Assembly (NCBI RefSeq): GCF_000743705.1
Contig: NZ_JQEZ01000002.1
Span: forward strand, 616,862 to 680,861
From: Ruegeria halocynthiae
Lineage (GTDB): Bacteria; Pseudomonadota; Alphaproteobacteria; Rhodobacterales; Rhodobacteraceae
Reading direction: 5' to 3'
DNA: 64,000 nucleotides
The notes below the pieces were generated by a model that saw only the letters and a program-made list of their open reading frames with translations, was not told the origin of the DNA and did not search any database. Of this stretch, positions 1-64,000 are shown piece after piece. Position numbers and translations under genes: made by a program. Each line of letters begins with the position of its first letter. Position 1 is the stretch's first letter.

Positions 1-159
1 CAGGAAGTTCGCACTTTCGGTCTGATCGAACACACGCTTGTTCAAAGTGTTTCGCGCCCGACGTTTTTCCGCGCGCTGAAATCTTTGGTGCAAAAGGGAT
101 ATATGTCCCAGAGCGGAAGCGCTAACCGAGGCCGGTATATCGTTCATGCACCCAGATGA
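1..159 (+). CDS. C-terminal end of a winged-helix DNA-binding protein (partial)
   Basis: An open frame runs in from the left edge and ends at TGA 157-159, leaving 52 codons. The visible residues contain a recognition-helix-like stretch (SRPTFFRALKSLVQKGY) followed by a basic turn with Gly and Arg (SGSANRGRY), which resembles the last helix and wing of a winged helix-turn-helix domain. Most of the protein lies outside the window, so family and target cannot be named. The next gene begins 33 bases later in the same frame. Confidence 0.5.
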   Translation, partial: QEVRTFGLIEHTLVQSVSRPTFFRALKSLVQKGYMSQSGSANRGRYIVHAPR

Positions 160-192
160 CGCCTGCAACCTACGCAATGGTGGCTGATCATC

Positions 193-735
193 GTGCGCAG
201 GTGGGCTTCTGACACTCTCTTTGCCTCTTTGGCCTATGTAGTTGCATCGTTCCTGACATTCGAGGTTCTGATGCCGCTGCAAAATGTGTTTTTTCCGGAA
301 TATCCAAGCCGGGCCAGCCTGTTGTTTCTGCCGCACGGGGTGCGGGTTCTGTCGGCATGGCTGTTGGGGTGGCGGGCGATTTTCGCGCTGTTACCAGGGG
401 TGTTTCTGGTCTTTGCCTTTCTGGGCGGTGCAGACGTTTTCCTGCCAAGTCGTTTGCTGGCGATGGCCATTGCCGTCACGACCGTCCCTGCCGTGTTCTA
501 CCTGTGCAAATGGCTAGGCTGGGATCTGTTTCCCCACCCGGATCGCAAACCCTGCTGGTCCTGCGTCATGGGGGTTGGGATCATCACATCTTTTCTTGTG
601 TCCGCTCTGACAAACATGGCATTCGGCAGCGCCAGGGTTGAATATATCGCCTTTCTGATCGGGGATATCTCGGGCCTGTTTTTCCTGATGTTGGGGCTGT
701 ATTTCACGCTTCGCGTTATGGATCGTCAAGGTTAA
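193..735 (+). CDS. Predicted integral membrane protein
   Basis: The 180-residue protein is strongly hydrophobic, with about five likely membrane spans and a short basic N-terminus (MRRW). A central segment (LPHGVRVLSAWLLGWRA) resembles the first helices of MASE1-type sensory membrane domains, but no signalling output domain follows, so the resemblance is only suggestive. The start is GTG at 193; the ATG at 177 is in another frame and soon meets a stop. Its stop codon overlaps the convergent stop of the TauE-like gene. Function unknown. Confidence 0.6.
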   Translation: MRRWASDTLFASLAYVVASFLTFEVLMPLQNVFFPEYPSRASLLFLPHGVRVLSAWLLGWRAIFALLPGVFLVFAFLGGADVFLPSRLLAMAIAVTTVPAVFYLCKWLGWDLFPHPDRKPCWSCVMGVGIITSFLVSALTNMAFGSARVEYIAFLIGDISGLFFLMLGLYFTLRVMDRQG

Positions 736-1496
736 CCAACCAGACCGCGTCGCAGCAAGTTCAGCCCCGCTATCAGCAGGACCAACAAGGTGACTTTGCG
801 GAAAAGCACCTGATCAATCCGGGACTGCAATTGATACCCGATCCACATCCCCGCCAGCGCCGGTGCAATCAGAACCACCGAAAACGGCGCGGTTTCAGCC
901 CGCAGGATGCCGGACCCCAAGTGTGCCAGCAACAAGGCCACCGCCCCCAACCCATAGATCACCCCCTGCACGCGCATCTGTACGGCCTTCGGCGTGTTCA
1001 GAGCCGTCAGGTAAGCCACCGTCGGAGGCCCCCAGATACCCGACATCCCCCCAACAAAACCCGCAATCGCGCCAATGAACGCTTCGATGCGCACCGACGG
1101 TGCGTTCAGGGTAAGCTGCGCACCCAACACCTGAATCAAGGCAAAGAATGAAACCGGGATGCCGATCATCAGCAAAAAGGTCGACGCAGGCACAAGGCTG
1201 ACCACTTGCGCACCCATCAAAAGGAACACCAATCCGACAATCAGGAATGTGCGAAACTGCCGGATTGACGACACAGCCGCTGGCACCCCCTCGCGCAGGG
1301 CCTGAATCCCGTTCGTCACCAACGTCGGCAGGATCAGCCCCGCAATCGCCAGATCAGGCGGCAGGAACATGCTGAGGCCTGAAACCAGAACCATGGGCAT
1401 GGCAAAACCAACCATGCCCTTGACGCAACCCGCGATAAAGGCAACGCCAAAGGCCAACAGCAACTCTTGCGGAGTCAGAATAGAAAACAACACCAT
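732..1496 (-). CDS. Sulfite exporter TauE/SafE family permease
   Basis: A 254-residue polytopic membrane protein of the TauE/SafE (COG0730) type. It has a typical N-terminal repeat with conserved small and Pro residues (GVAFIAGCVKGMVGFA) and a second half with a Gly-rich loop (GGMSGIWGPPTVAYL). Family members export sulfite, sulfoacetate or other organosulfur anions. The substrate cannot be read from the sequence. I place the start at the ATG at 1496, just before the first membrane span, rather than 13 codons upstream. It is transcribed away from mcd. Confidence 0.85.
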   Translation of the reverse strand: MVLFSILTPQELLLAFGVAFIAGCVKGMVGFAMPMVLVSGLSMFLPPDLAIAGLILPTLVTNGIQALREGVPAAVSSIRQFRTFLIVGLVFLLMGAQVVSLVPASTFLLMIGIPVSFFALIQVLGAQLTLNAPSVRIEAFIGAIAGFVGGMSGIWGPPTVAYLTALNTPKAVQMRVQGVIYGLGAVALLLAHLGSGILRAETAPFSVVLIAPALAGMWIGYQLQSRIDQVLFRKVTLLVLLIAGLNLLRRGLVG

Positions 1497-1640
1497 ACGC
1501 CCGTGATAACACTCTTGACGGGCGCTGCACCGCAAAATCGCACAAGCAACTTTAGAACATTATCGCCGCGTAATTCGTATTTTTGTTGCGCTGCATGTGC
1601 AGCATGATATGACCGGGCGACCCAGAAAAGGACGTGATTC

Positions 1641-3332
1641 ATGGCCCATGACGGACAGGATATGACCCAGATGACAACCTCCGCGATTTTGCCCGATCTT
1701 TTGACACTGACCCGCGCGGCGGTACCTGCCGTTGAAACAGTTTTCGAGCGCGCGCGCGAGTCTGTCCGGGCAATGGTCACTGCGGATGGCCGTGTATCGG
1801 GTGCGCTGATCGAAGCCAACCAGACTGCGGCGCATGGGCTTGCATGGCTGGCGACATACAACCAGTCCCTTCAGCAGATGCAACGCTGGGCCGAAGCCCT
1901 TGAGGCCGACGGCAAGTTCGGTGAAATCGAACAGCTGCTGCACCAGATCGCCTTTGGCGAGTATCTGCATCAAGTCGCAGGCGGTATTCCGATGAACCAG
2001 GGTGAGGTCGTGCGCCTGCAGGATATGGGCCTTGGCTGGGATGCCCTGTCGGGCTTCCAATCCTCCGAAGTGCAGACGCTGATGGCGCAGGCCAACTCTC
2101 AGGCCGCGCGCACACGTCTGGTCGCCCTGATGGAAGATCAGGCCGGTGCGACCATGTTCGGCGCCTCCGGTCTGGACGAAGAACTTGAAATGATCCGCGA
2201 TCAGTTCCGCCGCTATGCGCAGGAAAAGGTCGAACCAAACGCACACGACTGGCACCTCAAGGACGAGCTGATCCCGATCGAGATTATCGAGGAGCTGGCC
2301 GAGATGGGTGTCTTTGGCCTGACCATCCCCGAGGAATTCGGCGGCTTTGGCCTGTCCAAGGCGTCCATGTGCGTGGTGTCCGAAGAACTGTCGCGCGGCT
2401 ACATCGGTGTCGGCTCATTGGGCACCCGTTCCGAGATCGCGGCCGAACTGATCATCGCCGGTGGCACGGACGAGCAGAAAGCCAACTGGCTGCCGAAACT
2501 GGCCAGCGCCGAGATCCTGCCCACCGCTGTCTTTACCGAGCCCAACACTGGTTCGGACCTGGGCAGCCTGCGCACCCGCGCGGTCAAGGACGAAAACGGC
2601 GACTACACGGTCACCGGCAACAAGACATGGATCACCCACGCGGCACGGACCCACGTGATGACACTGCTGGCGCGGACCAATCCCGACACCACGGACCATC
2701 GCGGTCTGTCGATGTTCCTAGCCGAAAAGACCCCCGGCACCGATGAGAACCCCTTCCCCACCCCCGGCATGACCGGTGGCGAGATCGAAGTGCTGGGCTA
2801 TCGCGGAATGAAGGAATACGAACTGGGCTTTGACGGCTTCAAAGTCAAAGGCGAGAACCTGCTGGGCGGCGAAGAAGGCAAAGGTTTCAAACAGCTGATG
2901 GAGACCTTCGAAAGCGCGCGTATTCAGACGGCGGCCCGCGCCATCGGCGTGGCCCAAAGCGCGCTGGATATCGCCATGCAATACGCGCAGGATCGCAAGC
3001 AGTTCGGCAAGTCGCTGATCAACTTCCCCCGCGTGTCGGGCAAACTGGCGATGATGGCGGTCGAGATCATGATCGCGCGGCAGTTGACTTATTTCTCGGC
3101 CTGGGAAAAAGACCACGGTCAGCGCTGTGACCTTGAGGCCGGAATGGCGAAGCTGCTGGGCGCGCGCGTGGCCTGGGCAGCGGCGGACAACGGTCTGCAA
3201 ATTCACGGCGGCAACGGTTTTGCGTTGGAATATAAAATCAGCCGCGTCCTGTGTGATGCGCGCATTCTGAATATTTTCGAAGGGGCCGCCGAAATTCAGG
3301 CACAGGTCATTGCTCGGCGTTTGCTGGGCTGA
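1641..3332 (+). CDS. mcd: (2S)-Methylsuccinyl-CoA dehydrogenase, ethylmalonyl-CoA pathway
   Basis: This is an acyl-CoA dehydrogenase of 563 residues, well above the usual 380-400. The first ~170 residues are an alpha-helical extension and the ACAD core follows (about 178-563). The extension plus core is characteristic of methylsuccinyl-CoA dehydrogenase, which oxidises (2S)-methylsuccinyl-CoA to mesaconyl-CoA with FAD during acetyl-CoA assimilation in Rhodobacter-type organisms. The core shows the FAD/substrate motif TEPNTGSDLGS and the C-terminal NIFEGAAEIQ, whose Glu (near 547) is the probable catalytic base. AAAAGGA lies 8 bases before the ATG, and a strong terminator follows, so it is probably a single-gene transcript. 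The alternative is a fatty acyl-CoA dehydrogenase, less likely given the extension. Confidence 0.8.
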   Translation: MAHDGQDMTQMTTSAILPDLLTLTRAAVPAVETVFERARESVRAMVTADGRVSGALIEANQTAAHGLAWLATYNQSLQQMQRWAEALEADGKFGEIEQLLHQIAFGEYLHQVAGGIPMNQGEVVRLQDMGLGWDALSGFQSSEVQTLMAQANSQAARTRLVALMEDQAGATMFGASGLDEELEMIRDQFRRYAQEKVEPNAHDWHLKDELIPIEIIEELAEMGVFGLTIPEEFGGFGLSKASMCVVSEELSRGYIGVGSLGTRSEIAAELIIAGGTDEQKANWLPKLASAEILPTAVFTEPNTGSDLGSLRTRAVKDENGDYTVTGNKTWITHAARTHVMTLLARTNPDTTDHRGLSMFLAEKTPGTDENPFPTPGMTGGEIEVLGYRGMKEYELGFDGFKVKGENLLGGEEGKGFKQLMETFESARIQTAARAIGVAQSALDIAMQYAQDRKQFGKSLINFPRVSGKLAMMAVEIMIARQLTYFSAWEKDHGQRCDLEAGMAKLLGARVAWAAADNGLQIHGGNGFALEYKISRVLCDARILNIFEGAAEIQAQVIARRLLG

Positions 3333-3360
3333 TCAATTCGGCACCCCTGTTTCCCCAACT

Positions 3361-3387
3361 GACCCGGTCCCCGTGCCGGGTCTTTTT
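3361..3387 (+). terminator. Rho-independent terminator of mcd
   Basis: Perfect stem GACCCGG (3361-3367) / CCGGGTC (3376-3382) with an 8-base loop and five T residues directly after. It lies 28 bases past the mcd stop. Confidence 0.9.
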
Positions 3388-3533
3388 CTGTTTTGGATCG
3401 GTTTCGTCGAAGTTTTGAACACTTCCGGCGCAGCGATCAGTCGTGATCCGCCCACGCGGAAACTTCTGCTTTGAATTCATTCGGAAACCCGGCTAAAGCA
3501 GCCTGCGCCCCGACACTAAATTTGGCACCCGAA

Positions 3534-4088
3534 ATGACCAGACGATTATTTGCACTTTGGGCGACCCTCGCCGCCCTCGCCCTTGGCGGCTGCGCCACCA
3601 CACAGCCCACCGCCAGCCAAAGCGACATCGACAATCTGGCGCAGGCCATCCAATCCCTTGACCCCAAAGTCGACCCGACCGAGGCGCAAGAGGCCGCCAC
3701 TATCGCCTATACCTATTCCCAGCAACTGGCGCAGGAATGGCGGGTCACCGACCCGGCCATCATCCACAACGCCAAGGTCATCAACGGCTTTCGTGAACGG
3801 GGCCTGTGCAATGACTGGGCCCAGGCCATGACCACGCGCCTGCGGCAGGAAAACTTCCGCACGCTTGACCTGCATTGGGCCACGTCTCCACCAACTGAGC
3901 TTCGGATCATCCACCACTCGGCCCTGATCAGCGCCAAGGGCGATTCGATGTATGACGGGATCATCCTTGATCCATGGCGCAACAGCGGCGCGCTGGTCTG
4001 GGCTCCCACCCTCGAAGACACACGGTACAACTGGCGCCCTCGTTTGGAAGTGCGTGAGGAATTGCTCAGCGGCAAGCTGCCCTACTGA
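3534..4088 (+). CDS. Lipoprotein with a transglutaminase-like cysteine-peptidase core
   Basis: A 184-residue protein with a lipoprotein signal: basic MTRR, a hydrophobic core and lipobox LGGC at about 23. The mature part has a Cys (RGLCNDW), a His pair (IIHHSALI) and an Asp (ILDPWR), in the order and spacing of the Cys-His-Asp triad of transglutaminase-like or papain-like folds, so a periplasmic thiol hydrolase is plausible. This is inferred from motif order only. I chose the ATG at 3534 because it puts the signal sequence at the N-terminus; an upstream in-frame ATG at 3471 would bury it. Confidence 0.7.
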   Translation: MTRRLFALWATLAALALGGCATTQPTASQSDIDNLAQAIQSLDPKVDPTEAQEAATIAYTYSQQLAQEWRVTDPAIIHNAKVINGFRERGLCNDWAQAMTTRLRQENFRTLDLHWATSPPTELRIIHHSALISAKGDSMYDGIILDPWRNSGALVWAPTLEDTRYNWRPRLEVREELLSGKLPY

Positions 4089-4139
4089 CACGGCTTAACG
4101 GCGGTTTCGCTGGAATCCACGATGCGCTAAGACCATCAC

Positions 4140-4532
4140 ATGATACGCCTGATCCTGACCTTGCCCCTGTTGGCCCTGTTTCAATGCGACAAAGACGAAT
4201 CCGTTGCCGCCTATGGGGCGTCAACGCAGGTTTGGGCGCTGCAAGAGATCGACGGTCAGTCATTCGAGGCCAGCGCCCAGCTGCGTTTTGCCCAAAAGGG
4301 CAGGATCGAAGGCAACGCCCCCTGCAACAGCTATAGCGGCACGCTGAACGCGCCCTATCCGTGGTTCGAGGTCACCAACCTGACAGCCACCCGCGCCGCC
4401 TGTGCCGGGCTCGAGGCCGAAGGGTTCTATTTCGCGGCCCTCATGACCATGACCCAATCCGAGGTATCGGGTGATGTGCTGATCCTGCGCAACGAGGACG
4501 GGCACGAGATGCTGTTCAAAGCCGCCGAGTGA
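4140..4532 (+). CDS. META-domain (HslJ-like) envelope protein
   Basis: A 130-residue protein with an N-terminal hydrophobic leader ending at Cys (LLALFQC), a possible lipobox, followed by one META domain: a W-x-L-x-E strand near 32, the [10 protein letters not shown] motif, and a paired Cys later (RAACAGLE). META/HslJ proteins sit in the bacterial envelope and have been linked to heat-shock and novobiocin resistance. Their biochemical role is unclear. It follows the putative lipoprotein peptidase by 51 bases and its last 17 bases overlap convergent recO. Confidence 0.8.
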
Positions 4533-5241
4533 ACTGATCGACAAACCGCGCCCGTGCCTCGGGCAACGGATTGTGACCCAGCGACGGGGCCAGGTGGTGA
4601 TCCAGAAAATAACCGGTGGTTCGCAAACCCTGAAGGATTTCCGCATCCGGCGCGGCCCCTTCACCGCGCAAACAGGGCGGCAGCGGTAACAGCTTGTCCG
4701 CCCATTCCCCCGCGCCCTGGGCGCTGACCGCGCGGCCGGTTTTGGGCGAGACATAGATCAGCCCCGCTGACGCCCCCGTCACCGCACAAGCCGACAGGTC
4801 AAGGCCAAAGCCCAGTTCCTCAAGCAGTGCCAGTTCCCACCGCAGATAAGCCAGTGGCCAAATCTCATCTTGCCCCAGCAGATCCATCAGTTGTTCGGTC
4901 TGCCTGTAGATCGCCGGATGCGGTTCCCGTTCAGGCAGGCAAAAAGACAGCAACGCCACGGATGCGTTCAACCCCGCCAGCGCCAACCGCCCCGAAAACG
5001 CCGCCGCCGCGCGCGACCGCAGGGGTTCGACCTGAAACGTCCCGATATGCTCCTCCAGCCGCGCCCGCCAGAGCACATCCAACTGCGCACCGGGTTGCAG
5101 AATCGGGGCGATCTTGCGGCTGGTCCCGCCGCGCACGACCCCGGCATGGCGGCCGTGGCCTTCGGTGAAGACTTCGATAATGGCCGCCGCCTCGCCATGG
5201 CGACGTGTGGTCAAAAGGATGCCGTGATCGCGCCAGTCCAT
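4516..5241 (-). CDS. recO: DNA repair protein RecO
   Basis: RecO loads RecA onto SSB-coated single-stranded DNA in the RecFOR gap-repair pathway. The 241-residue product starts with the characteristic OB-fold strand ([17 protein letters not shown]) and continues with [16 protein letters not shown], matching the family; the length is normal. I use the ATG at 5241 because 30 upstream codons in the same frame have no RecO character. In related genomes recO follows era and DUF1491. Here those genes lie about 7 kb away, with an accessory block between. Confidence 0.95.
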
Positions 5242-5471
5242 GTGGGGCCTGTTAGTGGTTGGATCAATTTTCGGCCAGAAGATCGTGCCGATTGGCATTC
5301 TGCAAGCGTTAAACGTGGGGCGACACATCAATCGGTTGACTTAAAGGGGCTACGCAATGGCCGGGATGCGGACGAACCCGACCTTTGCGATTGGACAAGG
5401 CATGTCCGCTCAACGCCTGTCTCCGACCTTGGCGTCCGGATGTCTGAATGCGAGCTTGATCGATTTTGCGC

Positions 5472-6407
5472 TCAGGTTTCCCAAGGTGGCTTTGCACCAA
5501 TCTCCGCGATCAGAAAGTCCATGAACACTCGAACTTTGGGAGATAACACGTTCGACTTGGGATAGATCAGCCACAAGACGTTGTCTTCGGCGGCCTCAAA
5601 GTTCGGTAAAATACGGGTCAATCGCCCTGCCTTCAGGTGATCCTGCACGCTCCATAGGGCGTTCAAGGAAATCCCGGCCCCGGCCAGCGTGGCGCGGACC
5701 TGACTTTGGCCGTCGTCGATAATCAATTGACCCTTGGCCGATGCGGGATCGAAAACGGCTTTTTCGCCCTCCAATCCTGTCAGCGAGCGCGGTTGGCGGT
5801 TTTGGAAAGCGATCAGGTGGTGGTCCGTCAAATCGGCAGGTGTTTCGGGTGTGCCGTAGGTCTCAAGATAACGCGGCGCGGCACAAAGAATACGGTGATC
5901 ATCAGCCAGTTTGCGGCCTTTCAGGCTGGTGTCGACAAGTGGTGCGTTCCTGAGCGCCAGGTCGTAGCTTCCTTCGATCAGGTCGAACTGCACATCCGAC
6001 AGGCGCAGATCGAGTGTGAGGTCGGGGTGCTGTTGTAGAAATTTCGGCAGGATCGGTGCAATGTAGAGCTGTGCAAAGCTGCTTGGTGCAGCGAAGCGCA
6101 ACGTGCCCTTGATCGTTGTCGTCTGCTTGCCCAAGGCCGCAAGCGCTGCCTCTTCCTGTGCGATGATCTCGCGGGCGAAAGGCAGGAAATCGGCTCCTTC
6201 AATCGACAGCGACACTTTGCGCGTCGTGCGGTGCAAAAGCTCGGAACCCAAGGCCTGCTCCAGTTTGGCAAGTTTTGCGCTCGAAACGGCTGGAGCCATA
6301 CCCAACGCGCGCCCCGCAGCGCTGATGTTCAACATTTCCGCCGCACTGACAAACAGCCGGAGCGCGTCTGTATCAAGGCTTATTATATCCAATACCCGAA
6401 TTATCAA
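5472..6407 (-). CDS. LysR-family transcriptional regulator, probable controller of the adjacent redox cassette
   Basis: The 311-residue product has the LysR layout: an N-terminal helix-turn-helix at about 12-70 (LFVSAAEMLNISAAGRALGMAPA, shortened here to the helix pair) and a periplasmic-binding-protein-like effector domain from about 95 to the end. Only TTG starts are available, at 6407 or 6392; neither has a clear ribosome site. It is divergent from the five-gene cassette starting at 6491, the usual arrangement for a LysR protein and its target. The effector is unknown and may be a substrate of the cassette. Confidence 0.85.
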   Translation of the reverse strand: MIIRVLDIISLDTDALRLFVSAAEMLNISAAGRALGMAPAVSSAKLAKLEQALGSELLHRTTRKVSLSIEGADFLPFAREIIAQEEAALAALGKQTTTIKGTLRFAAPSSFAQLYIAPILPKFLQQHPDLTLDLRLSDVQFDLIEGSYDLALRNAPLVDTSLKGRKLADDHRILCAAPRYLETYGTPETPADLTDHHLIAFQNRQPRSLTGLEGEKAVFDPASAKGQLIIDDGQSQVRATLAGAGISLNALWSVQDHLKAGRLTRILPNFEAAEDNVLWLIYPKSNVLSPKVRVFMDFLIAEIGAKPPWET

Positions 6408-6439
6408 TCCATTATTGCGCTGTTTATCTGCAAATGGAT
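6407..6439. promoter_or_regulatory. Inverted repeat between LysR gene and cassette
   Basis: ATCCATT (6407-6413) is repeated inverted as AATGGAT (6433-6439) with 19 bases between, in the AT-rich divergent region. The position suits a regulator-binding site, but the spacing is longer than the usual LysR T-N11-A core, so the assignment is tentative. Confidence 0.3.
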
Positions 6440-6490
6440 CGAGGTTAAATGCCTTTCATCGACGCAACAGAACTCGGGCAGGAGGTGCAA

Positions 6491-7267
6491 ATGACACGGA
6501 CGGCCACAGTCAACTACCATGTTCACAAGCCCCACCGACAAGCCTTTGAACTTGATGCAGGAGGCATCGCAGGTAACCTGATTTCCCCCGAACTGGCCCC
6601 GAGATCCGTTGAGCTTACAGACAACCGGATGGCGGCCATGTCAGTCGCATTCGCGTCTGACGCGGTAGAATTCACTTCGCTGACAACGCAGGTCCGGGAC
6701 TTTTCAGGTGACAGCTGGAAACAGGCATATGATGCAGAGCTGACGGCGATGCTTCTGGAAAAGTTGGGTGCGCACGAGGTTGTGGTTTTTGATCACACTG
6801 TTCGGGTGGACGATCCCGATGCGACGCGCAAACCCGCACGCAATGTCCATAGTGACTACAGCAAGGACGGGGCCGAGCAGCGCCTTGTCGATCTGTTGGG
6901 GGTCCAGACGGCGGCTGAATGGGCGCAGGGTCACTATGCCTTTGTCAATGTGTGGCGTCCGGTGGAGCATCCGATCAATTCAGCACCCCTTGGGTTTGTC
7001 CGCCCGTCATCCGTTGATCCGGCCGATTGGCTTCTGCTGGATCTGATCTATTCTGACCGCAAAGGACAAATCTTGGGGTTGGCGGCAAACCCGAACCATG
7101 AGTGGGTTTACCAGTCCAAGATGACGCCGGGCGAAGTGGTAGTTTTCAACATCTACGACAATCAGGGGCTGCCGTCGATTGCACATAGTGCGCTCGATAT
7201 GGTCGAGGGTCCAAACGTGACCACCCCTCGCAAAAGCATCGAGAGCCGCACTTTAGTGCGTTATTGA
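6491..7267 (+). CDS. CmcJ/NvfI-type Fe(II)/2-oxoglutarate-like oxidoreductase
   Basis: The 258-residue product resembles the CmcJ/NvfI/AsaB group of hydroxylases and desaturases, best known from cephamycin and fungal metabolite pathways. Visible features are VFDHTVR, then RNVHSDYSKDG with the His-x-Asp pair expected of an iron-binding facial triad, a later His (SIAHSALDM), and an Arg-rich end (PRKSIESR) suited to an oxoglutarate carboxylate. The start at ATG 6491 is fixed by AGGAGG at 6480-6485; an upstream in-frame ATG at 6449 has no such site. It is the first gene of the cassette. The substrate is unknown. Confidence 0.78.
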   Translation: MTRTATVNYHVHKPHRQAFELDAGGIAGNLISPELAPRSVELTDNRMAAMSVAFASDAVEFTSLTTQVRDFSGDSWKQAYDAELTAMLLEKLGAHEVVVFDHTVRVDDPDATRKPARNVHSDYSKDGAEQRLVDLLGVQTAAEWAQGHYAFVNVWRPVEHPINSAPLGFVRPSSVDPADWLLLDLIYSDRKGQILGLAANPNHEWVYQSKMTPGEVVVFNIYDNQGLPSIAHSALDMVEGPNVTTPRKSIESRTLVRY

Positions 7268-7280
7268 AGGGGTGTAGAAA

Positions 7281-8246
7281 ATGTTCGACAAAATACAGTC
7301 GACTGAGTTTGCCCAGATCAACGTGGCCTATAACCGGGTGTTTCGTCCGGGGCGGCTGAGCGTTGGTCTTGTGTTGCCGCTGGAGGCTTACGCGGTCGGC
7401 GCAGAGCCCTCCCTGCGGGGTCATCTGGATGCGGCTCGGAAAGCTGAAGACTTTGGGTTTGCAGCCCTCTGGCTGCGCGACGTGCCCTTCAATGTTCCAA
7501 GCTTTGGGGATCCAGGACAGGTTTTTGATCCATTTGTCTATCTGGGTGCGCTGGCAACGGTAACGGACCGGATCGCGCTTGGAACGTCGAGTGTCATCCT
7601 TCCCTTGCGCCACCCCGCCCATGTGGCCAAGACGGCGGCAACGGCGGACGTGCTCTCGGGCGGGCGGCTACTGTTGGGCGTTGCCTCGGGTGATCGGCCT
7701 GAGGAGTACCCGGCGATGAACCAGAGCTATGATGACCGCGGGGCCCGTTTCCGCGACAGCATGGACTACATCCGCGCGGTCGGTTCGGACTATCCTACGC
7801 ATGAAGGCGCGCAGGGCATATTGTCTGGCGGGATTGACCTGTTACCAAAGCCGCATGGCACGCGCCTGCCGATGCTCATCACCGGCGGCAGCCAGCAAAC
7901 GCCCGATTGGGTGGCGCAGAATGGGGATGGTTGGATGACCTATCCGCGCAGCGCGGCAGCTCAGGGGCGGGTCATCGTGGATTACCGCAGGCGAGTGAAG
8001 GCGGCGGGCCAGCCCGAAAAGCCTGTCATGCAATCGCTTTATGTTGATATCGTTGCTGATCCCGCCGCACCTCCGCGCCCGATCCACCTTGGGTTTCAGT
8101 CCGGCGTCGACTTCCTACGCGGCTATCTGCGCGAGATTGAAACGCTCGGCGTCAATCACGTGGCCCTGAATCTCAGGTTCAATCAAGCCCCCATCGATAC
8201 AACCCTCGAACATCTGGCGGACACTGTGCTGCCTGACTTTTGCTAA
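7281..8246 (+). CDS. Luciferase-like flavin-dependent oxidoreductase (BA3436 type)
   Basis: A 321-residue LLM-class protein, an (alpha/beta)8 barrel using reduced flavin. The motifs GHLDAARKAEDFGFAALWLRD (shortened), LGTSSVILPLRHP and GGRLLLGVASGDRPEEYP agree with the BA3436-type subgroup, whose members have no settled function. Family members are monooxygenases or F420/FMN reductases on small organic substrates. It follows the oxygenase gene by 13 bases and precedes the SDR by 12, so co-transcription is likely. Its N-terminus, before the barrel, is about 25 residues longer than in the minimal family. Confidence 0.8.
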   Translation: MFDKIQSTEFAQINVAYNRVFRPGRLSVGLVLPLEAYAVGAEPSLRGHLDAARKAEDFGFAALWLRDVPFNVPSFGDPGQVFDPFVYLGALATVTDRIALGTSSVILPLRHPAHVAKTAATADVLSGGRLLLGVASGDRPEEYPAMNQSYDDRGARFRDSMDYIRAVGSDYPTHEGAQGILSGGIDLLPKPHGTRLPMLITGGSQQTPDWVAQNGDGWMTYPRSAAAQGRVIVDYRRRVKAAGQPEKPVMQSLYVDIVADPAAPPRPIHLGFQSGVDFLRGYLREIETLGVNHVALNLRFNQAPIDTTLEHLADTVLPDFC

Positions 8247-8258
8247 AGGATCAGACCA

Positions 8259-9047
8259 ATGACAAAGACCATTCTCATTACAGGTTCAACCGACGGCATT
8301 GGCTTGTTGACGGCAAAGAAACTGGCCGCGGATGGGCACCAAGTGCTGTTGCATGGACGCAGTGTAACCAAATTGGAGCGCGCGGCCGCCGAGGTCGGCG
8401 GCAACGTCGAAACCTATGCCGCTGAATTGAGCGATCTGTCCGCGGTTCGAAAACTGGCCGAAAACATACGCGCAAAACATGACCAACTGGATGTGTTGAT
8501 CAACAACGCTGGTGTGCTGAAAGCCCCACAAACCGTGCTCGAGAACGGGCAGGACATCCGCTTTGTCGTGAACACGCTCGCACCCTATCTGCTGACCGAA
8601 TTGCTGCTGCCGATCATGCCCACGGATGGGCGCGTCGTAAACCTATCGTCAGCGGCGCAGGCCCCGGTCAACATCCGGGCCATGCAGGGCAACATCCCGC
8701 TGGCGGATATGGATGCCTATGCGCAAAGCAAGCTGGCGATCACCATCTGGACCCGGGAATGGGCCAAAGCGCTAACCGATGCGCCGATGATGGTCGCTGT
8801 AAATCCCGGATCGCTACTTGCCTCGAAGATGGTGCAAGAAGGCTTTGGCGTCTCAGGAAACGACATGAACATCGGCGCGGATATCCTGATTGATGCGGCC
8901 TTAGGTGAGCGGTTCGCTGATGCGTCCGGCGCCTATTTCGACAATGACAGCGGGGCTTTCGCTGATCCGCATGCCGCAGCGCTCGACAAAGACCACGCCA
9001 CCAATGTCATGACCACTATCAGAACCTTGATCAACCAGACCGGCTGA
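8259..9047 (+). CDS. Short-chain dehydrogenase/reductase
   Basis: A classical SDR of 262 residues. It has the cofactor loop TGSTDGIG near 8-15, an Arg after strand 2 (HGRS) that suggests NADP(H) preference, the NNAG motif near 84-87, a catalytic Ser in VNLSSAAQ, and the Tyr-x-x-x-Lys pair in YAQSK. It should oxidise or reduce an alcohol/carbonyl in the cytoplasm. Within the cassette it could act on the product of the oxygenase or flavin enzyme. That is an inference from position. Confidence 0.85.
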
Positions 9048-9139
9048 CCCAAGCGGTGCGGTCGCGCCATACACATCCACCTTTACCTCCTACCACCCCC
9101 TCGCGCGTGTCGCGTCGAGGCCCAAGAAAGGACTGCCTG

Positions 9140-9985
9140 ATGAAATACAAGAACTTTCAAACCTTTGACGTAGCCGTTGAAAACGGCATCGCCACCGTGA
9201 CATTCAACTTCGGCTCTGTGAACGTTCAAGGCCAGGAAATGCTGGCCGATCTCAACAGTCTGGCTATGCGGTTAGAGCGAGATCGCGTCACCAAGGTCGT
9301 GATCTTTCAGTCTGCCAACCCGGAAATCTGGGTCTGCCACTACGACACTGACTTGCTCAAGGACATGTCGACCGAGGCGATATCCCGGCAGGACGCACAG
9401 CTTCTCGACCTGCAATCGGTTTGCGAGCGGATCAGCAAAGTGCCGCAAGCCACCATCGCAAAGCTGGAAGGGTTTGCACGCGGCGGCGGGCACGAATTGG
9501 CGTTGGCGCTCGACATGCGCTTTGCCGCGCGGGGCAAGTACAAGTTCATGCAGATGGAGGTCGGCATGGGAATACTGCCCTGCGGCGGCGGTGCCTCGCG
9601 CATGGCGCGTCAGACCGGTCTTGGCAAAGCGCTTGAGATCATTCTGAGCGCGCAAGACTATGACGCGGATGACGCCGAACGTCTGGGCACCATCAACAAG
9701 GCGCTAGAGCCGGACGTGATTGGCCCGTATGTGACCGCGCTGGCCGAACGGATCGCCCAGTTCCCGGCAGATGCGATCAATGCCTGCAAGCAGATGGTCT
9801 ATGAATCCATCGACAAACCCATTGATGAGGCACTGAAGGCCGAAGCCTATTGGCTCTATCAGGCCACCAGCAAAACCCCGGCCGTCAAACGGTTCGCCAT
9901 CGCGGATGAACAGGGTTTGGAACACGACATCGAAAACCAGCGCAAGTGGAGCGAACTGGTGATGCAGGTTCAGGACATCAACTGA
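9140..9985 (+). CDS. Enoyl-CoA hydratase/isomerase (crotonase) family protein
   Basis: A 281-residue crotonase-fold protein. The oxyanion-hole region reads LEGFARGGGHELALALD, and an aromatic/Gly-rich segment follows (GMGILPCGGGASRMAR). The usual second-site Glu of hydratases is replaced here by Pro/Cys, so the reaction may be hydration, isomerisation, C-C cleavage or a non-CoA reaction. I chose ATG 9140 (preceded by AAGAAAGGA) over an upstream frame start at 9056, whose 28 residues look like non-coding leader. It is the fourth cassette gene, 92 bases after the SDR. Confidence 0.78.
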   Translation: MKYKNFQTFDVAVENGIATVTFNFGSVNVQGQEMLADLNSLAMRLERDRVTKVVIFQSANPEIWVCHYDTDLLKDMSTEAISRQDAQLLDLQSVCERISKVPQATIAKLEGFARGGGHELALALDMRFAARGKYKFMQMEVGMGILPCGGGASRMARQTGLGKALEIILSAQDYDADDAERLGTINKALEPDVIGPYVTALAERIAQFPADAINACKQMVYESIDKPIDEALKAEAYWLYQATSKTPAVKRFAIADEQGLEHDIENQRKWSELVMQVQDIN

Positions 9986-10046
9986 CCCCCAAGGAAAGGT
10001 CACGTCAGCGCGTCCGCTTGCGTGACATCAGAAAAGGAATATCCCA

Positions 10047-11033
10047 ATGAAAGCAACGGTTCTGAATACATATGGACCAGACGCGCCGTTCGAGCTTGCA
10101 GAAATGCCCGACCCGGTCGCAACACCCGGGCATGTGGTGGTCAAGGTCGCCGCCGTCAGCGTCAATACCGTCGACACTATGATCCGAAGCATGGGCGCAG
10201 ACCTACCGCTATCCCCCGCCTTGCCTGCCGTTTTGGGCATGGACTTTGCTGGCACAGTTGTCGCTTTGGGTGACGGTGTGACAGATTTCGCGGTGGGCGA
10301 TGAAGTCTATGGCTGCGCCGGTGGTTTGATGGACCTGCCCGGTTCGCTGGCAGAGTACATCAACGCAGACGCGCGCCTGATTGCTCACAAACCCAAAACG
10401 CTGAGCATGCGCGAAGCCGCAGCGCTACCCCTCGTCGGCATCACCGCCTACGAAGGGCTGACCCGTGCCGGTGTCGACGAGGGGCAGACCGTACTGGTTC
10501 AGGGCGGCGCTGGTGGCGTTGGCCACGTCGCCGTGCAAATCGCCCGCCATCTTGGCGCGACGGTCTCCGCAACAGGTCGCGGTGCCAACCAGATGTCTCT
10601 GATCGAGGGGCTGGGCGCGCGATCCTTGGATTTCACAACGCAAAAGGTCGAAGACTATGTGGCCGAGCACACGGGTGGTACAGGCTTCGATGTGGTGTTT
10701 GACAGTGTCGGCGGGTCGAACATGACGAACTCTTTCAACGCGGCGAAGCTGAATGGCCATGTCACCTCGACAGTAGCGATGGTCGAGATCGATTTGACAC
10801 CTGCGCATTTCAAAGGTCTGTCTCTGCATGTCGTTTTCATGCTGATCCCGATGATGCACAATGTCGGACGGCAGAGCCATGGTGACATCCTCAGGACACT
10901 GGCAGATCTGGCGGATGACGGCGCGCTTAAACCGATTGTTTACGAACAGACGTTCGGGCGGGCCGATGTCGAGGCAGCCTATGCCCAGCTTACGAATGGA
11001 TCTGCGGTCGGAAAAGTCGTAGTGGAGTTGTGA
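10047..11033 (+). CDS. Zinc-independent MDR oxidoreductase (quinone-oxidoreductase-like)
   Basis: The 328-residue product has the medium-chain dehydrogenase plan: a GroES-like N-terminal half with GMDFAGTVVALGDGV and a Rossmann half with the nucleotide loop GGAGGVGHVAVQIA near 155-168. The catalytic zinc ligands of alcohol dehydrogenases are absent, as in NADPH quinone reductases and 2-alkenal reductases. It would reduce activated double bonds or quinones with NADPH. It is the last gene of the LysR-linked cassette; an inverted repeat lies 16 bases past its stop. Confidence 0.83.
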   Translation: MKATVLNTYGPDAPFELAEMPDPVATPGHVVVKVAAVSVNTVDTMIRSMGADLPLSPALPAVLGMDFAGTVVALGDGVTDFAVGDEVYGCAGGLMDLPGSLAEYINADARLIAHKPKTLSMREAAALPLVGITAYEGLTRAGVDEGQTVLVQGGAGGVGHVAVQIARHLGATVSATGRGANQMSLIEGLGARSLDFTTQKVEDYVAEHTGGTGFDVVFDSVGGSNMTNSFNAAKLNGHVTSTVAMVEIDLTPAHFKGLSLHVVFMLIPMMHNVGRQSHGDILRTLADLADDGALKPIVYEQTFGRADVEAAYAQLTNGSAVGKVVVEL

Positions 11034-11382
11034 TAATTTTCGGCTGAGATTGGTGCGCGTAAAATGACCTTGCGCACCAACTCAGTTTGAGCTGCAACGA
11101 TGTCGACTATCAGTGCTTAGCTGACCTTCGAGCAAATTGCAGCACCGGTAACTCTGGGCTCAGAGCGGTCATCTGACATATTCAGTAGGACATTGACCGG
11201 GTTCCAACGGCCCCAAAGCCTGCTGTGCGGACGGAGCAGCCGTTCGACGCCAGTGTTCGAACGACAGCTTCGCAGCAGTACTACCAAATCAAACTCTTGC
11301 CGCTTGCTGCTCAAAAATACGCTAGCGTGATTGTCGACTGCGAAGAAAGAGGTGATAGTTAGTCGAGACTAGGGAGGGTTTG
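11034..11382. other. 349-base gap without a convincing gene
   Basis: Apart from the hairpin at 11050-11080 I see no gene here. A 65-codon minus-strand frame (11117-11314) has no ribosome site or family likeness. The last 40 bases hold the ribosome site of the next gene. Base composition becomes more AT-rich toward its right end. Confidence 0.5.
11050..11080 (+). terminator. Hairpin at the end of the redox cassette
   Basis: TTGGTGCGC (11050-11058) pairs perfectly with GCGCACCAA (11072-11080) across a 13-base loop. No T-run follows, so it could be a Rho-dependent end, an RNA-protecting hairpin or a binding site. Confidence 0.45.
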
Positions 11383-12069
11383 ATGACGTTAAATCTGATT
11401 GATTGGGGGAAAAGGGCCATTTCGCTTCTTCCTGATATGACAGAAGACGATGATCTCTATGATTTCACCGCAAAAATGTTTCCGGAGATTACAAAAGCCG
11501 TTGAGTTTTCGGAACTTTCTATCCGACGCGGCATACACGAATATATGGATACTTTACGCGTTGATTACCTTCAAATATCTGCCACGAAAGACACCTATCA
11601 AGTGCTCGGACTTGCGATTTTGGCCGCTGCCTTTCAAGCAGAGGACGTTTGGATCACTTTAACGAACGAAAAGACAGATTTTAAGTTTCTGTCGATTTCC
11701 GGCTCTGACATGGCAAGTTGTGGCGGGGTACGTGGCAGAGTGGCCCTGAAGGAATGGAGCTATACGCCGCGCGAGCGAACACGACACCCATTTTTCGCCG
11801 ATAAGCTGGCTGAGTATCCGGCATTTTGCCTCGAATGCAGTGATGAAGATGCTCCGCTACCTGACGTATGGGACTCCCGTGATACGGTTGTGGGGTTTGG
11901 AAGGCTTGAGCCGTCCCTAGAACTTGCGGGAGTGCTGCTGGACATGGCGAGGCCAAGTAACTCCCGGAACGAATTCGTGCTTGAGGGTCCCGCTGGCTTC
12001 CAAGGCGTTGACGCGCTTAGCGCCGAGGTAAGGTTTTGGCTACCCGGTGCAGCTGGATATGATCTCTGA
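11383..12069 (+). CDS. Orphan hypothetical protein, AT-rich
   Basis: A 228-residue soluble, acidic protein with no motif I recognise. There is no signal peptide or membrane span. It contains many Trp and aromatic residues and a Cys pair (PAFCLECSDED). Its base and codon use are visibly more AT-rich than its neighbours, and it stands alone between the cassette hairpin and DUF1491, which suggests acquisition. ATG 11383 is preceded by GGGAGGG; a TTG one codon earlier is the other option. It could be an immunity-type or phage-related protein, but nothing in the sequence proves this. Confidence 0.65.
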   Translation: MTLNLIDWGKRAISLLPDMTEDDDLYDFTAKMFPEITKAVEFSELSIRRGIHEYMDTLRVDYLQISATKDTYQVLGLAILAAAFQAEDVWITLTNEKTDFKFLSISGSDMASCGGVRGRVALKEWSYTPRERTRHPFFADKLAEYPAFCLECSDEDAPLPDVWDSRDTVVGFGRLEPSLELAGVLLDMARPSNSRNEFVLEGPAGFQGVDALSAEVRFWLPGAAGYDL

Positions 12070-12205
12070 TGGATTGCTCAGGAACAACAAGCCCATAAGT
12101 CCTGTACAATTTTCTCGTCTAATTGGTCTTCATTCTCAAGAGCCGCCATTCGCTGTCTTGCAGAAGTTTGTCATTTTGGGCTCAAAGTTGACAATCGTTG
12201 AGCGG

Positions 12206-12535
12206 CTACTCTAACCCCTCTTCGCCCAAAAGATGCCGCCCTTGCCGGTCTTCGACCTCTAACACCCAGAGGTCGGGGTCAAAGCTGCGCTGGCGTTGGA
12301 TGGCCTCGTCTACGTCCAGTTCCAAACCGCTGGACAGCTCGACCCATTTGCGGTCACCGCTCATCAGATCAAAACTGCGTTGGAACGCCACCGCCTGACC
12401 GTCCAGTGTATTCAGCTTGACCAGAACAGCACCGGCTGTGTCGTCGCCGTGAGACACGACAAAAGCCGGAATTTCCTGAAACCGCAGCCGCGCCAGATAA
12501 GCATGAACCCAGAATTCCGCTGTCAGACGACCCAT
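12206..12535 (-). CDS. DUF1491 family protein
   Basis: The 109-residue protein matches the DUF1491 pattern of alphaproteobacteria: an N-terminal TAEFWVHAYLARL segment, then a GDDTAGAVLVKLN strand pair and a C-terminal DPDLWVLEVEDRQGRHLL. No function is established for the family. It lies 55 bases downstream of era on the same strand, its normal neighbour, and the two are probably co-transcribed. A perfect palindrome sits in the gap. Confidence 0.85.
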   Translation of the reverse strand: MGRLTAEFWVHAYLARLRFQEIPAFVVSHGDDTAGAVLVKLNTLDGQAVAFQRSFDLMSGDRKWVELSSGLELDVDEAIQRQRSFDPDLWVLEVEDRQGRHLLGEEGLE

Positions 12536-12558
12536 CGCGCCGCCCTTTCCATTGGGCG

Positions 12559-12583
12559 TAAGAATTTTCGACGAAAATTCTTA
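12559..12583. repeat. Perfect 25-base palindrome between era and DUF1491
   Basis: TAAGAATTTTCG (12559-12570), one central base, then its exact inverse complement CGAAAATTCTTA (12572-12583). The AT-rich core in a GC-rich intergenic gap suggests either a dispersed palindromic repeat or an RNA hairpin between two co-transcribed genes. Only one copy was seen in this window. Confidence 0.6.
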
Positions 12584-12590
12584 TCCTGCG

Positions 12591-13499
12591 TCATGCGTTG
12601 CCGTCTTTGAAATCCAGACCCATTTCCGAATAGCGCTCCGATTCCTCCAGCCAGTTGGGCCGGACTTTCACTTGCAGGAACAGGTGAATCTTGCGGTCCA
12701 GAAACTCTTCCAACTCAGCCCGCGCCGCCTGGCTGACGGCCTTGATCGTCTCACCCTTCTTGCCCAGAACGATACCTTTGTGGCCGTCGCGCATGACATA
12801 GATGATCTGATCGATTTTGGCCGAGCCGTCCTTGCGTTCTTCCCAGTTTTCGGTTTCGACCGTCAGCTGATAGGGCAGTTCCTGATGCAAGCGCAGCGTC
12901 AGTTTCTCGCGCGTCATTTCGGCCGCGATCATGCGCAGGGGCAGATCGGCGATCTGATCTTCAGGATACAGCCAGGGGCTTTCGGGCAGTTTGCCCGCAA
13001 GCCACTTGCGCAGGTCTTCGACGCCATAGCCCTTTTCAGCCGAGATCATGAAGGTTTCGGCAAATTGGTAACGCGTGTTCAGTTTGCTGGTCAGCGCCAG
13101 CAGAACCTCGGACTGCACCTTGTCGATCTTGTTGATCGCCAGCGCGACGGTACGGCCCTGCCCGATCTCATCCAGACCTTCCAGGATGCGTTCGACCCCT
13201 TCGGTAATGCCGCGATGCGCCTCGACCATCAGGACAACGACATCCGCATCGGCGGCCCCACCCCAAGCGGCGGCGACCATGGCGCGGTCCAGGCGGCGGC
13301 GGGGTTTGAACAGGCCGGGTGTGTCGACAAAGACCAGTTGCGCGTCACCCTCCATCGCCACGCCGCGGATGCGGGTGCGGGTGGTTTGCACCTTATGCGT
13401 CACGATCGAGACTTTGGCCCCGACCATACGGTTCAAAAGGGTGGATTTGCCTGCGTTGGGCTCTCCGATCAGGGCGATAAATCCGGCGCGTGTGGTCAT
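12591..13499 (-). CDS. era: GTPase Era, 16S rRNA maturation and 30S assembly
   Basis: Era binds near the 3' end of 16S rRNA and acts as a small-subunit assembly checkpoint. The 302-residue product has G1 GEPNAGKS at 12-19, G3 DTPG, G4 NKID and a C-terminal KH domain with the GKKGETIK loop near 240. Length is typical. In related genomes it directly follows rnc. Here a multicopper oxidase and a membrane protein lie between them, so era has its own promoter region at 13500-13658, divergent from the oxidase. Confidence 0.97.
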   Translation of the reverse strand: MTTRAGFIALIGEPNAGKSTLLNRMVGAKVSIVTHKVQTTRTRIRGVAMEGDAQLVFVDTPGLFKPRRRLDRAMVAAAWGGAADADVVVLMVEAHRGITEGVERILEGLDEIGQGRTVALAINKIDKVQSEVLLALTSKLNTRYQFAETFMISAEKGYGVEDLRKWLAGKLPESPWLYPEDQIADLPLRMIAAEMTREKLTLRLHQELPYQLTVETENWEERKDGSAKIDQIIYVMRDGHKGIVLGKKGETIKAVSQAARAELEEFLDRKIHLFLQVKVRPNWLEESERYSEMGLDFKDGNA

Positions 13500-13658
13500 G
13501 TGTCCTGCGATCCTGTTTGCAAGTGCGCACCCCTATAGCAGAAAGACCCCGCGGGCCAGAGGGATTTGTCGCATTGCAGCCATGCGATTGCGGTGGCAGG
13601 ACTGAAAGCGCGCCACGCCAAATCCAGCCAGGCGATCAGTATTGCAATGAGGCAGGAC

Positions 13659-15059
13659 ATGAACCGTCGTGAGTTTCTTTTGGGCAGCGCCGCCGCCACC
13701 GGCGCGGCAGGGTTGGGTGGTTACAGCATGGCAGCCAACCCGCAGGAACTGGTCATCCAACCGGCCCGTTTCGCCTTGCGCGATCAGGTAACGACCGGAA
13801 TGGTCAGCCTGTCACCAGACGCGCCGCCGCCGGTTTTGTACGGCAGGCAGGGCGAAATCATGCGCCTGCCGGTGCGCAATACCCTGCCCGAGTATACCGC
13901 GATGCACTGGCACGGGCTGCGCATTCCCAATGAGATGGACGGGGTGCCTTATCTGACCCAGATGCCAATCGGGTCGGACGAGGTATTTGGATACACGTTC
14001 ACCCCCCCGGACGCGGGCACATATTGGTATCACCCCCATTGCATGACGATGGAACAGATGGCCCATGGCCTGACCGGCGTGATGGTGATTGCCGAAGCCG
14101 AAGACCCCGGCTTCGACGGCGAACAGGTGATCAACCTGCGCGATTTCCGACTGGATGATGAGGATCAGTTTCTGCCCGCCTATACCCAACGTGGCGCGGC
14201 ACGGGCGGGCACCTTCGGCAATGTTCAGACCGCCAACTGGCTGGACGCGCCGATTTATGATCACACCGCAGGCGGGCTGGTGCGGCTGCGGGTGGTGAAC
14301 TCGGACACGACCCGTATTTACAAGTTGCATCTGCAAGGGGCCGAGGCCCGGATCATCGCATGGGACGGCCATCCGGTAGAAATTGACCTCGCCATGCCCA
14401 GCGCAGATGCACCGCTGCTGGTGGGGCCGGGTCAGCGGGTGGATTTTGCCGTTGCCATGCCGGGGGTGGAAGGGCAGACCGTTGATCTGATGGCGAAACT
14501 GCCCGGTCAGCCACATCGCGCCATGGCGCAGTTGCGGGCCACAGGCACATCATCGGCACGCGATCTGCGCGAGCTGCGCCCGCTGGCCCCGAACCCGGTG
14601 GCCAAACCCGATCTGGCCAATGCCGAGTTGCACGAATTTGTCTTTGGCTGGACACCCGAGGGGGGTGAACCTATCAACGGCTTCTGCGGCTCGCTGGGGT
14701 ATAATTTCTGGTCGATCAACCGCAAACCCTGGCCCGGAGATGCCGCGCAGGGGCTTGGGCCGCTGGCGACGCTGGAAATGGGCAAAAGCTATGTTCTGCG
14801 GTTGCGCAATGAATCCCCGAACCTGCATCCGATCCACCTGCACGGGCTGGCCTTTGTGCCGCTGAAATCGAACCAGCGTACTTTACCGCCTCTGATGACC
14901 GATACGATGCTGCTGTTGAAGGATGAGGTGGTCGAGATCGCTCTGGTCGCGGACAATCCCGGCGACTGGGCCTTTCATTGCCACGTGATCGAGCATCAAA
15001 AGACCGGGCTGACCGGGTTTATCCGGGTGGTTAGAGGGGGTAAGCGAACCGTCCTGTAA
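13659..15059 (+). CDS. Tat-exported multicopper oxidase, laccase-like axial Leu
   Basis: A 466-residue multicopper oxidase with three cupredoxin domains. All four copper-binding motifs are present: HWHG, YWYHPHC, HPIHLHG and FHCHVIEH. The residue five after the last His, the axial position of the type 1 copper, is Leu (HQKTGL), as in laccases and unlike the Met of CueO. The N-terminus carries a twin-arginine signal (NRREFLLG and an Ala/Gly-rich stretch), so it folds with copper before export to the periplasm. I start at ATG 13659; 13647 is also possible. No Met-rich insert of the CueO type is seen. The substrate could be Cu(I), phenols or metals. Confidence 0.9.
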   Translation: MNRREFLLGSAAATGAAGLGGYSMAANPQELVIQPARFALRDQVTTGMVSLSPDAPPPVLYGRQGEIMRLPVRNTLPEYTAMHWHGLRIPNEMDGVPYLTQMPIGSDEVFGYTFTPPDAGTYWYHPHCMTMEQMAHGLTGVMVIAEAEDPGFDGEQVINLRDFRLDDEDQFLPAYTQRGAARAGTFGNVQTANWLDAPIYDHTAGGLVRLRVVNSDTTRIYKLHLQGAEARIIAWDGHPVEIDLAMPSADAPLLVGPGQRVDFAVAMPGVEGQTVDLMAKLPGQPHRAMAQLRATGTSSARDLRELRPLAPNPVAKPDLANAELHEFVFGWTPEGGEPINGFCGSLGYNFWSINRKPWPGDAAQGLGPLATLEMGKSYVLRLRNESPNLHPIHLHGLAFVPLKSNQRTLPPLMTDTMLLLKDEVVEIALVADNPGDWAFHCHVIEHQKTGLTGFIRVVRGGKRTVL

Positions 15060-15097
15060 AACAGGACAGGTCGCAGGTGTTGGCGTATGTCGAAGGA

Positions 15098-15571
15098 TCA
15101 GGCCGTCTGACGCTCGATCCAGCGTAGGATGGCGACCATCACGATGCCGTAAAGGACGTGCCCGATCAGCGCGACCCAGGCAATGCCGGTAAAATTCAGA
15201 AACGGCGGCAGGCCCGCAAAGGTCGTGACCCCGCCGATGGCAAAGACCCACAGGCCAAAACCATAGAGCGCCGAGGCCAAACCCCAATACCCCGGTCCCA
15301 AGACGCGGCTCCAGACCGGGTTGAAAACCAGCACCCACCCCAGCGGATAAGCAATCAGCCCGACGATGTAGAAATGCACGAAAAAGCCCAGAAAGGCGCT
15401 GCTGGGCAGTCCGAGGCTGGCCAGCAGGCTTTGCGCCAACCCCTCGGGCGACAGGTTGGCCCAACCGATCGAAGGGCTGATGACCTGCCCCCAGAAATCA
15501 AAGGCCATGGTGGCGAAAAAACCGGCAATGAACAGGAAGCCGACATAAGAAATGGTCTGAGTGCGTTGCAT
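15098..15571 (-). CDS. Four-span membrane protein of unknown function
   Basis: The 157-residue protein has about four hydrophobic spans, with Trp/Gly-rich segments between them (FDFWGQVISPSIGW, GPGYWGLASALYGFG), and ends in a basic tail. I do not recognise the family. The start at ATG 15571 places the first span at residue 8; a longer upstream frame has no membrane character. It converges on the multicopper oxidase with a 38-base gap, so the two are not co-transcribed. Confidence 0.65.
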   Translation of the reverse strand: MQRTQTISYVGFLFIAGFFATMAFDFWGQVISPSIGWANLSPEGLAQSLLASLGLPSSAFLGFFVHFYIVGLIAYPLGWVLVFNPVWSRVLGPGYWGLASALYGFGLWVFAIGGVTTFAGLPPFLNFTGIAWVALIGHVLYGIVMVAILRWIERQTA

Positions 15572-15658
15572 GGTGTGACTTTCAGAGCTGTTTGTTAATC
15601 GCCAAGGTCGACCAGACAAACAGGTTCGGCCTTGGCAGGCTGTCACACAGATACGCAC

Positions 15659-15674
15659 GGCAGAAGTTTCTGCC
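15659..15674. promoter_or_regulatory. Palindrome upstream of the membrane protein gene
   Basis: GGCAGAA (15659-15665) and TTCTGCC (15668-15674) separated by two bases, in the 142-base gap between rnc and the 15571 start. It could be an operator for the membrane protein gene or a hairpin after rnc. Confidence 0.35.
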
Positions 15675-15713
15675 AGATTCCTCAAGATAGTTTTACAATT
15701 CTGACAAAGTGCT

Positions 15714-16391
15714 TCAGCCCAGCCGGTCGAGCATTGCCCTTGCAGCAGCCTGTTCCGCCTGCCGTTTTGACCCGGCGGTGGCCTGCGCCTCGGTCCCGTC
15801 CTGAAGGCGAGCGGCAATGGTGAATATGGGCGCGTGGTCAGGGCCGCTGCGCTTGACCTCGACGTAAGACGGCGGCTTTTGCCCCCGCGCCTGCGCCCAT
15901 TCCTGAAGCGCGGTCTTGGCGTCGCGGGCGTCGTCCTCGACCGTGTGGATGCGATCACCCCAAAGCGCCAGGATCACGTCGCCAGCAGCTTCGAACCCGG
16001 CATCGCGGTAGATAGCGGCGATGACGGCCTCCATCGCGTCGCCCAGCAGGGCCTGTTTGCGGCGACCGCCTGACAACATCTCGGATCGGCCCAGCTTCAA
16101 CACCGCGCCCAGATCAATCTGACGGGCGACATCCGCACAGGCTTCTTTGCGGACCAGCGCGTTGAAACGGGGGGCTAGCTGCCCTTCCGAGGCTTTTTTG
16201 TCGGCCTCAAGCAGGGCGGTGGCCATGACCAGACCCAGCACCCGGTCGCCCAAAAACTCCAGCCGTTGATTGTCAGGCCGGGTGGTGGACGAGACCGAGC
16301 CGTGGGTCAGCGCGCGTACCAGCAGCTCGGGGTCGGCGAACTCATACCCCAAACGCTGCTGGAACGCTTTTATTTCAGCCGAAAGCTTCAA
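15714..16391 (-). CDS. rnc: Ribonuclease III
   Basis: RNase III cuts double-stranded RNA in rRNA precursors and mRNAs. The 225 residues comprise a catalytic domain with the signature [13 protein letters not shown] near 41-53, carrying the metal-binding Glu and Asp, the later [14 protein letters not shown] that supplies the second acidic pair, and a C-terminal double-stranded RNA-binding domain (from about 155). Its ATG overlaps the lepB stop by four bases, so translation is coupled. Confidence 0.97.
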
Positions 16392-17227
16392 TTGACCGCC
16401 TTAAAGAACCGGTCACTGCGCCAAGTCCAGAAGAACAGCATCGACCGGCCCGCGGACGAGAACATGATACGGTCCGCGCGACCGATCAGGTTCTCATAAG
16501 GCACATATCCGACGCCACCGGCCGATTGCGGCACCCGGCTGTCGTTTGAATTGTCGCGGTTGTCACCCATGAAGAAATAATGCCCCTCGGGCACGGTATA
16601 GATGCCGGTGTTATCTGATCCCTGATTGCCGATGTTCAGCACATCATAGGACACGCCATTAGGCAGGGTTTCGATCGAGCGCGATTTTTCGCATTCCCCG
16701 CCAATACCCACAGGTCCGTTTTCACAGCGCGGGCGCAGACGTTGCGGGCCTTGCGGCTCGGCGGTTTCGACGAATACCCCATCAGGCTGTTGCGGAACCG
16801 GGGTGCCGTTCAGGACGACCTGCCCCTGACGCACCTGAACCCGGTCGCCCGGCAGACCGATCAGACGCTTGATATAGTCGCGCCCGGTGACCGGGTGGCG
16901 AAAGACGATGACATCGCCGCGCTCGGGGTCGCCGCCCCAGATGCGGGTGTTGTCATCCCCCTGCATCCAGCCACAGATGTCTTCGGCATCGACATTCAAA
17001 CCGACGCTGGGGATGATCAGGCTGGGGCAGGACGCATAGGAATAGCCATAGGCCATCTTATTGACGAACAGGAAATCCCCGATCAGCAGGGTCTGTTTCA
17101 TCGAACCAGACGGAATCCAGAACGGCTGAAAGAACAACGTGCGGAAAATACCTGCAATCAGCAGGGCATAGACGATGGTTTTGATCGTCTCCCAGACGGG
17201 ATTTCCGGTTTTGACGTCCTCGGCCAT
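16388..17227 (-). CDS. lepB: Signal peptidase I
   Basis: An inner-membrane protease that removes signal peptides from exported proteins. The 279-residue product has one N-terminal membrane span (about 17-35), the catalytic Ser in PSGSMKQT (near 42), the Lys-bearing box [13 protein letters not shown] and the [11 protein letters not shown] box. An extra segment between these boxes with two Cys residues is common in alphaproteobacteria. It lies between acpS and rnc in the operon. Confidence 0.96.
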
Positions 17228-17284
17228 ACTGCTCTCCGGTCCTTGGTTGGTTGGGGTGCTACATGCGGGGCGGATAGGGGCAAG

Positions 17285-17704
17285 TCAAGGCCGCGCAGGA
17301 CCATCGTGAAGCGGGCGCGCCTCGATCACCACAAAGGCCTGTGCCCAGGGATGGTCATCGGTCAGCGTGACGTGAATGATCGCCTCGTGCCCCTCGGGCG
17401 TCATCTCTTTCAGACGCTCGGCGGCCCAGCCGGTGACCTGCATGACAGGCTGACCCGTGCGCAGGTTGGTGACGGCCATGTCTTTCCACGCAATGCCCAT
17501 GCGCAGACCGGTACCCAGCGCCTTTGAACACGCCTCTTTCGCGGCCCAGCGCTTGGCATAGGTGCCTGCGGTATCGCGGCGGCGCTCGGCCTTGTGCTGT
17601 TCGGTGTCAGTAAAAACACGGTTGCGGAACCGGTCGCCGAAACGGTCAAGCGTTCCCTGAATGCGGTCGATGTTTGCGAGGTCTGTGCCGATGCCGAGGA
17701 TCAT
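17285..17704 (-). CDS. acpS: Holo-[acyl-carrier-protein] synthase
   Basis: AcpS transfers 4'-phosphopantetheine from CoA to acyl carrier protein. The 139-residue product shows the first magnesium-binding motif [11 protein letters not shown] at 4-14 and the second, [13 protein letters not shown] near 52-64. Its ATG overlaps the stop of the upstream membrane gene in an ATGA arrangement. In related genomes acpS usually follows pdxJ directly, so here two extra genes lie between. Confidence 0.96.
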
Positions 17705-18162
17705 TGATCTTGTTCTTTTTGGTTGCTTTTAGCAATCGCTCTGAGTTCAGCTTTGATGCAGAACGGAAAAACGACTGCGTTTGAGATAAACGCCACTGTC
17801 GTCAGAAACGCCATCAAATCCACAGTGTGGTCCGTGATGTACCAGAAGTGCAATATGTACATGCTGACTGGCCCGATATTAGACAATGCTAATAAAAAAT
17901 AGGCTGACGAGTTCACCACAAGGAAAATCAAAGTTGCCAGGACAGCAAACGCCAGCACTTCACGCCAACCCGGCATGTGACCCTTAGAACGCGCTACCCC
18001 GCGTCCTGCAATAGCAGCTGCCAGAATCGCGGACAGAACCGGTATGCCGATATTCGTAAGGTCAATTCCGGTCAGGGTAAGTAAAACGACAATAGATATC
18101 GGCAGCAGATAACGGATGGCCACGAGCCAAACAGTGTATTGCCACAAGTCTATCCTTTGCAA
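17701..18162 (-). CDS. Small AT-rich membrane protein inserted in the pdxJ-acpS operon
   Basis: A 153-residue protein with four likely membrane spans and a charged C-terminal tail (KSNQKEQDQ). Its pattern of a short Gly/Arg loop after the second span ([17 protein letters not shown]) resembles the ABZJ_00895-type family, which has no known function; this match is weak. The start is TTG at 18162, decided by AGGAGG at 18168-18173. Codon use is AT-richer than acpS and pdxJ, which suggests a later insertion. The stop overlaps the acpS ATG, so it is translationally coupled. Confidence 0.7.
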
Positions 18163-18182
18163 TTTCGCCTCCTGAAATCAAC

Positions 18183-18198
18183 TTAAAGTACTGTTAAC
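18183..18198. promoter_or_regulatory. Full CtrA-type site
   Basis: TTAA (18183-18186), seven bases, then TTAAC (18194-18198) match the TTAA-N7-TTAAC consensus of the cell-cycle regulator CtrA. It lies 21 bases before the TTG start of the small membrane protein, inside the short gap after lysE. Confidence 0.5.
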
Positions 18199-18206
18199 TT
18201 TATTTC

Positions 18207-18830
18207 TTACGACACCCGCACCGTCAGAATCTTGTAACTGGCCACCCCAAAGAACCCGGCAAAGGCAAAATCGAACCAGCGGCGGGTGCGGCGATAGGTG
18301 CGGACCATGCGCGCGGATGAGAACAGGAAAGCATAGCCGATGAAGATCAGCAACGATCCCGCATAAAGCAGGCCGAAATAACCCAGCAGCATCGCAAGGC
18401 TGGCGTCACTTGGCGCGACAATGGCATAGATCGACCCCCAGCTGAGGATCGCCTTGGGGTTGGTCAGATGGATGGCTGCCCCTTTGGCGAAGATTGTTCT
18501 TAGCGACCCCGTGACCGGGTTACCCAACGCCACCTCGTCCGAGGTCATGGCGCGGCGCAGCGCCTTGAACGCCAGCCAGCCCAGATAGGCCACACCAACA
18601 TAGCGGATCACCTCGAACACCCAGACATTGGCCAGCATGATCGCCGACAGTCCCAGCGCCGCAGCGATGCCCCAGGCGGCGGACCCGGCGCAGATGCCCA
18701 GTGCAAAAACCAGCCCGGCAGTGCGGCCTTCGTTCATCGCGGTTCCGGCAATCCCCATGGTCGCAGGCCCCGGTGAGCCCCCCGCCATCAGCCAGGCAAG
18801 CCAGATAGCGACGAACCCGGATGTGATCAT
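18207..18830 (-). CDS. LysE/RhtB-family amino acid exporter
   Basis: The 207-residue polytopic protein has the LysE family start (GGSPGPATMGIAGTAMNEGRTAG) within the first 40 residues, with the conserved Pro-Gly-Pro, then about six spans and a typical Ala/Gly-rich core (NPKAILSW). Such carriers export amino acids or homoserine lactone-like compounds. The substrate is not readable. It overlaps the pdxJ stop by four bases (ATGA), so it is in the operon even though it is not part of the usual pdxJ-acpS order. Confidence 0.85.
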   Translation of the reverse strand: MITSGFVAIWLAWLMAGGSPGPATMGIAGTAMNEGRTAGLVFALGICAGSAAWGIAAALGLSAIMLANVWVFEVIRYVGVAYLGWLAFKALRRAMTSDEVALGNPVTGSLRTIFAKGAAIHLTNPKAILSWGSIYAIVAPSDASLAMLLGYFGLLYAGSLLIFIGYAFLFSSARMVRTYRRTRRWFDFAFAGFFGVASYKILTVRVS

Positions 18831-19573
18831 GCACGCGCCTCATCCATAAGGCGGCGCATTTCGGCGATGGCCGGGGTAAGGCCCAAAAAGATCGCCTCGC
18901 CGATCAGAAAGTGGCCGATATTCAACTCTCGCACCTCGGGAAAGGCGGCAACGGGTTTCACCGTGTCATAGGTCAGGCCGTGGCCCGCGTGCACCTCAAG
19001 GCCCAGAGAATGGGCAAAGCTGGACATTTCACGCAATGATTCCAGCTCGCGCGCGGCCTCGTCCTGGCGGCCCTCGGCATGGGCATCGCAATAGGCGCCA
19101 GTATGCAGTTCGATCACCTCGGCCCCGATGCGATGGGCGGCCTCGATCTGGCGTTGATCGGCGGCGATGAAGATCGAAACGCGGCAGCCGATATCGCGCA
19201 GGGGCGCGATGAAGTGGGCCAGCCTGTTTTCCTCACGCGCGACTTCAAGCCCGCCTTCGGTGGTGCGCTCCTCGCGCTTTTCGGGAACGATGCAAACCGC
19301 GTGCGGCTTATGGCGCAGGGCGATTTTCTGCATTTCATCCGTCGCCGCCATTTCAAAGTTCAGCGGCACCGACAGCACCTCCATCAGCCCATCAATATCG
19401 GCGTCCGAGATGTGGCGGCGGTCTTCACGCAGGTGGGCGGTGATACCATCGGCCCCGGCCTCTTCGGCCAGTTTGGCCGCGCGGAGCGGGTCAGGATAGA
19501 CGCCGCCACGGGCGTTGCGCACCGTGGCCACGTGATCAATATTCACGCCCAGACGCAGGGGGTTATCAGACAT
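18827..19573 (-). CDS. pdxJ: Pyridoxine 5'-phosphate synthase
   Basis: PdxJ joins deoxyxylulose 5-phosphate and 3-amino-2-oxopropyl phosphate in the DXP-dependent vitamin B6 route. The 248-residue TIM-barrel shows NIDHVATVRNARGG near the start, ADGITAHLREDRRHI and the EVHAGHGLTYDTV phosphate-binding region. I start at ATG 19573; a GTG one codon upstream is in frame. The start lies inside the end of the DUF2062 gene, so the two are coupled. Confidence 0.97.
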   Translation of the reverse strand: MSDNPLRLGVNIDHVATVRNARGGVYPDPLRAAKLAEEAGADGITAHLREDRRHISDADIDGLMEVLSVPLNFEMAATDEMQKIALRHKPHAVCIVPEKREERTTEGGLEVAREENRLAHFIAPLRDIGCRVSIFIAADQRQIEAAHRIGAEVIELHTGAYCDAHAEGRQDEAARELESLREMSSFAHSLGLEVHAGHGLTYDTVKPVAAFPEVRELNIGHFLIGEAIFLGLTPAIAEMRRLMDEARA

Positions 19574-20264
19574 CACGCGTTTCCTTTTTCAGACTATTGC
19601 CCGAGCCTAATGGCTTTGTCAGAAGAGTAGCAGGGTTTGCTTCGGCCCGGCGTTTGATTTCATCGAATTTTGCTTTGATTTTGTCGCGGCGGCGTTGCTG
19701 ATAGGTTCGGATCAGCGGCAGGCTAAGGTAAAAGCACACTATCCCCGCCAGCAGACCGGGCAAGACGCCACCAATCATGTAGGGGTAAAACACTTCGCGG
19801 TAGAAAACCCCCAGCCCGTTCCAATCCGCGACCTGATCGGTGAACATCGCGAGAAAGTTGTTTTTCAAATCCCCCATTGCACCGGTAAATTTACCCATCA
19901 GACCGTGGGTTTCGCTTTTTTCAAACTCTGTCCCCAACAGAAAATGGCCGGTCTGCAAACAGATCACACCAATGGGTACATAAGTCAGAGGGTTACCGAA
20001 GAATGTGCCGCTGAGCGCCGCAAGGATGTTGCCATTCAGCAGCCGCGCACCGATGGCTGCAACGAGAAAGTGCAACCCATAAAACGGTGTGAAGGCGGCA
20101 AAGACCCCTGCGCCGATGCCACGTGCAATCCGCTCAGGTGAATCCGGCAGGCGGCGGACACGGTGCTTGACGTAGTGAAAGGCCCGCGCCCAACCCCCAC
20201 GGGGATAGACGAATTCCGAAGCGATCCGGGCAGGCGAGCGTCGATCTCGGCGCTTGAAAACCAC
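19566..20264 (-). CDS. DUF2062 membrane protein
   Basis: A 232-residue protein with the DUF2062 pattern: an amphipathic basic start, PERIARGIGAGVFAAFTPFYGLHF, then GNPLTYVPIGV and a second membrane pair near 165-190, ending in a basic, probably coiled tail. Family members are inner-membrane proteins without a defined activity. The start is GTG 20264. It lies 16 bases after rsh, its common neighbour in Rhodobacteraceae, and overlaps pdxJ. Confidence 0.88.
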   Translation of the reverse strand: MVFKRRDRRSPARIASEFVYPRGGWARAFHYVKHRVRRLPDSPERIARGIGAGVFAAFTPFYGLHFLVAAIGARLLNGNILAALSGTFFGNPLTYVPIGVICLQTGHFLLGTEFEKSETHGLMGKFTGAMGDLKNNFLAMFTDQVADWNGLGVFYREVFYPYMIGGVLPGLLAGIVCFYLSLPLIRTYQQRRRDKIKAKFDEIKRRAEANPATLLTKPLGSGNSLKKETRDV

Positions 20265-20280
20265 TCGTGATCACCCCTTC

Positions 20281-22413
20281 TCAGCCAGCCGCCATGGCGG
20301 TTTTGGACCTGTCCCGATACCGTTCGACCGCGGCAACATCGCTTTCAGCCTCGAGCATCAGCATCAGCGAATGCAGTTGTTCCAGGTCGCGCAGTTCGAC
20401 ATTGATCATAAGCCGGTAAAAATCCGGTTTGCGGTCGACAAATTCCAGATTGGAGATATTGGCCTTTTTCTCACCAATCAATGTGCAAATACGACCCAAT
20501 ACCCCGGCATCGTTTCCAATTGTCAGATCAAGCGTGGCACCATAGACGGCGGGGTGCGTGCCCGAATGCCAGTGCAGATCGACCCAACGGTCCGGTTCGC
20601 TTTCGAATTCGGAAAGGCGGTCGCAGTCGATGGCATGTACGACCACGCCCTTGCCGCGATAGGTAATGCCCACGATACGTTCGCCCGGCAGGGGCTGGCA
20701 GCAGGGCGCGCGGTCGAATTTCTGCCCCGGTTCCAGACCAATCACCGCGCGGCGCAGCGGGATGGCGTCGCCGTCATCCTGCGTCAGTTCTGGGTAGACC
20801 GCGCTGACGACGTCATGGGCGGTCAGTTCGGCACTGCCGAGGCGGGCCAGCAGCTCGTGCCGGTCTTTCAGACGCAGGTGTTTGGCGGCGGTATCCAGCG
20901 CCTTGTCGGTGGCTTTGCGGTTCACATGCTCGAAACCGGACCGGGCCAGTTCCTTGCCCAGCTTGATGAACCGCTCGCGGTCCACCTCGCGCAGGGCGCG
21001 GCGAATGGACGTTCGGGCCTTGCCGGTAACAGCGATTTCAAGCCATGTAACCTGCGGCGTCTGACCGTCGGCGGTGATGATATCCACCGATTGGCCATTC
21101 TTGATCCGGGTCCACAGCGGCACGCGAATGCCGTCCACCTTGGCCCCTACGCAGGCGTGGCCGATGCGGGTGTGGATGGCATAGGCGAAATCAATCGGCG
21201 TCGCCCCACGCGGCAATTTCACCACATCCCCTTTGGGCGTGAAGCAAAACACCTGATCCGAATACATCTCAAGCTTGACGGCTTCGAGGAAATCTTCGTG
21301 ATCTTCCTCGCTGTCGAACTGTTCGGTCAGGTTTGCGATCCACTTGGCCGGGTCGACGGCAAAGGGGTTTTCCGAACGTACGCCATCGCGATAAGACCAA
21401 TGCGCCGCAACGCCGGTTTCGGCCACATCGTGCATCTGGCGGGTGCGGATCTGCACCTCGACCCGTTTACCGTCGCGTCCCGATACCGTGGTGTGGATCG
21501 AGCGATAGCCGTTCGATTTCGGCTGACTGATGTAGTCCTTGAACCGCCCGGGAACCGCGCGCCAGCGCTGATGGATCGCGCCAAGGGTGCGGTAACACCC
21601 TTCCTCGGTCTGGGTGATGATACGGAAACCGTAAATGTCGGACAGGCGCGAAAAGCCCTGATCTTTTTCCTGCATCTTGCGCCAGATCGAGTAAGGCTTT
21701 TTGGCACGGCCAAAGACCTCAGCCTCGATCCCGGCCTTTTCAAGCTCATGCCGCATGTCGCCGGTAATGCGATGGATCACGTCGCCGGTTTCACGCTGCA
21801 AGGTGATAAAGCGGCGAATGATCGACTGGCGGCCTTCGGGGTTGAGAACGCGAAAGGCGAGGTCTTCCAACTCCTCACGCATCCACTGCATCCCCATGCG
21901 GCCCGCAAGCGGCGCGTAGATATCCATCGTCTCGCGCGCCTTGATCACCTGTTTTTCCGGGCGCATCGCCTTGATCGTGCGCATGTTGTGCAAACGGTCG
22001 GCCAGCTTGACCAGAATGACCCGCAGGTCCTTGGACATGGCCATGAACAGCTTGCGGAAATTCTCGGCCTGCTTGGTTTCGCGGCTGGACAGCTGCAGAT
22101 TGGTCAGCTTGGTGACACCATCGACCAGCTTTGCGACCTCTTCCCCGAACAGCTCGGACACTTTGCCGTAATTGGCTTTGGTATCCTCGATTGTGTCGTG
22201 CAGCAGGGCCGTGATGATGGTTGCATCATCCAGACGCTGTTCGGTCAGGATGGCGGCAACGGCAACGGGATGGGAAAAATAGGGCTCGCCGGAATGGCGG
22301 AATTGCCCATCGTGCATCTGCTGGCCGAACTCATAGGCCAGTGCGATACGATCAGCATTTGTCTTGGGGTTGTAGTTGCGGACCAGCGCAATCAGATCGT
22401 CAGCAGAAATCAT
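20281..22413 (-). CDS. rsh: Bifunctional (p)ppGpp synthetase/hydrolase, RelA/SpoT family
   Basis: The single Rsh enzyme of alphaproteobacteria makes and breaks (p)ppGpp in the stringent response. The 710-residue product has an HD hydrolase domain with HDTIED (His72-Asp73), a synthetase domain (about 230-370, with YISQPKSNGYRSIHT), a TGS domain (near 390-450) and a C-terminal ACT domain (about 630-705). The intact HD motif supports hydrolase activity. It directly follows rpoZ (26 bases). Confidence 0.97.
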   Translation of the reverse strand: MISADDLIALVRNYNPKTNADRIALAYEFGQQMHDGQFRHSGEPYFSHPVAVAAILTEQRLDDATIITALLHDTIEDTKANYGKVSELFGEEVAKLVDGVTKLTNLQLSSRETKQAENFRKLFMAMSKDLRVILVKLADRLHNMRTIKAMRPEKQVIKARETMDIYAPLAGRMGMQWMREELEDLAFRVLNPEGRQSIIRRFITLQRETGDVIHRITGDMRHELEKAGIEAEVFGRAKKPYSIWRKMQEKDQGFSRLSDIYGFRIITQTEEGCYRTLGAIHQRWRAVPGRFKDYISQPKSNGYRSIHTTVSGRDGKRVEVQIRTRQMHDVAETGVAAHWSYRDGVRSENPFAVDPAKWIANLTEQFDSEEDHEDFLEAVKLEMYSDQVFCFTPKGDVVKLPRGATPIDFAYAIHTRIGHACVGAKVDGIRVPLWTRIKNGQSVDIITADGQTPQVTWLEIAVTGKARTSIRRALREVDRERFIKLGKELARSGFEHVNRKATDKALDTAAKHLRLKDRHELLARLGSAELTAHDVVSAVYPELTQDDGDAIPLRRAVIGLEPGQKFDRAPCCQPLPGERIVGITYRGKGVVVHAIDCDRLSEFESEPDRWVDLHWHSGTHPAVYGATLDLTIGNDAGVLGRICTLIGEKKANISNLEFVDRKPDFYRLMINVELRDLEQLHSLMLMLEAESDVAAVERYRDRSKTAMAAG

Positions 22414-22439
22414 CCGGTCCGCACCTTCGTCTTTGGGAA

Positions 22440-22793
22440 TTACCCCTGGCCTTGAGCCTCCATCAGAGCGCGCAGCAGCTTCTCTTCTGACATATCGTCA
22501 TCGGCAGGTTTATCCGATTCCGCACCCATCAGCAGCGCCATCTGATCTTCTTCCGGCTCGTCCACCTCGATCTGGGTCTGGTTGGCCTCGATCAGACGTT
22601 CGCGCAGATCATCCGCACCCTGGGTTTCATCCGCGATCTCGCGCAGCGACACGACAGGGTTCTTGTCGTTGTCACGATCAACGGTGATCGGGCCACCGGC
22701 AGAAATCTCGCGCGCCCGATGGGCGGCCAGCATCACCAGTTCGAACCGGTTCGGAACCTTGTCTACACAATCTTCGACCGTCACGCGGGCCAT
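22440..22793 (-). CDS. rpoZ: RNA polymerase omega subunit
   Basis: Omega helps fold and hold the beta' subunit and is part of one ppGpp-binding site in proteobacteria. The 117-residue product begins with the family motif [20 protein letters not shown] and continues with AAHRAREI. The C-terminal half is an acidic tail, as usual in alphaproteobacteria. It heads the rpoZ-rsh operon. Confidence 0.97.
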
Positions 22794-22887
22794 GGGGCGC
22801 TCTCCGTTACTGAATCCATGTCAGGAAGAGGTTTATCTAAGCGCGAATCCCCGCCTTGACAAGCAGGAAATGCGGCACAGCCGCGGA

Positions 22888-23457
22888 TCACAATGGGGTG
22901 ACCGCCGCAATATCATCAGCCGGCAGGTCCCCAAGCATTTCCGCAACCGTCCGACCCAGCACCGGATGCCGCCAATCGGGGGCCACATCAACCATCGGAA
23001 CCAGCACAAAGGCACGGTCCTGCAATCGCGGGTGTGGCAGGATCAACTGATCCGGTGCCTGGTGTTTCTGATCCTCCACCGGCAAGGCACGCCAATGGTC
23101 GAACCCCGCCCGATCCGGAAGAACCAAATCGTCATAACACAGCAAATCCAGATCCAGCGTGCGCATTCCCCAACGCTGAACCCGCTCGCGGCCATATTCA
23201 TGTTCGACGTCATGAAGTACCCGCAACAGTTCGGCCGGGGATTTCTCTGTCTCAACCAACGCTGCAGCGTTCACGTAATCCGGCCCCGCGCCTGCCGGAA
23301 AGCAGGGCGTTTCAAAAAAGCGGCTGACGGCGCGAATCACCACCCCTTGACGCGAAATCGCGTCAAGAGCCTTGCGAAGTGTCACCCTGGGTCCTTCTTC
23401 TCTCAATTTGAGATTTGCACCCAGCGCAAGCACGGCTTTTGACGAAGAATTGCTCAT
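22888..23457 (-). CDS. folK: HPPK, folate pathway pyrophosphokinase
   Basis: FolK transfers pyrophosphate from ATP to 6-hydroxymethyl-7,8-dihydropterin. The 189-residue product has LALGANL at 10-16, RFFETPCFPAG, the signature RTLDLDLLCYDD, and HPRLQDRAFVLVPM. Length is slightly above the 160-residue core. It is divergent from the NYN-domain gene and 94 bases upstream of rpoZ on the same strand. Confidence 0.95.
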   Translation of the reverse strand: MSNSSSKAVLALGANLKLREEGPRVTLRKALDAISRQGVVIRAVSRFFETPCFPAGAGPDYVNAAALVETEKSPAELLRVLHDVEHEYGRERVQRWGMRTLDLDLLCYDDLVLPDRAGFDHWRALPVEDQKHQAPDQLILPHPRLQDRAFVLVPMVDVAPDWRHPVLGRTVAEMLGDLPADDIAAVTPL

Positions 23458-23487
23458 GCTACTCCCTATATTCGGTGAATTGCATAC

Positions 23488-23517
23488 TTGCGATACGGTT
23501 TAAAACCCCTAATTATA
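23488..23517 (+). promoter_or_regulatory. Possible sigma-70-type promoter of the NYN gene
   Basis: TTGCGA (23488-23493) and ATTATA (23512-23517) are 18 bases apart in an AT-rich gap and 78 bases before the ATG. This is a consensus-like pair, not proven. Confidence 0.35.
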
Positions 23518-23595
23518 GACATATCAGCGCGCCGCCTATTTCTAGCTCACTCACGCATCATTCGGCGTTCTGGTTAGTACCGGAAGGATCAATTT

Positions 23596-24171
23596 ATGTT
23601 TTATAAAGACGAACGGCTAGCGCTGTTCATCGATGGCTCGAATCTTTATGCGGCCGCAAAAGCACTGGGGTTTGATATAGACTACAAACTGCTGCGCCAG
23701 GAATTCATGCGACGCGGCAAAATGCTCAGGGCTTTCTACTATACAGCGCTACTGGAAAACGACGAGTATTCGCCGATCCGTCCCCTGGTCGACTGGCTGC
23801 ATTACAACGGCTTCACCATGGTGACGAAACCGGCAAAGGAATACACCGACAGCATGGGGCGTCGGAAAGTCAAAGGGAACATGGATATCGAACTGACCGT
23901 CGATGCCATGGAACTGGCACCACGCGTCGATCATATTGTGCTGTTTTCGGGCGATGGGGATTTTCGCCCGCTGATTGCCAGCCTGCAACGTCAGGGCGTA
24001 CGCGTTTCGGTGGTTTCGACCATCCGCAGCCAACCGCCGATGATCTCGGACGAGTTGCGCCGCCAGGCCGACAACTTCATCGAGTTGGAAGACCTGCGCG
24101 ACGTGATCGGGCGGCCCCCGCGCGAAATGCCGATGGAGCCGCGCAGCGTCGCAGCCGCCAGCGGACAATAA
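23596..24171 (+). CDS. NYN-domain protein (LabA/DUF88 type), putative RNase
   Basis: A 191-residue PIN-like NYN domain protein. The acidic active-site residues are visible in [12 protein letters not shown] near the start, [13 protein letters not shown] and the [10 protein letters not shown] motif, which together would bind Mg2+. Members of this family are predicted or shown to cut RNA. In cyanobacteria LabA affects clock output. AAGGA precedes the ATG. It has its own terminator and so is likely monocistronic. Confidence 0.88.
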
Positions 24172-24208
24172 ACCCCGACCACTCACCAACCCGGGGATGA
24201 CAGAAATC

Positions 24209-24246
24209 GGCGCGGTCAGGATTCACTCTCCTGACCGCGCCTTTTT
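24209..24246 (+). terminator. Rho-independent terminator after the NYN gene
   Basis: A 13-base perfect stem GGCGCGGTCAGGA (24209-24221) / TCCTGACCGCGCC (24229-24241), a 7-base loop, then TTTTT. Confidence 0.95.
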
Positions 24247-24367
24247 CAACTGGGAACAGGTGCTGAGATTTCTTTTGGCTCGCACCGTTTCTTGTCGGTT
24301 CAATGACACAGTCCCGTCTGGACCAGGGCCAGGAAAAGACTTACCTGTGGCTTATGGAGACCGCGAC

Positions 24368-25318
24368 ATGACAAAGCCCCCCCTGATCCTTTACCTTGCC
24401 GCACCGCGCGGGTTCTGCGCCGGTGTCGACCGCGCCATCAAGATCGTCGAAATGGCGTTGGAAAAGTGGGGCGCGCCGGTCTATGTGCGCCACGAGATCG
24501 TACACAACAAATTCGTCGTTGATGGGCTGCGCGACAAGGGTGCCGTCTTTGTCGAGGAACTGGATGAATGTCCCGATGATCGCCCGGTGATCTTTTCCGC
24601 CCACGGGGTGCCGAAATCCGTCCCCGCATCGGCCGCGCAGCGCGAAATGATCTATGTCGACGCCACCTGCCCGCTGGTATCCAAGGTCCATGTCGAAGCC
24701 CAGCGCCACGCTGAGGCCGGGTTGCAGATGATCATGATCGGCCACAAAGGCCACCCCGAAACCGTCGGCACCATGGGCCAGCTGCCCGATGGCGAGGTGT
24801 TGTTGGTTGAAACAGTTCCGGATGTGGCCACCGTGCCCGTGCGCAACCCCGAAAAGCTGGCTTACGTCACCCAGACCACCCTGTCGGTCGATGACACCAA
24901 AGACATCGTCGCCGCACTTGAAGCACGGTTCCCGGCGATTGTCGGCCCGCACAAGGAAGACATCTGTTACGCCACCACCAATCGGCAAGAGGCGGTCAAG
25001 GCAGTAGCCCCAAAATCCGATGCCCTGCTGGTTGTGGGCGCGCCGAACTCGTCAAACTCGCGCCGTCTGGTCGAGGTCGCATCGCGCGCCGGGTGCAATT
25101 ACGCCCAGCTTGTGCAGCGCGCCACCGAGATCGACTGGCGGGCGTTGGAAGGTATCTCCACCGTCGCGATCACGGCGGGCGCATCCGCCCCCGAAGTGCT
25201 GGTCAACGAAGTAATCGACGCGTTCCGTGCCCATTACGATGTCACAGTCGAAATGGTGGAAACCGCAGTTGAGAACGTCGAATTCAAAGTACCCCGTGTC
25301 CTGAGGCAACCCGCATGA
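24368..25318 (+). CDS. ispH: 4-Hydroxy-3-methylbut-2-enyl diphosphate reductase
   Basis: IspH makes IPP and DMAPP in the last step of the MEP isoprenoid route, using a [4Fe-4S] cluster. The 316-residue product has the three cluster Cys in [20 protein letters not shown] and ICYATTNRQ, plus the conserved His in SAHGVP and GHKGHPE. I use ATG 24368; 57 codons upstream in the same frame include the terminator of the previous gene and are not part of the protein. Its stop overlaps the next start. Confidence 0.96.
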
Positions 25319-25767
25319 ATGGCATTCCAAGGGCCCCTCTGTTTCTGGGGCTGGCCGGGTTGATCCCTTTTGTCTGGGGGGTGTTGACCTATCTGAACGA
25401 CGACCTGCACGCCTGGGGCACGCAGGCGCTTGGTTCGCGGTTTGTCGGGCCTTATATCCAGCTGTTTTACGGCTCGGTGATCCTTAGCTTTATGTCGGGC
25501 GTTTTGTGGGGGTTCGCGACAAAGACCTCTGGCGGCAAGGCGGCAACCTGCTATGTCCTGTCGGTTCTGCCCGCGCTTTGGGCCTTTGTCAAAACCGGCG
25601 GCGGGGCTGTCAGCACCGGCACCAACCTGATGTACGGCTTTGCCGGGCTGCTGGTTCTGGACGCCATCTTTGCCTATTGGCGGCTGACCCCGACCTGGTG
25701 GCTGCGTCTGCGCGTGTTGCTGACAGCCGTTGTTCTGGCCTGCCTGGCTGTAGGAGTGTACCTGTGA
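25315..25767 (+). CDS. DUF3429 membrane protein
   Basis: A 150-residue protein with about five hydrophobic spans. It shows the DUF3429 pattern, with [12 protein letters not shown] at the start, then [16 protein letters not shown]. No function is established. It overlaps ispH by four bases (ATGA) and the next gene by four, in a tightly packed run ending at 27428. Confidence 0.8.
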
Positions 25768-26348
25768 CCGACGAAAGAACGATCAACGCCTATACGACCC
25801 GGGTGGCGGATTACCTCAAAATCCCCCTGCCCCCGGAGCAGATCGAAGCCCGCCTGACCTTTGCCGAGGCGGTGGGCACAGGCTATGTACTGGATCTCGG
25901 CTCTGGCCCCGGATCGGACAGCGCGTTTTTCCAGCGTGAGGGCCTGACGGTGCGGGCAATGGACGCAACCCCGGCCTTTGTCGACTACGCCCGTGAAAAC
26001 GGTGTGGATGCATATCTGGGCACCTTTGACGATGTGACCGAAGAGGCAGAGTATGACGGCGTCTATGCCAGCTTTTCCCTGCTGCACGCGCCGCGCGCGG
26101 ATTTCCCGCGTCATCTGGCAGCCATTCACCGGGCGCTAAAGCCCGACGGCATCTTTTTCCTTGGCCTGAAACTGGGCACGGGCGAGCACCGCGACGATCT
26201 GGATCGCTGTTATACCTATTTCTCACAGACCGAGGTCGAAGGCGCGTTGGGTCAGGCCGGTTTCACGGTCGACCGCATCACCACAGGCATGGGCACCGGT
26301 CTGGCCGGGTCTTATGACGGGTTCATTCTGGTGCTAGCCCATGCCTGA
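25764..26348 (+). CDS. Class I SAM-dependent methyltransferase
   Basis: A 194-residue Rossmann-fold methyltransferase. It shows the SAM-binding motif [16 protein letters not shown] near 40-55, the acidic end of strand 2 (VRAMDATP) and motif [14 protein letters not shown]. The substrate is unknown. The start is GTG 25764, overlapping the preceding stop; an open extension to 25506 in this frame is a shadow of the DUF3429 gene. Confidence 0.85.
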
Positions 26349-26808
26349 GCTGTTTGCCTATACCGATGGGGCCTGCTCCGGCAATCCCGGCCCGGGCGGC
26401 TGGGGCGTGCTGCTGCGCGCAACCGATGGCGATACCGTCCTGAAAGAGCGTGAGCTGAACGGTGGCGAGGCCGAAACCACGAACAACCGGATGGAACTGA
26501 TGGCCGCAATCAGCGCGCTTGAGGCACTGGAACGGGCGTCGAAAATCACCATAGTCACTGACAGCGCCTATGTGAAAAACGGCGTCACGGGCTGGATATT
26601 CGGATGGAAGCGGAATGGCTGGAAGACCTCGAACAAGAAGCCGGTCAAGAATGTCGATCTGTGGCAGCGGCTGGATGAGGCGCAGACCCGCCACGATGTG
26701 ACATGGGAATGGGTCAAGGGTCACGCAGGTCACCCTGAAAACGAAAAGGCCGACGAATTGGCTCGTGCCGGAATGGCCCCATTCAAACCGAAAAAGACCC
26801 AGGCATGA
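26341..26808 (+). CDS. rnhA: Ribonuclease HI
   Basis: RNase HI cuts RNA in RNA:DNA hybrids. The 155-residue product has the four acidic active-site positions: Asp in [16 protein letters not shown], Glu in NNRMELMAA, Asp in [10 protein letters not shown] and Asp near the end (ENEKADELA), with the His loop [12 protein letters not shown]. It overlaps the methyltransferase end and its own stop overlaps the next ATG. Confidence 0.97.
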
Positions 26809-27428
26809 GCGGCCTGGCTTTGCTGGACTACGCCTCGGTGCTGGTTTTTGCGCTGACGGGCGCATTGGTGGCCAGCCGGGCACAACTGGATTTGGTGGGG
26901 TTTGCCTTTATCGCCTGCCTGACGGCGGTGGGCGGGGGTACCCTGCGCGATCTGCTGCTGGACCGGCACCCGGTGTTCTGGGTCGGGCAGCCGGGTTACA
27001 TCCTGATCGGAGCTGGTGCCGCAATACTGGTTTTCTTCACCGCCCATCTGGTCGAAAGTCGATACAACTGGTTGGTCTGGCTGGACAGTTTCGCCCTGTC
27101 GATAGCTGTAGCGGCAGGCACCGGCGCGGCGCTGTCGCTGGGGCAATCTGGTACAATCGTGGTGCTGATGGGGGTCACGACGGGGTGTCTGGGCGGGTTG
27201 ATGCGCGATGTGGTGTGCAACGAGGTGCCGCTGGTCCTGAAACAGGGTGAGCTTTACGTCTCATGCGCTTTGGCCGGTGCGGTGACCGCCGTGGCCACAA
27301 ACCGCCTTGGGCTTGATGAACTGACCACGCTGGCGATTTGCGCACTAACCTGCTGGGCCTTGCGGGCGGGATCACTGCTGTTTGGCTGGAAACTGCCCGT
27401 CTACAAAAGCCGCCCGCCGCGCCGTTAA
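26805..27428 (+). CDS. TRIC-type cation channel (UPF0126) family protein
   Basis: The 207-residue membrane protein has two repeated three-span units. Each carries a Gly-rich, charged helix break ([18 protein letters not shown] in the first, [16 protein letters not shown] in the second), diagnostic for the YadS/UPF0126 group related to trimeric intracellular cation channels. A potassium or other monovalent ion is likely. It overlaps rnhA by four bases and ends the run. Confidence 0.85.
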
Positions 27429-27449
27429 CCGGCCAGCGGTCTGGCCGGT
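27428..27449. terminator. Bidirectional hairpin between convergent genes
   Basis: ACCGGCCAG (27428-27436) / CTGGCCGGT (27441-27449), perfect nine-base arms with a four-base loop, at the stop of the TRIC gene and facing the GlsB-like operon. No T-tract follows. Confidence 0.6.
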
Positions 27450-27471
27450 ATCCCGCCCAAAGGTCAAAAGG

Positions 27472-27708
27472 TCAGCGGCGCAGATAGGTCTGCCAGATCC
27501 AGATCACCAGCAATGCGCCCAGCAGTGCGCCGACAAAACCCGAAAGCCAGCCCGCCACAGTGATCAGTGCGCGCAGAAGGAAGCCACCCACCAACGCGCC
27601 TACGATGCCGATCAGCATGGTGGTGGGAATATTAGCGTCGATCCGCATCAGGCGGGTGGCCAGAAATCCGGCGGCGGCACCGATTACAATCAGGGCGATG
27701 ACGGGCAT
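27472..27708 (-). CDS. GlsB/YeaQ/YmgE-like small membrane protein
   Basis: A 78-residue protein with two or three Gly-rich membrane spans (LIVIGAAAGFLATRLM, IGIVGALVGGFLLRAL) typical of the transglycosylase-associated/GlsB family, small stress-related membrane proteins. The start ATG 27708 sits one base after the stop of the next upstream gene, so the two are translated from one message downstream of fmt. Confidence 0.75.
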   Translation of the reverse strand: MPVIALIVIGAAAGFLATRLMRIDANIPTTMLIGIVGALVGGFLLRALITVAGWLSGFVGALLGALLVIWIWQTYLRR

Positions 27709-27709
27709 T

Positions 27710-27958
27710 CTACTTCCTCCAATGGGTCGGCACGATGGCCAACGCGCCAGCGGACGACAAGATGGCATTCAGGCCGGGCGACCCAATCCCAAGGCTAAAA
27801 CCGAACATCCGGCCGAACATGATCTGGGCAAAGAAAAACAGAAAGGCCCCGCCGACACAAATGATGATGGATTGCAGATACCCATTGCGGGTAAAGCCGG
27901 TTTTCTCGGCAAGGCTTCCGACGGCGGCCGCGATCAGCACCGTCCCCATCAATGTCAT
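27710..27958 (-). CDS. Second small membrane protein after fmt
   Basis: An 82-residue protein with three hydrophobic stretches and a basic end (PTHWRK). It resembles, loosely, the GlsB-like neighbour in size and Gly content, but I cannot assign it to a family. ATG 27958 is used; a TTG two codons upstream lies at a better distance from AAGGA and may be the true start. It follows the fmt stop by 22 bases. Confidence 0.6.
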   Translation of the reverse strand: MTLMGTVLIAAAVGSLAEKTGFTRNGYLQSIIICVGGAFLFFFAQIMFGRMFGFSLGIGSPGLNAILSSAGALAIVPTHWRK

Positions 27959-27980
27959 GTACAAATCGTTCGTTCCTTTT

Positions 27981-28886
27981 TCAGATCCGCTGCCCGGCCG
28001 ACACATCCCAACCGCGCAGGAATACGTCTGCGTCCTGTGCCCCCTTACCTGCCCGCTGTAGGCGCAACAGGTCAATCGCTCCGTCCCCGCAAGCCACGCG
28101 GAGTGTGTCATTCAGAACCTCTCCGGGTGCGCCCTGCCCTTCGGCCAGCCGTGAGGCCAGCAGCTTGACGCGCGCGCCTTCGATTTCGGTCCAGGCACCG
28201 GGGAACGGGGACAGACCCCGGATCTGGCGATCAACCTCGACGGCCGGGCGGGTCCAGTCCACCCGCGCCTCGGCCTTGTCGATTTTCGAGGCATAGGTCA
28301 CGCCAGTCTCGGGCTGTGGCTCGGGCGTCAGATCGGGCAGTCGGCGCAGGGCCTCGACGATCAGATCGGCCCCCATGGGGGCAAGGCGATCATGCAACTC
28401 GGCTGTGGTCTCTTGCGCACCGATGTCGGTGGCTTTGCGCAGCAGAACGGGACCGGTATCCAGACCGGCCTCCATCTGCATGATGCAAATGCCGGTCTGT
28501 GCGTCGCCTGCCATGATGGCCCGGTGGATCGGCGCAGCCCCGCGCCAGCGCGGCAACAGACTGGCGTGGATGTTCAGACAGCCGTGAACAGGCGCATCCA
28601 GAATGGGTTGCGGCAGCAACAGGCCATATGCCACGACCACCGCCACATCGGCGTTGAGGGCGGCAAAAGCCGTCTGCTCCTCAGGGGATTTCAGCGAGAC
28701 CGGATGGCGTACGGTCAAGCCCAGCGCCTCGGCCTGCGCATGGACCGGTGTCGGGCGATCTTTCTTGCCACGACCAGCCGGGCGCGGCGGCTGGCAGTAG
28801 ACGGCGGCGATCTCGTGCCCGGCATCAACCAGCGCATCCAATACAGGCACCGAGAAATCGGGAGTTCCCATGAAAATGACGCGCAT
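27981..28886 (-). CDS. fmt: Methionyl-tRNA formyltransferase
   Basis: Fmt formylates initiator Met-tRNA for translation initiation. The 301-residue product has the Rossmann-like N-terminal half with [18 protein letters not shown], including the conserved Asn and His, then [13 protein letters not shown] and DTGPVL, and an OB-fold C-terminal domain from about 205. It follows two def-like genes in the def-fmt order. Confidence 0.97.
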
Positions 28887-28910
28887 GATTGGCTCCGGGT
28901 TGTGGCGGGT

Positions 28911-28928
28911 GCCGGGCTGAAGCCCGGC
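28911..28928. repeat. REP-like GC palindrome between def-like gene and fmt
   Basis: GCCGGGCT (28911-28918) and AGCCCGGC (28921-28928), two bases apart, directly next to the stop of the second deformylase gene. This GC-rich hairpin type is often a dispersed intergenic repeat; only one copy was noticed here. It could also be an RNA-stabilising hairpin before fmt. Confidence 0.5.
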
Positions 28929-29423
28929 CTACGTTGATTTTCGCGCTTTGCGCAGCAGCATGTCACGTTTGATCTTGCTGAGGCGGTCGAAGTACATCCG
29001 ACCGTTCAGATGGTCGATCTGATGCTGAACGCTGGTGGCCTCGATCCCCACAAAATCGCGGCGGTCGACGATGCCCTGTTCGTTCAGGAATTTAACCGTC
29101 ACAGCACGGGGGCGTTTCACCTTGGCCGAGACACCGGGCAGGTTCGGGCTGGCCTCATCATGTTCGCGCAGCTCGATCGAGCTGTGCAGGATTTCCGGGT
29201 TCGCCAGACGCACCGCCCGGCCCCGTTCGGCCGAGCCGTCGACAACGGCCAACCGCAACATCACGCCGATCTGCGGCGCAGCCAGTCCAACGCCGGGCAT
29301 CGCCTCCATCGTGTCGATCATGTCATCCCAGATGGCCCGAATGTCGTCGGTGATCTCGGCCACATCCTGGGCCTTGGTCCGCAGACGATTGTCGGGCCAT
29401 GGCAGGCAGGTGCGAACGGTCAT
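28929..29423 (-). CDS. Deformylase-fold paralogue lacking key active-site residues
   Basis: The 164-residue protein aligns end to end with peptide deformylase and keeps motif 1 (GVGLAAPQIG). Motif 2, EGCLS in active enzymes, is EASPN here, so the metal-binding Cys is Ser. In motif 3, HEIDH is HQIDH, so the catalytic Glu is Gln. The two His are kept. It is therefore probably inactive as a deformylase, perhaps a regulator or partner. It overlaps the active def gene by four bases (ATGA). Confidence 0.85.
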   Translation of the reverse strand: MTVRTCLPWPDNRLRTKAQDVAEITDDIRAIWDDMIDTMEAMPGVGLAAPQIGVMLRLAVVDGSAERGRAVRLANPEILHSSIELREHDEASPNLPGVSAKVKRPRAVTVKFLNEQGIVDRRDFVGIEATSVQHQIDHLNGRMYFDRLSKIKRDMLLRKARKST

Positions 29424-29938
29424 GCGCGGGCCTGCTCGCGTTTCAGCTTTTGCATCCTGCGGGTGATCATTTGGCGTTTCAGCGGCTTGAGGTAGTCAAT
29501 GAACAGCTTGCCGTTCAGGTGGTCGATCTCATGCTGTACGCAGGTTGCCCAGAGGCCATCGAATGTCTCTTGCCGCGCGTTGCCATCCTGGTCCATCCAC
29601 GCAACATCCACCACTTTGGGGCGAGTCACCTCGGCGTATTGGTCGGGGATCGACAGGCAACCTTCCTCGTAAACATTGGTTTCATCCGACGAGGCGATGA
29701 TTTCCGGGTTGAACATCACCAGCGGGCGGGGCGTCTCGCCCTCTTCCTTGATGCAGTCCAATACGATCAAGCGATCAAGAATACCAATCTGCGGTGCGGC
29801 CAGCCCAATGCCGGGCGCATCATACATCGTCTCAAGCATGTCATCGGCCAGTTTGCGCAGGTCGTCCGTCAGGTCGGCCACCGGGGCGCAGACCTTTTTC
29901 AGACGGGGGTCGGGATGGATCAGGATATTACGTTTCAT
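29420..29938 (-). CDS. def: Peptide deformylase
   Basis: Def removes the formyl group from nascent proteins with a Fe(II)/Zn centre. All three motifs are intact in the 172-residue product: GIGLAAPQIG, EEGCLSIP with the metal-binding Cys, and QHEIDHLNG with both His and the catalytic Glu. It is the first gene of a def, def-like, fmt run and is divergent from the PLP enzyme gene. Confidence 0.97.
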   Translation of the reverse strand: MKRNILIHPDPRLKKVCAPVADLTDDLRKLADDMLETMYDAPGIGLAAPQIGILDRLIVLDCIKEEGETPRPLVMFNPEIIASSDETNVYEEGCLSIPDQYAEVTRPKVVDVAWMDQDGNARQETFDGLWATCVQHEIDHLNGKLFIDYLKPLKRQMITRRMQKLKREQARA

Positions 29939-30032
29939 GGGGTTGATTTAGGCCATCCCGCCCCCCGCCGCAACGCCCCCCTTGCACCTGCGGAATTTGT
30001 GGCTAGCTTTCGTCAAGACAGATGGAGCAGAC

Positions 30033-31205
30033 ATGACTTTCAACAACCAGATCGACCGCCGGGGCACCAACAGCTCAAAATGGGACAAGATGGAAAAGCT
30101 ATATGGCATCCCCCCCGAGGACGGGCTGGCCATGTGGACGGCAGACTCCGACTATCCCACAGCGCCCTGCGTGATTGAGGTGGTGCGTCAGGCTGCCGAT
30201 CATGGGGCCTTTGGCTATTCCTGGATGCATCCGGATTACCTGACATCGGTTCAGTGGTGGATGAAGAACCGCCATGCCTGGGATATCGACACCGATTGGG
30301 TGCTGACCTCGCAGGGATTGGGTAACGCAATTGCCCTGTGTCTGGATGTCTGGAGCGAACCCGGCGATGGCGTGGTAATCTTCAGCCCCGTTTACCACGA
30401 GTTTGCGCATAAGGTGAACAAATCGGGCCGCCGCGTGGTCGAATGTCCGCTGGTGCGCGAAGGTGATACTTACGCACTGGATCTGGACGATGCGCAATCG
30501 CGGCTGGATGGGTCGGAAAAGCTGTTGCTGTGGTGCTCGCCCCAGAACCCATCGGGCCGGGTCTGGACACCGGACGAGCTGCGCGCGGTGGCGGGTTTTG
30601 CCGAACGCAACGGGTTGATCCTGGTCTCGGACGAAATTCACCACGATCTGGTTTATCCCGGTCATACCTTCGTGCCGATGGATGTGGCAGCACCCGATGC
30701 GCGGCCCTGGACGGTCACGCTGACGGCGGCATCCAAGACGTTCAACATTGCCGGGCAGCGCACGGGTAACATGATCATTCCCGACGCAAAGCCGCGGGCC
30801 ACCATGCGCCACCGGATTCAGACGCTGGATTATGACCCAAGCGCATTGGGCGTGACCATGATCACCGCCGCATATTCACCCGAGGGCGCAGCCTGGGTCG
30901 ATGCGCAGATCGCGCATCTTGACGGCAACCGCAAACTGTTCGACGCCGCCATCGCCAACATCCCCGGGATGTGGTCGATGCCCCTGCAGGCCACCTATCT
31001 GGCCTGGGTCGATTTCTCGGACACCGGGATGGATCACGACGAATTCGTCCGCCGCCTGCGCGAGGATGCAAGGATCGCCACCTCGTCCGGCCCCGGTTTC
31101 GGCGCGGGTGGAGAGACATTTGAGCGGTTCAATCTGGCCACCCAACGCGCGCGGGTTGAAGAGGCATGCGCCCGATTGAAACACGCGTTTTCTGACTTGC
31201 AATAA
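30033..31205 (+). CDS. MalY/PatB-type PLP C-S lyase or aminotransferase
   Basis: A fold-type I PLP enzyme of 390 residues. It has the MalY/PatB start (FNNQIDRRGTNSSKWD), the pyridine-binding DEIHHDLV, SPQNPSGRVW and the Schiff-base Lys in AASKTFNIAGQRTG. MalY/PatB proteins are mostly cystathionine beta-lyases or related C-S lyases. A general aminotransferase role remains possible. ATG 30033 follows a GGAG site; an upstream ATG at 29982 lacks one. Confidence 0.85.
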   Translation: MTFNNQIDRRGTNSSKWDKMEKLYGIPPEDGLAMWTADSDYPTAPCVIEVVRQAADHGAFGYSWMHPDYLTSVQWWMKNRHAWDIDTDWVLTSQGLGNAIALCLDVWSEPGDGVVIFSPVYHEFAHKVNKSGRRVVECPLVREGDTYALDLDDAQSRLDGSEKLLLWCSPQNPSGRVWTPDELRAVAGFAERNGLILVSDEIHHDLVYPGHTFVPMDVAAPDARPWTVTLTAASKTFNIAGQRTGNMIIPDAKPRATMRHRIQTLDYDPSALGVTMITAAYSPEGAAWVDAQIAHLDGNRKLFDAAIANIPGMWSMPLQATYLAWVDFSDTGMDHDEFVRRLREDARIATSSGPGFGAGGETFERFNLATQRARVEEACARLKHAFSDLQ

Positions 31206-31210
31206 CAGAT

Positions 31211-31738
31211 ATGCGGCGGCTGACGCTCATATCTCTGTTGGTCGTTCTGGCAGGTGCCGTCTGGTTCGGGTGGCACCGCTATGGGCCGCGCGGGCCGGTG
31301 CCGCTAATGGCACCCGATGCCGCGCAGATTGACCACATCCTGATCGAAAAATCCGCCCGGCGGCTGACGGCAACCCTGAACGGCGCTGTGGTCATGCAGA
31401 CCGACATTGCCCTGGGCTTTGCACCCGATGGCGACAAGCAACAAGAGGGGGACGGAAAGACCCCCCTTGGCGTTTTCAAGATCGACAGACGCAACCCCCA
31501 AAGCGCGTTTCACCTGTCACTGGGGCTCGACTATCCGCAGCCCGAGGATCTTCAACGCGCCCACGATCAGGGCATTGACCCGGGCGGGGATATTTTCATC
31601 CACGGGCAACCCAATGGCGTCGTGGGCTTGACCTTGCCTGGAGACTGGACCGCCGGGTGCATCGCCATATCAAACGCCGAGATCGCGCAGCTTTGGAGCC
31701 TGACACCAAACGGAACCGTGGTGGAAATCCGCCCCTAG
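31211..31738 (+). CDS. L,D-transpeptidase (YkuD domain)
   Basis: The 175-residue protein starts with a signal anchor (RRLTLISLLVVLAGAVWFGW) and holds one YkuD domain, with GDGKTPLGVFKI, the His of FIHGQPNG and the catalytic Cys of TAGCIAISNAEI. Such enzymes form 3-3 peptidoglycan cross-links or attach proteins to the wall. It follows the PLP enzyme by five bases, so co-transcription is likely. The role of the pair is unclear. Confidence 0.88.
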   Translation: MRRLTLISLLVVLAGAVWFGWHRYGPRGPVPLMAPDAAQIDHILIEKSARRLTATLNGAVVMQTDIALGFAPDGDKQQEGDGKTPLGVFKIDRRNPQSAFHLSLGLDYPQPEDLQRAHDQGIDPGGDIFIHGQPNGVVGLTLPGDWTAGCIAISNAEIAQLWSLTPNGTVVEIRP

Positions 31739-32088
31739 TCCTCATACCCCAGCAGGGCAATCGGCGCATCGGGTGCGCGGTAGAAATCCAGCGGTGCCTT
31801 GTCGGCCGCGGCGGTGCTGCGCTTGAATTCATAGCGCATCTCTCCCGCGTCCTCATCATCCGCGATGATCAGGCATTGATACAGATGGCGGGCACCGTCG
31901 TAGATATCGACCAAACCGCGCAGTTGCGGCGTGGTTTCAGCCTCGACCGTGAAGCCATCCTTCCACAATCTTAGAATTTTGAACGTATTGTCGCCAAATT
32001 CTACACGCAGGCGGCTGGTTTTCTTTAATCCCGCGATTCGCGCCGCATCCAATTCGGCGCTCATCTCCTTAGAAACATAGGTCGTCAT
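31735..32088 (-). CDS. Conserved hypothetical protein
   Basis: A 117-residue soluble protein without signal peptide or recognised motif. It begins MTTYVSKEMSAELDAARIAGLKK, shows a beta-rich centre (RLRVEFGDNTFKILRLWKDG shortened) and ends in acidic GYED. ATG 32088 has GGGGAA seven bases upstream; the longer frame to 32157 has none. It overlaps the convergent stop of the L,D-transpeptidase. Confidence 0.65.
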   Translation of the reverse strand: MTTYVSKEMSAELDAARIAGLKKTSRLRVEFGDNTFKILRLWKDGFTVEAETTPQLRGLVDIYDGARHLYQCLIIADDEDAGEMRYEFKRSTAAADKAPLDFYRAPDAPIALLGYED

Positions 32089-32301
32089 AATAAATTCCCC
32101 CCGGAAACAGACTCCATTGTGCGGCACCAAATGTAAAAATCCAGTGAAGACGGTCACATAATTCCGTTAGAATTCGAATTGTTGCACGAGCATCATAGGC
32201 CCGGCCTGTGCGCCAGCGCAGACCCGATGCGCGAACCCTGACGTGTGAAGGCATCCAGCGACGCCCTATGTTTGCCGAAATCGCAAGGCGGAGGATACGC
32301 A

Positions 32302-33291
32302 ATGGGCCTGTTGGTCGACGGCAAATGGCACGACACTTGGTATGACACCAAATCCACCGGCGGCGCGTTCAAACGCAGCGCCGCGCAGTTTCGCAACTGG
32401 TTGACCGCCGATGGCACCGCCGGCCCGTCCGGCAAGGGCGGCTTCAAGGCGGAACCCGGGCGTTATCACCTGTATGTCAGCCATGCCTGCCCTTGGGCGC
32501 ACCGCGCATTGATCTTCCGCGAGCTGAAAGGGCTCAGCGATCTGATCACGGTCTCGGTGGTGCATCCCGACATGCTGGACAAGGGGTGGACCTTTGAAAC
32601 CGACGATCACGGCGCGACCGGTGATACATTGTACGGGTTGGACCATGCGTATCAGATCTACACCAAGGCCGATCCGACCTATTCGGGCCGCGTCACGGTG
32701 CCGATTTTGTGGGACAAAGCACAGGAAACGATCGTCTCGAACGAAAGCTCAGAGATCATCCGCATGTTCAATTCGGCCTTTGACGGGATCACCGGCAACA
32801 CCGACGACTACTGGCCCGACGCAATGCGGGATGACATCGAAGAGGTGAACGCGCAGATTTATTCTGACGTCAACAACGGCGTCTACAAATCCGGCTTTGC
32901 CACCAGCCAAGCGGCATATGACGCAGCCGTTGGCCCGCTGTTTGACACGCTGGACTGGCTCGAGGACCGGCTGACCACGAACCGCTATCTGATGGGCGAC
33001 CGTCTGACCGAGGTCGACTGGCGTCTGTTCACCACCCTGATCCGGTTCGACCCAGTCTACCACCTGCATTTCAAGTGCAACCGGCAGCGGCTGATCGATT
33101 ATCCGAACCTGTGGGCCTATACCCGTGAGCTGTATCAGTGGCCGGGCGTGGCGCAGACGGTGAACATGCCGCATATCGTGCGCCATTATCACTATAGCCA
33201 CGAAACGATTAACCCACACCGGATCATCCCGGTGAATCCCGATCTGGACTACATGGAACCGCACGGCCGCGATCAGCGCCCCGCCGCGTAG
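32302..33291 (+). CDS. Glutathionyl-hydroquinone reductase (Xi-class GST)
   Basis: The 329-residue product is an Xi-class glutathione transferase. It has the CPWAHR active-site motif (Cys near 61), the long N-terminal insert YHLYVSHACPWAHRAL, and the C-terminal RYLMGDRLTEVDWRLFTTL and FDPVYHLHFKCN. Such enzymes remove glutathione from glutathionyl-hydroquinones by reduction. ATG 32302 is preceded by GGAGG. The end overlaps the convergent receiver gene by 19 bases. Confidence 0.92.
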   Translation: MGLLVDGKWHDTWYDTKSTGGAFKRSAAQFRNWLTADGTAGPSGKGGFKAEPGRYHLYVSHACPWAHRALIFRELKGLSDLITVSVVHPDMLDKGWTFETDDHGATGDTLYGLDHAYQIYTKADPTYSGRVTVPILWDKAQETIVSNESSEIIRMFNSAFDGITGNTDDYWPDAMRDDIEEVNAQIYSDVNNGVYKSGFATSQAAYDAAVGPLFDTLDWLEDRLTTNRYLMGDRLTEVDWRLFTTLIRFDPVYHLHFKCNRQRLIDYPNLWAYTRELYQWPGVAQTVNMPHIVRHYHYSHETINPHRIIPVNPDLDYMEPHGRDQRPAA

Positions 33292-33635
33292 TGTTCGACC
33301 ATCGCCGCCAGATCCTCTGGCGGCGTTGCGCTTTGTACATAGGCGCAGGCGTTCGGGCTGTGGGCAAAGATCGACCCGTCCGAGAAAAACGTGGTGTTGG
33401 TGACAAAGATCACCCGTGCCTCGGGGCGGCGATAGCTGGCAAAATCGGCAACCGCCAGCGCGCTGCCGGTTTCCAGAACCAGATCCAACACGATGATATC
33501 GAAGTCCTGGCCGTACAACGCCAAAATCGCAGCCTCTTGCCCCGCCACAAGCGTCACCTCCGCGTTGTGGCGTTCCAGATGCCTTTGCCAGACCCGACCA
33601 AGGTCGGGGTTACTCTCAACAATCAGAACTTTCAT
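33273..33635 (-). CDS. Single-domain receiver protein, degenerate
   Basis: A 120-residue receiver domain with no output domain. The phosphoacceptor Asp51 (VLDL) and the Thr79 switch residue (VTN) are kept, but the metal pair is E-S rather than D-D and the conserved Lys is Gln (YVQSA). Phosphorylation may be weak or absent. I use ATG 33635, removing six upstream residues. A full CtrA-type site lies 70 bases upstream. No partner kinase is nearby. Confidence 0.8.
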   Translation of the reverse strand: MKVLIVESNPDLGRVWQRHLERHNAEVTLVAGQEAAILALYGQDFDIIVLDLVLETGSALAVADFASYRRPEARVIFVTNTTFFSDGSIFAHSPNACAYVQSATPPEDLAAMVEHYAAGR

Positions 33636-33704
33636 TTGCAACAACCTCGGCACTTGATAGAGTGTGTGGTGCCGACCCCCGTGGTCCGTGATCCCGTGAT
33701 TTTC

Positions 33705-33720
33705 TTAACAAAGTGTTAAC
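33705..33720. promoter_or_regulatory. Full CtrA-type site upstream of the receiver gene
   Basis: TTAA (33705-33708), seven bases, TTAAC (33716-33720): an exact match to TTAA-N7-TTAAC. It sits in the divergent gap between the receiver gene (start 33635) and the cobC gene (start 33820), 70 bases from the former and 100 from the latter. Confidence 0.55.
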
Positions 33721-33819
33721 GATGACCTTCGTAGGCCCGGATCACGCGGATTCGCTTGTCAAAACGGCAAAATTCCGCTTGAAGCGGCAAAATCAGGCAT
33801 TTTGGGGCGGATTACGTAA

Positions 33820-34779
33820 ATGTGCAGTGACGAATTGAACCCGCGCAGCAAACGCGACCACGGTGGCGGTTTGGATGGGGCCATCGCACAATACGGCGGC
33901 ACGCGCGCCGACTGGATCGATCTGTCCACCGGAATCAATCCGATTCCGTATGAGGTGTCGGGGCTGACCTCCCCAGACTGGGCCGAATTGCCGGACCACG
34001 GCGCATTTGAACGTCTGACTGAGGCCGCGCGCAGCTTCTGGTCGGTGCCAGATGGGGTGGCGATCCTACCCGCGCCGGGGGCATCTGCCGTGATCGCACG
34101 GGTTCCGGCGCTTGCCGCACAGGGCAAGGTACAGATCACGCCCCCGACCTATAATGAACATGCAGCGGCCTTTTCGGCGCAGGGTTGGGCCGTGCAGGCC
34201 GACGGACCGGCACAGGCCCGCGTCATCGTACACCCCAACAACCCCGACGGGCGGATCTGGAGCGCGGCAGATGTGAACGCCCCCCTGACCATAATCGACG
34301 AGAGCTTCTGTGACGTCTGCCCCGATGCATCCCTGATCCAACTGGCCGCCCGGCCCAGCGTGATCGTGCTGAAGAGTTTTGGCAAATTCTGGGGGCTGGC
34401 CGGGCTACGGCTGGGCTTTGCCATTGGACACCCCGACCTGATTGCCTGCCTCAACGACCTGACCGGCCCTTGGTCGGTCTCTGGCCCGGCTTTGCGGGTC
34501 GGCACGCGCGCGCTGACCGACACGTGTTGGGCTGACGCCACACGCGCCCGGTTGGCCGACGACTCTGACCGATTGGACCGGATGGTCACCGCCAAAGGCG
34601 CGCAACTGGTGGGCGGCACCACCCTGTTCCGCCTGTACGAGGTCGACAGTGCCGCCGACTGGCAGGACCGGCTGGCTCGCGCCCATATCTGGAGCCGCAT
34701 CTTCCCCTATTCGAAGACCTACCTGCGGCTGGGCCTGCCGCCTGGTGATGGCTGGGACAGGGTGGAGGCCGCGCTGTGA
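33820..34779 (+). CDS. cobC: Threonine-phosphate decarboxylase, cobalamin side-chain synthesis
   Basis: A PLP enzyme of 319 residues in the histidinol-phosphate aminotransferase-like group. It has [11 protein letters not shown] near 40, [17 protein letters not shown] and the Schiff-base Lys in [16 protein letters not shown]. The product makes (R)-1-aminopropan-2-ol O-phosphate from threonine phosphate, the linker used by the next gene. The context fixes the function: cbiB overlaps its stop by four bases. The gene is called cobC in Pseudomonas-type naming. Confidence 0.9.
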
Positions 34780-35696
34780 GCACCGCCTTCCTGCTGGTCT
34801 GCGCCCTGTGTCTGGACGCCGCCTTGGGTGAACCCGACTGGCTGTGGTCGCGGGTGCGCCATCCGGCGGTGATTATGGGCACTGTCATCGGCTGGCTGGA
34901 CAAACGCCTGAACCACGGCGCGCATCGGCGGTTGAAAGGTATCGCCGTAGTGGCGGTTCTGGTTGTCGGCGCGCTGATCCTTGGGCGGGCGCTGGCCCTG
35001 CTGGGACCGGTGGTCGAGATCATCCTCTGTGCCATCCTGCTGGCGCAGAAATCGCTGGTGTCCCATGTGCGCGAAGTGGGCGAAGGGCTGCGTGCCTCAC
35101 TGCCGGAAGGACGCGCAAAGGTGGCCATGATCGTCTCACGCGATACGGGTGAGATGACCGAATCTCAGGTGGCCCGATCCGCCATCGAAAGCGCGGCCGA
35201 GAACCTCAGCGATGGGGTGATCGCGCCGGCCTTCTGGTTTTTGGTCGCCGGGCTGCCCGGGCTGCTGATCTACAAGGCTATCAATACCGCCGACAGCATG
35301 ATCGGATATCGCACCGAAACCTATCGCGCGTTCGGCTGGGCCGCGGCCCGTCTGGACGACCTGCTGAACCTGATCCCCGCCCGCCTGACCTGCGTGATGA
35401 TCTTGGCGTTGTCCGGCCAATGGGCGCGTTGGTCGGACATTGTGGCAGATGCGCGCCGCCATATCTCGCCCAACGCGGGCTGGCCCGAGGCCGCCATGGC
35501 CCGTGCCCTGAATGTGGCCCTTGCCGGGCCGCGCAGCTATGACGGGCAGCTGCGCGATCTGGCCTGGGTCAACGGCGATGCCCCGCACGAGATTGGCGCG
35601 CCGGAGGTTTTCCGCGCATGTGACATGCTCTGGCAGGTTTGGGGGCTTGCGCTTGGCCTCGTGTCAGTGTCGGTTGGGCTGAGTTTCATTTTCTGA
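34776..35696 (+). CDS. cbiB: Adenosylcobinamide-phosphate synthase, CbiB/CobD family
   Basis: An integral membrane enzyme that attaches aminopropanol (phosphate) to adenosylcobyric acid. The 306 residues show [23 protein letters not shown] at the N-terminus (shortened), [16 protein letters not shown] and [10 protein letters not shown], all family landmarks, with four or five spans. It overlaps cobC (ATGA), so the two steps are co-expressed. The name cobD is used for it in Pseudomonas-type naming. Confidence 0.93.
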
Positions 35697-35707
35697 CGGA
35701 TCCACTC

Positions 35708-36871
35708 ATGCGTTTTGTTTCCGGCCTGCTGGCCGCCGCCCTGTTTGCAACGCCCGCTTTTGCCCAATGCGGCGGCGGGTTCAATTCCTTTGTAAAAGGG
35801 CTGAAAGCCGAGGCCGGTCAGCAAGGGTTCGACACCTCCACCGTGAACGCCTTTTTCAACGGTGTGCAGCAGGACAATGCGGTGCTCAGGGCCGACCGGG
35901 CGCAGGGTGTGTTTCAAAAACCCTTCATCGACTTTTCCCGTCACTTGATCTCGGCCAACCGGATCGAACGCGGTCAGGCCATGGCGCGCAAATACGATGC
36001 GGTTTTTGACCGGATTGAACGGGAATATGGCGTCTCGCGCGGGGTTCTTCTGGCCTTTTGGGCGTTCGAGACCGATTACGGCGCCTTTCAGGGCGACTTC
36101 AACACCCGCAACGCGCTGGTGACGCTGTCCCATGATTGCCGCCGCCCGGAACTGTTCCGGCCGCAGATTTTCGCAGCAATTGAACTGTACCAACAGGGCG
36201 ATTTCGACCCCAACCGCACAACGGGCGCATGGGCCGGTGAGATCGGCATGGTCCAGATGCTGCCACGCGACATTCTGGAAAACGGCGTCGATGGGGATGG
36301 CGACGGCAAGGTCTCGCTGAAAACCTCGGCCCCGGATGCGCTGATGTCGGGCGCAAAAATGCTATCGCATCTGGGCTGGCAACCGGGTCAGCCGTGGCTG
36401 CAAGAGGTGACGGTGCCCGCACAGATGGACTGGTCGCTGGCCGGCCCCGGCAAACCGCGTTCGGTATCCGACTGGCAAGCGATGGGCGTGCAGGCGCGTG
36501 GCGGATCGCTGACTGATCTGCCCGCCTCTCTGATCCTGCCGCAGGGGCACAACGGGCCTGCCTTTCTGGCCTATCCGAATTTTGACGTCTATTTCGAATG
36601 GAACCAGAGCTTTGTCTACGTCCTGACCGCAGCCTATTTCGGCACCCGTCTGCAAGGCGCACAGATCTACGATGCTGGCAATCCGGCACAAGGTCTGTCA
36701 GGGGCGCAGATGAAGCAGCTGCAAAGCAAGCTGCAAGCACGCGGGCATGACGTGGGCAAGATCGACGGCATTCTGGGCGCTGGCACACGGGCTGCGGTAC
36801 AGGCGGAACAGGCGCGGCTTGGACTGCCCGCAGACGCGTGGCCGACGGCAAAGTTGTTAGGGCGGTTGTAA
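35708..36871 (+). CDS. Lytic murein transglycosylase (MltB family) with peptidoglycan-binding domain
   Basis: The 387-residue protein has a Sec signal peptide (cleavage after AFA near 19), an SLT_2/MltB catalytic domain with the Glu in FWAFETDYGAFQGD near 120, and a C-terminal peptidoglycan-binding domain (about 330-385, ending in KIDGILGAGTRAAV). It cleaves glycan strands in the periplasm to 1,6-anhydro ends. It follows cbiB by 11 bases; the cobalamin link is probably only positional. Confidence 0.92.
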   Translation: MRFVSGLLAAALFATPAFAQCGGGFNSFVKGLKAEAGQQGFDTSTVNAFFNGVQQDNAVLRADRAQGVFQKPFIDFSRHLISANRIERGQAMARKYDAVFDRIEREYGVSRGVLLAFWAFETDYGAFQGDFNTRNALVTLSHDCRRPELFRPQIFAAIELYQQGDFDPNRTTGAWAGEIGMVQMLPRDILENGVDGDGDGKVSLKTSAPDALMSGAKMLSHLGWQPGQPWLQEVTVPAQMDWSLAGPGKPRSVSDWQAMGVQARGGSLTDLPASLILPQGHNGPAFLAYPNFDVYFEWNQSFVYVLTAAYFGTRLQGAQIYDAGNPAQGLSGAQMKQLQSKLQARGHDVGKIDGILGAGTRAAVQAEQARLGLPADAWPTAKLLGRL

Positions 36872-36989
36872 AGAAATTACGACTGTGGGCCCAAAGCGAA
36901 TTACTTGCCCTGATGGCAATTTGAACCAATCCGCCTAGTCTAAGGACATACCAGAAACTCAGGATCGCGCGCGTTTCAAAGGGAAAAAG

Positions 36990-37868
36990 ATGGCTACATC
37001 AACTTCGAACTTAAGAGTTTTTGAACCCACCCCCTACTTGCTCGCGTTCTATGACGGACGGATAGAGGGCACCCGCTTGCATTCGGTTGAGCCTAACTGG
37101 CTCGATGATGGTGCTTATTCGCTGGGTTTTGCGAGTTACGTCATTGTCGATCAGGGCGAAGCCTTGGTTTATGACACCAGCATCTCAATCGAACATGCGC
37201 AGGCGATCAGGGACGAACTTGAACGCCGCGGTGTCACCTCAATTCGCGTCGTGCTTAGCCACCACCACATGGATCATGTTGCCGGAACTGCGGTGTTCTC
37301 GGATTGCGAAATCATCGCCAGCGCAAAGACCGCTCAGGCGCTTCGGGACGAGCAAGACGCATTCGCAAGATCATCACCACCAATCGCCCCGGTCGTTATG
37401 CCCACGACGGTATTTGACGGTGAATTGAAATTAACGGTCGGAGGTCTTGATGTTGAACTACGCCCATTGGACATTCACAGCTTTGACGGCCTTACGATCT
37501 ACTTGCCAGAAACTCGATTGCTGTTGGCTGGCGACACGCTTGAGGACACTGTCACATACGTGGCAGAGCCGGATCGACTTGATGTGCATCTGGCAGAGAT
37601 TGACCGGCTTTCCAATTGGGATATCCAAGCGATTTTCCCCAATCATGGCACCCCTGACCGCATTGCAAGCGGGGGGTATGAGACGTCCTTTATTGCTGCA
37701 ACGCGTGCGTATGTCGAAAAACTACTACGCTGCCGAAATGAGCCTGAGCTGGGTTCTCTCACGCTTTCCGAGTTCATTGCCCCACATATCGAAAGCGGGG
37801 TGTTGATATATTTTGAGCCCTATGAGCAGGTGCATAAATGGAATGTGAGGTCAGTTCTAGCCACCTGA
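36990..37868 (+). CDS. MBL-fold metallo-hydrolase
   Basis: A 292-residue metallo-beta-lactamase-fold protein. The metal motif is LSHHHMDHVAGT (near 91-102), followed by a later His and Asp (LLLAGDTLED near 180) and the C-terminal FPNHGTPD. The substrate is unknown; related proteins hydrolyse lactones, thioesters or phosphodiesters. Its composition is somewhat more AT-rich than its neighbours. It stands alone with its own GGGAAAAAG ribosome site. Confidence 0.82.
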   Translation: MATSTSNLRVFEPTPYLLAFYDGRIEGTRLHSVEPNWLDDGAYSLGFASYVIVDQGEALVYDTSISIEHAQAIRDELERRGVTSIRVVLSHHHMDHVAGTAVFSDCEIIASAKTAQALRDEQDAFARSSPPIAPVVMPTTVFDGELKLTVGGLDVELRPLDIHSFDGLTIYLPETRLLLAGDTLEDTVTYVAEPDRLDVHLAEIDRLSNWDIQAIFPNHGTPDRIASGGYETSFIAATRAYVEKLLRCRNEPELGSLTLSEFIAPHIESGVLIYFEPYEQVHKWNVRSVLAT

Positions 37869-37971
37869 AACTGGCCAAGCGAATAGTCAGGTGACGTTAT
37901 TTCGCACAGGTTTCTGACAGCAGTCAGGTCTTGCGAAACGACAATCTCAAATTGGAAAAATCACGTCCCAC

Positions 37972-38322
37972 TCACTCCGGCCGCACCGGATAGCGATCGC
38001 CCTTTTCATCAATCAGGATCAGCCGGTCACCGCTGTGCACGTACATGTCACAGCGGCTGAACCCGTTGCGGTAAGCGATGCAGACGCTGCCATCCTCGGC
38101 GATGCTGTAAGTGCCAAAGGCGGATTCCCCGCTGGCGTAAGTAAAGGAATAGGCCCCGCCCGCTGAAAATCTGGACTGACCGTCGTCGTAAAAGGTCAGC
38201 GTGCGTCCGGCCAAGCCATCCAGTTCCTCGGCGGTCAGGGGGGCATCTCCGGGCTTTGTGGGCCATTCCGCTGCCGCAAGCGGGCTGGCGGCAAAAAGGG
38301 CAATGATCAGAAACCGCGTCAT
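37972..38322 (-). CDS. Small secreted hypothetical protein
   Basis: The 116-residue protein has a Sec signal peptide (about 1-18, ending ...ASPLAAA) and a beta-rich mature part with two Cys (SVCIAYRNGFSRCDMY), which may form a disulfide. I do not recognise the family. It lies 55 bases downstream of smc on the same strand and may be transcribed with it. Confidence 0.7.
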   Translation of the reverse strand: MTRFLIIALFAASPLAAAEWPTKPGDAPLTAEELDGLAGRTLTFYDDGQSRFSAGGAYSFTYASGESAFGTYSIAEDGSVCIAYRNGFSRCDMYVHSGDRLILIDEKGDRYPVRPE

Positions 38323-38377
38323 GCCACCAGCTTAACCCGACCCGGGGTAAATGGCCCATAACGTTGCGGTGATGGGG

Positions 38378-41300
38378 TCAGGCGACCATTTGCTCGGCCT
38401 TCTTCAGATCGACCGAGACCAGCTGGCTGACGCCTTGTTCCTGCATGGTCACGCCGAACAAGCGGTCCATCCGCGCCATGGTCACCGCGTGGTGGGTGAT
38501 GATCAGGAACCGCGTGTCGGTTTGGCGGCACATCTCATCCAGCAGGTCGCAGAAGCGCGTAACGTTGGCGTCATCCAAGGGCGCGTCGACCTCATCCAGA
38601 ACGCAGATCGGCGCGGGGTTGGCAAGGAACACGCCAAAGATCAGCGCGGTGGCGGTCAGGGTCTGTTCACCGCCCGACAGCAGGCTGAGTGTCGACAGTT
38701 TCTTGCCGGGCGGCTGGCACATGATTTCCAGTCCCGCATCCAGCGGGTCGTCGCTTTCGACCATAACCAGATTGGCCTCGCCACCGCCAAACAGGTGCTT
38801 GAACAGCATGGCAAAGTTCGAATTCACCTGTTCGAACGCGGTCAGCAGACGCTCGCGCCCTTCGCGGTTGAGGCTGGCAATACCGCTGCGCAGGGCCTTG
38901 ATCGCCTCTTCCAGATCGGCCTTTTCGCTGTTCAGGGTATCGAATTCTTCCTGAACCTCTTTGGCGTCCTCTTCGGCGCGCAGGTTGACCGCGCCCATCG
39001 CGTCGCGTTGGCGCTTGTGGCGGTTCACTTCGGCCTCAAGCGCGTCGGCGGCGGGCATCTGATCGGGGTTCACGTCCAGCTGGTTCAGCAATTGGTTCGG
39101 TGTCAGCTGCTGATCCTCGGCGATGCGTTCCGCCGCGGCTGTCACGCTTTCCTTGGCCGCATCACAGCGCGCCTCAGCCGCCGCGCGGCTTTCGCGCGCT
39201 TCCGAGGCGAGGCGTTCCGCCTCCCGCTCGGCCAGAACAATTTCACGCTGTTGCGTTTCAGCCAAGGCCAGTTTGTCAGCAGCTTCGGCACGGCGGGCTT
39301 CGGCCTCTTCGATCAGCTCGTTGAGTTCTTCGCGCGCTTCGGCGATTTCACCGGGAGCAGCCATCGCCTCGGTCAGCTCCTCCTCGGAACCTTCCTTGCG
39401 TTCAGCCAGTTCCGCGATCCGCTTCTCTGCCGTTTCCAGACGGTGCTTCCAGCCGCTGAGGTCCTTGGTCACCTCTTGCGCGCGTCTCGTGCGGGCCTCG
39501 CCCTCGCGGCGCAGCTCATCATGGGTCGAGCGGTGGGTCAGCATGGTGATCCGCGCCGCCTCGACCGTTTGTTTGATATCTTCGACCTGCGCGCGCGCAC
39601 TGTCGAGGTCACCAAGACCCGTCAGCGCGCCTTCGGCCTCGCGCAGTTGCGCGCGGGCGGACATGGCGTCTTCTTTGTGGCGATCCACGGCCAGCGCCAA
39701 AGTTTCCCGCTTGCCCTGCGCCAGATTGCGATCCGCCTCAGCCCGGCTGAGCGCACGCGCCGTTTCGGCCATCCGCTGATCGGCGGCGCGGCGGGCTTCG
39801 CGCGCGCGGCGGTCGGCTTCGGTCACATCGGCCAGTTGTTGCGACAGGGCCTCATGCGCTGCGCGGGCGCCACCTGCCTGCGCCTCGGTCCGGGTCAGTT
39901 CTTGCTTCAGGGCTTCCAGCTTGTTGAGCTGTTCCAGCCGCAGGGCCGCCGCACTTGGCGCATCCTCGGCCCAGGCGCGGTATCCATCCCAGCGCCACAA
40001 ATCGCCCGAGCGTGAGACCAGCCGTTGCCCCGGCTTCAGCGAGGCCTGCAACCGTGCGCCCTGATCAGCGTCGACCAGCCCGATCTGCGCGATCCGACGG
40101 CTGAGGCGATCGGGACCCGACACATGCAGCGCCAGCGGTTCCGCCCCATCGGGCAGCAGCTGATCGGCGTCATAGCCCGCAACCTGAACCCAGCCCGAAG
40201 GACCATCCCCTTCGACCAACGGCGCGCGCAGATCATCGGCCAGCGCCGCACCCAGTGCCTTTTCATAACCCGGCTCGACCCGCAGCAGATCCAGCACCTG
40301 CCCACCTTCGGCGGTATCGCGTTCAACCAGCTTGGCCAGCGCCATAGTCTCGGCCCGTATGGCACCCAGCTCTCCTTCGGCTTCGGACCGCTGCGCGCGG
40401 GCTTCGGCCTCACGCGCTTGCGTTTCATTGCGCAGCTCATCAGCGGCGGCCAGGGCTTCTTCGGCAGCCTCAGCGGCTTCGCGGGCTTCTTCCTCGCCCT
40501 CCTGCGCGGCCTCGAACGCCTCGCTGGCGCGGGTCAGGGCCTGACGGGCCTCTTCCACCGCACTGCGCGCCTTTTCTTCTTCTCCCTCAGAGCGGGCCAG
40601 CGTCTTGTGGCTGTCTTCGACCAGACGCTGCGCCGATTGGTGGCGAGCCACCAGCCGCGCCATATCTTCGGTTTCCTGCGACAGGTGGTCTTCGCGATCC
40701 TGCAGCACCGATGCCGCCTCGCGGGCGATCTCGGCGGCCTCGGCCACCTTGTCTTCGTGCCCTTCGGCGGCCTTGGCCAACTCGCGCGCTTCCCATTCCA
40801 GACGTTCGATCATCTGACCGGCATCGCGGTTCAACCCGGTTTCGCGTTCGATGTCGTTGCCCAGCTGCTGAATGCGGTTGGTCAGCGTCTCGATGGTCTG
40901 ACGGGCGCGGGTTTCCTGATCCGACAGCTGGTCGCGCTGCACCTGCTGGCGTTGCAGGACAGCGGCGGCGATGGCCTCTTCCTCGCGCAGGGGCGGCAGG
41001 GTTTCTTCGATCTGGGCGCGTTTGGCGCTGGCTTCACGGGCGGCGGCCTCGGCGCGCGAGGCTTCGGTGATCCGTTCGCGCAGTTTCTCTTCGGCCTGCT
41101 GACGGGCCATATCGGCCTCTTTCCAGCGCCGGTACAGCAACATCCCTTCGGCCTGACGCAGCTGTTCGCCGATCTCGCGATAACGCGCGGCCTGACGGGC
41201 CTGACGGGCCAGTTGCGCCAGTTGAGTGCCCAGCTGCTCTAACACATCATCGACGCGGGTCAGGTTGGATTCGGTGCCTTTCAGCTTCAGCTCGGCCTCA

Positions 41301-41833
41301 TGCCGACGCTGATAGAGACCCGAGATGCCCGCAGCCTCTTCCAGAATGCGGCGGCGGGCGCGGGGTTTGGCGTTGATCAGCTCGGCAATGCGGTTCTGCC
41401 CCACCAGCGCGGGCGAATGCGCCCCGGTCGAGGCATCGGCGAACAGCATCTGCACATCTCGCGCGCGCACGTCCTTGCCGTTGGTCTTATACGCGCTGCC
41501 CACGTCGCGGGTGATGCGGCGCACGATCTCAAGCTGGTCGCTGTCATTGAACCCCGAAGGAGCCAATCGTTCCGAATTGTCCATGGTCAGGACCACTTCG
41601 GCAAAGTTGCGGGCGGGGCGTGTGGCGGCCCCGGCAAAGATCACGTCCTCCATCGCGCCACCACGCATGGATTTGGGACGGTTTTCGCCCATCACCCAGC
41701 GCAAAGCCTCAAGAAGGTTCGACTTGCCGCAGCCATTCGGCCCCACCACACCGGTCAACCCGTCCGCGATGATCAGATCGGTCGGATCAACAAAGCTTTT
41801 GAAGCCGGTGAGTTTGAGTTTGCTAAAGCGCAA
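38378..41833 (-). CDS. smc: Chromosome segregation and condensation protein SMC
   Basis: SMC forms the ring-shaped condensin with ScpA and ScpB, absent from this window. The 1151-residue product has Walker A GPNGCGKS at 31-38, a long coiled coil, a hinge near 500-620, a second coiled coil, the ABC signature LSGGEQ near 1052 and Walker B ICVLDEVDAPLDD near 1076. Many Glu/Ala/Arg codons give long open frames on the other strand. A DnaA box lies about 100 bases upstream of its start. Confidence 0.97.
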   Translation of the reverse strand: MRFSKLKLTGFKSFVDPTDLIIADGLTGVVGPNGCGKSNLLEALRWVMGENRPKSMRGGAMEDVIFAGAATRPARNFAEVVLTMDNSERLAPSGFNDSDQLEIVRRITRDVGSAYKTNGKDVRARDVQMLFADASTGAHSPALVGQNRIAELINAKPRARRRILEEAAGISGLYQRRHEAELKLKGTESNLTRVDDVLEQLGTQLAQLARQARQAARYREIGEQLRQAEGMLLYRRWKEADMARQQAEEKLRERITEASRAEAAAREASAKRAQIEETLPPLREEEAIAAAVLQRQQVQRDQLSDQETRARQTIETLTNRIQQLGNDIERETGLNRDAGQMIERLEWEARELAKAAEGHEDKVAEAAEIAREAASVLQDREDHLSQETEDMARLVARHQSAQRLVEDSHKTLARSEGEEEKARSAVEEARQALTRASEAFEAAQEGEEEAREAAEAAEEALAAADELRNETQAREAEARAQRSEAEGELGAIRAETMALAKLVERDTAEGGQVLDLLRVEPGYEKALGAALADDLRAPLVEGDGPSGWVQVAGYDADQLLPDGAEPLALHVSGPDRLSRRIAQIGLVDADQGARLQASLKPGQRLVSRSGDLWRWDGYRAWAEDAPSAAALRLEQLNKLEALKQELTRTEAQAGGARAAHEALSQQLADVTEADRRAREARRAADQRMAETARALSRAEADRNLAQGKRETLALAVDRHKEDAMSARAQLREAEGALTGLGDLDSARAQVEDIKQTVEAARITMLTHRSTHDELRREGEARTRRAQEVTKDLSGWKHRLETAEKRIAELAERKEGSEEELTEAMAAPGEIAEAREELNELIEEAEARRAEAADKLALAETQQREIVLAEREAERLASEARESRAAAEARCDAAKESVTAAAERIAEDQQLTPNQLLNQLDVNPDQMPAADALEAEVNRHKRQRDAMGAVNLRAEEDAKEVQEEFDTLNSEKADLEEAIKALRSGIASLNREGRERLLTAFEQVNSNFAMLFKHLFGGGEANLVMVESDDPLDAGLEIMCQPPGKKLSTLSLLSGGEQTLTATALIFGVFLANPAPICVLDEVDAPLDDANVTRFCDLLDEMCRQTDTRFLIITHHAVTMARMDRLFGVTMQEQGVSQLVSVDLKKAEQMVA

Positions 41834-41869
41834 AGGCCGCTGGTCCCATGATTCCTACGTCTATGAAGT

Positions 41870-41909
41870 CTGCGCAACGGAATAGGGTTGAGTCAACGCA
41901 GTTGCGCAG
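41870..41909. promoter_or_regulatory. Inverted repeat upstream of smc
   Basis: CTGCGCAAC (41870-41878) and GTTGCGCAG (41901-41909), perfect nine-base arms, 22 bases apart. The loop holds a smaller palindrome, GTTGA-G-TCAAC. It is 37 bases from the smc start, so a regulator site or an RNA hairpin in the leader is possible. Confidence 0.4.
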
Positions 41910-41930
41910 GATATGGGATATCCACCCTAC

Positions 41931-41939
41931 TTATCCACA
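41931..41939 (+). promoter_or_regulatory. Consensus DnaA box upstream of smc
   Basis: TTATCCACA is an exact DnaA box. A weaker relative, ATATCCACC, occurs 12 bases to the left (41919-41927). Only one perfect copy is present, too few for an origin, but it could allow DnaA control of smc. Confidence 0.5.
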
Positions 41940-41973
41940 ATATCTTGCCGAAATGCGCAGGAAAACGCGTATC

Positions 41974-42381
41974 TCAGTAAGGTGTGCATTCAAAGACCTG
42001 ATAGCCATAGTCGTAGCGGATATCGTCATAGATGCCATAGTCGACACATTCATAGTTCGGAGTCGATATCGCGGTCAGCAACAGCCTTTCCCCGGCCTCA
42101 CGGTCACATCCCAATACGCCGACAGTCACCGCAGCATCCCCCAGCACGTCCAGAATTGGACAGCCCGAAACCTGCGCCATGGCCAGCCCGGCCCGGTCAC
42201 GGATCGGGCCCAGCCGCGGCGCGTATTGCATGTTGACCCGCACCGCCTCGGCCAGATCGCCGCGCACGCGCACGTCAAAGACGCTGCCGTTCACCGCTAC
42301 GCGGGTCGCGGGGACGTCACGAAAGTGGGGCGTACCCGCCGAACAGGCGGCCAGCAGCAGAAAGGGCAGAAACCGGATCAT
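41974..42381 (-). CDS. Small hypothetical lipoprotein
   Basis: The 135-residue protein has a lipoprotein signal (MIRFLPFLLLAAC) and then a beta-rich domain with further Cys residues at about 95, 113 and 133 and a Tyr-rich end. No family recognised. It lies upstream of smc on the same strand with 140 bases between, and downstream of the aminotransferase gene by 45 bases. Confidence 0.7.
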   Translation of the reverse strand: MIRFLPFLLLAACSAGTPHFRDVPATRVAVNGSVFDVRVRGDLAEAVRVNMQYAPRLGPIRDRAGLAMAQVSGCPILDVLGDAAVTVGVLGCDREAGERLLLTAISTPNYECVDYGIYDDIRYDYGYQVFECTPY

Positions 42382-42426
42382 GCACCCAGTCTTGCGATAA
42401 CTTGGTTAACAGAACCTTTCCGCCGT

Positions 42427-43626
42427 TCAGCTTCGCAGAACTTCTCCTAACCGGCGGATGCCTTCGCGGATCGTATCCTCGTCCGAGTTCGAAAAGCTCA
42501 ACCGGATCGTGTTGGCGCCGGTTGCATCCGGGTAAAAGGCCTGCCCCGGAACAAAGGCCACCTTAACGGTGTCCAGCGCGTGCGCCAGCAGATCGGCCCC
42601 GTCCATGCCGACCGGCAGGGTCATCCAGATGAACATGCCACCCTTGGGTTTGGTCCAGTTCACACCGTCAGGCATGTGTTCCTGCAACGCGTCCAGCATA
42701 GCATCGCGGCGCGCGCCATAGACACGGCGCAGCATCGGGATATGCGTATCAAAGCAAGCCCGCGCCACGTGGTCGATGGCCATCTGGTTGATCGTCGCCG
42801 AATGCAAATCCGCCGCCTGTTTCATCAGTACCAGCTGTGAAATCACCGGTTTGGCCGCGACCACCCAACCCACGCGCAGCCCCGGAGACAGGGTTTTCGA
42901 GAAACTGCCACAATAGATCGTCCGACAGTTTTCGATCGAGCCCTTGCGGGCCTGTTCCAGCGCAAGCACCGGCGGGATCGCATCGCCGTCATAGCGCAAA
43001 GCCTGATAGGCCCCGTCTTCGATCACCGCACAGTTCAACTCGTCAGCCAGATCCAGCAATGCCTCGCGGCCGCGCAGATCAACGGTCTCTCCGGTCGGAT
43101 TGGCGAAATCCGGCGACAGATAGGCAAATTTGACCGCGCCCTCACCCGCAGCCGCATTGTATTCAGCGGCTCCGCGATTGCCATTGATGCTAAGCCGGTC
43201 AAAGCGCGGCTCATAAGCGTTAAACGCGGCCAGCGCGCCCAGATAAGTGGGCCATCCAACCAGCGCCGTGTCGCCGGGCGACAGATACAGCTTGCCCAGA
43301 TAGTCCAGCGCCTGCTGCGAGCCCGACGTGATCAGGATGTTGTCCAGCGTGCATTCAACACCAATCTGACGCATGTGCTGCACCAGCCATTCCCGCAGCG
43401 GCACATAGCCTTCGCTGACCGAATACTGCAGCGCTTGCGCCTGACTGTCCGACCCCAGCGCCGTCTGGAATGCCTGCGCAAAACCGTCTGCGGGAAACAG
43501 GGCCGGATCGGGAATGCCGCCCGCAAATGAAATAATGCCTGGCTGATCGAGCAGTTTCAGCAATTCGCGAATTTCGGATGCCTTCATCCGGGATGCTCTT
43601 GTGGCAAACAGATCGTGCGTTGACAT
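42427..43626 (-). CDS. PLP-dependent aminotransferase, MocR/LysN-like class I
   Basis: A 399-residue aminotransferase of the group that includes 2-aminoadipate aminotransferase and the catalytic half of MocR proteins, without an N-terminal DNA-binding domain. It has the FAGGIPDPALFP start, SGSQQALDYLG, DLADELNCAVIEDGAY and the Schiff-base Lys in CGSFSKTLSPGLRVGW. Substrate unknown. It is divergent from a FadR-type regulator, with two candidate operator sites in the gap. Confidence 0.85.
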   Translation of the reverse strand: MSTHDLFATRASRMKASEIRELLKLLDQPGIISFAGGIPDPALFPADGFAQAFQTALGSDSQAQALQYSVSEGYVPLREWLVQHMRQIGVECTLDNILITSGSQQALDYLGKLYLSPGDTALVGWPTYLGALAAFNAYEPRFDRLSINGNRGAAEYNAAAGEGAVKFAYLSPDFANPTGETVDLRGREALLDLADELNCAVIEDGAYQALRYDGDAIPPVLALEQARKGSIENCRTIYCGSFSKTLSPGLRVGWVVAAKPVISQLVLMKQAADLHSATINQMAIDHVARACFDTHIPMLRRVYGARRDAMLDALQEHMPDGVNWTKPKGGMFIWMTLPVGMDGADLLAHALDTVKVAFVPGQAFYPDATGANTIRLSFSNSDEDTIREGIRRLGEVLRS

Positions 43627-43675
43627 GTGTCTCCTCCGTTTGGGATTCCGGTCAGAGTAGACGCGACGCCAACAA

Positions 43676-43692
43676 TGTCAATATTTCTGACC
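43676..43692. promoter_or_regulatory. Second FadR-type half-site pair
   Basis: TGTCA (43676-43680), seven bases, TGACC (43688-43692). The spacing equals that of the stronger site at 43743 and the half-sites match in four of five positions. It lies 50 bases upstream of the aminotransferase start. Confidence 0.4.
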
Positions 43693-43742
43693 TAATACGC
43701 CAAAGCGGTTGAAATGCCGTCCTTGAACCGCCCCGGAATACA

Positions 43743-43761
43743 TGGTCATATGATTTGACCA
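43743..43761. promoter_or_regulatory. FadR-type operator between aminotransferase and regulator
   Basis: TGGTCA (43743-43748), seven bases, TGACCA (43756-43761): a perfect inverted repeat with the TGGT...ACCA ends favoured by FadR-family GntR proteins. It is 20 bases before the regulator start, where it could control both divergent genes. Confidence 0.6.
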
Positions 43762-43780
43762 ATCCTAAAGCGATCGCGTC

Positions 43781-44551
43781 ATGCCCTTTCAAAAAATCCA
43801 AACCGAAAAGCTGTCCATCGCGGTGGTCAAACAGATCGAACTGCTGATTCTGCGGGGCATCCTGCGCCCGGGCGAACGATTGCCCCCCGAACGCGATTTG
43901 GCGGACCGCATGGGTGTTTCGCGCCCTTCCCTGCGCGAGGCGATTTCGGAATTGCAGGAACAGGGGCTGCTGACCGCCAAGGCGGGCTCGGGCATTTATG
44001 TCGCCAAGGTTTTGGGATCAGCCTTTTCCCCCGCCCTGATCCGGTTGTTCGGCAGCCATGATGAGGCCGTGTTCGATTACCTGTCTTTCCGGCGTGACAT
44101 GGAAGGGTTGGCGGCTGAGCGCGCGGCCCGATTGGGATCGGCAAGTGATCTGAAAGTTGTGCAGGCGATCTTTGACAAGATGGAGGCCGCCCATATCCGC
44201 AACGCCGCCGAAGACGAGGCGCATCTGGATGCGCAGTTTCACATGGCCATCATCGAAGCCAGCCACAATGTGGTGATGCTGCATATGATGCGATCCATGT
44301 TCGACCTATTGCGGCAGGGGGTGTTCTACAACCGTCAGATGATGTTCCAGCAACGCACCACGCGTGAAGCTATCCTGGACCAGCACCGCGCCATCAATAC
44401 CGCCCTGCAGGCACGCGACCCCGAAGGTGCGCGTGACGCGGTCCAACAACATCTGAGCTTTGTTCGAGCCTGCATGGAAGATCACCAGAAAGCCATGCGG
44501 AATGAATCCATCGCGCAACAGCGGCTGGAGCATGAAACTGGCCAGACCTGA
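43781..44551 (+). CDS. FadR-subfamily GntR transcriptional regulator
   Basis: A 256-residue regulator with an N-terminal winged helix (about 10-75; GERLPPERDLADRMGVSRPSLREA shortened) and a C-terminal FCD ligand domain (about 95-235), which binds carboxylates through conserved His residues (AQFHMAIIEASHN). It likely controls the divergent aminotransferase and itself through the sites at 43676 and 43743. The ligand is unknown. Confidence 0.9.
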   Translation: MPFQKIQTEKLSIAVVKQIELLILRGILRPGERLPPERDLADRMGVSRPSLREAISELQEQGLLTAKAGSGIYVAKVLGSAFSPALIRLFGSHDEAVFDYLSFRRDMEGLAAERAARLGSASDLKVVQAIFDKMEAAHIRNAAEDEAHLDAQFHMAIIEASHNVVMLHMMRSMFDLLRQGVFYNRQMMFQQRTTREAILDQHRAINTALQARDPEGARDAVQQHLSFVRACMEDHQKAMRNESIAQQRLEHETGQT

Positions 44552-44574
44552 CGACAGTGTCGCCGACCCGTGAT

Positions 44575-45435
44575 TCAGATGCGGTACAGCAGCCGCATGA
44601 CCTTGTGTTTCCAAAGCTGCACGCGTTTTAGGGGGCGAGGGTCCACGCCGCCAATTGCAGGAAAGCACTCTTCGGCCTCGGATCGACTGCGCAGTTCAAG
44701 CGGAGCATCCAGAATAGATTTGATCAGGTCATCGGCACTGTTTTCCAAAGCCCTCTCGCGCTCAATCGCCTCAAGCATTTCTGCATGATACCTGTCCATC
44801 GCCTCGGACCGCTGCCCCTCGCGGAACCGAAACGCACCGATCCGGGCGTGCACCGGCACCAGTTCGGCATGGCGGGAAAAGCGCAACCACAATTCACCAT
44901 CTATCGCAAGTTTGACCGTTTCATCACATTGACCACCGGCCCTGTCCCACAGGCTGCGGCGCCAATATGTTGATTCCTGTTGAATCCACCGGTAATCCCC
45001 GGCCAACAAACGGGCACGAGAAAACGGGCCGGGGCGGCCTGCACGAAGAAGATTACCGTGTTCATCTATGGTGGTAAGACGGCCGGTCAGCCATTCGATG
45101 TTCTTGTTCAACGCGAACAGGGACCCAACAGTGGAAAGCCCGCCCGGCATCAGAACGTCGTCCGAGTTGATCCAACCCATCACCTCGCCGCGCGACAGGG
45201 CAAACCCCTTGTTCACGGCGTTAGCTTGCCCAGTATCCGGTTCTGAGATGATGTGGGAAAATGCATCCCGGTAGCGTTCAACAATGTCCATGGAACCGTC
45301 GGTGCTGCCACCATCCGCAAGAATCAAATCCAGATGCGGGTATTCCTGTTCAAGAACGGAAACGATTGTGCGTTCCAGAAACTCGGCGCAATTCAAATTC
45401 GGAATCACGACGCTGATCACAGGTAGGGCGGTCAT
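44575..45435 (-). CDS. GT-A glycosyltransferase, family 2
   Basis: A 286-residue glycosyltransferase with SVVIPNLNCAEFLERTI at the start, the nucleotide-binding DGGSTDGSMDI, and the metal-binding NSDD motif near 93. It likely adds a sugar to a surface polysaccharide or lipid, but no other polysaccharide gene is close, so the acceptor is unknown. It stands alone downstream of the F0 genes, separated by several hairpins. Confidence 0.88.
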   Translation of the reverse strand: MTALPVISVVIPNLNCAEFLERTIVSVLEQEYPHLDLILADGGSTDGSMDIVERYRDAFSHIISEPDTGQANAVNKGFALSRGEVMGWINSDDVLMPGGLSTVGSLFALNKNIEWLTGRLTTIDEHGNLLRAGRPGPFSRARLLAGDYRWIQQESTYWRRSLWDRAGGQCDETVKLAIDGELWLRFSRHAELVPVHARIGAFRFREGQRSEAMDRYHAEMLEAIERERALENSADDLIKSILDAPLELRSRSEAEECFPAIGGVDPRPLKRVQLWKHKVMRLLYRI

Positions 45436-45509
45436 AGTATTCTCATGTCAGAGGTGCCCGAACCGTTGGAAATCAGCAAGCGCAAGTAACAAATTAGGGG
45501 AACCAATTT

Positions 45510-45592
45510 GGCGCTCTAGGTATTAGCTGAGCGCCTAGGATTTGAGAGGAAATCCTGGCAAAGAGCGGACCCGACAGATATTTGCCGGGTCG
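45510..45592 (-). terminator. Cluster of three hairpins after the F0 genes
   Basis: Three inverted repeats follow each other: GACCCGACA / TGCCGGGTC (45568-45591), AGGATTT / AAATCCT (45537-45556), GGCGCTC / GAGCGCC (45510-45535). They lie between the atpF stop and the glycosyltransferase gene. T-runs are weak, so termination may be factor-assisted. Confidence 0.55.
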
Positions 45593-45600
45593 CACTATTG

Positions 45601-46161
45601 TTAGTGTAGCTTTTCTCCGACGTCGGCAATTGCCCCGTCGATCAGCTTGTTCGCCTGTGCAGCCGTCATCTGTTTGGCCAGTACCGCATTGGCAGCCGAA
45701 ACTGCGACGGTGATGGCCTGATCACGAACTTCCTTGACGGCCGAAGCTTCGGCAGACGCGATCTGATCCTGCGCAGCGGCCAGACGGCGTGCAATGGAAC
45801 TTTCCAGATCGGCCTTCGCCTGTTCGGCAGCCAGCACCGCGTCATCCTTGGCAGCGGCCACAATGGCATCTGCCTGAGTCTGCACTTCGCGCTGCTTACG
45901 CTCGTACGAAGCCAGCAGGCTGCGGGCTTCTTCGTGCAGGGCGCGGGCTTCGTCCAGTTCGGACTTGATGCCCTCGGCACGGTTGTCCAAAGCACCGCCG
46001 ATCATGCCCGGCACCTTGAAATAGAACAGGACCGCGATGAAGACGATAAAGCCCAGCAGCACGACAAAGTCGGTGTTGCCCAGCGAAAAGAACGGGCCGC
46101 TTGCGGCAAATGCCGGGCTGGCCGCACCTACGGTCAGGATAAGGGCAAGAGTGTTCCGCAT
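45601..46161 (-). CDS. atpF: ATP synthase F0 subunit b
   Basis: Subunit b forms the peripheral stalk. The 186-residue protein has a possible signal-like or first hydrophobic segment, a membrane span ([19 protein letters not shown] near 31-50) and a long Ala/Glu/Lys-rich helix for the stalk. It is the last gene of the F0 run, five bases after the b' gene. In photosynthetic and alphaproteobacterial enzymes b and b' form a heterodimer. Confidence 0.93.
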
Positions 46162-46166
46162 GTCAC

Positions 46167-46718
46167 TTATCCTTTCGTCTGTGCGTCAACAGCACTGTTG
46201 ATAGCGGCGGCGTCTGCCTCTCCACCCAGTGCAGTCACCAGTTCGGCGGCCGTATCCTTGGCAACCACTTGAATGCCTTCCAGCGCACCGGCACGGATAT
46301 CGGCAATAGCCTTTTCCGATTCAGCTGCCTTCGCAGCGATTTCCGCATCTGCCTTGGCAATTGCGTCATCCAGACCAGACTGGATTTCAGCGCGTGCCTC
46401 GGCAGCGATACGCTGTGCCTCAGAACGGGCATCGGCCAGCGCCTTGTTGTAAGCCTCTTCAGCTTCGACAGCCTTGGCCTTCAGGTCTTCGGCCGCAGCC
46501 AGGTCATTTGTAATGGTCCCCTGACGTTCAGCCAGGATTGCCGCGATGCGCGGCAAGGCCACGCGGGACAGGACCAGAAAGATGACGACCAGCGTAATGA
46601 CCAGCCAGAAAATCTGGTTGGGGAACCAATCAAAGCAGAGCTGTGGCATCCCGATGGCAGAACCACCGGCGTCGACACATGTGCCAGCTACTTCTTTGGC
46701 AAGGGGTTCAGTCGCCAT
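46167..46718 (-). CDS. atpG: ATP synthase F0 subunit b'
   Basis: This is the b' (b2) subunit, a diverged copy of b that pairs with it in the stalk. The 183 residues have one membrane span (about 30-50, ending VILSRVALP-like) and an alpha-helical, Ala-rich remainder. The order atpE-b'-b is standard in alphaproteobacteria. The symbol atpG is used for b' here; in other species it denotes the gamma subunit. Confidence 0.92.
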
Positions 46719-46804
46719 GATGTCCTCCGTCGGAACGTTGTCTTTACAACAGGTGGGCCGCTATGGCTTGGGCCCACCCGCGCGTAAGGATCAGGTTCCG
46801 CAGA

Positions 46805-47029
46805 TTAGACGGCGAACATCAGCAGCAGCGAAACGAGGAATGCGAAGATCCCCAGCGCTTCTGCGAATGCGATACCGATGAACAGGGTCGCGGTCTGCGA
46901 AGCAGCCGCCGAAGGGTTGCGCAGTGCGCCGGCCAGGAAGTTGCCTGCTACGTTGCCCACCCCGATTGCGGCTGCGCCGGAACCGATTGCTGCCAGGCCT
47001 GCGCCGATGTGTGCGAGATCGCCTTCCAT
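46805..47029 (-). CDS. atpE: ATP synthase F0 subunit c
   Basis: The 74-residue hairpin protein forms the rotor ring. Helix 1 has the Gly/Ala-rich packing motif ([17 protein letters not shown]), and helix 2 the proton-binding Glu in [10 protein letters not shown]. Length and sequence match proton-type rings; there is no sodium signature. Confidence 0.96.
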
Positions 47030-47077
47030 GATGTTTCTCCTTACGAATTGGAAGTTTCGATGTTTGGGTATCGGACC

Positions 47078-47848
47078 TTAGTGCGACGGATGCAGCGCAT
47101 CTTTCAGATAAACACAGGTCAGAATGGTGAATACGTAGGCCTGAATAAAGGACACGAGGACCTCGAGGCCATACATTGCGGTGATCGCCAGCACGGACAC
47201 AGGCGAGATCACGGCAATCGCGGCAAAGCCCGCGAACACCTTGATCACGGCGTGACCTGCCATGACGTTACCGGCAAGACGAATAGAGTGGCTGACCGGA
47301 CGCACGAAGTACGAGATCAGCTCGATGATCGCCAGAACCGGACGCAGCGCCAGCGGCGCGCTGGAGACCCAGAACAGGCCCAGGAACGCAGCACCGTTCT
47401 TGACGAAACCAAGGATGGTCACGGTCAGGAACACGGCCAATGCCAGCGGGATGGTCACGGCGAAATGCGATGTGGTTGTGAACGAGGTCGGGATCATGCC
47501 CAGGAAGTTCGCGCAGACAATGAACATGAACAGGGTCATGACATAGGGGAAGTACTTGACGCCTTCCTTGCCACAAATGTCTTCCAGCATCTTGTAGATG
47601 AAGCCGTAGGCCAGTTCGGCCACCGACTGCATCCGGGTCGGAACAATCGCGCGCTTTGAGGTGCTGAGCACCAGCAGGGCAAAGATCGCGGCAATCGCCA
47701 GGAACATCCACAGGGTCACGTTGGTGGGCGTATACCATGCAATCGCACCGTCGCCGAAAAGTGGCTTGACGATGAACTGGTCCATTGGATGGAAAACCAG
47801 GCTGCTGCTCTCTTCGGCGCCGTGTGCTGCGGTGGTCTCAGTTGCCAC
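47078..47848 (-). CDS. atpB: ATP synthase F0 subunit a
   Basis: The stator part of the proton channel. The 256-residue protein has about five to six spans and the essential Arg in the fourth-helix motif [16 protein letters not shown] near 180. A hydrophilic N-terminus (about 1-38) is on the periplasmic side. It is separated from atpI by two bases. Confidence 0.95.
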
Positions 47849-47850
47849 GT

Positions 47851-48189
47851 TCAGTCCCTCTCGTCTTTTTCGGCAGCCTCAGCCGCCGTTTGCTTCGCCT
47901 GGGCCTCTTGTGCGCTGCGGAGCATAACCTTCACCCCGGCGACCAGACCCAGCAATGTGAACAGCACCAGAAAAATCGGGATTGTCCCGAGCAGGCTATC
48001 CAGCCCAAATCCGATGCCAAATCCGATCCCCAGACCGGATACCATTTCGATGACCATCCTCCAGGCAAGCTCGCCCCCGGAAAAGTCGGCGTCTGCGCGG
48101 GTCTCGGGCTGTTTGGCCTTTTTCGCCGCGTCGATCTTGGCCTCAAGCTGCGCCATACGCTGCTTTTGGTCGTCATCAGTCACGGGCAA
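47851..48189 (-). CDS. atpI: ATP synthase assembly protein AtpI
   Basis: AtpI helps assemble the c-ring and sodium/magnesium handling in some species. The 112-residue product has two spans ([20 protein letters not shown] and [14 protein letters not shown] shortened) and charged ends typical of the family. It leads the F0 run; the F1 genes are not in this window. Confidence 0.85.
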
Positions 48190-48366
48190 TTCCCTCGCAC
48201 AGTCTTGGGCATGTGCTAAGGGTCGCAGGGCGCAGAGTCAACGGCGATGATCGCCCAAATTGATGCGCGCCAAGTGATTGTTTTGCAAGTGTTTTACATC
48301 GAATCCTGTGCCGCCAGATTTCCTGCGGTACAGGCCGTCGCTACCAATTGCACTGAATTCGGATAT

Positions 48367-48382
48367 TCAACCAAATGGTTGA
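48367..48382. promoter_or_regulatory. ArsR-type palindrome
   Basis: TCAACCA (48367-48373), two bases, TGGTTGA (48376-48382): a perfect inverted repeat. It lies 32 bases before the start of the ArsR gene, an expected place for autorepression, and includes an ATG (48375) that would otherwise be taken as the start. Confidence 0.6.
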
Positions 48383-48413
48383 CCAATCACGGGCGCTGTG
48401 GTTCAGCGAGGGT

Positions 48414-48749
48414 ATGCCCAATGATCTCGACACCGTATTCGCCGCCCTTGCCGATCCCACACGCCGCGCCATTCTGGCGATGCTGCTTGAGGACGACATG
48501 GCCGTCACCGATGTGGCCGAACCGTTCGAGATGTCGCTGGCCGCGATTTCGAAACATCTGGTCATCCTCACCAAGGCCGGTCTGATCTCTCAGGAAAAAC
48601 GCGGGCGGGTAAAGTGGTGCAAGCTGGAACCCGACGCCCTGCGCGCCGCATCCGTCTGGATGCAGGGGTTTGGTCAGTTCGAGCCGGTCAACCTGGATGC
48701 ATTCGAACGGTTTCTGGAAATCGAGCTGCCCGCAACCGACGACCCCTAG
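48414..48749 (+). CDS. ArsR-family repressor without metal motif
   Basis: An 111-residue winged-helix regulator. The DNA-binding part (ALADPTRRAILAMLLEDDMAVTDVAEPFEMS shortened) and a wing (EKRGRVKWCKLEP) are clear. No metal-binding Cys cluster of arsenic or zinc sensors is seen. Such regulators often control SRPBCC/AHSA1-type partners, but none is adjacent. I start at ATG 48414, with GAGGG before it, because the earlier ATG (48375) falls inside the putative operator. Confidence 0.82.
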   Translation: MPNDLDTVFAALADPTRRAILAMLLEDDMAVTDVAEPFEMSLAAISKHLVILTKAGLISQEKRGRVKWCKLEPDALRAASVWMQGFGQFEPVNLDAFERFLEIELPATDDP

Positions 48750-48923
48750 CCGGTCTGAGCGCACGACCAGAACCGAGACCCTGGCGTATTTGGCCCTCCT
48801 GCCATTGGGCGAGGTGCAAGCGGTCAATCCCGCCGCTGTGATCAGGATATTGCTGGATTCATTGTTACGTGCCCGTGTGTTGTCTGGAACCAAGGCTTAC
48901 ACATAACGGCGCGAAAGCAAGTG

Positions 48924-49838
48924 TCACTCTGGCGCGGATTGTGCCGGGACGCGGTGCTGATCCTCGGCCTTCAGCAGCAGCAGCAGCGCCACAACGGTCA
49001 GAATTGCGCCGACAAAAATCAATAAGGCGGGCGGCTGTTGGCCCAGCGCGATTTCCCACAAGATCACCCAGCTGGGCGTCAGATAGGTATAGGCCATCAC
49101 CTTGGCCGACGGCAGACGCAGCGTGGCGAATTGCACCAGTACAAAGCTGGCCGCCGTCGCAAAGATCGAGACATAGAGCAGCCCGACCCAGACGATCAGC
49201 GGCAGGTTGACCCAGTCGGTCGCGCGAATATCGGCCCAGCCATACAGGGTCAGCAACAGGCACCCCGCGACGAGCGTGCCAAAGGTGAAGACTACGGCCG
49301 GTTCACCCCGGTTCAACTTGCGCACCATGGGCGTATAGATCGCATGGGCCACACACCCCCAGAAAAAGATGATTTCGCCGCCGCCGATCTCAAAGGCCGC
49401 AAAGGCCCGCCAATCCGCGCGAAAAATGACCCACAGCGCGCCAACGGCGCCGACCGTCAGCGCCAGGCCCATACGCGGCGTCGTGATCTGCCGCAGCAGC
49501 ACCCACCCCGCCACGGCCGACATCACCGGGGTCAGCGTGAACACAGCGGCGGCGCTAACGGGCGGCGCGGTTTTCAGCCCGTGAAACATCAGCACAAAAT
49601 AGCTGGCGAACAACCCACCTAGCACCAGATAGCGCCACGGGGCCTGCGCCACACTGCGTGGCAGGCCGGTCGTCATCAACGCCGCCACCCCGATCACAAC
49701 CGACGCGATCAGAAACCGCGCCGCCGTGATCGCCTCGGGCGCAATCTGGTTCGCGATCAGCGACCCCAACGAAAAGCTGCCCGCGACCAGCGCCGAAAAC
49801 ACCAGCATCGCCAGATGGCCACGGGCCTGAGGGGTCAC
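48924..49838 (-). CDS. EamA/DMT-family transporter
   Basis: A 304-residue drug/metabolite transporter with ten spans in two EamA repeats (for example GSFSLGSLIANQIAPEAITAARF shortened in the first and PSWVILWEIALGQ in the second). The substrate is unknown. I start at GTG 49838, which overlaps the LysR stop in GTGA form, because the longer frame to 49997 is the LysR gene in another frame. The pair is therefore translationally coupled. Confidence 0.88.
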   Translation of the reverse strand: MTPQARGHLAMLVFSALVAGSFSLGSLIANQIAPEAITAARFLIASVVIGVAALMTTGLPRSVAQAPWRYLVLGGLFASYFVLMFHGLKTAPPVSAAAVFTLTPVMSAVAGWVLLRQITTPRMGLALTVGAVGALWVIFRADWRAFAAFEIGGGEIIFFWGCVAHAIYTPMVRKLNRGEPAVVFTFGTLVAGCLLLTLYGWADIRATDWVNLPLIVWVGLLYVSIFATAASFVLVQFATLRLPSAKVMAYTYLTPSWVILWEIALGQQPPALLIFVGAILTVVALLLLLKAEDQHRVPAQSAPE

Positions 49839-50713
49839 GCCAACCAGCCTTTGGATTGATCCTTGAGATAGCTCAGAAAACTCTGAACCTTGGTTGTGCG
49901 GTGCAGATCCACATGGGTGACCAACCACAGGTTTCCGAACCATTCTGCCATCGGGTCTATCACCTCGACCAGATTGGGATCGCGGGCGGCCTCCCACCGG
50001 GCCATGAAGCCGATCCCGGCCCCTGACGAGACCGCCTCGCGGATGCAGAAGTTGTTGGTGCAGCGGAAGGTGATGTTTTCCGCCGGTACTGTCGCACGCA
50101 ACCAGCGGGAAAATGGCGCGCGGCTGTTTTCATCATCGGTGCTGACAAAGAAATGGTTGCCGAAATCCGCAACACCTGAAGGTTTGCCATGACGCTCGAT
50201 ATAGGACGCGCTGGCAAAAAGCCCGACTTCCTGAGTGATAAAAGGCTGCACCACATTGTCTGGCTGGTCAGGGGCTGATCCGGCCCGGATGGCGACATGC
50301 GCCTCGCCGTATTCAAGCCGGAACAGGCGGTCTCCGGTCAGGTACCGCACGATCAGCCCCGGATGCAGGCGCTGAAACTCGCTGAGCACGGGAACCACCA
50401 GTGGTGCCAGCGAGGCCAGCGACGTCACCACCAATTCGCCCGAGACGTCGTCACCCCGGCCCTTCATCCGCCCGACCAGTTGGTTGAACTGATCCTCGGT
50501 GGCCTGCGCCACGCGCAGCAGGTCCTCTCCGGCCTCGGTCGAAGTATAGCCGCGTGCGTGACGCTGGAACAGTTTGACACCCAGCCGCGCCTCGATCGCG
50601 TCGATGTGGCGGATCACCGTCGCGTGGTGCACACCCAGCACCTCGGCCGCGCCGCTGACGGTGCCCATGCGGGCCACCTGATAGGCGGTTCTCACTTCGT
50701 CCCAATTATCCAT
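49835..50713 (-). CDS. LysR-family regulator, coupled to a DMT transporter
   Basis: A 292-residue LysR protein with N-terminal helix-turn-helix (about 5-65, with GTVSGAAEVLGVHHATVIRHI shortened) and an effector domain to the end. ATG 50713 is chosen over an upstream start at 50734. It is divergent from the azoreductase gene; an inverted repeat CAACA-N5-TGTTG (50739-50753) lies in the gap and may be its site. It could control the azoreductase and the transporter. Confidence 0.88.
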   Translation of the reverse strand: MDNWDEVRTAYQVARMGTVSGAAEVLGVHHATVIRHIDAIEARLGVKLFQRHARGYTSTEAGEDLLRVAQATEDQFNQLVGRMKGRGDDVSGELVVTSLASLAPLVVPVLSEFQRLHPGLIVRYLTGDRLFRLEYGEAHVAIRAGSAPDQPDNVVQPFITQEVGLFASASYIERHGKPSGVADFGNHFFVSTDDENSRAPFSRWLRATVPAENITFRCTNNFCIREAVSSGAGIGFMARWEAARDPNLVEVIDPMAEWFGNLWLVTHVDLHRTTKVQSFLSYLKDQSKGWLA

Positions 50714-50833
50714 GGCCAAATATCTTCTGTGCAATTTCCAACAATCAATGTTGATGTAGCCGAGTTTTGTTCACTCACGCAACATCCATATTGGCCGCAG
50801 ACGTAAAACCCCTTTTAAAAGGACTTCGGTGAA

Positions 50834-51415
50834 ATGACCAAAACCATCCTCCATATCGACGCCTCGGCCCGCCGGTCCGGCTCGACCACACGCGACCTGT
50901 CCCAGCGGATCGTTCAGCATCTTGGCGCGGATCGCATCATTCGACGCGATCTTGCCAGCGCATTGCCGCAGGTGACCGAAGACTGGATCGCCGCCAATTT
51001 CACCCCCGCTGATCAGCGCGATGCCGTACAGCGCGACCGCCTGACCCTGTCGGATGAGCTGGTGGATGAGCTTCAGCGCGCGGACACCATCGTAATCGGG
51101 CTGCCGATCTACAATTTTTCGGTCCCTGCGGCCTTCAAGGCGTGGATTGACCTGATCGCCCGCGTCGGGCTGACGTTTTCATATTCTGAAACCGGACCCA
51201 AGGGGCTGCTGGAGGGCAAACGTGCCGTTCTGGCAGTTGCCTCCGGCGGCACGCAGGTCGGGTCGGATATCGACTTTGCCACCGGCTATGCGCGTCACGT
51301 GCTGGGCTTTGTCGGCATTCAGGACGTCGATATCGTCGCCGCGGATCAGATGGCACTGGATGCCGAAGCGGCGCTGAACACTGCCCACAAGGCGGTCTCG
51401 GAACTGGCGGCCTGA
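50834..51415 (+). CDS. azoR: FMN-dependent NADH:azoreductase
   Basis: A flavodoxin-like homodimeric enzyme of 193 residues. It shows IDASARRSGSTTRDL near 7-21 for phosphate binding, IGLPIYNFSVPAAFKAWIDLIARVG (shortened) for FMN and SGGTQ. It reduces quinones and azo compounds with NAD(P)H. The divergent LysR gene is the natural candidate controller. Confidence 0.9.
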   Translation: MTKTILHIDASARRSGSTTRDLSQRIVQHLGADRIIRRDLASALPQVTEDWIAANFTPADQRDAVQRDRLTLSDELVDELQRADTIVIGLPIYNFSVPAAFKAWIDLIARVGLTFSYSETGPKGLLEGKRAVLAVASGGTQVGSDIDFATGYARHVLGFVGIQDVDIVAADQMALDAEAALNTAHKAVSELAA

Positions 51416-51486
51416 CACCTCTGGATTTTGCCCCTCGAAACGTCCAGTCTGTACCTGCAAGGGAATTGGCAGGCTGGGCGTTTCAG

Positions 51487-52227
51487 GTGAAGAAGATCGG
51501 GATATTGGGTGGCGTGGGCTGGGCCTCGACCGTAGATTACTACCGGGCGATTGCCGAAGGCGCGAGCCGGTATTTTGCCGAACGCGGCCATGGCTCGCCC
51601 CTGCCGATCCCGCCGATGACTATCGAATCCGTGACGCAGGCCAAAACCCGTGCCCTGCGCGGCGTGGCCGGGGACGAGGGCAGCTGGGCGGCGTTTGATG
51701 CGGTGTTTCGCGATGCGTTGCTGACGCTGGAACGCGCAGGCTGCGATTTCGGGATCATCGCATCGAATACGCCCCACGCCCGGCTGCACGCGATCCGTCA
51801 GGGTGTCTCGATGCCCATCCTCAGCATTTTCGACGCCACCGCCGAGGTTACCGCATCATGCGGGGCCTCACAGGCGCTGGTGCTAGGCACAACCGTCACC
51901 ATGCAGGCCAGCAATTACGCCGATTGTCTGGCCCGGGAAGGCGTCACCGCAAATGCCCGCCTGCCCGACCCGGAAATCGCGGAAATGCAGGCGATGATCG
52001 ACAGCGACTTTTATGGCGGGGCATCAGACACGGCGCGAGGCCGCCTGCTGGCCTTTTGCAACCGTCACGCCACGCCCGGAACCGCCATTCTGCTGGCCTG
52101 TACCGAGCTGCCGCTGGCCTTTCCCGATCATCTGGACGATCCGGTGTTTCGGGCGGATGGCCACTTGTTCATCAACCCCTCGGCTGCACATGTCGCGGCT
52201 GCACTGGCAGAGGCCCTGAGCGATTGA
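51487..52227 (+). CDS. Aspartate/glutamate racemase family protein
   Basis: A 246-residue racemase-fold protein. The first catalytic Cys of cofactor-free racemases is replaced by Ser in IIASNTPHA, and the second Cys is kept in LLACTELPLAF. In the E. coli YgeA-type (L-Asp/L-Glu-specific) group the first position is Thr, so a one-Cys enzyme or a different reaction is possible. The start GTG 51487 fits the family N-terminus KKIGILGGVGWAST; a TTG at 51466 is also open. Confidence 0.82.
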   Translation: MKKIGILGGVGWASTVDYYRAIAEGASRYFAERGHGSPLPIPPMTIESVTQAKTRALRGVAGDEGSWAAFDAVFRDALLTLERAGCDFGIIASNTPHARLHAIRQGVSMPILSIFDATAEVTASCGASQALVLGTTVTMQASNYADCLAREGVTANARLPDPEIAEMQAMIDSDFYGGASDTARGRLLAFCNRHATPGTAILLACTELPLAFPDHLDDPVFRADGHLFINPSAAHVAAALAEALSD

Positions 52228-52758
52228 TCAGGGCAGCCAGGTGACCTCGCACCCGATCCTGTCGAAGAAGGCCATCAGATCGTCGCGCGCCATTGCAATG
52301 GTGCGGTCGTTGACCAGCGGGTGCATATAGATGGCATCCGCGTGCTGCGCGGCGGCATCCATGAAAAACCGCACGTCGTTCTGCACCCCGTTGATCATCG
52401 CCAAAGGGCTGACCGCGCCGGGGCGGATACCAAGGTTCTGCATCAACCGATCCGCTGATCCAAAGGACAGGTTGCCAATCCCCAGTTCAGCCGCCAGAGC
52501 CTTAAGATCAATCTCGCGGCTTTGTTCCAGCGTCACCAGATAATTGCGCTTTTTCTTGTCGCGCAGATACAGGTTCTTAAGGCGCAGCGCGTTCTCACCC
52601 GGCACCATGAACTGATCTTCAACCGCCTTGGCATCCTCGACCGTGCGCAGGGGCACATGGGTATGCAGCCGATAGGTCAGCCCCCATTCGTCAACCCGCG
52701 CCAACAGCGCGTCGGAACTGAGCGGCAATGTGTCCTGAAATGCGGATGATGCGTCCAT
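52228..52758 (-). CDS. ProX/PrdX-type aminoacyl-tRNA editing protein
   Basis: A 176-residue stand-alone YbaK/ProRS-editing-domain protein. It shows LYLRDKKKRNYLV, the conserved Lys region, GAVSPLAMIN and the HPLVNDRTIAM motif of PrdX/ProXp-ala deacylases, which remove Ala from mischarged tRNA-Pro. It converges directly on the racemase gene with no gap. Confidence 0.9.
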   Translation of the reverse strand: MDASSAFQDTLPLSSDALLARVDEWGLTYRLHTHVPLRTVEDAKAVEDQFMVPGENALRLKNLYLRDKKKRNYLVTLEQSREIDLKALAAELGIGNLSFGSADRLMQNLGIRPGAVSPLAMINGVQNDVRFFMDAAAQHADAIYMHPLVNDRTIAMARDDLMAFFDRIGCEVTWLP

Positions 52759-52847
52759 GGCTAACCCCCTCTTTCACGTGGTCATCGCGCAACGGGACGG
52801 GAAATTCAAGTCGGGACAGGGCGGCAAGCTGGTGCTAGCGTGCGGTC

Positions 52848-53366
52848 ATGAAAGTGACCCGCAATTCAGCCGATCAACTGATCCTGTCCGACACGCCATG
52901 GTTCATCGGGATCACGCTTATCTTCTTCGTACTGACCTTTGTCGGCCTCGGCTTGTTCCTGATGAGCGAGGGCGGAAAAGGTATCTGGTTAGGGCTGCTG
53001 TTCGGGCTGGTCGGTGGCGGCCTTGGCGTCGGGTTTTTTTTCGCGTTCGTCCGGCGGGTGCAGGTCATACTGGACCGCAGCAAGGACAGCATTTTGATCC
53101 AACGCCAATCCATTTTTGGGCATGAGGCGGTGGAACATGCTCTTTCCAACCTGTCTCATGCGGAACTGGAAAGCACCATTTCGCGCAGCAACAAGGGGTC
53201 ATCTACCCTGTACCGCCCTGTTCTGATCCTCGACAAAGGCATGAGCACGGGCCGTCATCCTATAACCGAGGCGTTCTCGAACGGCGGCGGCTCGAAACGT
53301 ATGGTGGATGCCGTCAACGATTGGTTACCCGCACATGAGGTTGACTCGGACAGCCAATCAGCCTAA
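52848..53366 (+). CDS. Two-span membrane protein, unknown
   Basis: A 172-residue protein with two membrane spans (about 19-39 and 46-66) and a soluble C-terminal half that may be beta-rich. The soluble part could be a PH-like domain, but I see no diagnostic motif. It is divergent from the ProX gene with an 89-base gap and ends 207 bases before ffh. Confidence 0.65.
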   Translation: MKVTRNSADQLILSDTPWFIGITLIFFVLTFVGLGLFLMSEGGKGIWLGLLFGLVGGGLGVGFFFAFVRRVQVILDRSKDSILIQRQSIFGHEAVEHALSNLSHAELESTISRSNKGSSTLYRPVLILDKGMSTGRHPITEAFSNGGGSKRMVDAVNDWLPAHEVDSDSQSA

Positions 53367-53380
53367 ATCGCCCCAAACAT

Positions 53381-53403
53381 CCGGAAGCCTCTCGATCTTC
53401 CGG
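53381..53403 (+). terminator. Hairpin after the two-span membrane gene
   Basis: CCGGAAG (53381-53387) pairs with CTTCCGG (53397-53403) around a nine-base loop, 14 bases past the stop. No T-run follows. Confidence 0.45.
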
Positions 53404-53425
53404 TCCCTTGAGTCGTTCAGGGATC

Positions 53426-53529
53426 GCCCCCCACCAGCGAGTTTCGCCCGTGGGGGCAATGCCATTTGGCATTACCCCCACGTCTAATTCAGTGGGAGGG
53501 GGCAATTGTGTATTTAACCGGTGCCCCCT
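53426..53529 (+). promoter_or_regulatory. ffh leader with alternative stems
   Basis: Several complementary GC blocks occur in order: A GCCCCCCAC (53426-53434), B GTGGGGGCAATGCCA (53450-53464), C TGGCATTACCCCCAC (53467-53481), D AGGGGGCA (53497-53504), E TGCCCCCT (53522-53529). B-C is a near-perfect 16-base hairpin with one mismatch. A can pair with B, D with E, and C with D in part, so the pairings compete. It could be an attenuator, a protein-bound leader, or simply stacked terminator and promoter repeats. Confidence 0.5.
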
Positions 53530-53573
53530 AACTAGGTGGTGCCACATCTAAACCGGCTAAGGAGGCCGCAGGC

Positions 53574-55079
53574 ATGTTTGAAAATCTATCCGAACGCCTC
53601 TCTGGCGTCTTTGATCGGCTGACCAAACAGGGTGCCCTGTCCGAAGAAGACGTCAAAACCGCCCTGCGCGAAGTGCGTGTTGCCCTGCTTGAGGCCGACG
53701 TCTCGCTGCCCGTCGCCCGTGAATTCGTCAAAAAGGTGCAGGATCAGGCCACGGGTCAGGCGGTAACCAAGTCGATCACACCCGGCCAGCAGGTCGTCAA
53801 GATCGTGCACGACACGCTGGTTGATGTGCTGCGCGGCGAGGATGATCCCGGTGCGTTGAAGATCGACAACCCGCCTGCCCCGATCCTGATGGTCGGTTTG
53901 CAGGGCTCGGGTAAGACCACCACCACCGGTAAGCTGGCCAAGCGCCTGAAGGAAAAAGAAGGCAAAAAGGTCCTGATGGCCTCGCTGGACGTCTATCGCC
54001 CGGCGGCGATGGATCAGCTGGCCGTTCTGGGCACTCAGGTTGGCGTCGATACGCTGCCGATCGTTCCCGGCCAAAAACCCGTCGACATTGCCAAGCGCGC
54101 CAAGCAACAGGCGACGCTGGGTGGTTACGACGTCTATATGTTGGATACCGCCGGCCGTCTGCACATCGACGAAGTGCTTATGGGTGAGGTCGAACAGGTC
54201 CGCAACGCGGTTGATCCGCGCGAAACTCTGCTGGTGGTCGATGGCCTGACCGGTCAGGTCGCCGTTGAGGTTGCCGAAGAGTTCGACGCCAAGGTCGGCA
54301 TCTCAGGCGTGGTTCTGACCCGGATGGACGGTGACGGGCGCGGCGGTGCGGCGCTGTCGATGCGCGCGGTCACCGGCAAGCCGATCCGCTTCGTTGGTCT
54401 GGGCGAGAAGATGGACGCGCTCGAAACCTTCGAGCCGGACCGGATCGCCGGTCGTATTCTGGGCATGGGCGACATCGTTGCCCTGGTCGAAAAAGCCCAG
54501 GAAACGATGGAGATGGAACAGACCGAGCGCATGATGAAGCGCATGGTCAAAGGTCAGTTCAACATGAACGACCTGAAAATGCAGCTGGAACAGATGATCC
54601 AGATGGGCGGCATGCAGGGCATGATGGGTATGATGCCGGGCATGGGCAAGATGGCCAAGCAGGTCGAAGAGGCGGGCATGGACGACAAGGTGCTCACGCG
54701 CCAGATCGCCATGATCCAGTCGATGACCAAACGCGAACGTGCCAACCCGCAGCTGTTGCAGGCCAGCCGCAAAAAGCGGATCGCAGCCGGTTCGGGAATG
54801 GAGGTCAGCGACCTCAACAAACTGCTCAAGATGCACCGGCAGATGTCGGACATGATGAAAAAGATGGGCAAGATGGGCAAAGGCAAGATGCTGAAACAGG
54901 CCATGAAAGGCATGTTCGGCAAAGGCGGACCCTCGCCCGAAGATATGGCCGCGGGCATGGATCCCAAGGCGCTGGAACAGGCCGCCAAGGCGATGGGCGG
55001 CAAGATGCCCGGCATGCCCGGAATGGGCGGCGGCATGGCCTTGCCCCCGGGTCTGAGCGGGTTTGGGAAGAAAAAGTAA
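53574..55079 (+). CDS. ffh: Signal recognition particle protein Ffh
   Basis: Ffh binds 4.5S RNA and signal sequences and delivers ribosomes to FtsY. The 501-residue product has the N domain, a GTPase domain with GLQGSGKTTT near 108-117, DTAGR and TRMDGDGRGG, and a Met-rich M domain (from about 300). The C-terminal tail is long, with repeated Met/Gly/Lys. An AAGGAGG ribosome site precedes the ATG. It begins the translation/secretion gene block. Confidence 0.97.
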   Translation: MFENLSERLSGVFDRLTKQGALSEEDVKTALREVRVALLEADVSLPVAREFVKKVQDQATGQAVTKSITPGQQVVKIVHDTLVDVLRGEDDPGALKIDNPPAPILMVGLQGSGKTTTTGKLAKRLKEKEGKKVLMASLDVYRPAAMDQLAVLGTQVGVDTLPIVPGQKPVDIAKRAKQQATLGGYDVYMLDTAGRLHIDEVLMGEVEQVRNAVDPRETLLVVDGLTGQVAVEVAEEFDAKVGISGVVLTRMDGDGRGGAALSMRAVTGKPIRFVGLGEKMDALETFEPDRIAGRILGMGDIVALVEKAQETMEMEQTERMMKRMVKGQFNMNDLKMQLEQMIQMGGMQGMMGMMPGMGKMAKQVEEAGMDDKVLTRQIAMIQSMTKRERANPQLLQASRKKRIAAGSGMEVSDLNKLLKMHRQMSDMMKKMGKMGKGKMLKQAMKGMFGKGGPSPEDMAAGMDPKALEQAAKAMGGKMPGMPGMGGGMALPPGLSGFGKKK

Positions 55080-55634
55080 GTGAACGCCTTCGCCCATCAT
55101 ATCCCCCGGCTTGAGACCGAGCGCCTGATCCTGCGCGCGCCGTCCGAAGCTGATCTGGACGCAGAGGCAGAGTTCTACGCCAGTGACGCGTCGGAATTCG
55201 TCGGTGGGCGAAAACGCCGAGATGAAACCTGGCGCTTGATCGCAATGCTTTTGGGTCATTGGACCCTGCGCGGATATGGCTTCTGGGGCGTCGAGGAAAA
55301 GGGCACTGGCACCTATGTCGGTCGCGTCGGCCTGTGGTTTCCCGAAGCCTGGCCTGAGCGTGAAATCGGCTGGACCCTGATGAACACGGCCACCGGCAAG
55401 GGCTATGCAACCGAGGCCGCATTGGCCGCACGGGCACATGCCTATGATGTTCTGGGCTGGGACACCGCGATTTCGCTGATCGACCCGGAAAACCACGCCA
55501 GCAAAGCCGTGGCCGAGCGGTTGGACGCGCAGTTCGACTATCACTACGAACACCCCAAATTTGGCACCACCGAAATCTGGCGCCACCCTGCCCCCGCCGA
55601 TCTGGTGAATGGCGGCATGGAGGCCTACGCATGA
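55080..55634 (+). CDS. GNAT-family N-acetyltransferase
   Basis: A 184-residue GNAT protein like ribosomal-protein alanine acetyltransferases. It opens with RLETERLILRAPSEADLDA, has the CoA pyrophosphate loop TGKGYATEA near 110, and SLIDPENHASKAVAERLDA at the end (shortened). The GTG start directly follows the ffh stop, so it is coupled. Substrate unknown. Confidence 0.85.
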   Translation: MNAFAHHIPRLETERLILRAPSEADLDAEAEFYASDASEFVGGRKRRDETWRLIAMLLGHWTLRGYGFWGVEEKGTGTYVGRVGLWFPEAWPEREIGWTLMNTATGKGYATEAALAARAHAYDVLGWDTAISLIDPENHASKAVAERLDAQFDYHYEHPKFGTTEIWRHPAPADLVNGGMEAYA

Positions 55635-55668
55635 CCCACACCGCCTTGACTGCTGAGAGGACCGGCCA

Positions 55669-55965
55669 ATGACCGACCCCGTGACACAGGCCGCCGCGCT
55701 GCTGAAAGAGCATCGCGAAAGCATCGACCGGCTGGACGCGATCCTTGTCTATACGCTGGGTGAGCGGTTCAAGCACACGCAGGCCGTTGGCAAGCTCAAG
55801 GCGACACACGACCTTCCCCCGTCCGATCCCACGCGCGAAGCGGCGCAGATCGCACGGTTAGAAGATCTGGCGAAACAGGCCGATCTGGACCCTGATTTCG
55901 CCAAGGCTTTCCTGAATTTCATCATTCAGGAAGTCATCCGGCACCACAGGAAACACCAAGAGTGA
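55669..55965 (+). CDS. Chorismate mutase (AroQ type)
   Basis: A 98-residue all-helical chorismate mutase, which turns chorismate to prephenate for Phe/Tyr synthesis. It shows the DRLDAILVYTLGERFKHTQAVG region with the catalytic Arg/Lys pattern (Arg near 11 and Lys in VGKLKA), shortened here. It is a stand-alone AroQ domain without dehydratase. It sits 34 bases after the acetyltransferase in the ffh-rpsP block. Confidence 0.85.
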   Translation: MTDPVTQAAALLKEHRESIDRLDAILVYTLGERFKHTQAVGKLKATHDLPPSDPTREAAQIARLEDLAKQADLDPDFAKAFLNFIIQEVIRHHRKHQE

Positions 55966-56036
55966 ACCTAGGGTTCAAAGAATACCAAGAATAGCCGGGA
56001 ATGCCCCGGCACACGCCATCCAAAGGAGATACCACC

Positions 56037-56426
56037 ATGGCAATGAAAATTCGTCTCGCCCGCGGCGGCTCGAAAAAACGTCCCTTCTATCGCATCGTGG
56101 CTGCTGACAGCCGCATGCCGCGCGACGGCCGTTTCATCGAAAAGCTGGGCACCTACAACCCGCTGCTGCCCAAAGACAGCGAAGAGCGCGTGAAAATGAA
56201 CGTCGAGCGCGTTCAGTACTGGCTGGACCAGGGCGCACAGCCCACCGACCGGATCGCACGTATGCTGGAAGCAGCCGGCACCCGTGACAAGGCCGAGCGC
56301 AGCAACCCCAACAAGGGTACCCCGGGCAAGAAAGCTCAGGAACGCGCGGAAGAAAAAGCGGCCAAGGCTGCTGAAGCTGCCGAAGCGGCTGCTGCACCGG
56401 CTGAAGAAGCGGCTGCAGAAGAATAA
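56037..56426 (+). CDS. rpsP: 30S ribosomal protein S16
   Basis: The 129-residue product has the S16 core ([20 protein letters not shown] shortened) and a C-terminal Ala/Glu/Lys extension from about 85, common in alphaproteobacteria. AAGGAG at 56023 is eight bases before ATG 56037; an internal ATG two codons later is possible. It is followed by bluB, not rimM as is more usual. Confidence 0.97.
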
Positions 56427-56438
56427 ACAGGCGGGCGC

Positions 56439-57074
56439 GTGCAGAATCAGGCTTTCACCGACGATTTTCGCACGCAGTTCGACCTGTTGATGCGGCTCCG
56501 GCGCGATGTGCGCCGGTTTCGCACCGACGCGATAGACGAGGCAGTGCTGACGCGCTGCCTCGACGCGTTTCGGCTGGCCCCTTCGGTGGGGTTAAGCGAA
56601 CCCTGGCGCGTCATTCGCGTCGAAAGCGAGGCGGCGCGCGCTGCCGCGCTTGAGAATTTTCAGACCGCCAACGCGCAAGCGTTGGACGGGTATTCCGGTG
56701 AGAAAGCGCAGCTTTACAGCCGGTTGAAACTGTCCGGGATGCAGGAAGCCCCCGTACAGTTGGCCGTGTTCTGTGATGATGCCACCGACAAGGGGCTGGG
56801 ATTGGGCGCAAACACAATGCCCGAGATGCGCCGCTATTCGGTCGTATCCGCCATCACCCTGTTCTGGTTGGCCCTGCGTGCCGAAGGGGTGGGGCTGGGC
56901 TGGGTGTCTATTCTTGACCCCGACCAGCTGGCGCGTGACCTGAACGTGCCGGACGATTGGCGGCTGATTGGTTACTTCTGTATCGGCTGGCCCGAGGGTC
57001 TTTCAGATACGCCCGAACTGGAACGCGTCGGCTGGGAATGCCGCGACGACAGTTTGTCGGTTGAGGTGCGATAG
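56439..57074 (+). CDS. bluB: 5,6-Dimethylbenzimidazole synthase
   Basis: BluB breaks down reduced FMN with oxygen to the lower ligand of cobalamin. The 211-residue flavin-destructase fold shows LRRDVRRFRTDAI near the start, RLAPSVGLSEPWRVI, and SGMQEAPVQLAVFCDD. It is placed between rpsP and rimM. The start is GTG 56439, 12 bases after the rpsP stop. Together with cobC and cbiB it supports aerobic B12 synthesis. Confidence 0.93.
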   Translation: MQNQAFTDDFRTQFDLLMRLRRDVRRFRTDAIDEAVLTRCLDAFRLAPSVGLSEPWRVIRVESEAARAAALENFQTANAQALDGYSGEKAQLYSRLKLSGMQEAPVQLAVFCDDATDKGLGLGANTMPEMRRYSVVSAITLFWLALRAEGVGLGWVSILDPDQLARDLNVPDDWRLIGYFCIGWPEGLSDTPELERVGWECRDDSLSVEVR

Positions 57075-57077
57075 CTG

Positions 57078-57224
57078 ATGTTCGGGTTGATACGGCTTCC
57101 TATTCTTTTGATGATCGCCTTTATTGTCGGCGTGTTCTTTGAACGCAGCAACCAGCGCGAGGCCTGTGCCGAGCATGGGCAATGGCAGGACGGGCTATGT
57201 ATGATGGAACGGTCAAATGAGTGA
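57078..57224 (+). CDS. 48-residue single-span membrane peptide between bluB and rimM
   Basis: A short frame from ATG 57078 to TGA 57222-57224. The peptide has one hydrophobic span (about 3-20, [18 protein letters not shown]) and then a charged tail with two Cys (EACAEHG, DGLCMM), which could lie outside the membrane. Its end overlaps the rimM ATG by eight bases and it starts 3 bases after bluB, so translation is probably coupled. The tight fit, membrane pattern and absence of a gap support a real gene. Function unknown. Confidence 0.6.
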
Positions 57225-57720
57225 TCTGATCTGCGTGGGCAGCATTGCCGGATCGTACGGCGTACGCGGCGAAGTGCGGCTGAAAAGCTTTTGCGCCATC
57301 CCCGAGGATATCGAAGCGTACTCGCCCCTGACCGATGAGGCGGGCACGGAACGCTATCCGCTGGTGCTGACGCGCCCGGTCAAGAACGGTTTTGCCGCGC
57401 GTCTGGGTGGCGTCGAGACCAAGGAACAAGCGGACGCCGTAAACGGCCTACGCCTGTTTGCGCGGCGCGATCAATTGCCGTCGCTGCCGGATGATGAATT
57501 CTATCACGCCGACCTGATCGGGTTGGCGGTGTACGATACCGGTGGAATACTGTTGGGCCGCGTGAAATCCGTACAGAACCACGGCGCGGCAGACCTTTTG
57601 GAACTGCACGGGGAGGGTTTGAAAACCACGGTGTTTTTACCCTTTACGCTGGACTCCGTGCCCACCGTCGATCTGGAGCAGGGCCGTATCGTCGCCGACC
57701 CGCCCGAGGGTCTTATCTGA
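57217..57720 (+). CDS. rimM: 16S rRNA processing protein RimM
   Basis: RimM aids 30S maturation near the head and binds S19. The 167-residue product has an N-terminal beta-barrel ([21 protein letters not shown] shortened) and a PRC-barrel from about 93 ([23 protein letters not shown]). It precedes a sulfotransferase-like gene; in most genomes it is next to trmD. The stop and next ATG overlap by one base (TGATG). Confidence 0.95.
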
Positions 57721-58535
57721 TGCGACGGGTACTGCTGCATCTGGGGTTTCATAAAACCGGCACCACGGCTGCACAGTCCTTTCTCTATGAAAACCGCGCG
57801 TTGATCTGGCCACATTTCGCACTGGTTCTGCCTTATCGAACACGTGACTTGGGCCTGTCGCGGGCAGCTACCAACCATTCCGTCTATGGCACGGTTGGCA
57901 CCCTGTCCAAATTTGGCACTCAGATTCGTACTTTTCTGGACTCACTCGATTTCGGCGACAAACGCGGCCTGATTGTCAGCGAAGAGAATTTTTCGGGTCT
58001 ACGCCCCAGCCGCAATGCGGAACAGGGCTATGCGGCGGCACCGGAACTTGCCGCCTGTCTGGTGGACGCGATCCGCCACCGCCTGTCCGGGCAAGAGGTC
58101 GATATCACCGTCTACCTGTCCCTGCGTCAGCGTGGTAGCTGGCTGCGCAACTTGTGGGCACATGACCTGGAACACATGCGGCAGGTTCGTGATATTGAGA
58201 CCTTTCGCGCGGAACTGGATCACCTTCCCCCGCTTGAGGATACGGTTGCCAGAATCCGGGAAAAACTGCCCTCTGTCACGGTACAGGAAGAATGGCTGGA
58301 AGATCTTCAACTGCGGCGCTTTGGTCCCGGCACGCCCTTTGCCGAGTATCTTAAGTTGCCCCGCGACAAGGCTCGCCTGTTGGTGCCACCCACCAAAGTC
58401 AACAATCGCCTGCCCGAAGACGTTCTGGCTGAATTGCTGGACCTGAACCGCTCACGGCTGGACGAGGCTGCGCTGATCCGGCAAAAGACGGCGATTATCA
58501 AACGCGCAAGACATGCGCTGATCGGCACAAGATGA
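57720..58535 (+). CDS. Sulfotransferase-like protein between rimM and trmD
   Basis: The 271-residue protein starts with a PAPS-type P-loop, LHLGFHKTGTTAAQSFLYE, as in bacterial and animal sulfotransferases, and has ETFRAELD and LSLRQRGSWLRNLWAHD that may carry the 3'-phosphate-binding Arg/Ser. The acceptor is unknown; proteins, glycans and lipids are possible. It overlaps rimM by one base and trmD by four, so it is embedded in the block. Family assignment rests on the P-loop and layout only. Confidence 0.65.
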   Translation: MRRVLLHLGFHKTGTTAAQSFLYENRALIWPHFALVLPYRTRDLGLSRAATNHSVYGTVGTLSKFGTQIRTFLDSLDFGDKRGLIVSEENFSGLRPSRNAEQGYAAAPELAACLVDAIRHRLSGQEVDITVYLSLRQRGSWLRNLWAHDLEHMRQVRDIETFRAELDHLPPLEDTVARIREKLPSVTVQEEWLEDLQLRRFGPGTPFAEYLKLPRDKARLLVPPTKVNNRLPEDVLAELLDLNRSRLDEAALIRQKTAIIKRARHALIGTR

Positions 58536-59341
58536 CAGACAAGCCCAGCAAATCCCACGGTCGCAAGGCGATCCGCCCCACCCTGAAACCCCGAGAGTTG
58601 ATGACGCCCACTCCCGATCTGCATGGCGTGTGGAAGGTCAAGATCATCACTCTGTTTCCGCAGGCCTTTCCCGGCGTGTTGGGTGAAAGCCTGACCGGCA
58701 AAGCCTTGCAGGAGGGGCTGTGGCAACTGGAAACCGTTGATCTGCGTCCGTTCGGCATCGGCAAGCACCGCAATGTCGATGACACGCCCGCAGGCGGCGG
58801 CGCGGGCATGGTGCTGCGCGCCGACGTGCTGGGCGAAGCGATCGAGCACACGATGGTGGGTGTACAAGGCAATTGGCCGCTGATCTACCTCAGCCCCCGG
58901 GGCCGTCGGATGGATCAGCACATGATGCAAAGCCTTGCGCATTGCGACGGCATGACCCTGCTGTGCGGCCGTTTCGAGGGTGTCGATGAGCGCGTGCTGG
59001 AACATTATGGTGTTCAAGAGGTTTCACTGGGCGATTTCGTCATGACTGGCGGTGAGATCGCAGCGCAGGCACTGATTGACGCGACGGTGCGACTGATCCC
59101 CGGCGTGTTGGGCAATCAGGCTTCGGCCGAAGATGAGAGCTTTTCCTCGGGCCTGCTGGAGCATCCGCAATACACCCGCCCGGCCGAGTGGAAAGACCGC
59201 CCGATCCCCGAAGTGCTGATGTCCGGCCATCACGGGCGCATTGCCGAATGGCGTCACGACATGTCGGAACAGATCACCCGCGAACGGCGGCCCGATTTGT
59301 GGGACATTTTTTGCAGAACCCGGACAGAGCAGCAGGATTGA
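58532..59341 (+). CDS. trmD: tRNA (guanine-N1)-methyltransferase
   Basis: TrmD makes m1G37 in tRNA, preventing frameshifting. The 269-residue product has the knot fold with YLSPRGRRMDQHM, LLCGRFEGVDERVLEH and SLGDFVMTGGE. About 33 residues before the usual start (KIITLFPQAFPG) form a basic extension, seen in other Rhodobacteraceae. The ATG overlaps the preceding stop by four bases, supporting the longer start. Confidence 0.95.
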   Translation: MTDKPSKSHGRKAIRPTLKPRELMTPTPDLHGVWKVKIITLFPQAFPGVLGESLTGKALQEGLWQLETVDLRPFGIGKHRNVDDTPAGGGAGMVLRADVLGEAIEHTMVGVQGNWPLIYLSPRGRRMDQHMMQSLAHCDGMTLLCGRFEGVDERVLEHYGVQEVSLGDFVMTGGEIAAQALIDATVRLIPGVLGNQASAEDESFSSGLLEHPQYTRPAEWKDRPIPEVLMSGHHGRIAEWRHDMSEQITRERRPDLWDIFCRTRTEQQD

Positions 59342-59419
59342 TCAGCATTTCTGTTGCCTTTGGGGCGCAGTTTTCAAGCTCTGTCAATTTCGCCTTTTCG
59401 AAGAACTACGTTGTACATA

Positions 59420-59435
59420 TTCATCTATAGATGAA
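59420..59435. promoter_or_regulatory. Perfect palindrome upstream of the lipoprotein gene
   Basis: TTCATCTA (59420-59427) and TAGATGAA (59428-59435), exact inverse complements, in an AT-rich stretch 39 bases before the ATG. This is a candidate operator. Confidence 0.4.
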
Positions 59436-59474
59436 CCTAAATTTCGATAGCAACGATCAATACAGGCTACATAG

Positions 59475-59903
59475 ATGAAAGTAATTTGGCTTGCCGCCCT
59501 GCTGGCAGTTTCTGCCTGCACAGCAAAACCCCTGACAATGTCAGTTCCCTCAAAAGCCGGTCATGATCTGAACTCCGCAAGAAAGGCAGTGCATTTCTGC
59601 ACGGGCCAATCGGATGAGGGAGGCAACAGTGCCGTTATCGGCGGGTATATGACCAATATCGTTTTATTTGGCATTTTGCCCGGCACGGTTGGAACAATGC
59701 TGGTGCAGGACGAGCTGCGCACCCAGGGCGAGTATGATCAGGTGGACCGCTGCCTTACCGAACGCGGATTTGAGCGCCGCGAACTGACACCAAATGAATC
59801 CGCGTGGCTGCGCAATACCACAGAGGCAGAGCGGGCTCGCCGACTGGATCATTTGGTCGATGGCGGTAAAATCGAAGCTTACGGTCTGACTAGGGTTCAG
59901 TAA
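59475..59903 (+). CDS. Small hypothetical lipoprotein
   Basis: A 142-residue protein with a lipobox (LLAVSAC, Cys at 15) after a short signal. A central hydrophobic/Gly segment (IGGYMTNIVLFGILPG) may be a second membrane contact. Two further Cys (FCTG, DRCLTE) may pair. No family recognised. It overlaps the convergent GH25 gene by seven bases and is preceded by an AT-rich region with a palindrome. Confidence 0.65.
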   Translation: MKVIWLAALLAVSACTAKPLTMSVPSKAGHDLNSARKAVHFCTGQSDEGGNSAVIGGYMTNIVLFGILPGTVGTMLVQDELRTQGEYDQVDRCLTERGFERRELTPNESAWLRNTTEAERARRLDHLVDGGKIEAYGLTRVQ

Positions 59904-60700
59904 CCCCCCGCCTTCCAGCGTGCCCAGATTTCAGGCGGGCCGTTGAAGGTGTTGATGTCAACTTTCCCCTGCACGCCGGGCACCAGCCCGGTGCCCGTGT
60001 ATTGCCAGAATCGCCAGGCCGCCTTTGGGTATACATTGCGCGGATGTCCGGCGACCGAACGCAGCCAGAACTCGGTTTTTGGAAGGCGGGCTATGTCCGT
60101 ATCCCCATAGAAATCCACGGTCGTGTAGACAATCGGTCGGCGGCCATAGTGACGTTCGAGGATATCGAGAAAACGCTGCGCCTCGGCCCGGACGGTCGCG
60201 CCATCCGGGCGCAGGGTGCAGGTTTTGGAATGGGGCGTCCACTCCATATCCAATACGTGCGGCAGGTCACCCCCCTTGGGCACATTTTCGATGAACCAGC
60301 GGGCCTGTTCATGGGCAGGGCGGCAGAAATAGTAATAGTGATATGCTCCCCACGGCACGCCCGCCGCCTGTGCGCCGCGGCGGTGGTCGTCAAACAAGGG
60401 GTCGGCCACATCCCCGCCTTCGGTCGCCTTGATGAACACGAAACTGACGCCGGACGTCTTGGCCCTGTGCCAGTCAATCGGCCCCTGCCAGCGCGACACG
60501 TCCAGCCCATGCACAGGATAGTGGCCGGGATGCCGCCCCTCCCAGTCGTGAGGGTCGGCGTCGCCAAAGGCCGGAAAAATCACCGAAGGCGATGTCGTGT
60601 CCAGAAAAGCTTTGGCCTCGACCTGTTGTGGCGGAGGGCTGCTGCGACCGCATGACAGGGTCGCAAAGGCCATAACGGCCAGCATCAATGCTGCGCGCAT
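59897..60700 (-). CDS. GH25 lysozyme-like muramidase, lipoprotein
   Basis: A 267-residue GH25 glycoside hydrolase. The catalytic Asp lies in HGLDVSRWQGPIDW, Asp/Glu in LDMEWTPHS, and DVSxWxG, FVFIKATEGG and YYFCRPAHE match the family. An N-terminal lipoprotein signal (AFATLSC) directs it to the membrane. It would cut peptidoglycan, perhaps for self-remodelling or attack. ATG 60700 is used; a longer frame to 60823 has no signal function. Confidence 0.88.
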   Translation of the reverse strand: MRAALMLAVMAFATLSCGRSSPPPQQVEAKAFLDTTSPSVIFPAFGDADPHDWEGRHPGHYPVHGLDVSRWQGPIDWHRAKTSGVSFVFIKATEGGDVADPLFDDHRRGAQAAGVPWGAYHYYYFCRPAHEQARWFIENVPKGGDLPHVLDMEWTPHSKTCTLRPDGATVRAEAQRFLDILERHYGRRPIVYTTVDFYGDTDIARLPKTEFWLRSVAGHPRNVYPKAAWRFWQYTGTGLVPGVQGKVDINTFNGPPEIWARWKAGGY

Positions 60701-61079
60701 AATCTGTTCCTGTTCCGAATTTCTGCTCTTATAATTACGTCCAGAATGCCTGATCCGGCGCACAAGGCAACAGTGTTGTTTGTCAGTGGCGAAACCCCAC
60801 CGCCCACACCAGGGATTTATCACGATTTAGGCTTGATCCCCGCACATAAAGCCCTTAAACGACGGCAATCCGGTGCCGCAAATTGCGACTCCGGTGTTTT
60901 GGTTTGCATCATGGCGCAACACCCGGCTTTCTTCGGCCGCGGCGTGTCGGGGCGGACCGGATCAAAGGAACATTCGATCTGACCTCTGGCGGGCTGCACG
61001 CAGGACCCGGTGAAGACCAAGAGCTCTCAGGCCGTGCCCAAACTTCGTGGACCAACCACGAGCAGATAGGAGAACTGCG
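60701..61079. other. 379-base leader region upstream of rplS
   Basis: No convincing gene. Near the right end is a hairpin TCGTGG (61045-61050) / CCACGA (61056-61061) with loop ACCAA, just before the AGGAGA ribosome site (61069) of rplS. It may hold the rplS-rpmE promoter and a divergent one for GH25. An AT/GC-mixed repeat (CGGTGCCGCAAATTGCG) is also present near 60871. Confidence 0.45.
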
Positions 61080-61463
61080 ATGGACCTGATCGCACAGCTA
61101 GAGGCGGAACAGATTGCCGCCCTGGGGAAAGACATCCCCGATTTCAAAGCCGGTGACACCATCCGTGTCGGCTTTAAAGTGACCGAAGGGTCGCGCACCC
61201 GTGTGCAGAATTACGAAGGCGTCTGCATCGCCCGCAAAGGCGGCAGCACCATCGCCGGTGCGTTCACCGTGCGCAAAATTTCGTTTGGCGAAGGCGTGGA
61301 GCGTGTGTTCCCGCTGTATTCGACCAACATCGACAGCATCACCGTTGTCCGCCGTGGCCGCGTCCGTCGCGCCAAACTGTACTACCTGCGTTCGCGCCGT
61401 GGTAAATCCGCACGTATCGCAGAAGTCACCAACTACAAGCCCAAGGCTGGCGCCGAGGCGTAA
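61080..61463 (+). CDS. rplS: 50S ribosomal protein L19
   Basis: The 127-residue product shows the L19 core: [26 protein letters not shown] (shortened), [14 protein letters not shown] and the basic end [19 protein letters not shown] 61080 has AGGAGA seven bases before. It follows trmD in the usual order but with two surface-protein genes inserted between. Confidence 0.97.
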
Positions 61464-61474
61464 GGAGCGGAAAG

Positions 61475-61696
61475 ATGAAAAAAGACATCCATCCCGATTA
61501 TCACGTCATCAACGTCAAAATGACCGATGGCACCATCGTTCAGATGAAATCCACCTGGGGCGCCGAAGGCGACCAGCTGGCTCTGGAAATCGACCCCTCT
61601 GTGCACCCTGCATGGACCGGTGGTTCGTCGCGCCTGTTGGACGCCGGCGGCCGCGTGTCGAAGTTCAAGAAGAAATACGAAGGCCTGGGTTTCTAA
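61475..61696 (+). CDS. rpmE: 50S ribosomal protein L31, Cys-free form
   Basis: A 73-residue L31. It has [15 protein letters not shown] near the start and [12 protein letters not shown] at the end. No Cys is present, so this is the zinc-independent form, typical for alphaproteobacteria, and not sensitive to zinc limitation. It follows rplS by 11 bases and a strong terminator ends the unit. Confidence 0.96.
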
Positions 61697-61717
61697 GCCA
61701 GATCTGTTTCGAATGCG

Positions 61718-61748
61718 AAAGGCCGCTCCTTCAGGGCGGCCTTTTTTT
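61718..61748 (+). terminator. Rho-independent terminator of rplS-rpmE
   Basis: AAAGGCCGC (61718-61726) / GCGGCCTTT (61736-61744) with a nine-base loop, the T-run continuing to 61748. It is 21 bases after the rpmE stop. Confidence 0.95.
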
Positions 61749-61935
61749 GTTGGGCACTCAACTGTAACTTCAAGATTTTTGCAAAACCCACTCAATCAAC
61801 GCTTTGTTCGATGCAGCTTTGGTGAAGTCGCCGTTTCCAGTTTGCTGCTGGAATTACACACCAGCCATGGCCAATAATGCGCGGTGATAAACGATCCCGC
61901 CCATACTCTCAGTGATCTCGGCCTTACAAGGGGCC

Positions 61936-63531
61936 TCATTTCGATCCACGCACCAGATCGGCCGCGCTGTGAACGGGCGGCACCGGGCCGCGTAACAGCA
62001 ACAGCGCCAGCACCATCCCAACCAGCGCCATAACCGCCGCAACCAACATGGCGCTGTCAAAGGCGTTGTCCAGCAAATCCCGCAGGGCTTTGGCCAAGGC
62101 AACGCTGGACGGCGGATCCATACCTGCCAGCAACTGCTGTATCTGACTGGGTGTGCCATGGGTTAGCGCGTGGGCCAGATCCGCGCGTTGGGTCGAACCG
62201 GTCGGCAAGGCGTCGATCACCTCGGACAGGCCCCGACGGGTGGTGATGGCCTCGGCCAGGCCGCCGACCACAGCGCCCAGCGTGGCCCCGAAATACAGGC
62301 AGGCATTGATCACACCCGATCCCTGCCCTACGTGTTCTTCGGGCAGCAGTCGCAGGCCAAGGCGCGGCAGCAGTGAGAAACAAATCCCCAGACCAACCCC
62401 AACGATCATCAGCTTCCACCATATCCCGGCATATTGCGTTGAATTCGTGGTCGTCATCAGCAGCAGAAAACCAACCGACATCGCCCCCAGGCCAAACGCA
62501 ATGGGCCATCGAAAACTGTAGGGGGCCAGAAACCGGGGCGCGGTGACCGAGATAACAAACATGCTGAGGCTGAGCGGCATGATCGACAGCCCCGCCCCGA
62601 TCGAGCTATAGCCAAACGCATCCGGCGACTGCACGAAGGTGTTGAAATACACAAAGAAGCAGAACAGCGTAAAGCCGGTAATGAACATGCCCGCCGCGGC
62701 CATGAAATACCGGGGATGCCGGAAATAACGCAGTTCGATCAGCGGGTCGTCACTGCGGCGCGAGACGATAACCAAAACCACAGTTGCCACCGCCGCCACG
62801 CCCAACGGGACCAACGTGAGCGGCGTGGCCCAGCCGTTGCTCTCGCCATTGCTGAGGGCAAAAGACAACGGCCCAAGAAACAACAGCAATGCAAACGCAC
62901 CGGGATAGTCGAATTCGGCCCCGGCAAGGCGGGTATCGGGCACGTATTTCCTTTTGCTGACGTGCAGGCCGATGGCAAAGGCCGCGGCAAGCAACACCAG
63001 ATCGGTCGCGAAAACAGCCCGCCAGCTGATGTAATGCGCAAAGGCGCCGCCTACGATTGGTCCGACGCCGATTGCCAATCCCACAACGGCACCCCAGGCC
63101 CCGGTGACGCTGGCCCGTTGCGCCTCGGGGGTGGCCGCCGTCAGCAAGGACAGCGAGGTGCCGAACAGGGCCGCCGCCCCGGCCCCCTGCGCCCCGCGAC
63201 CAACCAGCAGCATGGCCCCGTCCTGCGCAATCAAGACCAAGGCTGATCCGAAGGCAAAGACGATCATTCCAACGAAAAATACGCCCATCTTGCCGGTGAT
63301 ATCGCCCAGACGGCTGACGATGGTAACCAGTGTGGCGCTGGCCACGGTATAAGTTGCCATCACCCATTGCAGTCCCGAAAGGGTCAGGTCGAATTCAGCC
63401 TTCAGGTTTGGCAAAATGGTCGCGACGGCGGTGGTGTTAAAGCCGACAACCATCATACAGATCGCCGTCATCGCCAATACGGTGCGCGCGCGCCCGTCCT
63501 GCGTTGTTTCCGCTGCGCTTTGGTCGCTCAT
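61936..63531 (-). CDS. DHA2-type MFS drug efflux transporter
   Basis: A 531-residue permease with about fourteen spans, typical of the DHA2 drug:H+ antiporter family. The motif A region (SRLGDITGKMGVFFVG, loop 2-3) and motif C (GAWGAVVGLAIGVGPIVGG) are clear. Substrate unknown; hydrophobic toxins are likely. I start at ATG 63531; a GTG one codon upstream is in frame. A palindrome lies 32 bases before the start. It is a single gene. Confidence 0.92.
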   Translation of the reverse strand: MSDQSAAETTQDGRARTVLAMTAICMMVVGFNTTAVATILPNLKAEFDLTLSGLQWVMATYTVASATLVTIVSRLGDITGKMGVFFVGMIVFAFGSALVLIAQDGAMLLVGRGAQGAGAAALFGTSLSLLTAATPEAQRASVTGAWGAVVGLAIGVGPIVGGAFAHYISWRAVFATDLVLLAAAFAIGLHVSKRKYVPDTRLAGAEFDYPGAFALLLFLGPLSFALSNGESNGWATPLTLVPLGVAAVATVVLVIVSRRSDDPLIELRYFRHPRYFMAAAGMFITGFTLFCFFVYFNTFVQSPDAFGYSSIGAGLSIMPLSLSMFVISVTAPRFLAPYSFRWPIAFGLGAMSVGFLLLMTTTNSTQYAGIWWKLMIVGVGLGICFSLLPRLGLRLLPEEHVGQGSGVINACLYFGATLGAVVGGLAEAITTRRGLSEVIDALPTGSTQRADLAHALTHGTPSQIQQLLAGMDPPSSVALAKALRDLLDNAFDSAMLVAAVMALVGMVLALLLLRGPVPPVHSAADLVRGSK

Positions 63532-63562
63532 CACCTGGCCCTGTATCTGTGGCTGTTTGGCA

Positions 63563-63579
63563 TAACTTATCAGAAGTTA
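63563..63579. promoter_or_regulatory. Candidate operator of the MFS transporter
   Basis: TAACTT (63563-63568), five bases, AAGTTA (63574-63579), a perfect inverted repeat of the size bound by MarR- or TetR-type repressors. It lies in the 80-base gap before the transporter start. No repressor gene is visible beside it. Confidence 0.5.
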
Positions 63580-63611
63580 AGCGATTTTCGCCGTCACGCA
63601 TAGGGTGCGCA

Positions 63612-64000
63612 TCAAACCCAATAGGACAAAGCAACCGGCAGCACGATGATTGTGGCCAGCGTCGACACCAGAATGAACCCGGCCACATCCGGCCCGTATT
63701 CCGGCACGTGTTCATCAATGAACAGGTAGGTCGCCACCGAAGACGGCATCAGGCAGCACAGGATCACCGCACCGCGTTCCGCCCCTGAAAATCCGAATAC
63801 CCAGACCAGCCCGCTGGCAATCAGCACCGCCATCACCAGATGCAGGACCGTCAGCAAGACCGCGCGGCTGAGGTTTTTGATCTGCAATGTCTCCAACGTA
63901 TGGCCCAACGTCAGCAACATCAGCGGGATCGAGAGCCCTCCGAGAATATCGAAAGACTTGGCGACGGGCTGCGGCAGCCTGTAACCGGTGGTCATCAGGA
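63612..64000 (-). CDS. AEC-family permease (auxin efflux carrier type), partial
   Basis: The last 129 codons of a transporter that runs off the right edge. The visible part has four spans with Gly/Pro-rich breaks (GGLSIPLMLLTLGHTLE; CLMPSSVATYLFIDEH), typical of the C-terminal repeat of AEC/YfdV permeases, which carry organic acids. The true start is beyond the window; the Met near 63995 is probably internal. Confidence 0.8.
   Translation of the reverse strand, partial: LMTTGYRLPQPVAKSFDILGGLSIPLMLLTLGHTLETLQIKNLSRAVLLTVLHLVMAVLIASGLVWVFGFSGAERGAVILCCLMPSSVATYLFIDEHVPEYGPDVAGFILVSTLATIIVLPVALSYWV

Follow-up and report, generated by a model that had tools for sequence, protein, structure and literature searches.

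A LysR-family gene opposed to a run of five redox enzyme genes in Ruegeria halocynthiae raises the question of whether such a set serves one dedicated route for a single small molecule or constitutes a cassette of separable parts. The locus lies in a stretch of 64,000 nucleotides, referred to here as the window, and comprises the following features:

5472..6392, minus strand: LysR-family regulator, transcribed divergently to the enzyme genes, with an uncertain start
6393..6490, no strand assigned: divergent intergenic region with conserved blocks; putative operator/promoter
6491..7267, plus strand: CmcJ/NvfI-family Fe(II)/2OG oxygenase, 258 aa (profile, residues, fold)
7281..8246, plus strand: LLM-class oxidoreductase of the TIGR03571 (BA3436) subfamily (profile)
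8259..9047, plus strand: classical SDR (profile, conserved motifs)
9140..9985, plus strand: crotonase/enoyl-CoA hydratase family protein, 281 aa (profile, E119 and E140)
10047..11033, plus strand: MDR, PIG3/quinone-oxidoreductase-like (profile; under the PIG3 subfamily cut-off)

Profile searches of the window proteins, together with ORF order and strands, confirmed the six families and the arrangement proposed in the sequence-only reading, namely a LysR gene opposed to five same-strand enzyme genes in the order CmcJ/NvfI 2OG oxygenase, TIGR03571 LLM, SDR, crotonase, and PIG3-like MDR. The successive enzyme genes are separated by 13, 12, 92, and 61 bp. The cassette is bordered by recO on one side and by a 229-aa ORF that matched no family on the other; profile searches identified no CoA ligase or transporter among the immediate neighbours of the six genes, in agreement with that reading. 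Promoter and terminator scans returned sites no more numerous than in shuffled sequences.

The oxygenase gene most likely starts at ATG 6491 and not at 6449, with AGGAGG just upstream and in line with an annotated relative of 777 bp. Its product scored 253.1 bits against NF041278 (curated cut-off 80). In Fe/2OG oxygenases, a His-x-Asp ... His motif supplies the iron ligands and an arginine binds 2OG; the metal-ligand candidates in the window protein are H120, D122, and H232, accompanied by the arginines R247, R253, and R257. All of these are invariant in 30 CmcJ sequences except H120, which is conserved in all but one, and all six are invariant in another comparison (n = 13). The predicted structure is of moderate quality (mean pLDDT 70.5), CTB9 and NvfI chains make up its ten best Foldseek matches (E 2.6e-16 to 3.6e-15, TM 0.74–0.78), and the model accordingly has the predicted fold of a 2OG oxygenase. 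The likeness to NvfI/CTB9 in family and fold extends to a phmmer match to 7de2 (E 7.9e-14), a profile match to 7eus (E 3.3e-21), and the alignment of the His-x-Asp and distal His, but identity in the fold alignments is only 21–25%, and both relatives belong to a fungal biosynthetic context unlike the window cassette. NvfI is the novofumigatonin endoperoxidase, while the PDB titles for CTB9 describe a 2OG-dependent dioxygenase, one entry being with pre-cercosporin. NF041278 takes its name from CmcJ of cephamycin biosynthesis; the window protein passes its cut-off, a comparison made via the family model only, but no beta-lactam genes were identified in the window cluster. Among the 385 genomes sampled across the class, 75 carry CmcJ/NvfI matches at E ≤ 1e-10.

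Regarding the remaining redox enzymes, the LLM protein scored 381.2 bits against TIGR03571 (curated cut-off 303.9) and matched PDB 2b81 at E 4.5e-69, an entry named merely luciferase-like monooxygenase, whereas the window LLM gene sits in a LysR/SDR cassette. Classical SDRs are marked by a glycine-rich cofactor motif, NNAG, and a Ser-Tyr-Lys set. The window SDR (PF00106, 105 bits) has T8, G9, D12, G13, and G15, N82, N83, A84, and G85, S131, Y154, and K158 invariant in 67 sequences, a residue pattern that identifies it as a predicted classical SDR. The MDR matched PF08240 and PF13602; as a PIG3-type quinone reductase it reached 174.7 bits against TIGR02824 (cut-off 296.8), and as an AcuI acrylyl-CoA reductase only 67.4 bits against NF051456 (cut-off 440). 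An assignment to a known pathway through curated models was rejected, since AcuI and PIG3 fail and, among the NCBIfam matches listed (at most 25 per protein), CmcJ/NvfI and TIGR03571 alone pass, both being subfamily models; the earlier statement that the combination does not correspond to a familiar route agrees with this.

The crotonase is the oddest part of the cassette, judging by its unusual conservation. Its gene most likely starts at ATG 9140, preceded by AAGGA, and not at GTG 9056, in line with a relative of 846 bp. Two active-site glutamates are typical of enoyl-CoA hydratases, and E119 and E140 of the window protein (PF00378, 103 bits) align with the Glu residues of 5z7r and are invariant in 23 crotonase sequences, a pattern that points to the enoyl-CoA hydratase type. 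Across these 23 sequences, drawn from three bacterial classes, 140 of the 281 residues are invariant. A crotonase encoded on a Vibrio plasmid is 85% identical to that of the window; recent transfer was ruled out as the explanation because the synonymous sites are saturated (pS 0.93). No specific curated model (e.g., PaaF, FadB, or oxepin-CoA hydrolase) was reached, the best 25 of 69 matches all lying below cut-off with a top score of 123 bits, and searches of a partial, mainly open-access literature library, judged for most papers by title and opening of the abstract, found no description of the cluster or the crotonase. Such strong conservation implies a precise function, and the protein would be a good single target that can be assayed alone.

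For the regulator, the profile matches (PF03466, 132 bits; PF00126, 52 bits) and the divergent orientation are those of a LysR protein facing its putative target genes. The ATG start of 8/8 relatives checked is ATA in the window (codon 6381–6383), and in-frame TTG codons at 6390–6392 and 6405–6407 are alternative starts. The intergenic blocks CCGAATTAT, GTTTAT, and TAAAT are identical in 9/9 aligned loci, all close relatives, and may act as operator/promoter elements through which the LysR protein would control the adjacent operon.

The sequence-only reading had proposed a search for co-occurrence of the set across Rhodobacteraceae. The full six-gene order was found at seven loci besides the window (L019, L020, L021, L023, L024, L029, and L033), six in Ruegeria and one in Leisingera, with one of them plasmid-borne; because it recurs in this way, the order exceeds chance. 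The flanks of full-order and related loci mostly differ, with exceptions: L019 and L024 have both flanks in common, L021 and L022 have a common five-ORF block on opposite sides, and a few further pairs have one or two flank ORFs in common. Partial sets are carried on plasmids in Phaeobacter and Roseibium, and also in Tropicibacter, there without CmcJ. The plasmid clusters of Tropicibacter oceani and Catenovulum adriaticum have LysR-LLM-SDR-MDR in the same order at 50–68% identity but, unlike the window, lack CmcJ and crotonase, the former having a second MDR ahead of the LLM and the latter a DUF4437 protein. Comparison of the window with five Ruegeria/Leisingera loci gave dN/dS values of 0.04–0.14, which show purifying selection on all six genes at the codon level.

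We consider the best explanation, with a probability of about 0.5, to be a redox cassette that spreads horizontally, is inducible through LysR, and serves either to detoxify carbonyl, unsaturated, or aromatic compounds or to catabolise them peripherally. Mobility is suggested by the recurrence of the order at seven other loci with mostly different flanks, one on a plasmid, and by the position of the window cassette between recO and era, which lie ≤0.7 kb apart in 5/5 genomes of other genera checked. The LysR protein would sense a small molecule or a product formed from it, thereby switching on the divergent, probably co-transcribed enzyme operon; CmcJ would oxygenate the exogenous compound, LLM, SDR, and MDR would oxidise or reduce it, and the crotonase possibly hydrates or cleaves it. 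LysR and LLM accompany the SDR most often, and CmcJ, crotonase, MDR, a second probable 2OG oxygenase (OG2), nitroreductase, and a zinc-ADH-like MDR are modules that come and go. This turnover, the plasmid-borne partial sets, the purifying selection on all six genes, and the conserved intergenic blocks also speak for the cassette. Members of the MDR/QOR, nitroreductase, and SDR families typically handle carbonyls, quinones, and electrophiles, and detoxification or peripheral catabolism is the likelier half of what had been proposed from the sequence. If true, this would define a recurrent, often plasmid-borne Rhodobacterales redox kit without an assigned substrate, and would assign a role to TIGR03571 oxidoreductases and to the CmcJ/NvfI-type oxygenases of bacteria. 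Against it, the crotonase seems conserved beyond the need of a generalist enzyme, and to our knowledge Fe/2OG oxygenases are not usual detoxification enzymes. Additionally, the G+C content of the cassette is 0.579, with 11 of 117 segments of equal size lower; this composition offers no hint of recent import, an observation that counts against mobility.

A possible, though tentative, alternative is that one natural compound (e.g., of algal or coral origin) is broken down by a linear pathway dedicated to it, with CmcJ and/or LLM oxygenation, SDR oxidation, crotonase hydration or C–C cleavage, and MDR reduction, smaller loci being reduced or degenerate versions. The fixed order at eight loci including the window, which suggests a specific job there and thus also speaks against a mobile kit, is consistent with it, as are the short gaps and the existence of degenerate copies: L018 has a LysR fragment and lacks SDR, ECH, and MDR, L022 has a partial MDR, L023 has one internal stop in CmcJ, and L051 and L093 retain CmcJ as a fragment. 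The gene content, however, varies over the 49 SDR places surveyed in 394 family genomes. LysR (36) and LLM (29) are the most frequent SDR partners, followed by CmcJ (16, one a fragment), MDR and zADH2 (11 each), crotonase or ECH (7), OG2 (5), and nitroreductase (4), and 6/49 places have nothing of the set nearby. CmcJ is thus missing at 33/49 places, LLM, SDR, MDR, and crotonase each occur without it, and a quickly built tree of CmcJ from 30 loci requires at least seven presence/absence changes for crotonase and at least six for MDR. Moreover, close crotonase is present in just 8/17 and close MDR in 7/17 CmcJ genomes (one of the 17 with a CmcJ fragment only). In Vibrio fortis, and apparently in Persicobacter, the crotonase gene sits by itself next to a regulator gene, so the missing CoA ligase says little. 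These changes lend no support to the view, suggested in the sequence-only reading, that one small molecule is oxidised, rearranged, and reduced in order, here by five dedicated enzymes.

The modules nevertheless do not appear wholly free, judging by their associations with CmcJ in Fisher tests that are not corrected for kinship. Crotonase is linked at 6/16 CmcJ-bearing SDR places vs 1/33 others (p 0.003) and OG2 at 5/16 vs 0/33 (p 0.002), while zADH2 occurs at 0/16 vs 11/33 (p 0.009); CmcJ thus seems to go with crotonase and OG2 and to avoid zADH2. Among the 385 class genomes, the same three carry both close CmcJ and close crotonase, which, like the crotonase association, favours a linear pathway. 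This link above expectation is also in favour of the single-route view taken earlier. An obligate pairing of CmcJ with LLM was rejected (both 9, CmcJ alone 7, LLM alone 20, neither 13; p = 1).

A new pathway is also conceivable but doubtful, in which LLM and the unrelated Fe/2OG oxygenase OG2 would be interchangeable for one oxygenation step beside CmcJ, a ketol or diketone would pass via SDR to a crotonase with a new specificity and under deep constraint, and a TPP/lipoyl dehydrogenase would finish the route in some genera. OG2 is probably a second 2OG oxygenase: its annotation derives from the records of 58–62% identical Vibrio proteins, its Pfam matches lie below their cut-offs (the L030 protein has none), and H216, D218, H269, and R279 (L043 numbering) are invariant in eight sequences. 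Its predicted structure is poor (mean pLDDT 37.6), and the 2OG assignment was made without it. In a set of 30 CmcJ loci, 20 have LLM, six have OG2 (L034 as a fragment only), four have neither, and none has both; the set omits L023 (internal stop), L031 (partial), L036 (same record as L034), the fragments L051 and L093, and distant matches scoring below 250 bits (L050, L052–L056). As proof of the same reaction this mutual exclusion is weakened, since one branch of the tree (support 62) can separate all OG2 loci from the others and one exchange suffices.

Still less probable is an acyloin or ketone catabolism, in which the oxygenases and SDR would make a vicinal hydroxyketone or diketone, an acetoin-dehydrogenase-like TPP/lipoyl complex, where present, would cleave it to acyl-CoA, and crotonase and MDR would process an unsaturated acyl part. 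It draws on a sigma-54 regulator, E1a, E1b, E2, and LplA in or near the clusters L035, L039, L045, and L049 (the L049 regulator match being merely 31%), on the annotation of L035, on DhaR as the regulator's best NCBIfam match, and on a 77-aa lipoyl protein that matches nothing but the model for acetoin dehydrogenase E2 (39 bits, cut-off 307). Such genes, which accompany the cassette in only a few genera besides that of the window, resemble acetoin dehydrogenase (Aco) systems and point to carbon-chain catabolism, against the mobile redox cassette. In contrast to Aco systems, the regulator, E1, and E2 proteins lie below all listed NCBIfam cut-offs, L035 encodes the lipoyl domain (77 aa) separately from the catalytic part of E2 (226 aa), and the window's genome has no close E1a ortholog, its sole match at E ≤ 1e-40 being 37% identical (G000:C2:93754-94701). 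E1a is linked at only 4/49 SDR places, that of L048 being merely 35% identical.

It is quite improbable that the genes form a small biosynthetic operon tailoring a secondary metabolite or signal: the nearest solved CmcJ relatives, NvfI and CTB9, are enzymes of fungal metabolite pathways, but neither the six genes nor the ORFs directly next to them were identified as encoding a scaffold-making enzyme, transferase, or exporter, and relatives keep different gene subsets.

The sequence-only reading had placed six gene families at window positions 5472–11033: a LysR regulator divergent from a CmcJ/NvfI-type oxygenase (CmcJ), a BA3436-type flavin oxidoreductase (LLM), an SDR, a crotonase and an MDR reductase. 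All six were confirmed by profile, CmcJ belonging to an Fe/2OG oxygenase family, LLM to the TIGR03571 subfamily and the MDR enzyme being PIG3/quinone-oxidoreductase-like, and the ORFs were recovered in the order and on the strands described, with the following landmarks:

6381–6383, minus strand: LysR start codon, ATA (ATG in 8/8 relatives checked), with two in-frame TTG codons upstream
6491: most likely start of the CmcJ-like gene, an ATG preceded by AGGAGG
8216–8233, plus strand: the only terminator-like site that the scan gave on this strand, close to where the LLM gene ends
9140: start of the crotonase gene (annotated homolog, 846 bp)

With starts corrected, the gaps between the five enzyme genes are 13, 12, 92 and 61 bp, and each gene is preceded by a Shine-Dalgarno-like stretch. 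Shuffled sequences had on average 2.6 promoter-like and 5.8 terminator-like sites, against 1 and 4 observed; neither kind is in excess. Given the ATA start, expression of the regulator may differ in the window copy.

In the best-supported interpretation, the cassette is switched on through LysR and acts in detoxification or peripheral catabolism, its redox enzymes being exchangeable. LysR would bind the divergent region, which contains conserved blocks, and the five enzyme genes would be co-transcribed; CmcJ and LLM would oxygenate or oxidise the substrate, SDR and MDR would set carbonyl and alkene oxidation states, and the crotonase would hydrate or cleave an activated intermediate. CmcJ keeps the iron-ligand and arginine pattern; among solved structures, NvfI and CTB9 come closest to it in sequence and also in predicted structure. 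LLM is the sole gene in the genome exceeding the TIGR03571 cut-off, the SDR motifs are intact, and crotonase residues E119 and E140 are kept.

A GTDB contig scan gave 15 loci and a plasmid search 23 records; among 394 family genomes searched, 17 had a match at E ≤ 1e-20, nearly full length and at least 60% identical in 15 of them (own genome included). The complete six-gene order was found at seven further loci (L019, L020, L021, L023, L024, L029 and L033). The L023 CmcJ carries one internal stop, the MDR gene of L022 is partial, and L018 retains just a LysR fragment, CmcJ and LLM. The copy in Ruegeria sp. SCSIO 43209, where the CmcJ homolog is annotated at 777 bp, is plasmid-borne. Flanking ORFs mostly differ between loci; both flanks are common to L019 and L024, a five-ORF block is common to L021 and L022 on opposite cassette sides, and some further pairs have one or two flanking ORFs in common.

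The window copy is situated between recO and era. These genes occur together with rnc, with recO at most 0.7 kb from era, in all five genomes of other genera compared (L166–L170). In G043, a genome of the same genus, separate contigs carry era and recO, and the era contig continues for some 13 kb in the direction of recO; the recO-era interval is therefore variable in the genus. Cassette G+C (0.579) is not unusual, being lower in 11/117 windows of equal size. The segment separating recO from era (5331–12591) also includes a 229-aa ORF without a family match, and G+C falls to 0.52 at 11034–12580 versus 0.60 for the window. Between era and rnc lies a multicopper-oxidase-like gene (13566–15059) scoring below curated cut-offs, which is also present at that place in G043.

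The sequence-only reading had also suggested oxidation, rearrangement and reduction of one small molecule, or its detoxification. The gene set is indeed conserved, but its content varies, and a kit with partly linked modules fits better than a single fixed pathway, although not decisively. SDR was surveyed at 49 places in 46/394 family genomes (tblastn > 90 bits, neighbouring matches within 4 kb; contig ends cut some loci). Linked genes were LysR at 36 places, LLM at 29, CmcJ at 16 (one a fragment, L051), MDR and a zinc-ADH-like MDR (zADH2) at 11 each, crotonase at 7, a second probable 2OG oxygenase (OG2) and an AcoR-like gene at 5 each, and a nitroreductase and the dehydrogenase-type gene E1a at 4 each; six places had no set member nearby. 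With kinship ignored, places with and without CmcJ differed in linkage of crotonase (6/16 versus 1/33, p 0.003), OG2 (5/16 versus 0/33, p 0.002) and zADH2 (0/16 versus 11/33, p 0.009), and no CmcJ-LLM association was found among the 49 (p 1). The 17-genome CmcJ set, comprising the 15 near-full-length genomes, G200 (CmcJ fragment) and G724 (another family), included a close crotonase in eight genomes and a close MDR in seven; in G134 contig C8 carries these two, whereas CmcJ is on C1. Across the class, close CmcJ (≥ 59%) and crotonase (E ≤ 1e-80) occurred in the same 3/385 genomes, at most six best candidates per genome being scored in one search. A quick 30-row CmcJ tree, with support below 80 on 12/27 inner branches, required 7 changes for crotonase presence, 6 for MDR and 4 for LLM/OG2/none. 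Tropicibacter and Catenovulum carry LLM, SDR and MDR without CmcJ. Only a CmcJ fragment is present at L051:9001–9324 and L093:7544–7867, with LysR, LLM and SDR kept.

Invariant positions, indicative only across enzymes since the sequence sets were unequal in size and diversity, numbered 140/281 in the crotonase (23 sequences), 110/328 in MDR (21), 85/321 in LLM (43), 63/258 in CmcJ (30) and 45/262 in SDR (67). Against five Ruegeria/Leisingera loci, dN was 0.022–0.034 for the crotonase versus 0.057–0.124 for the other five genes. Some CmcJ-linked crotonases are less close (66% identity in L028, 68% in L162). On a Vibrio fortis plasmid (L088:8897–10846), a crotonase (85% identical, pS 0.93) stands alone beside a divergent LysR gene; an OG2 gene lies elsewhere on that plasmid. 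The Persicobacter crotonase (74% identical) is preceded by a regulator gene judged by eye to be AraC-type-like.

Every part of the cassette belongs to a known family. No description of this combination or its modular behaviour was found in the part of the literature searched, a weak negative.

Among accessory genes, OG2 relatives on two Vibrio plasmids are annotated as 2OG-Fe(II) oxygenases, and a nitroreductase lies near the cassette in L025 (the only locus with a profile run), L026, L037, L051, L093, L139 and L156. A sigma-54 regulator, the TPP/lipoyl dehydrogenase-type genes E1a, E1b and E2, and an LplA gene occur in or near the cluster in L035, L039, L045 and L049; no close E1a was found in the window's genome. 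In L035 (17766–18676), E2 is split into separate genes for a lipoyl domain (77 aa) and the catalytic part (226 aa), adjoined by a lipoyl-ligase-like gene.
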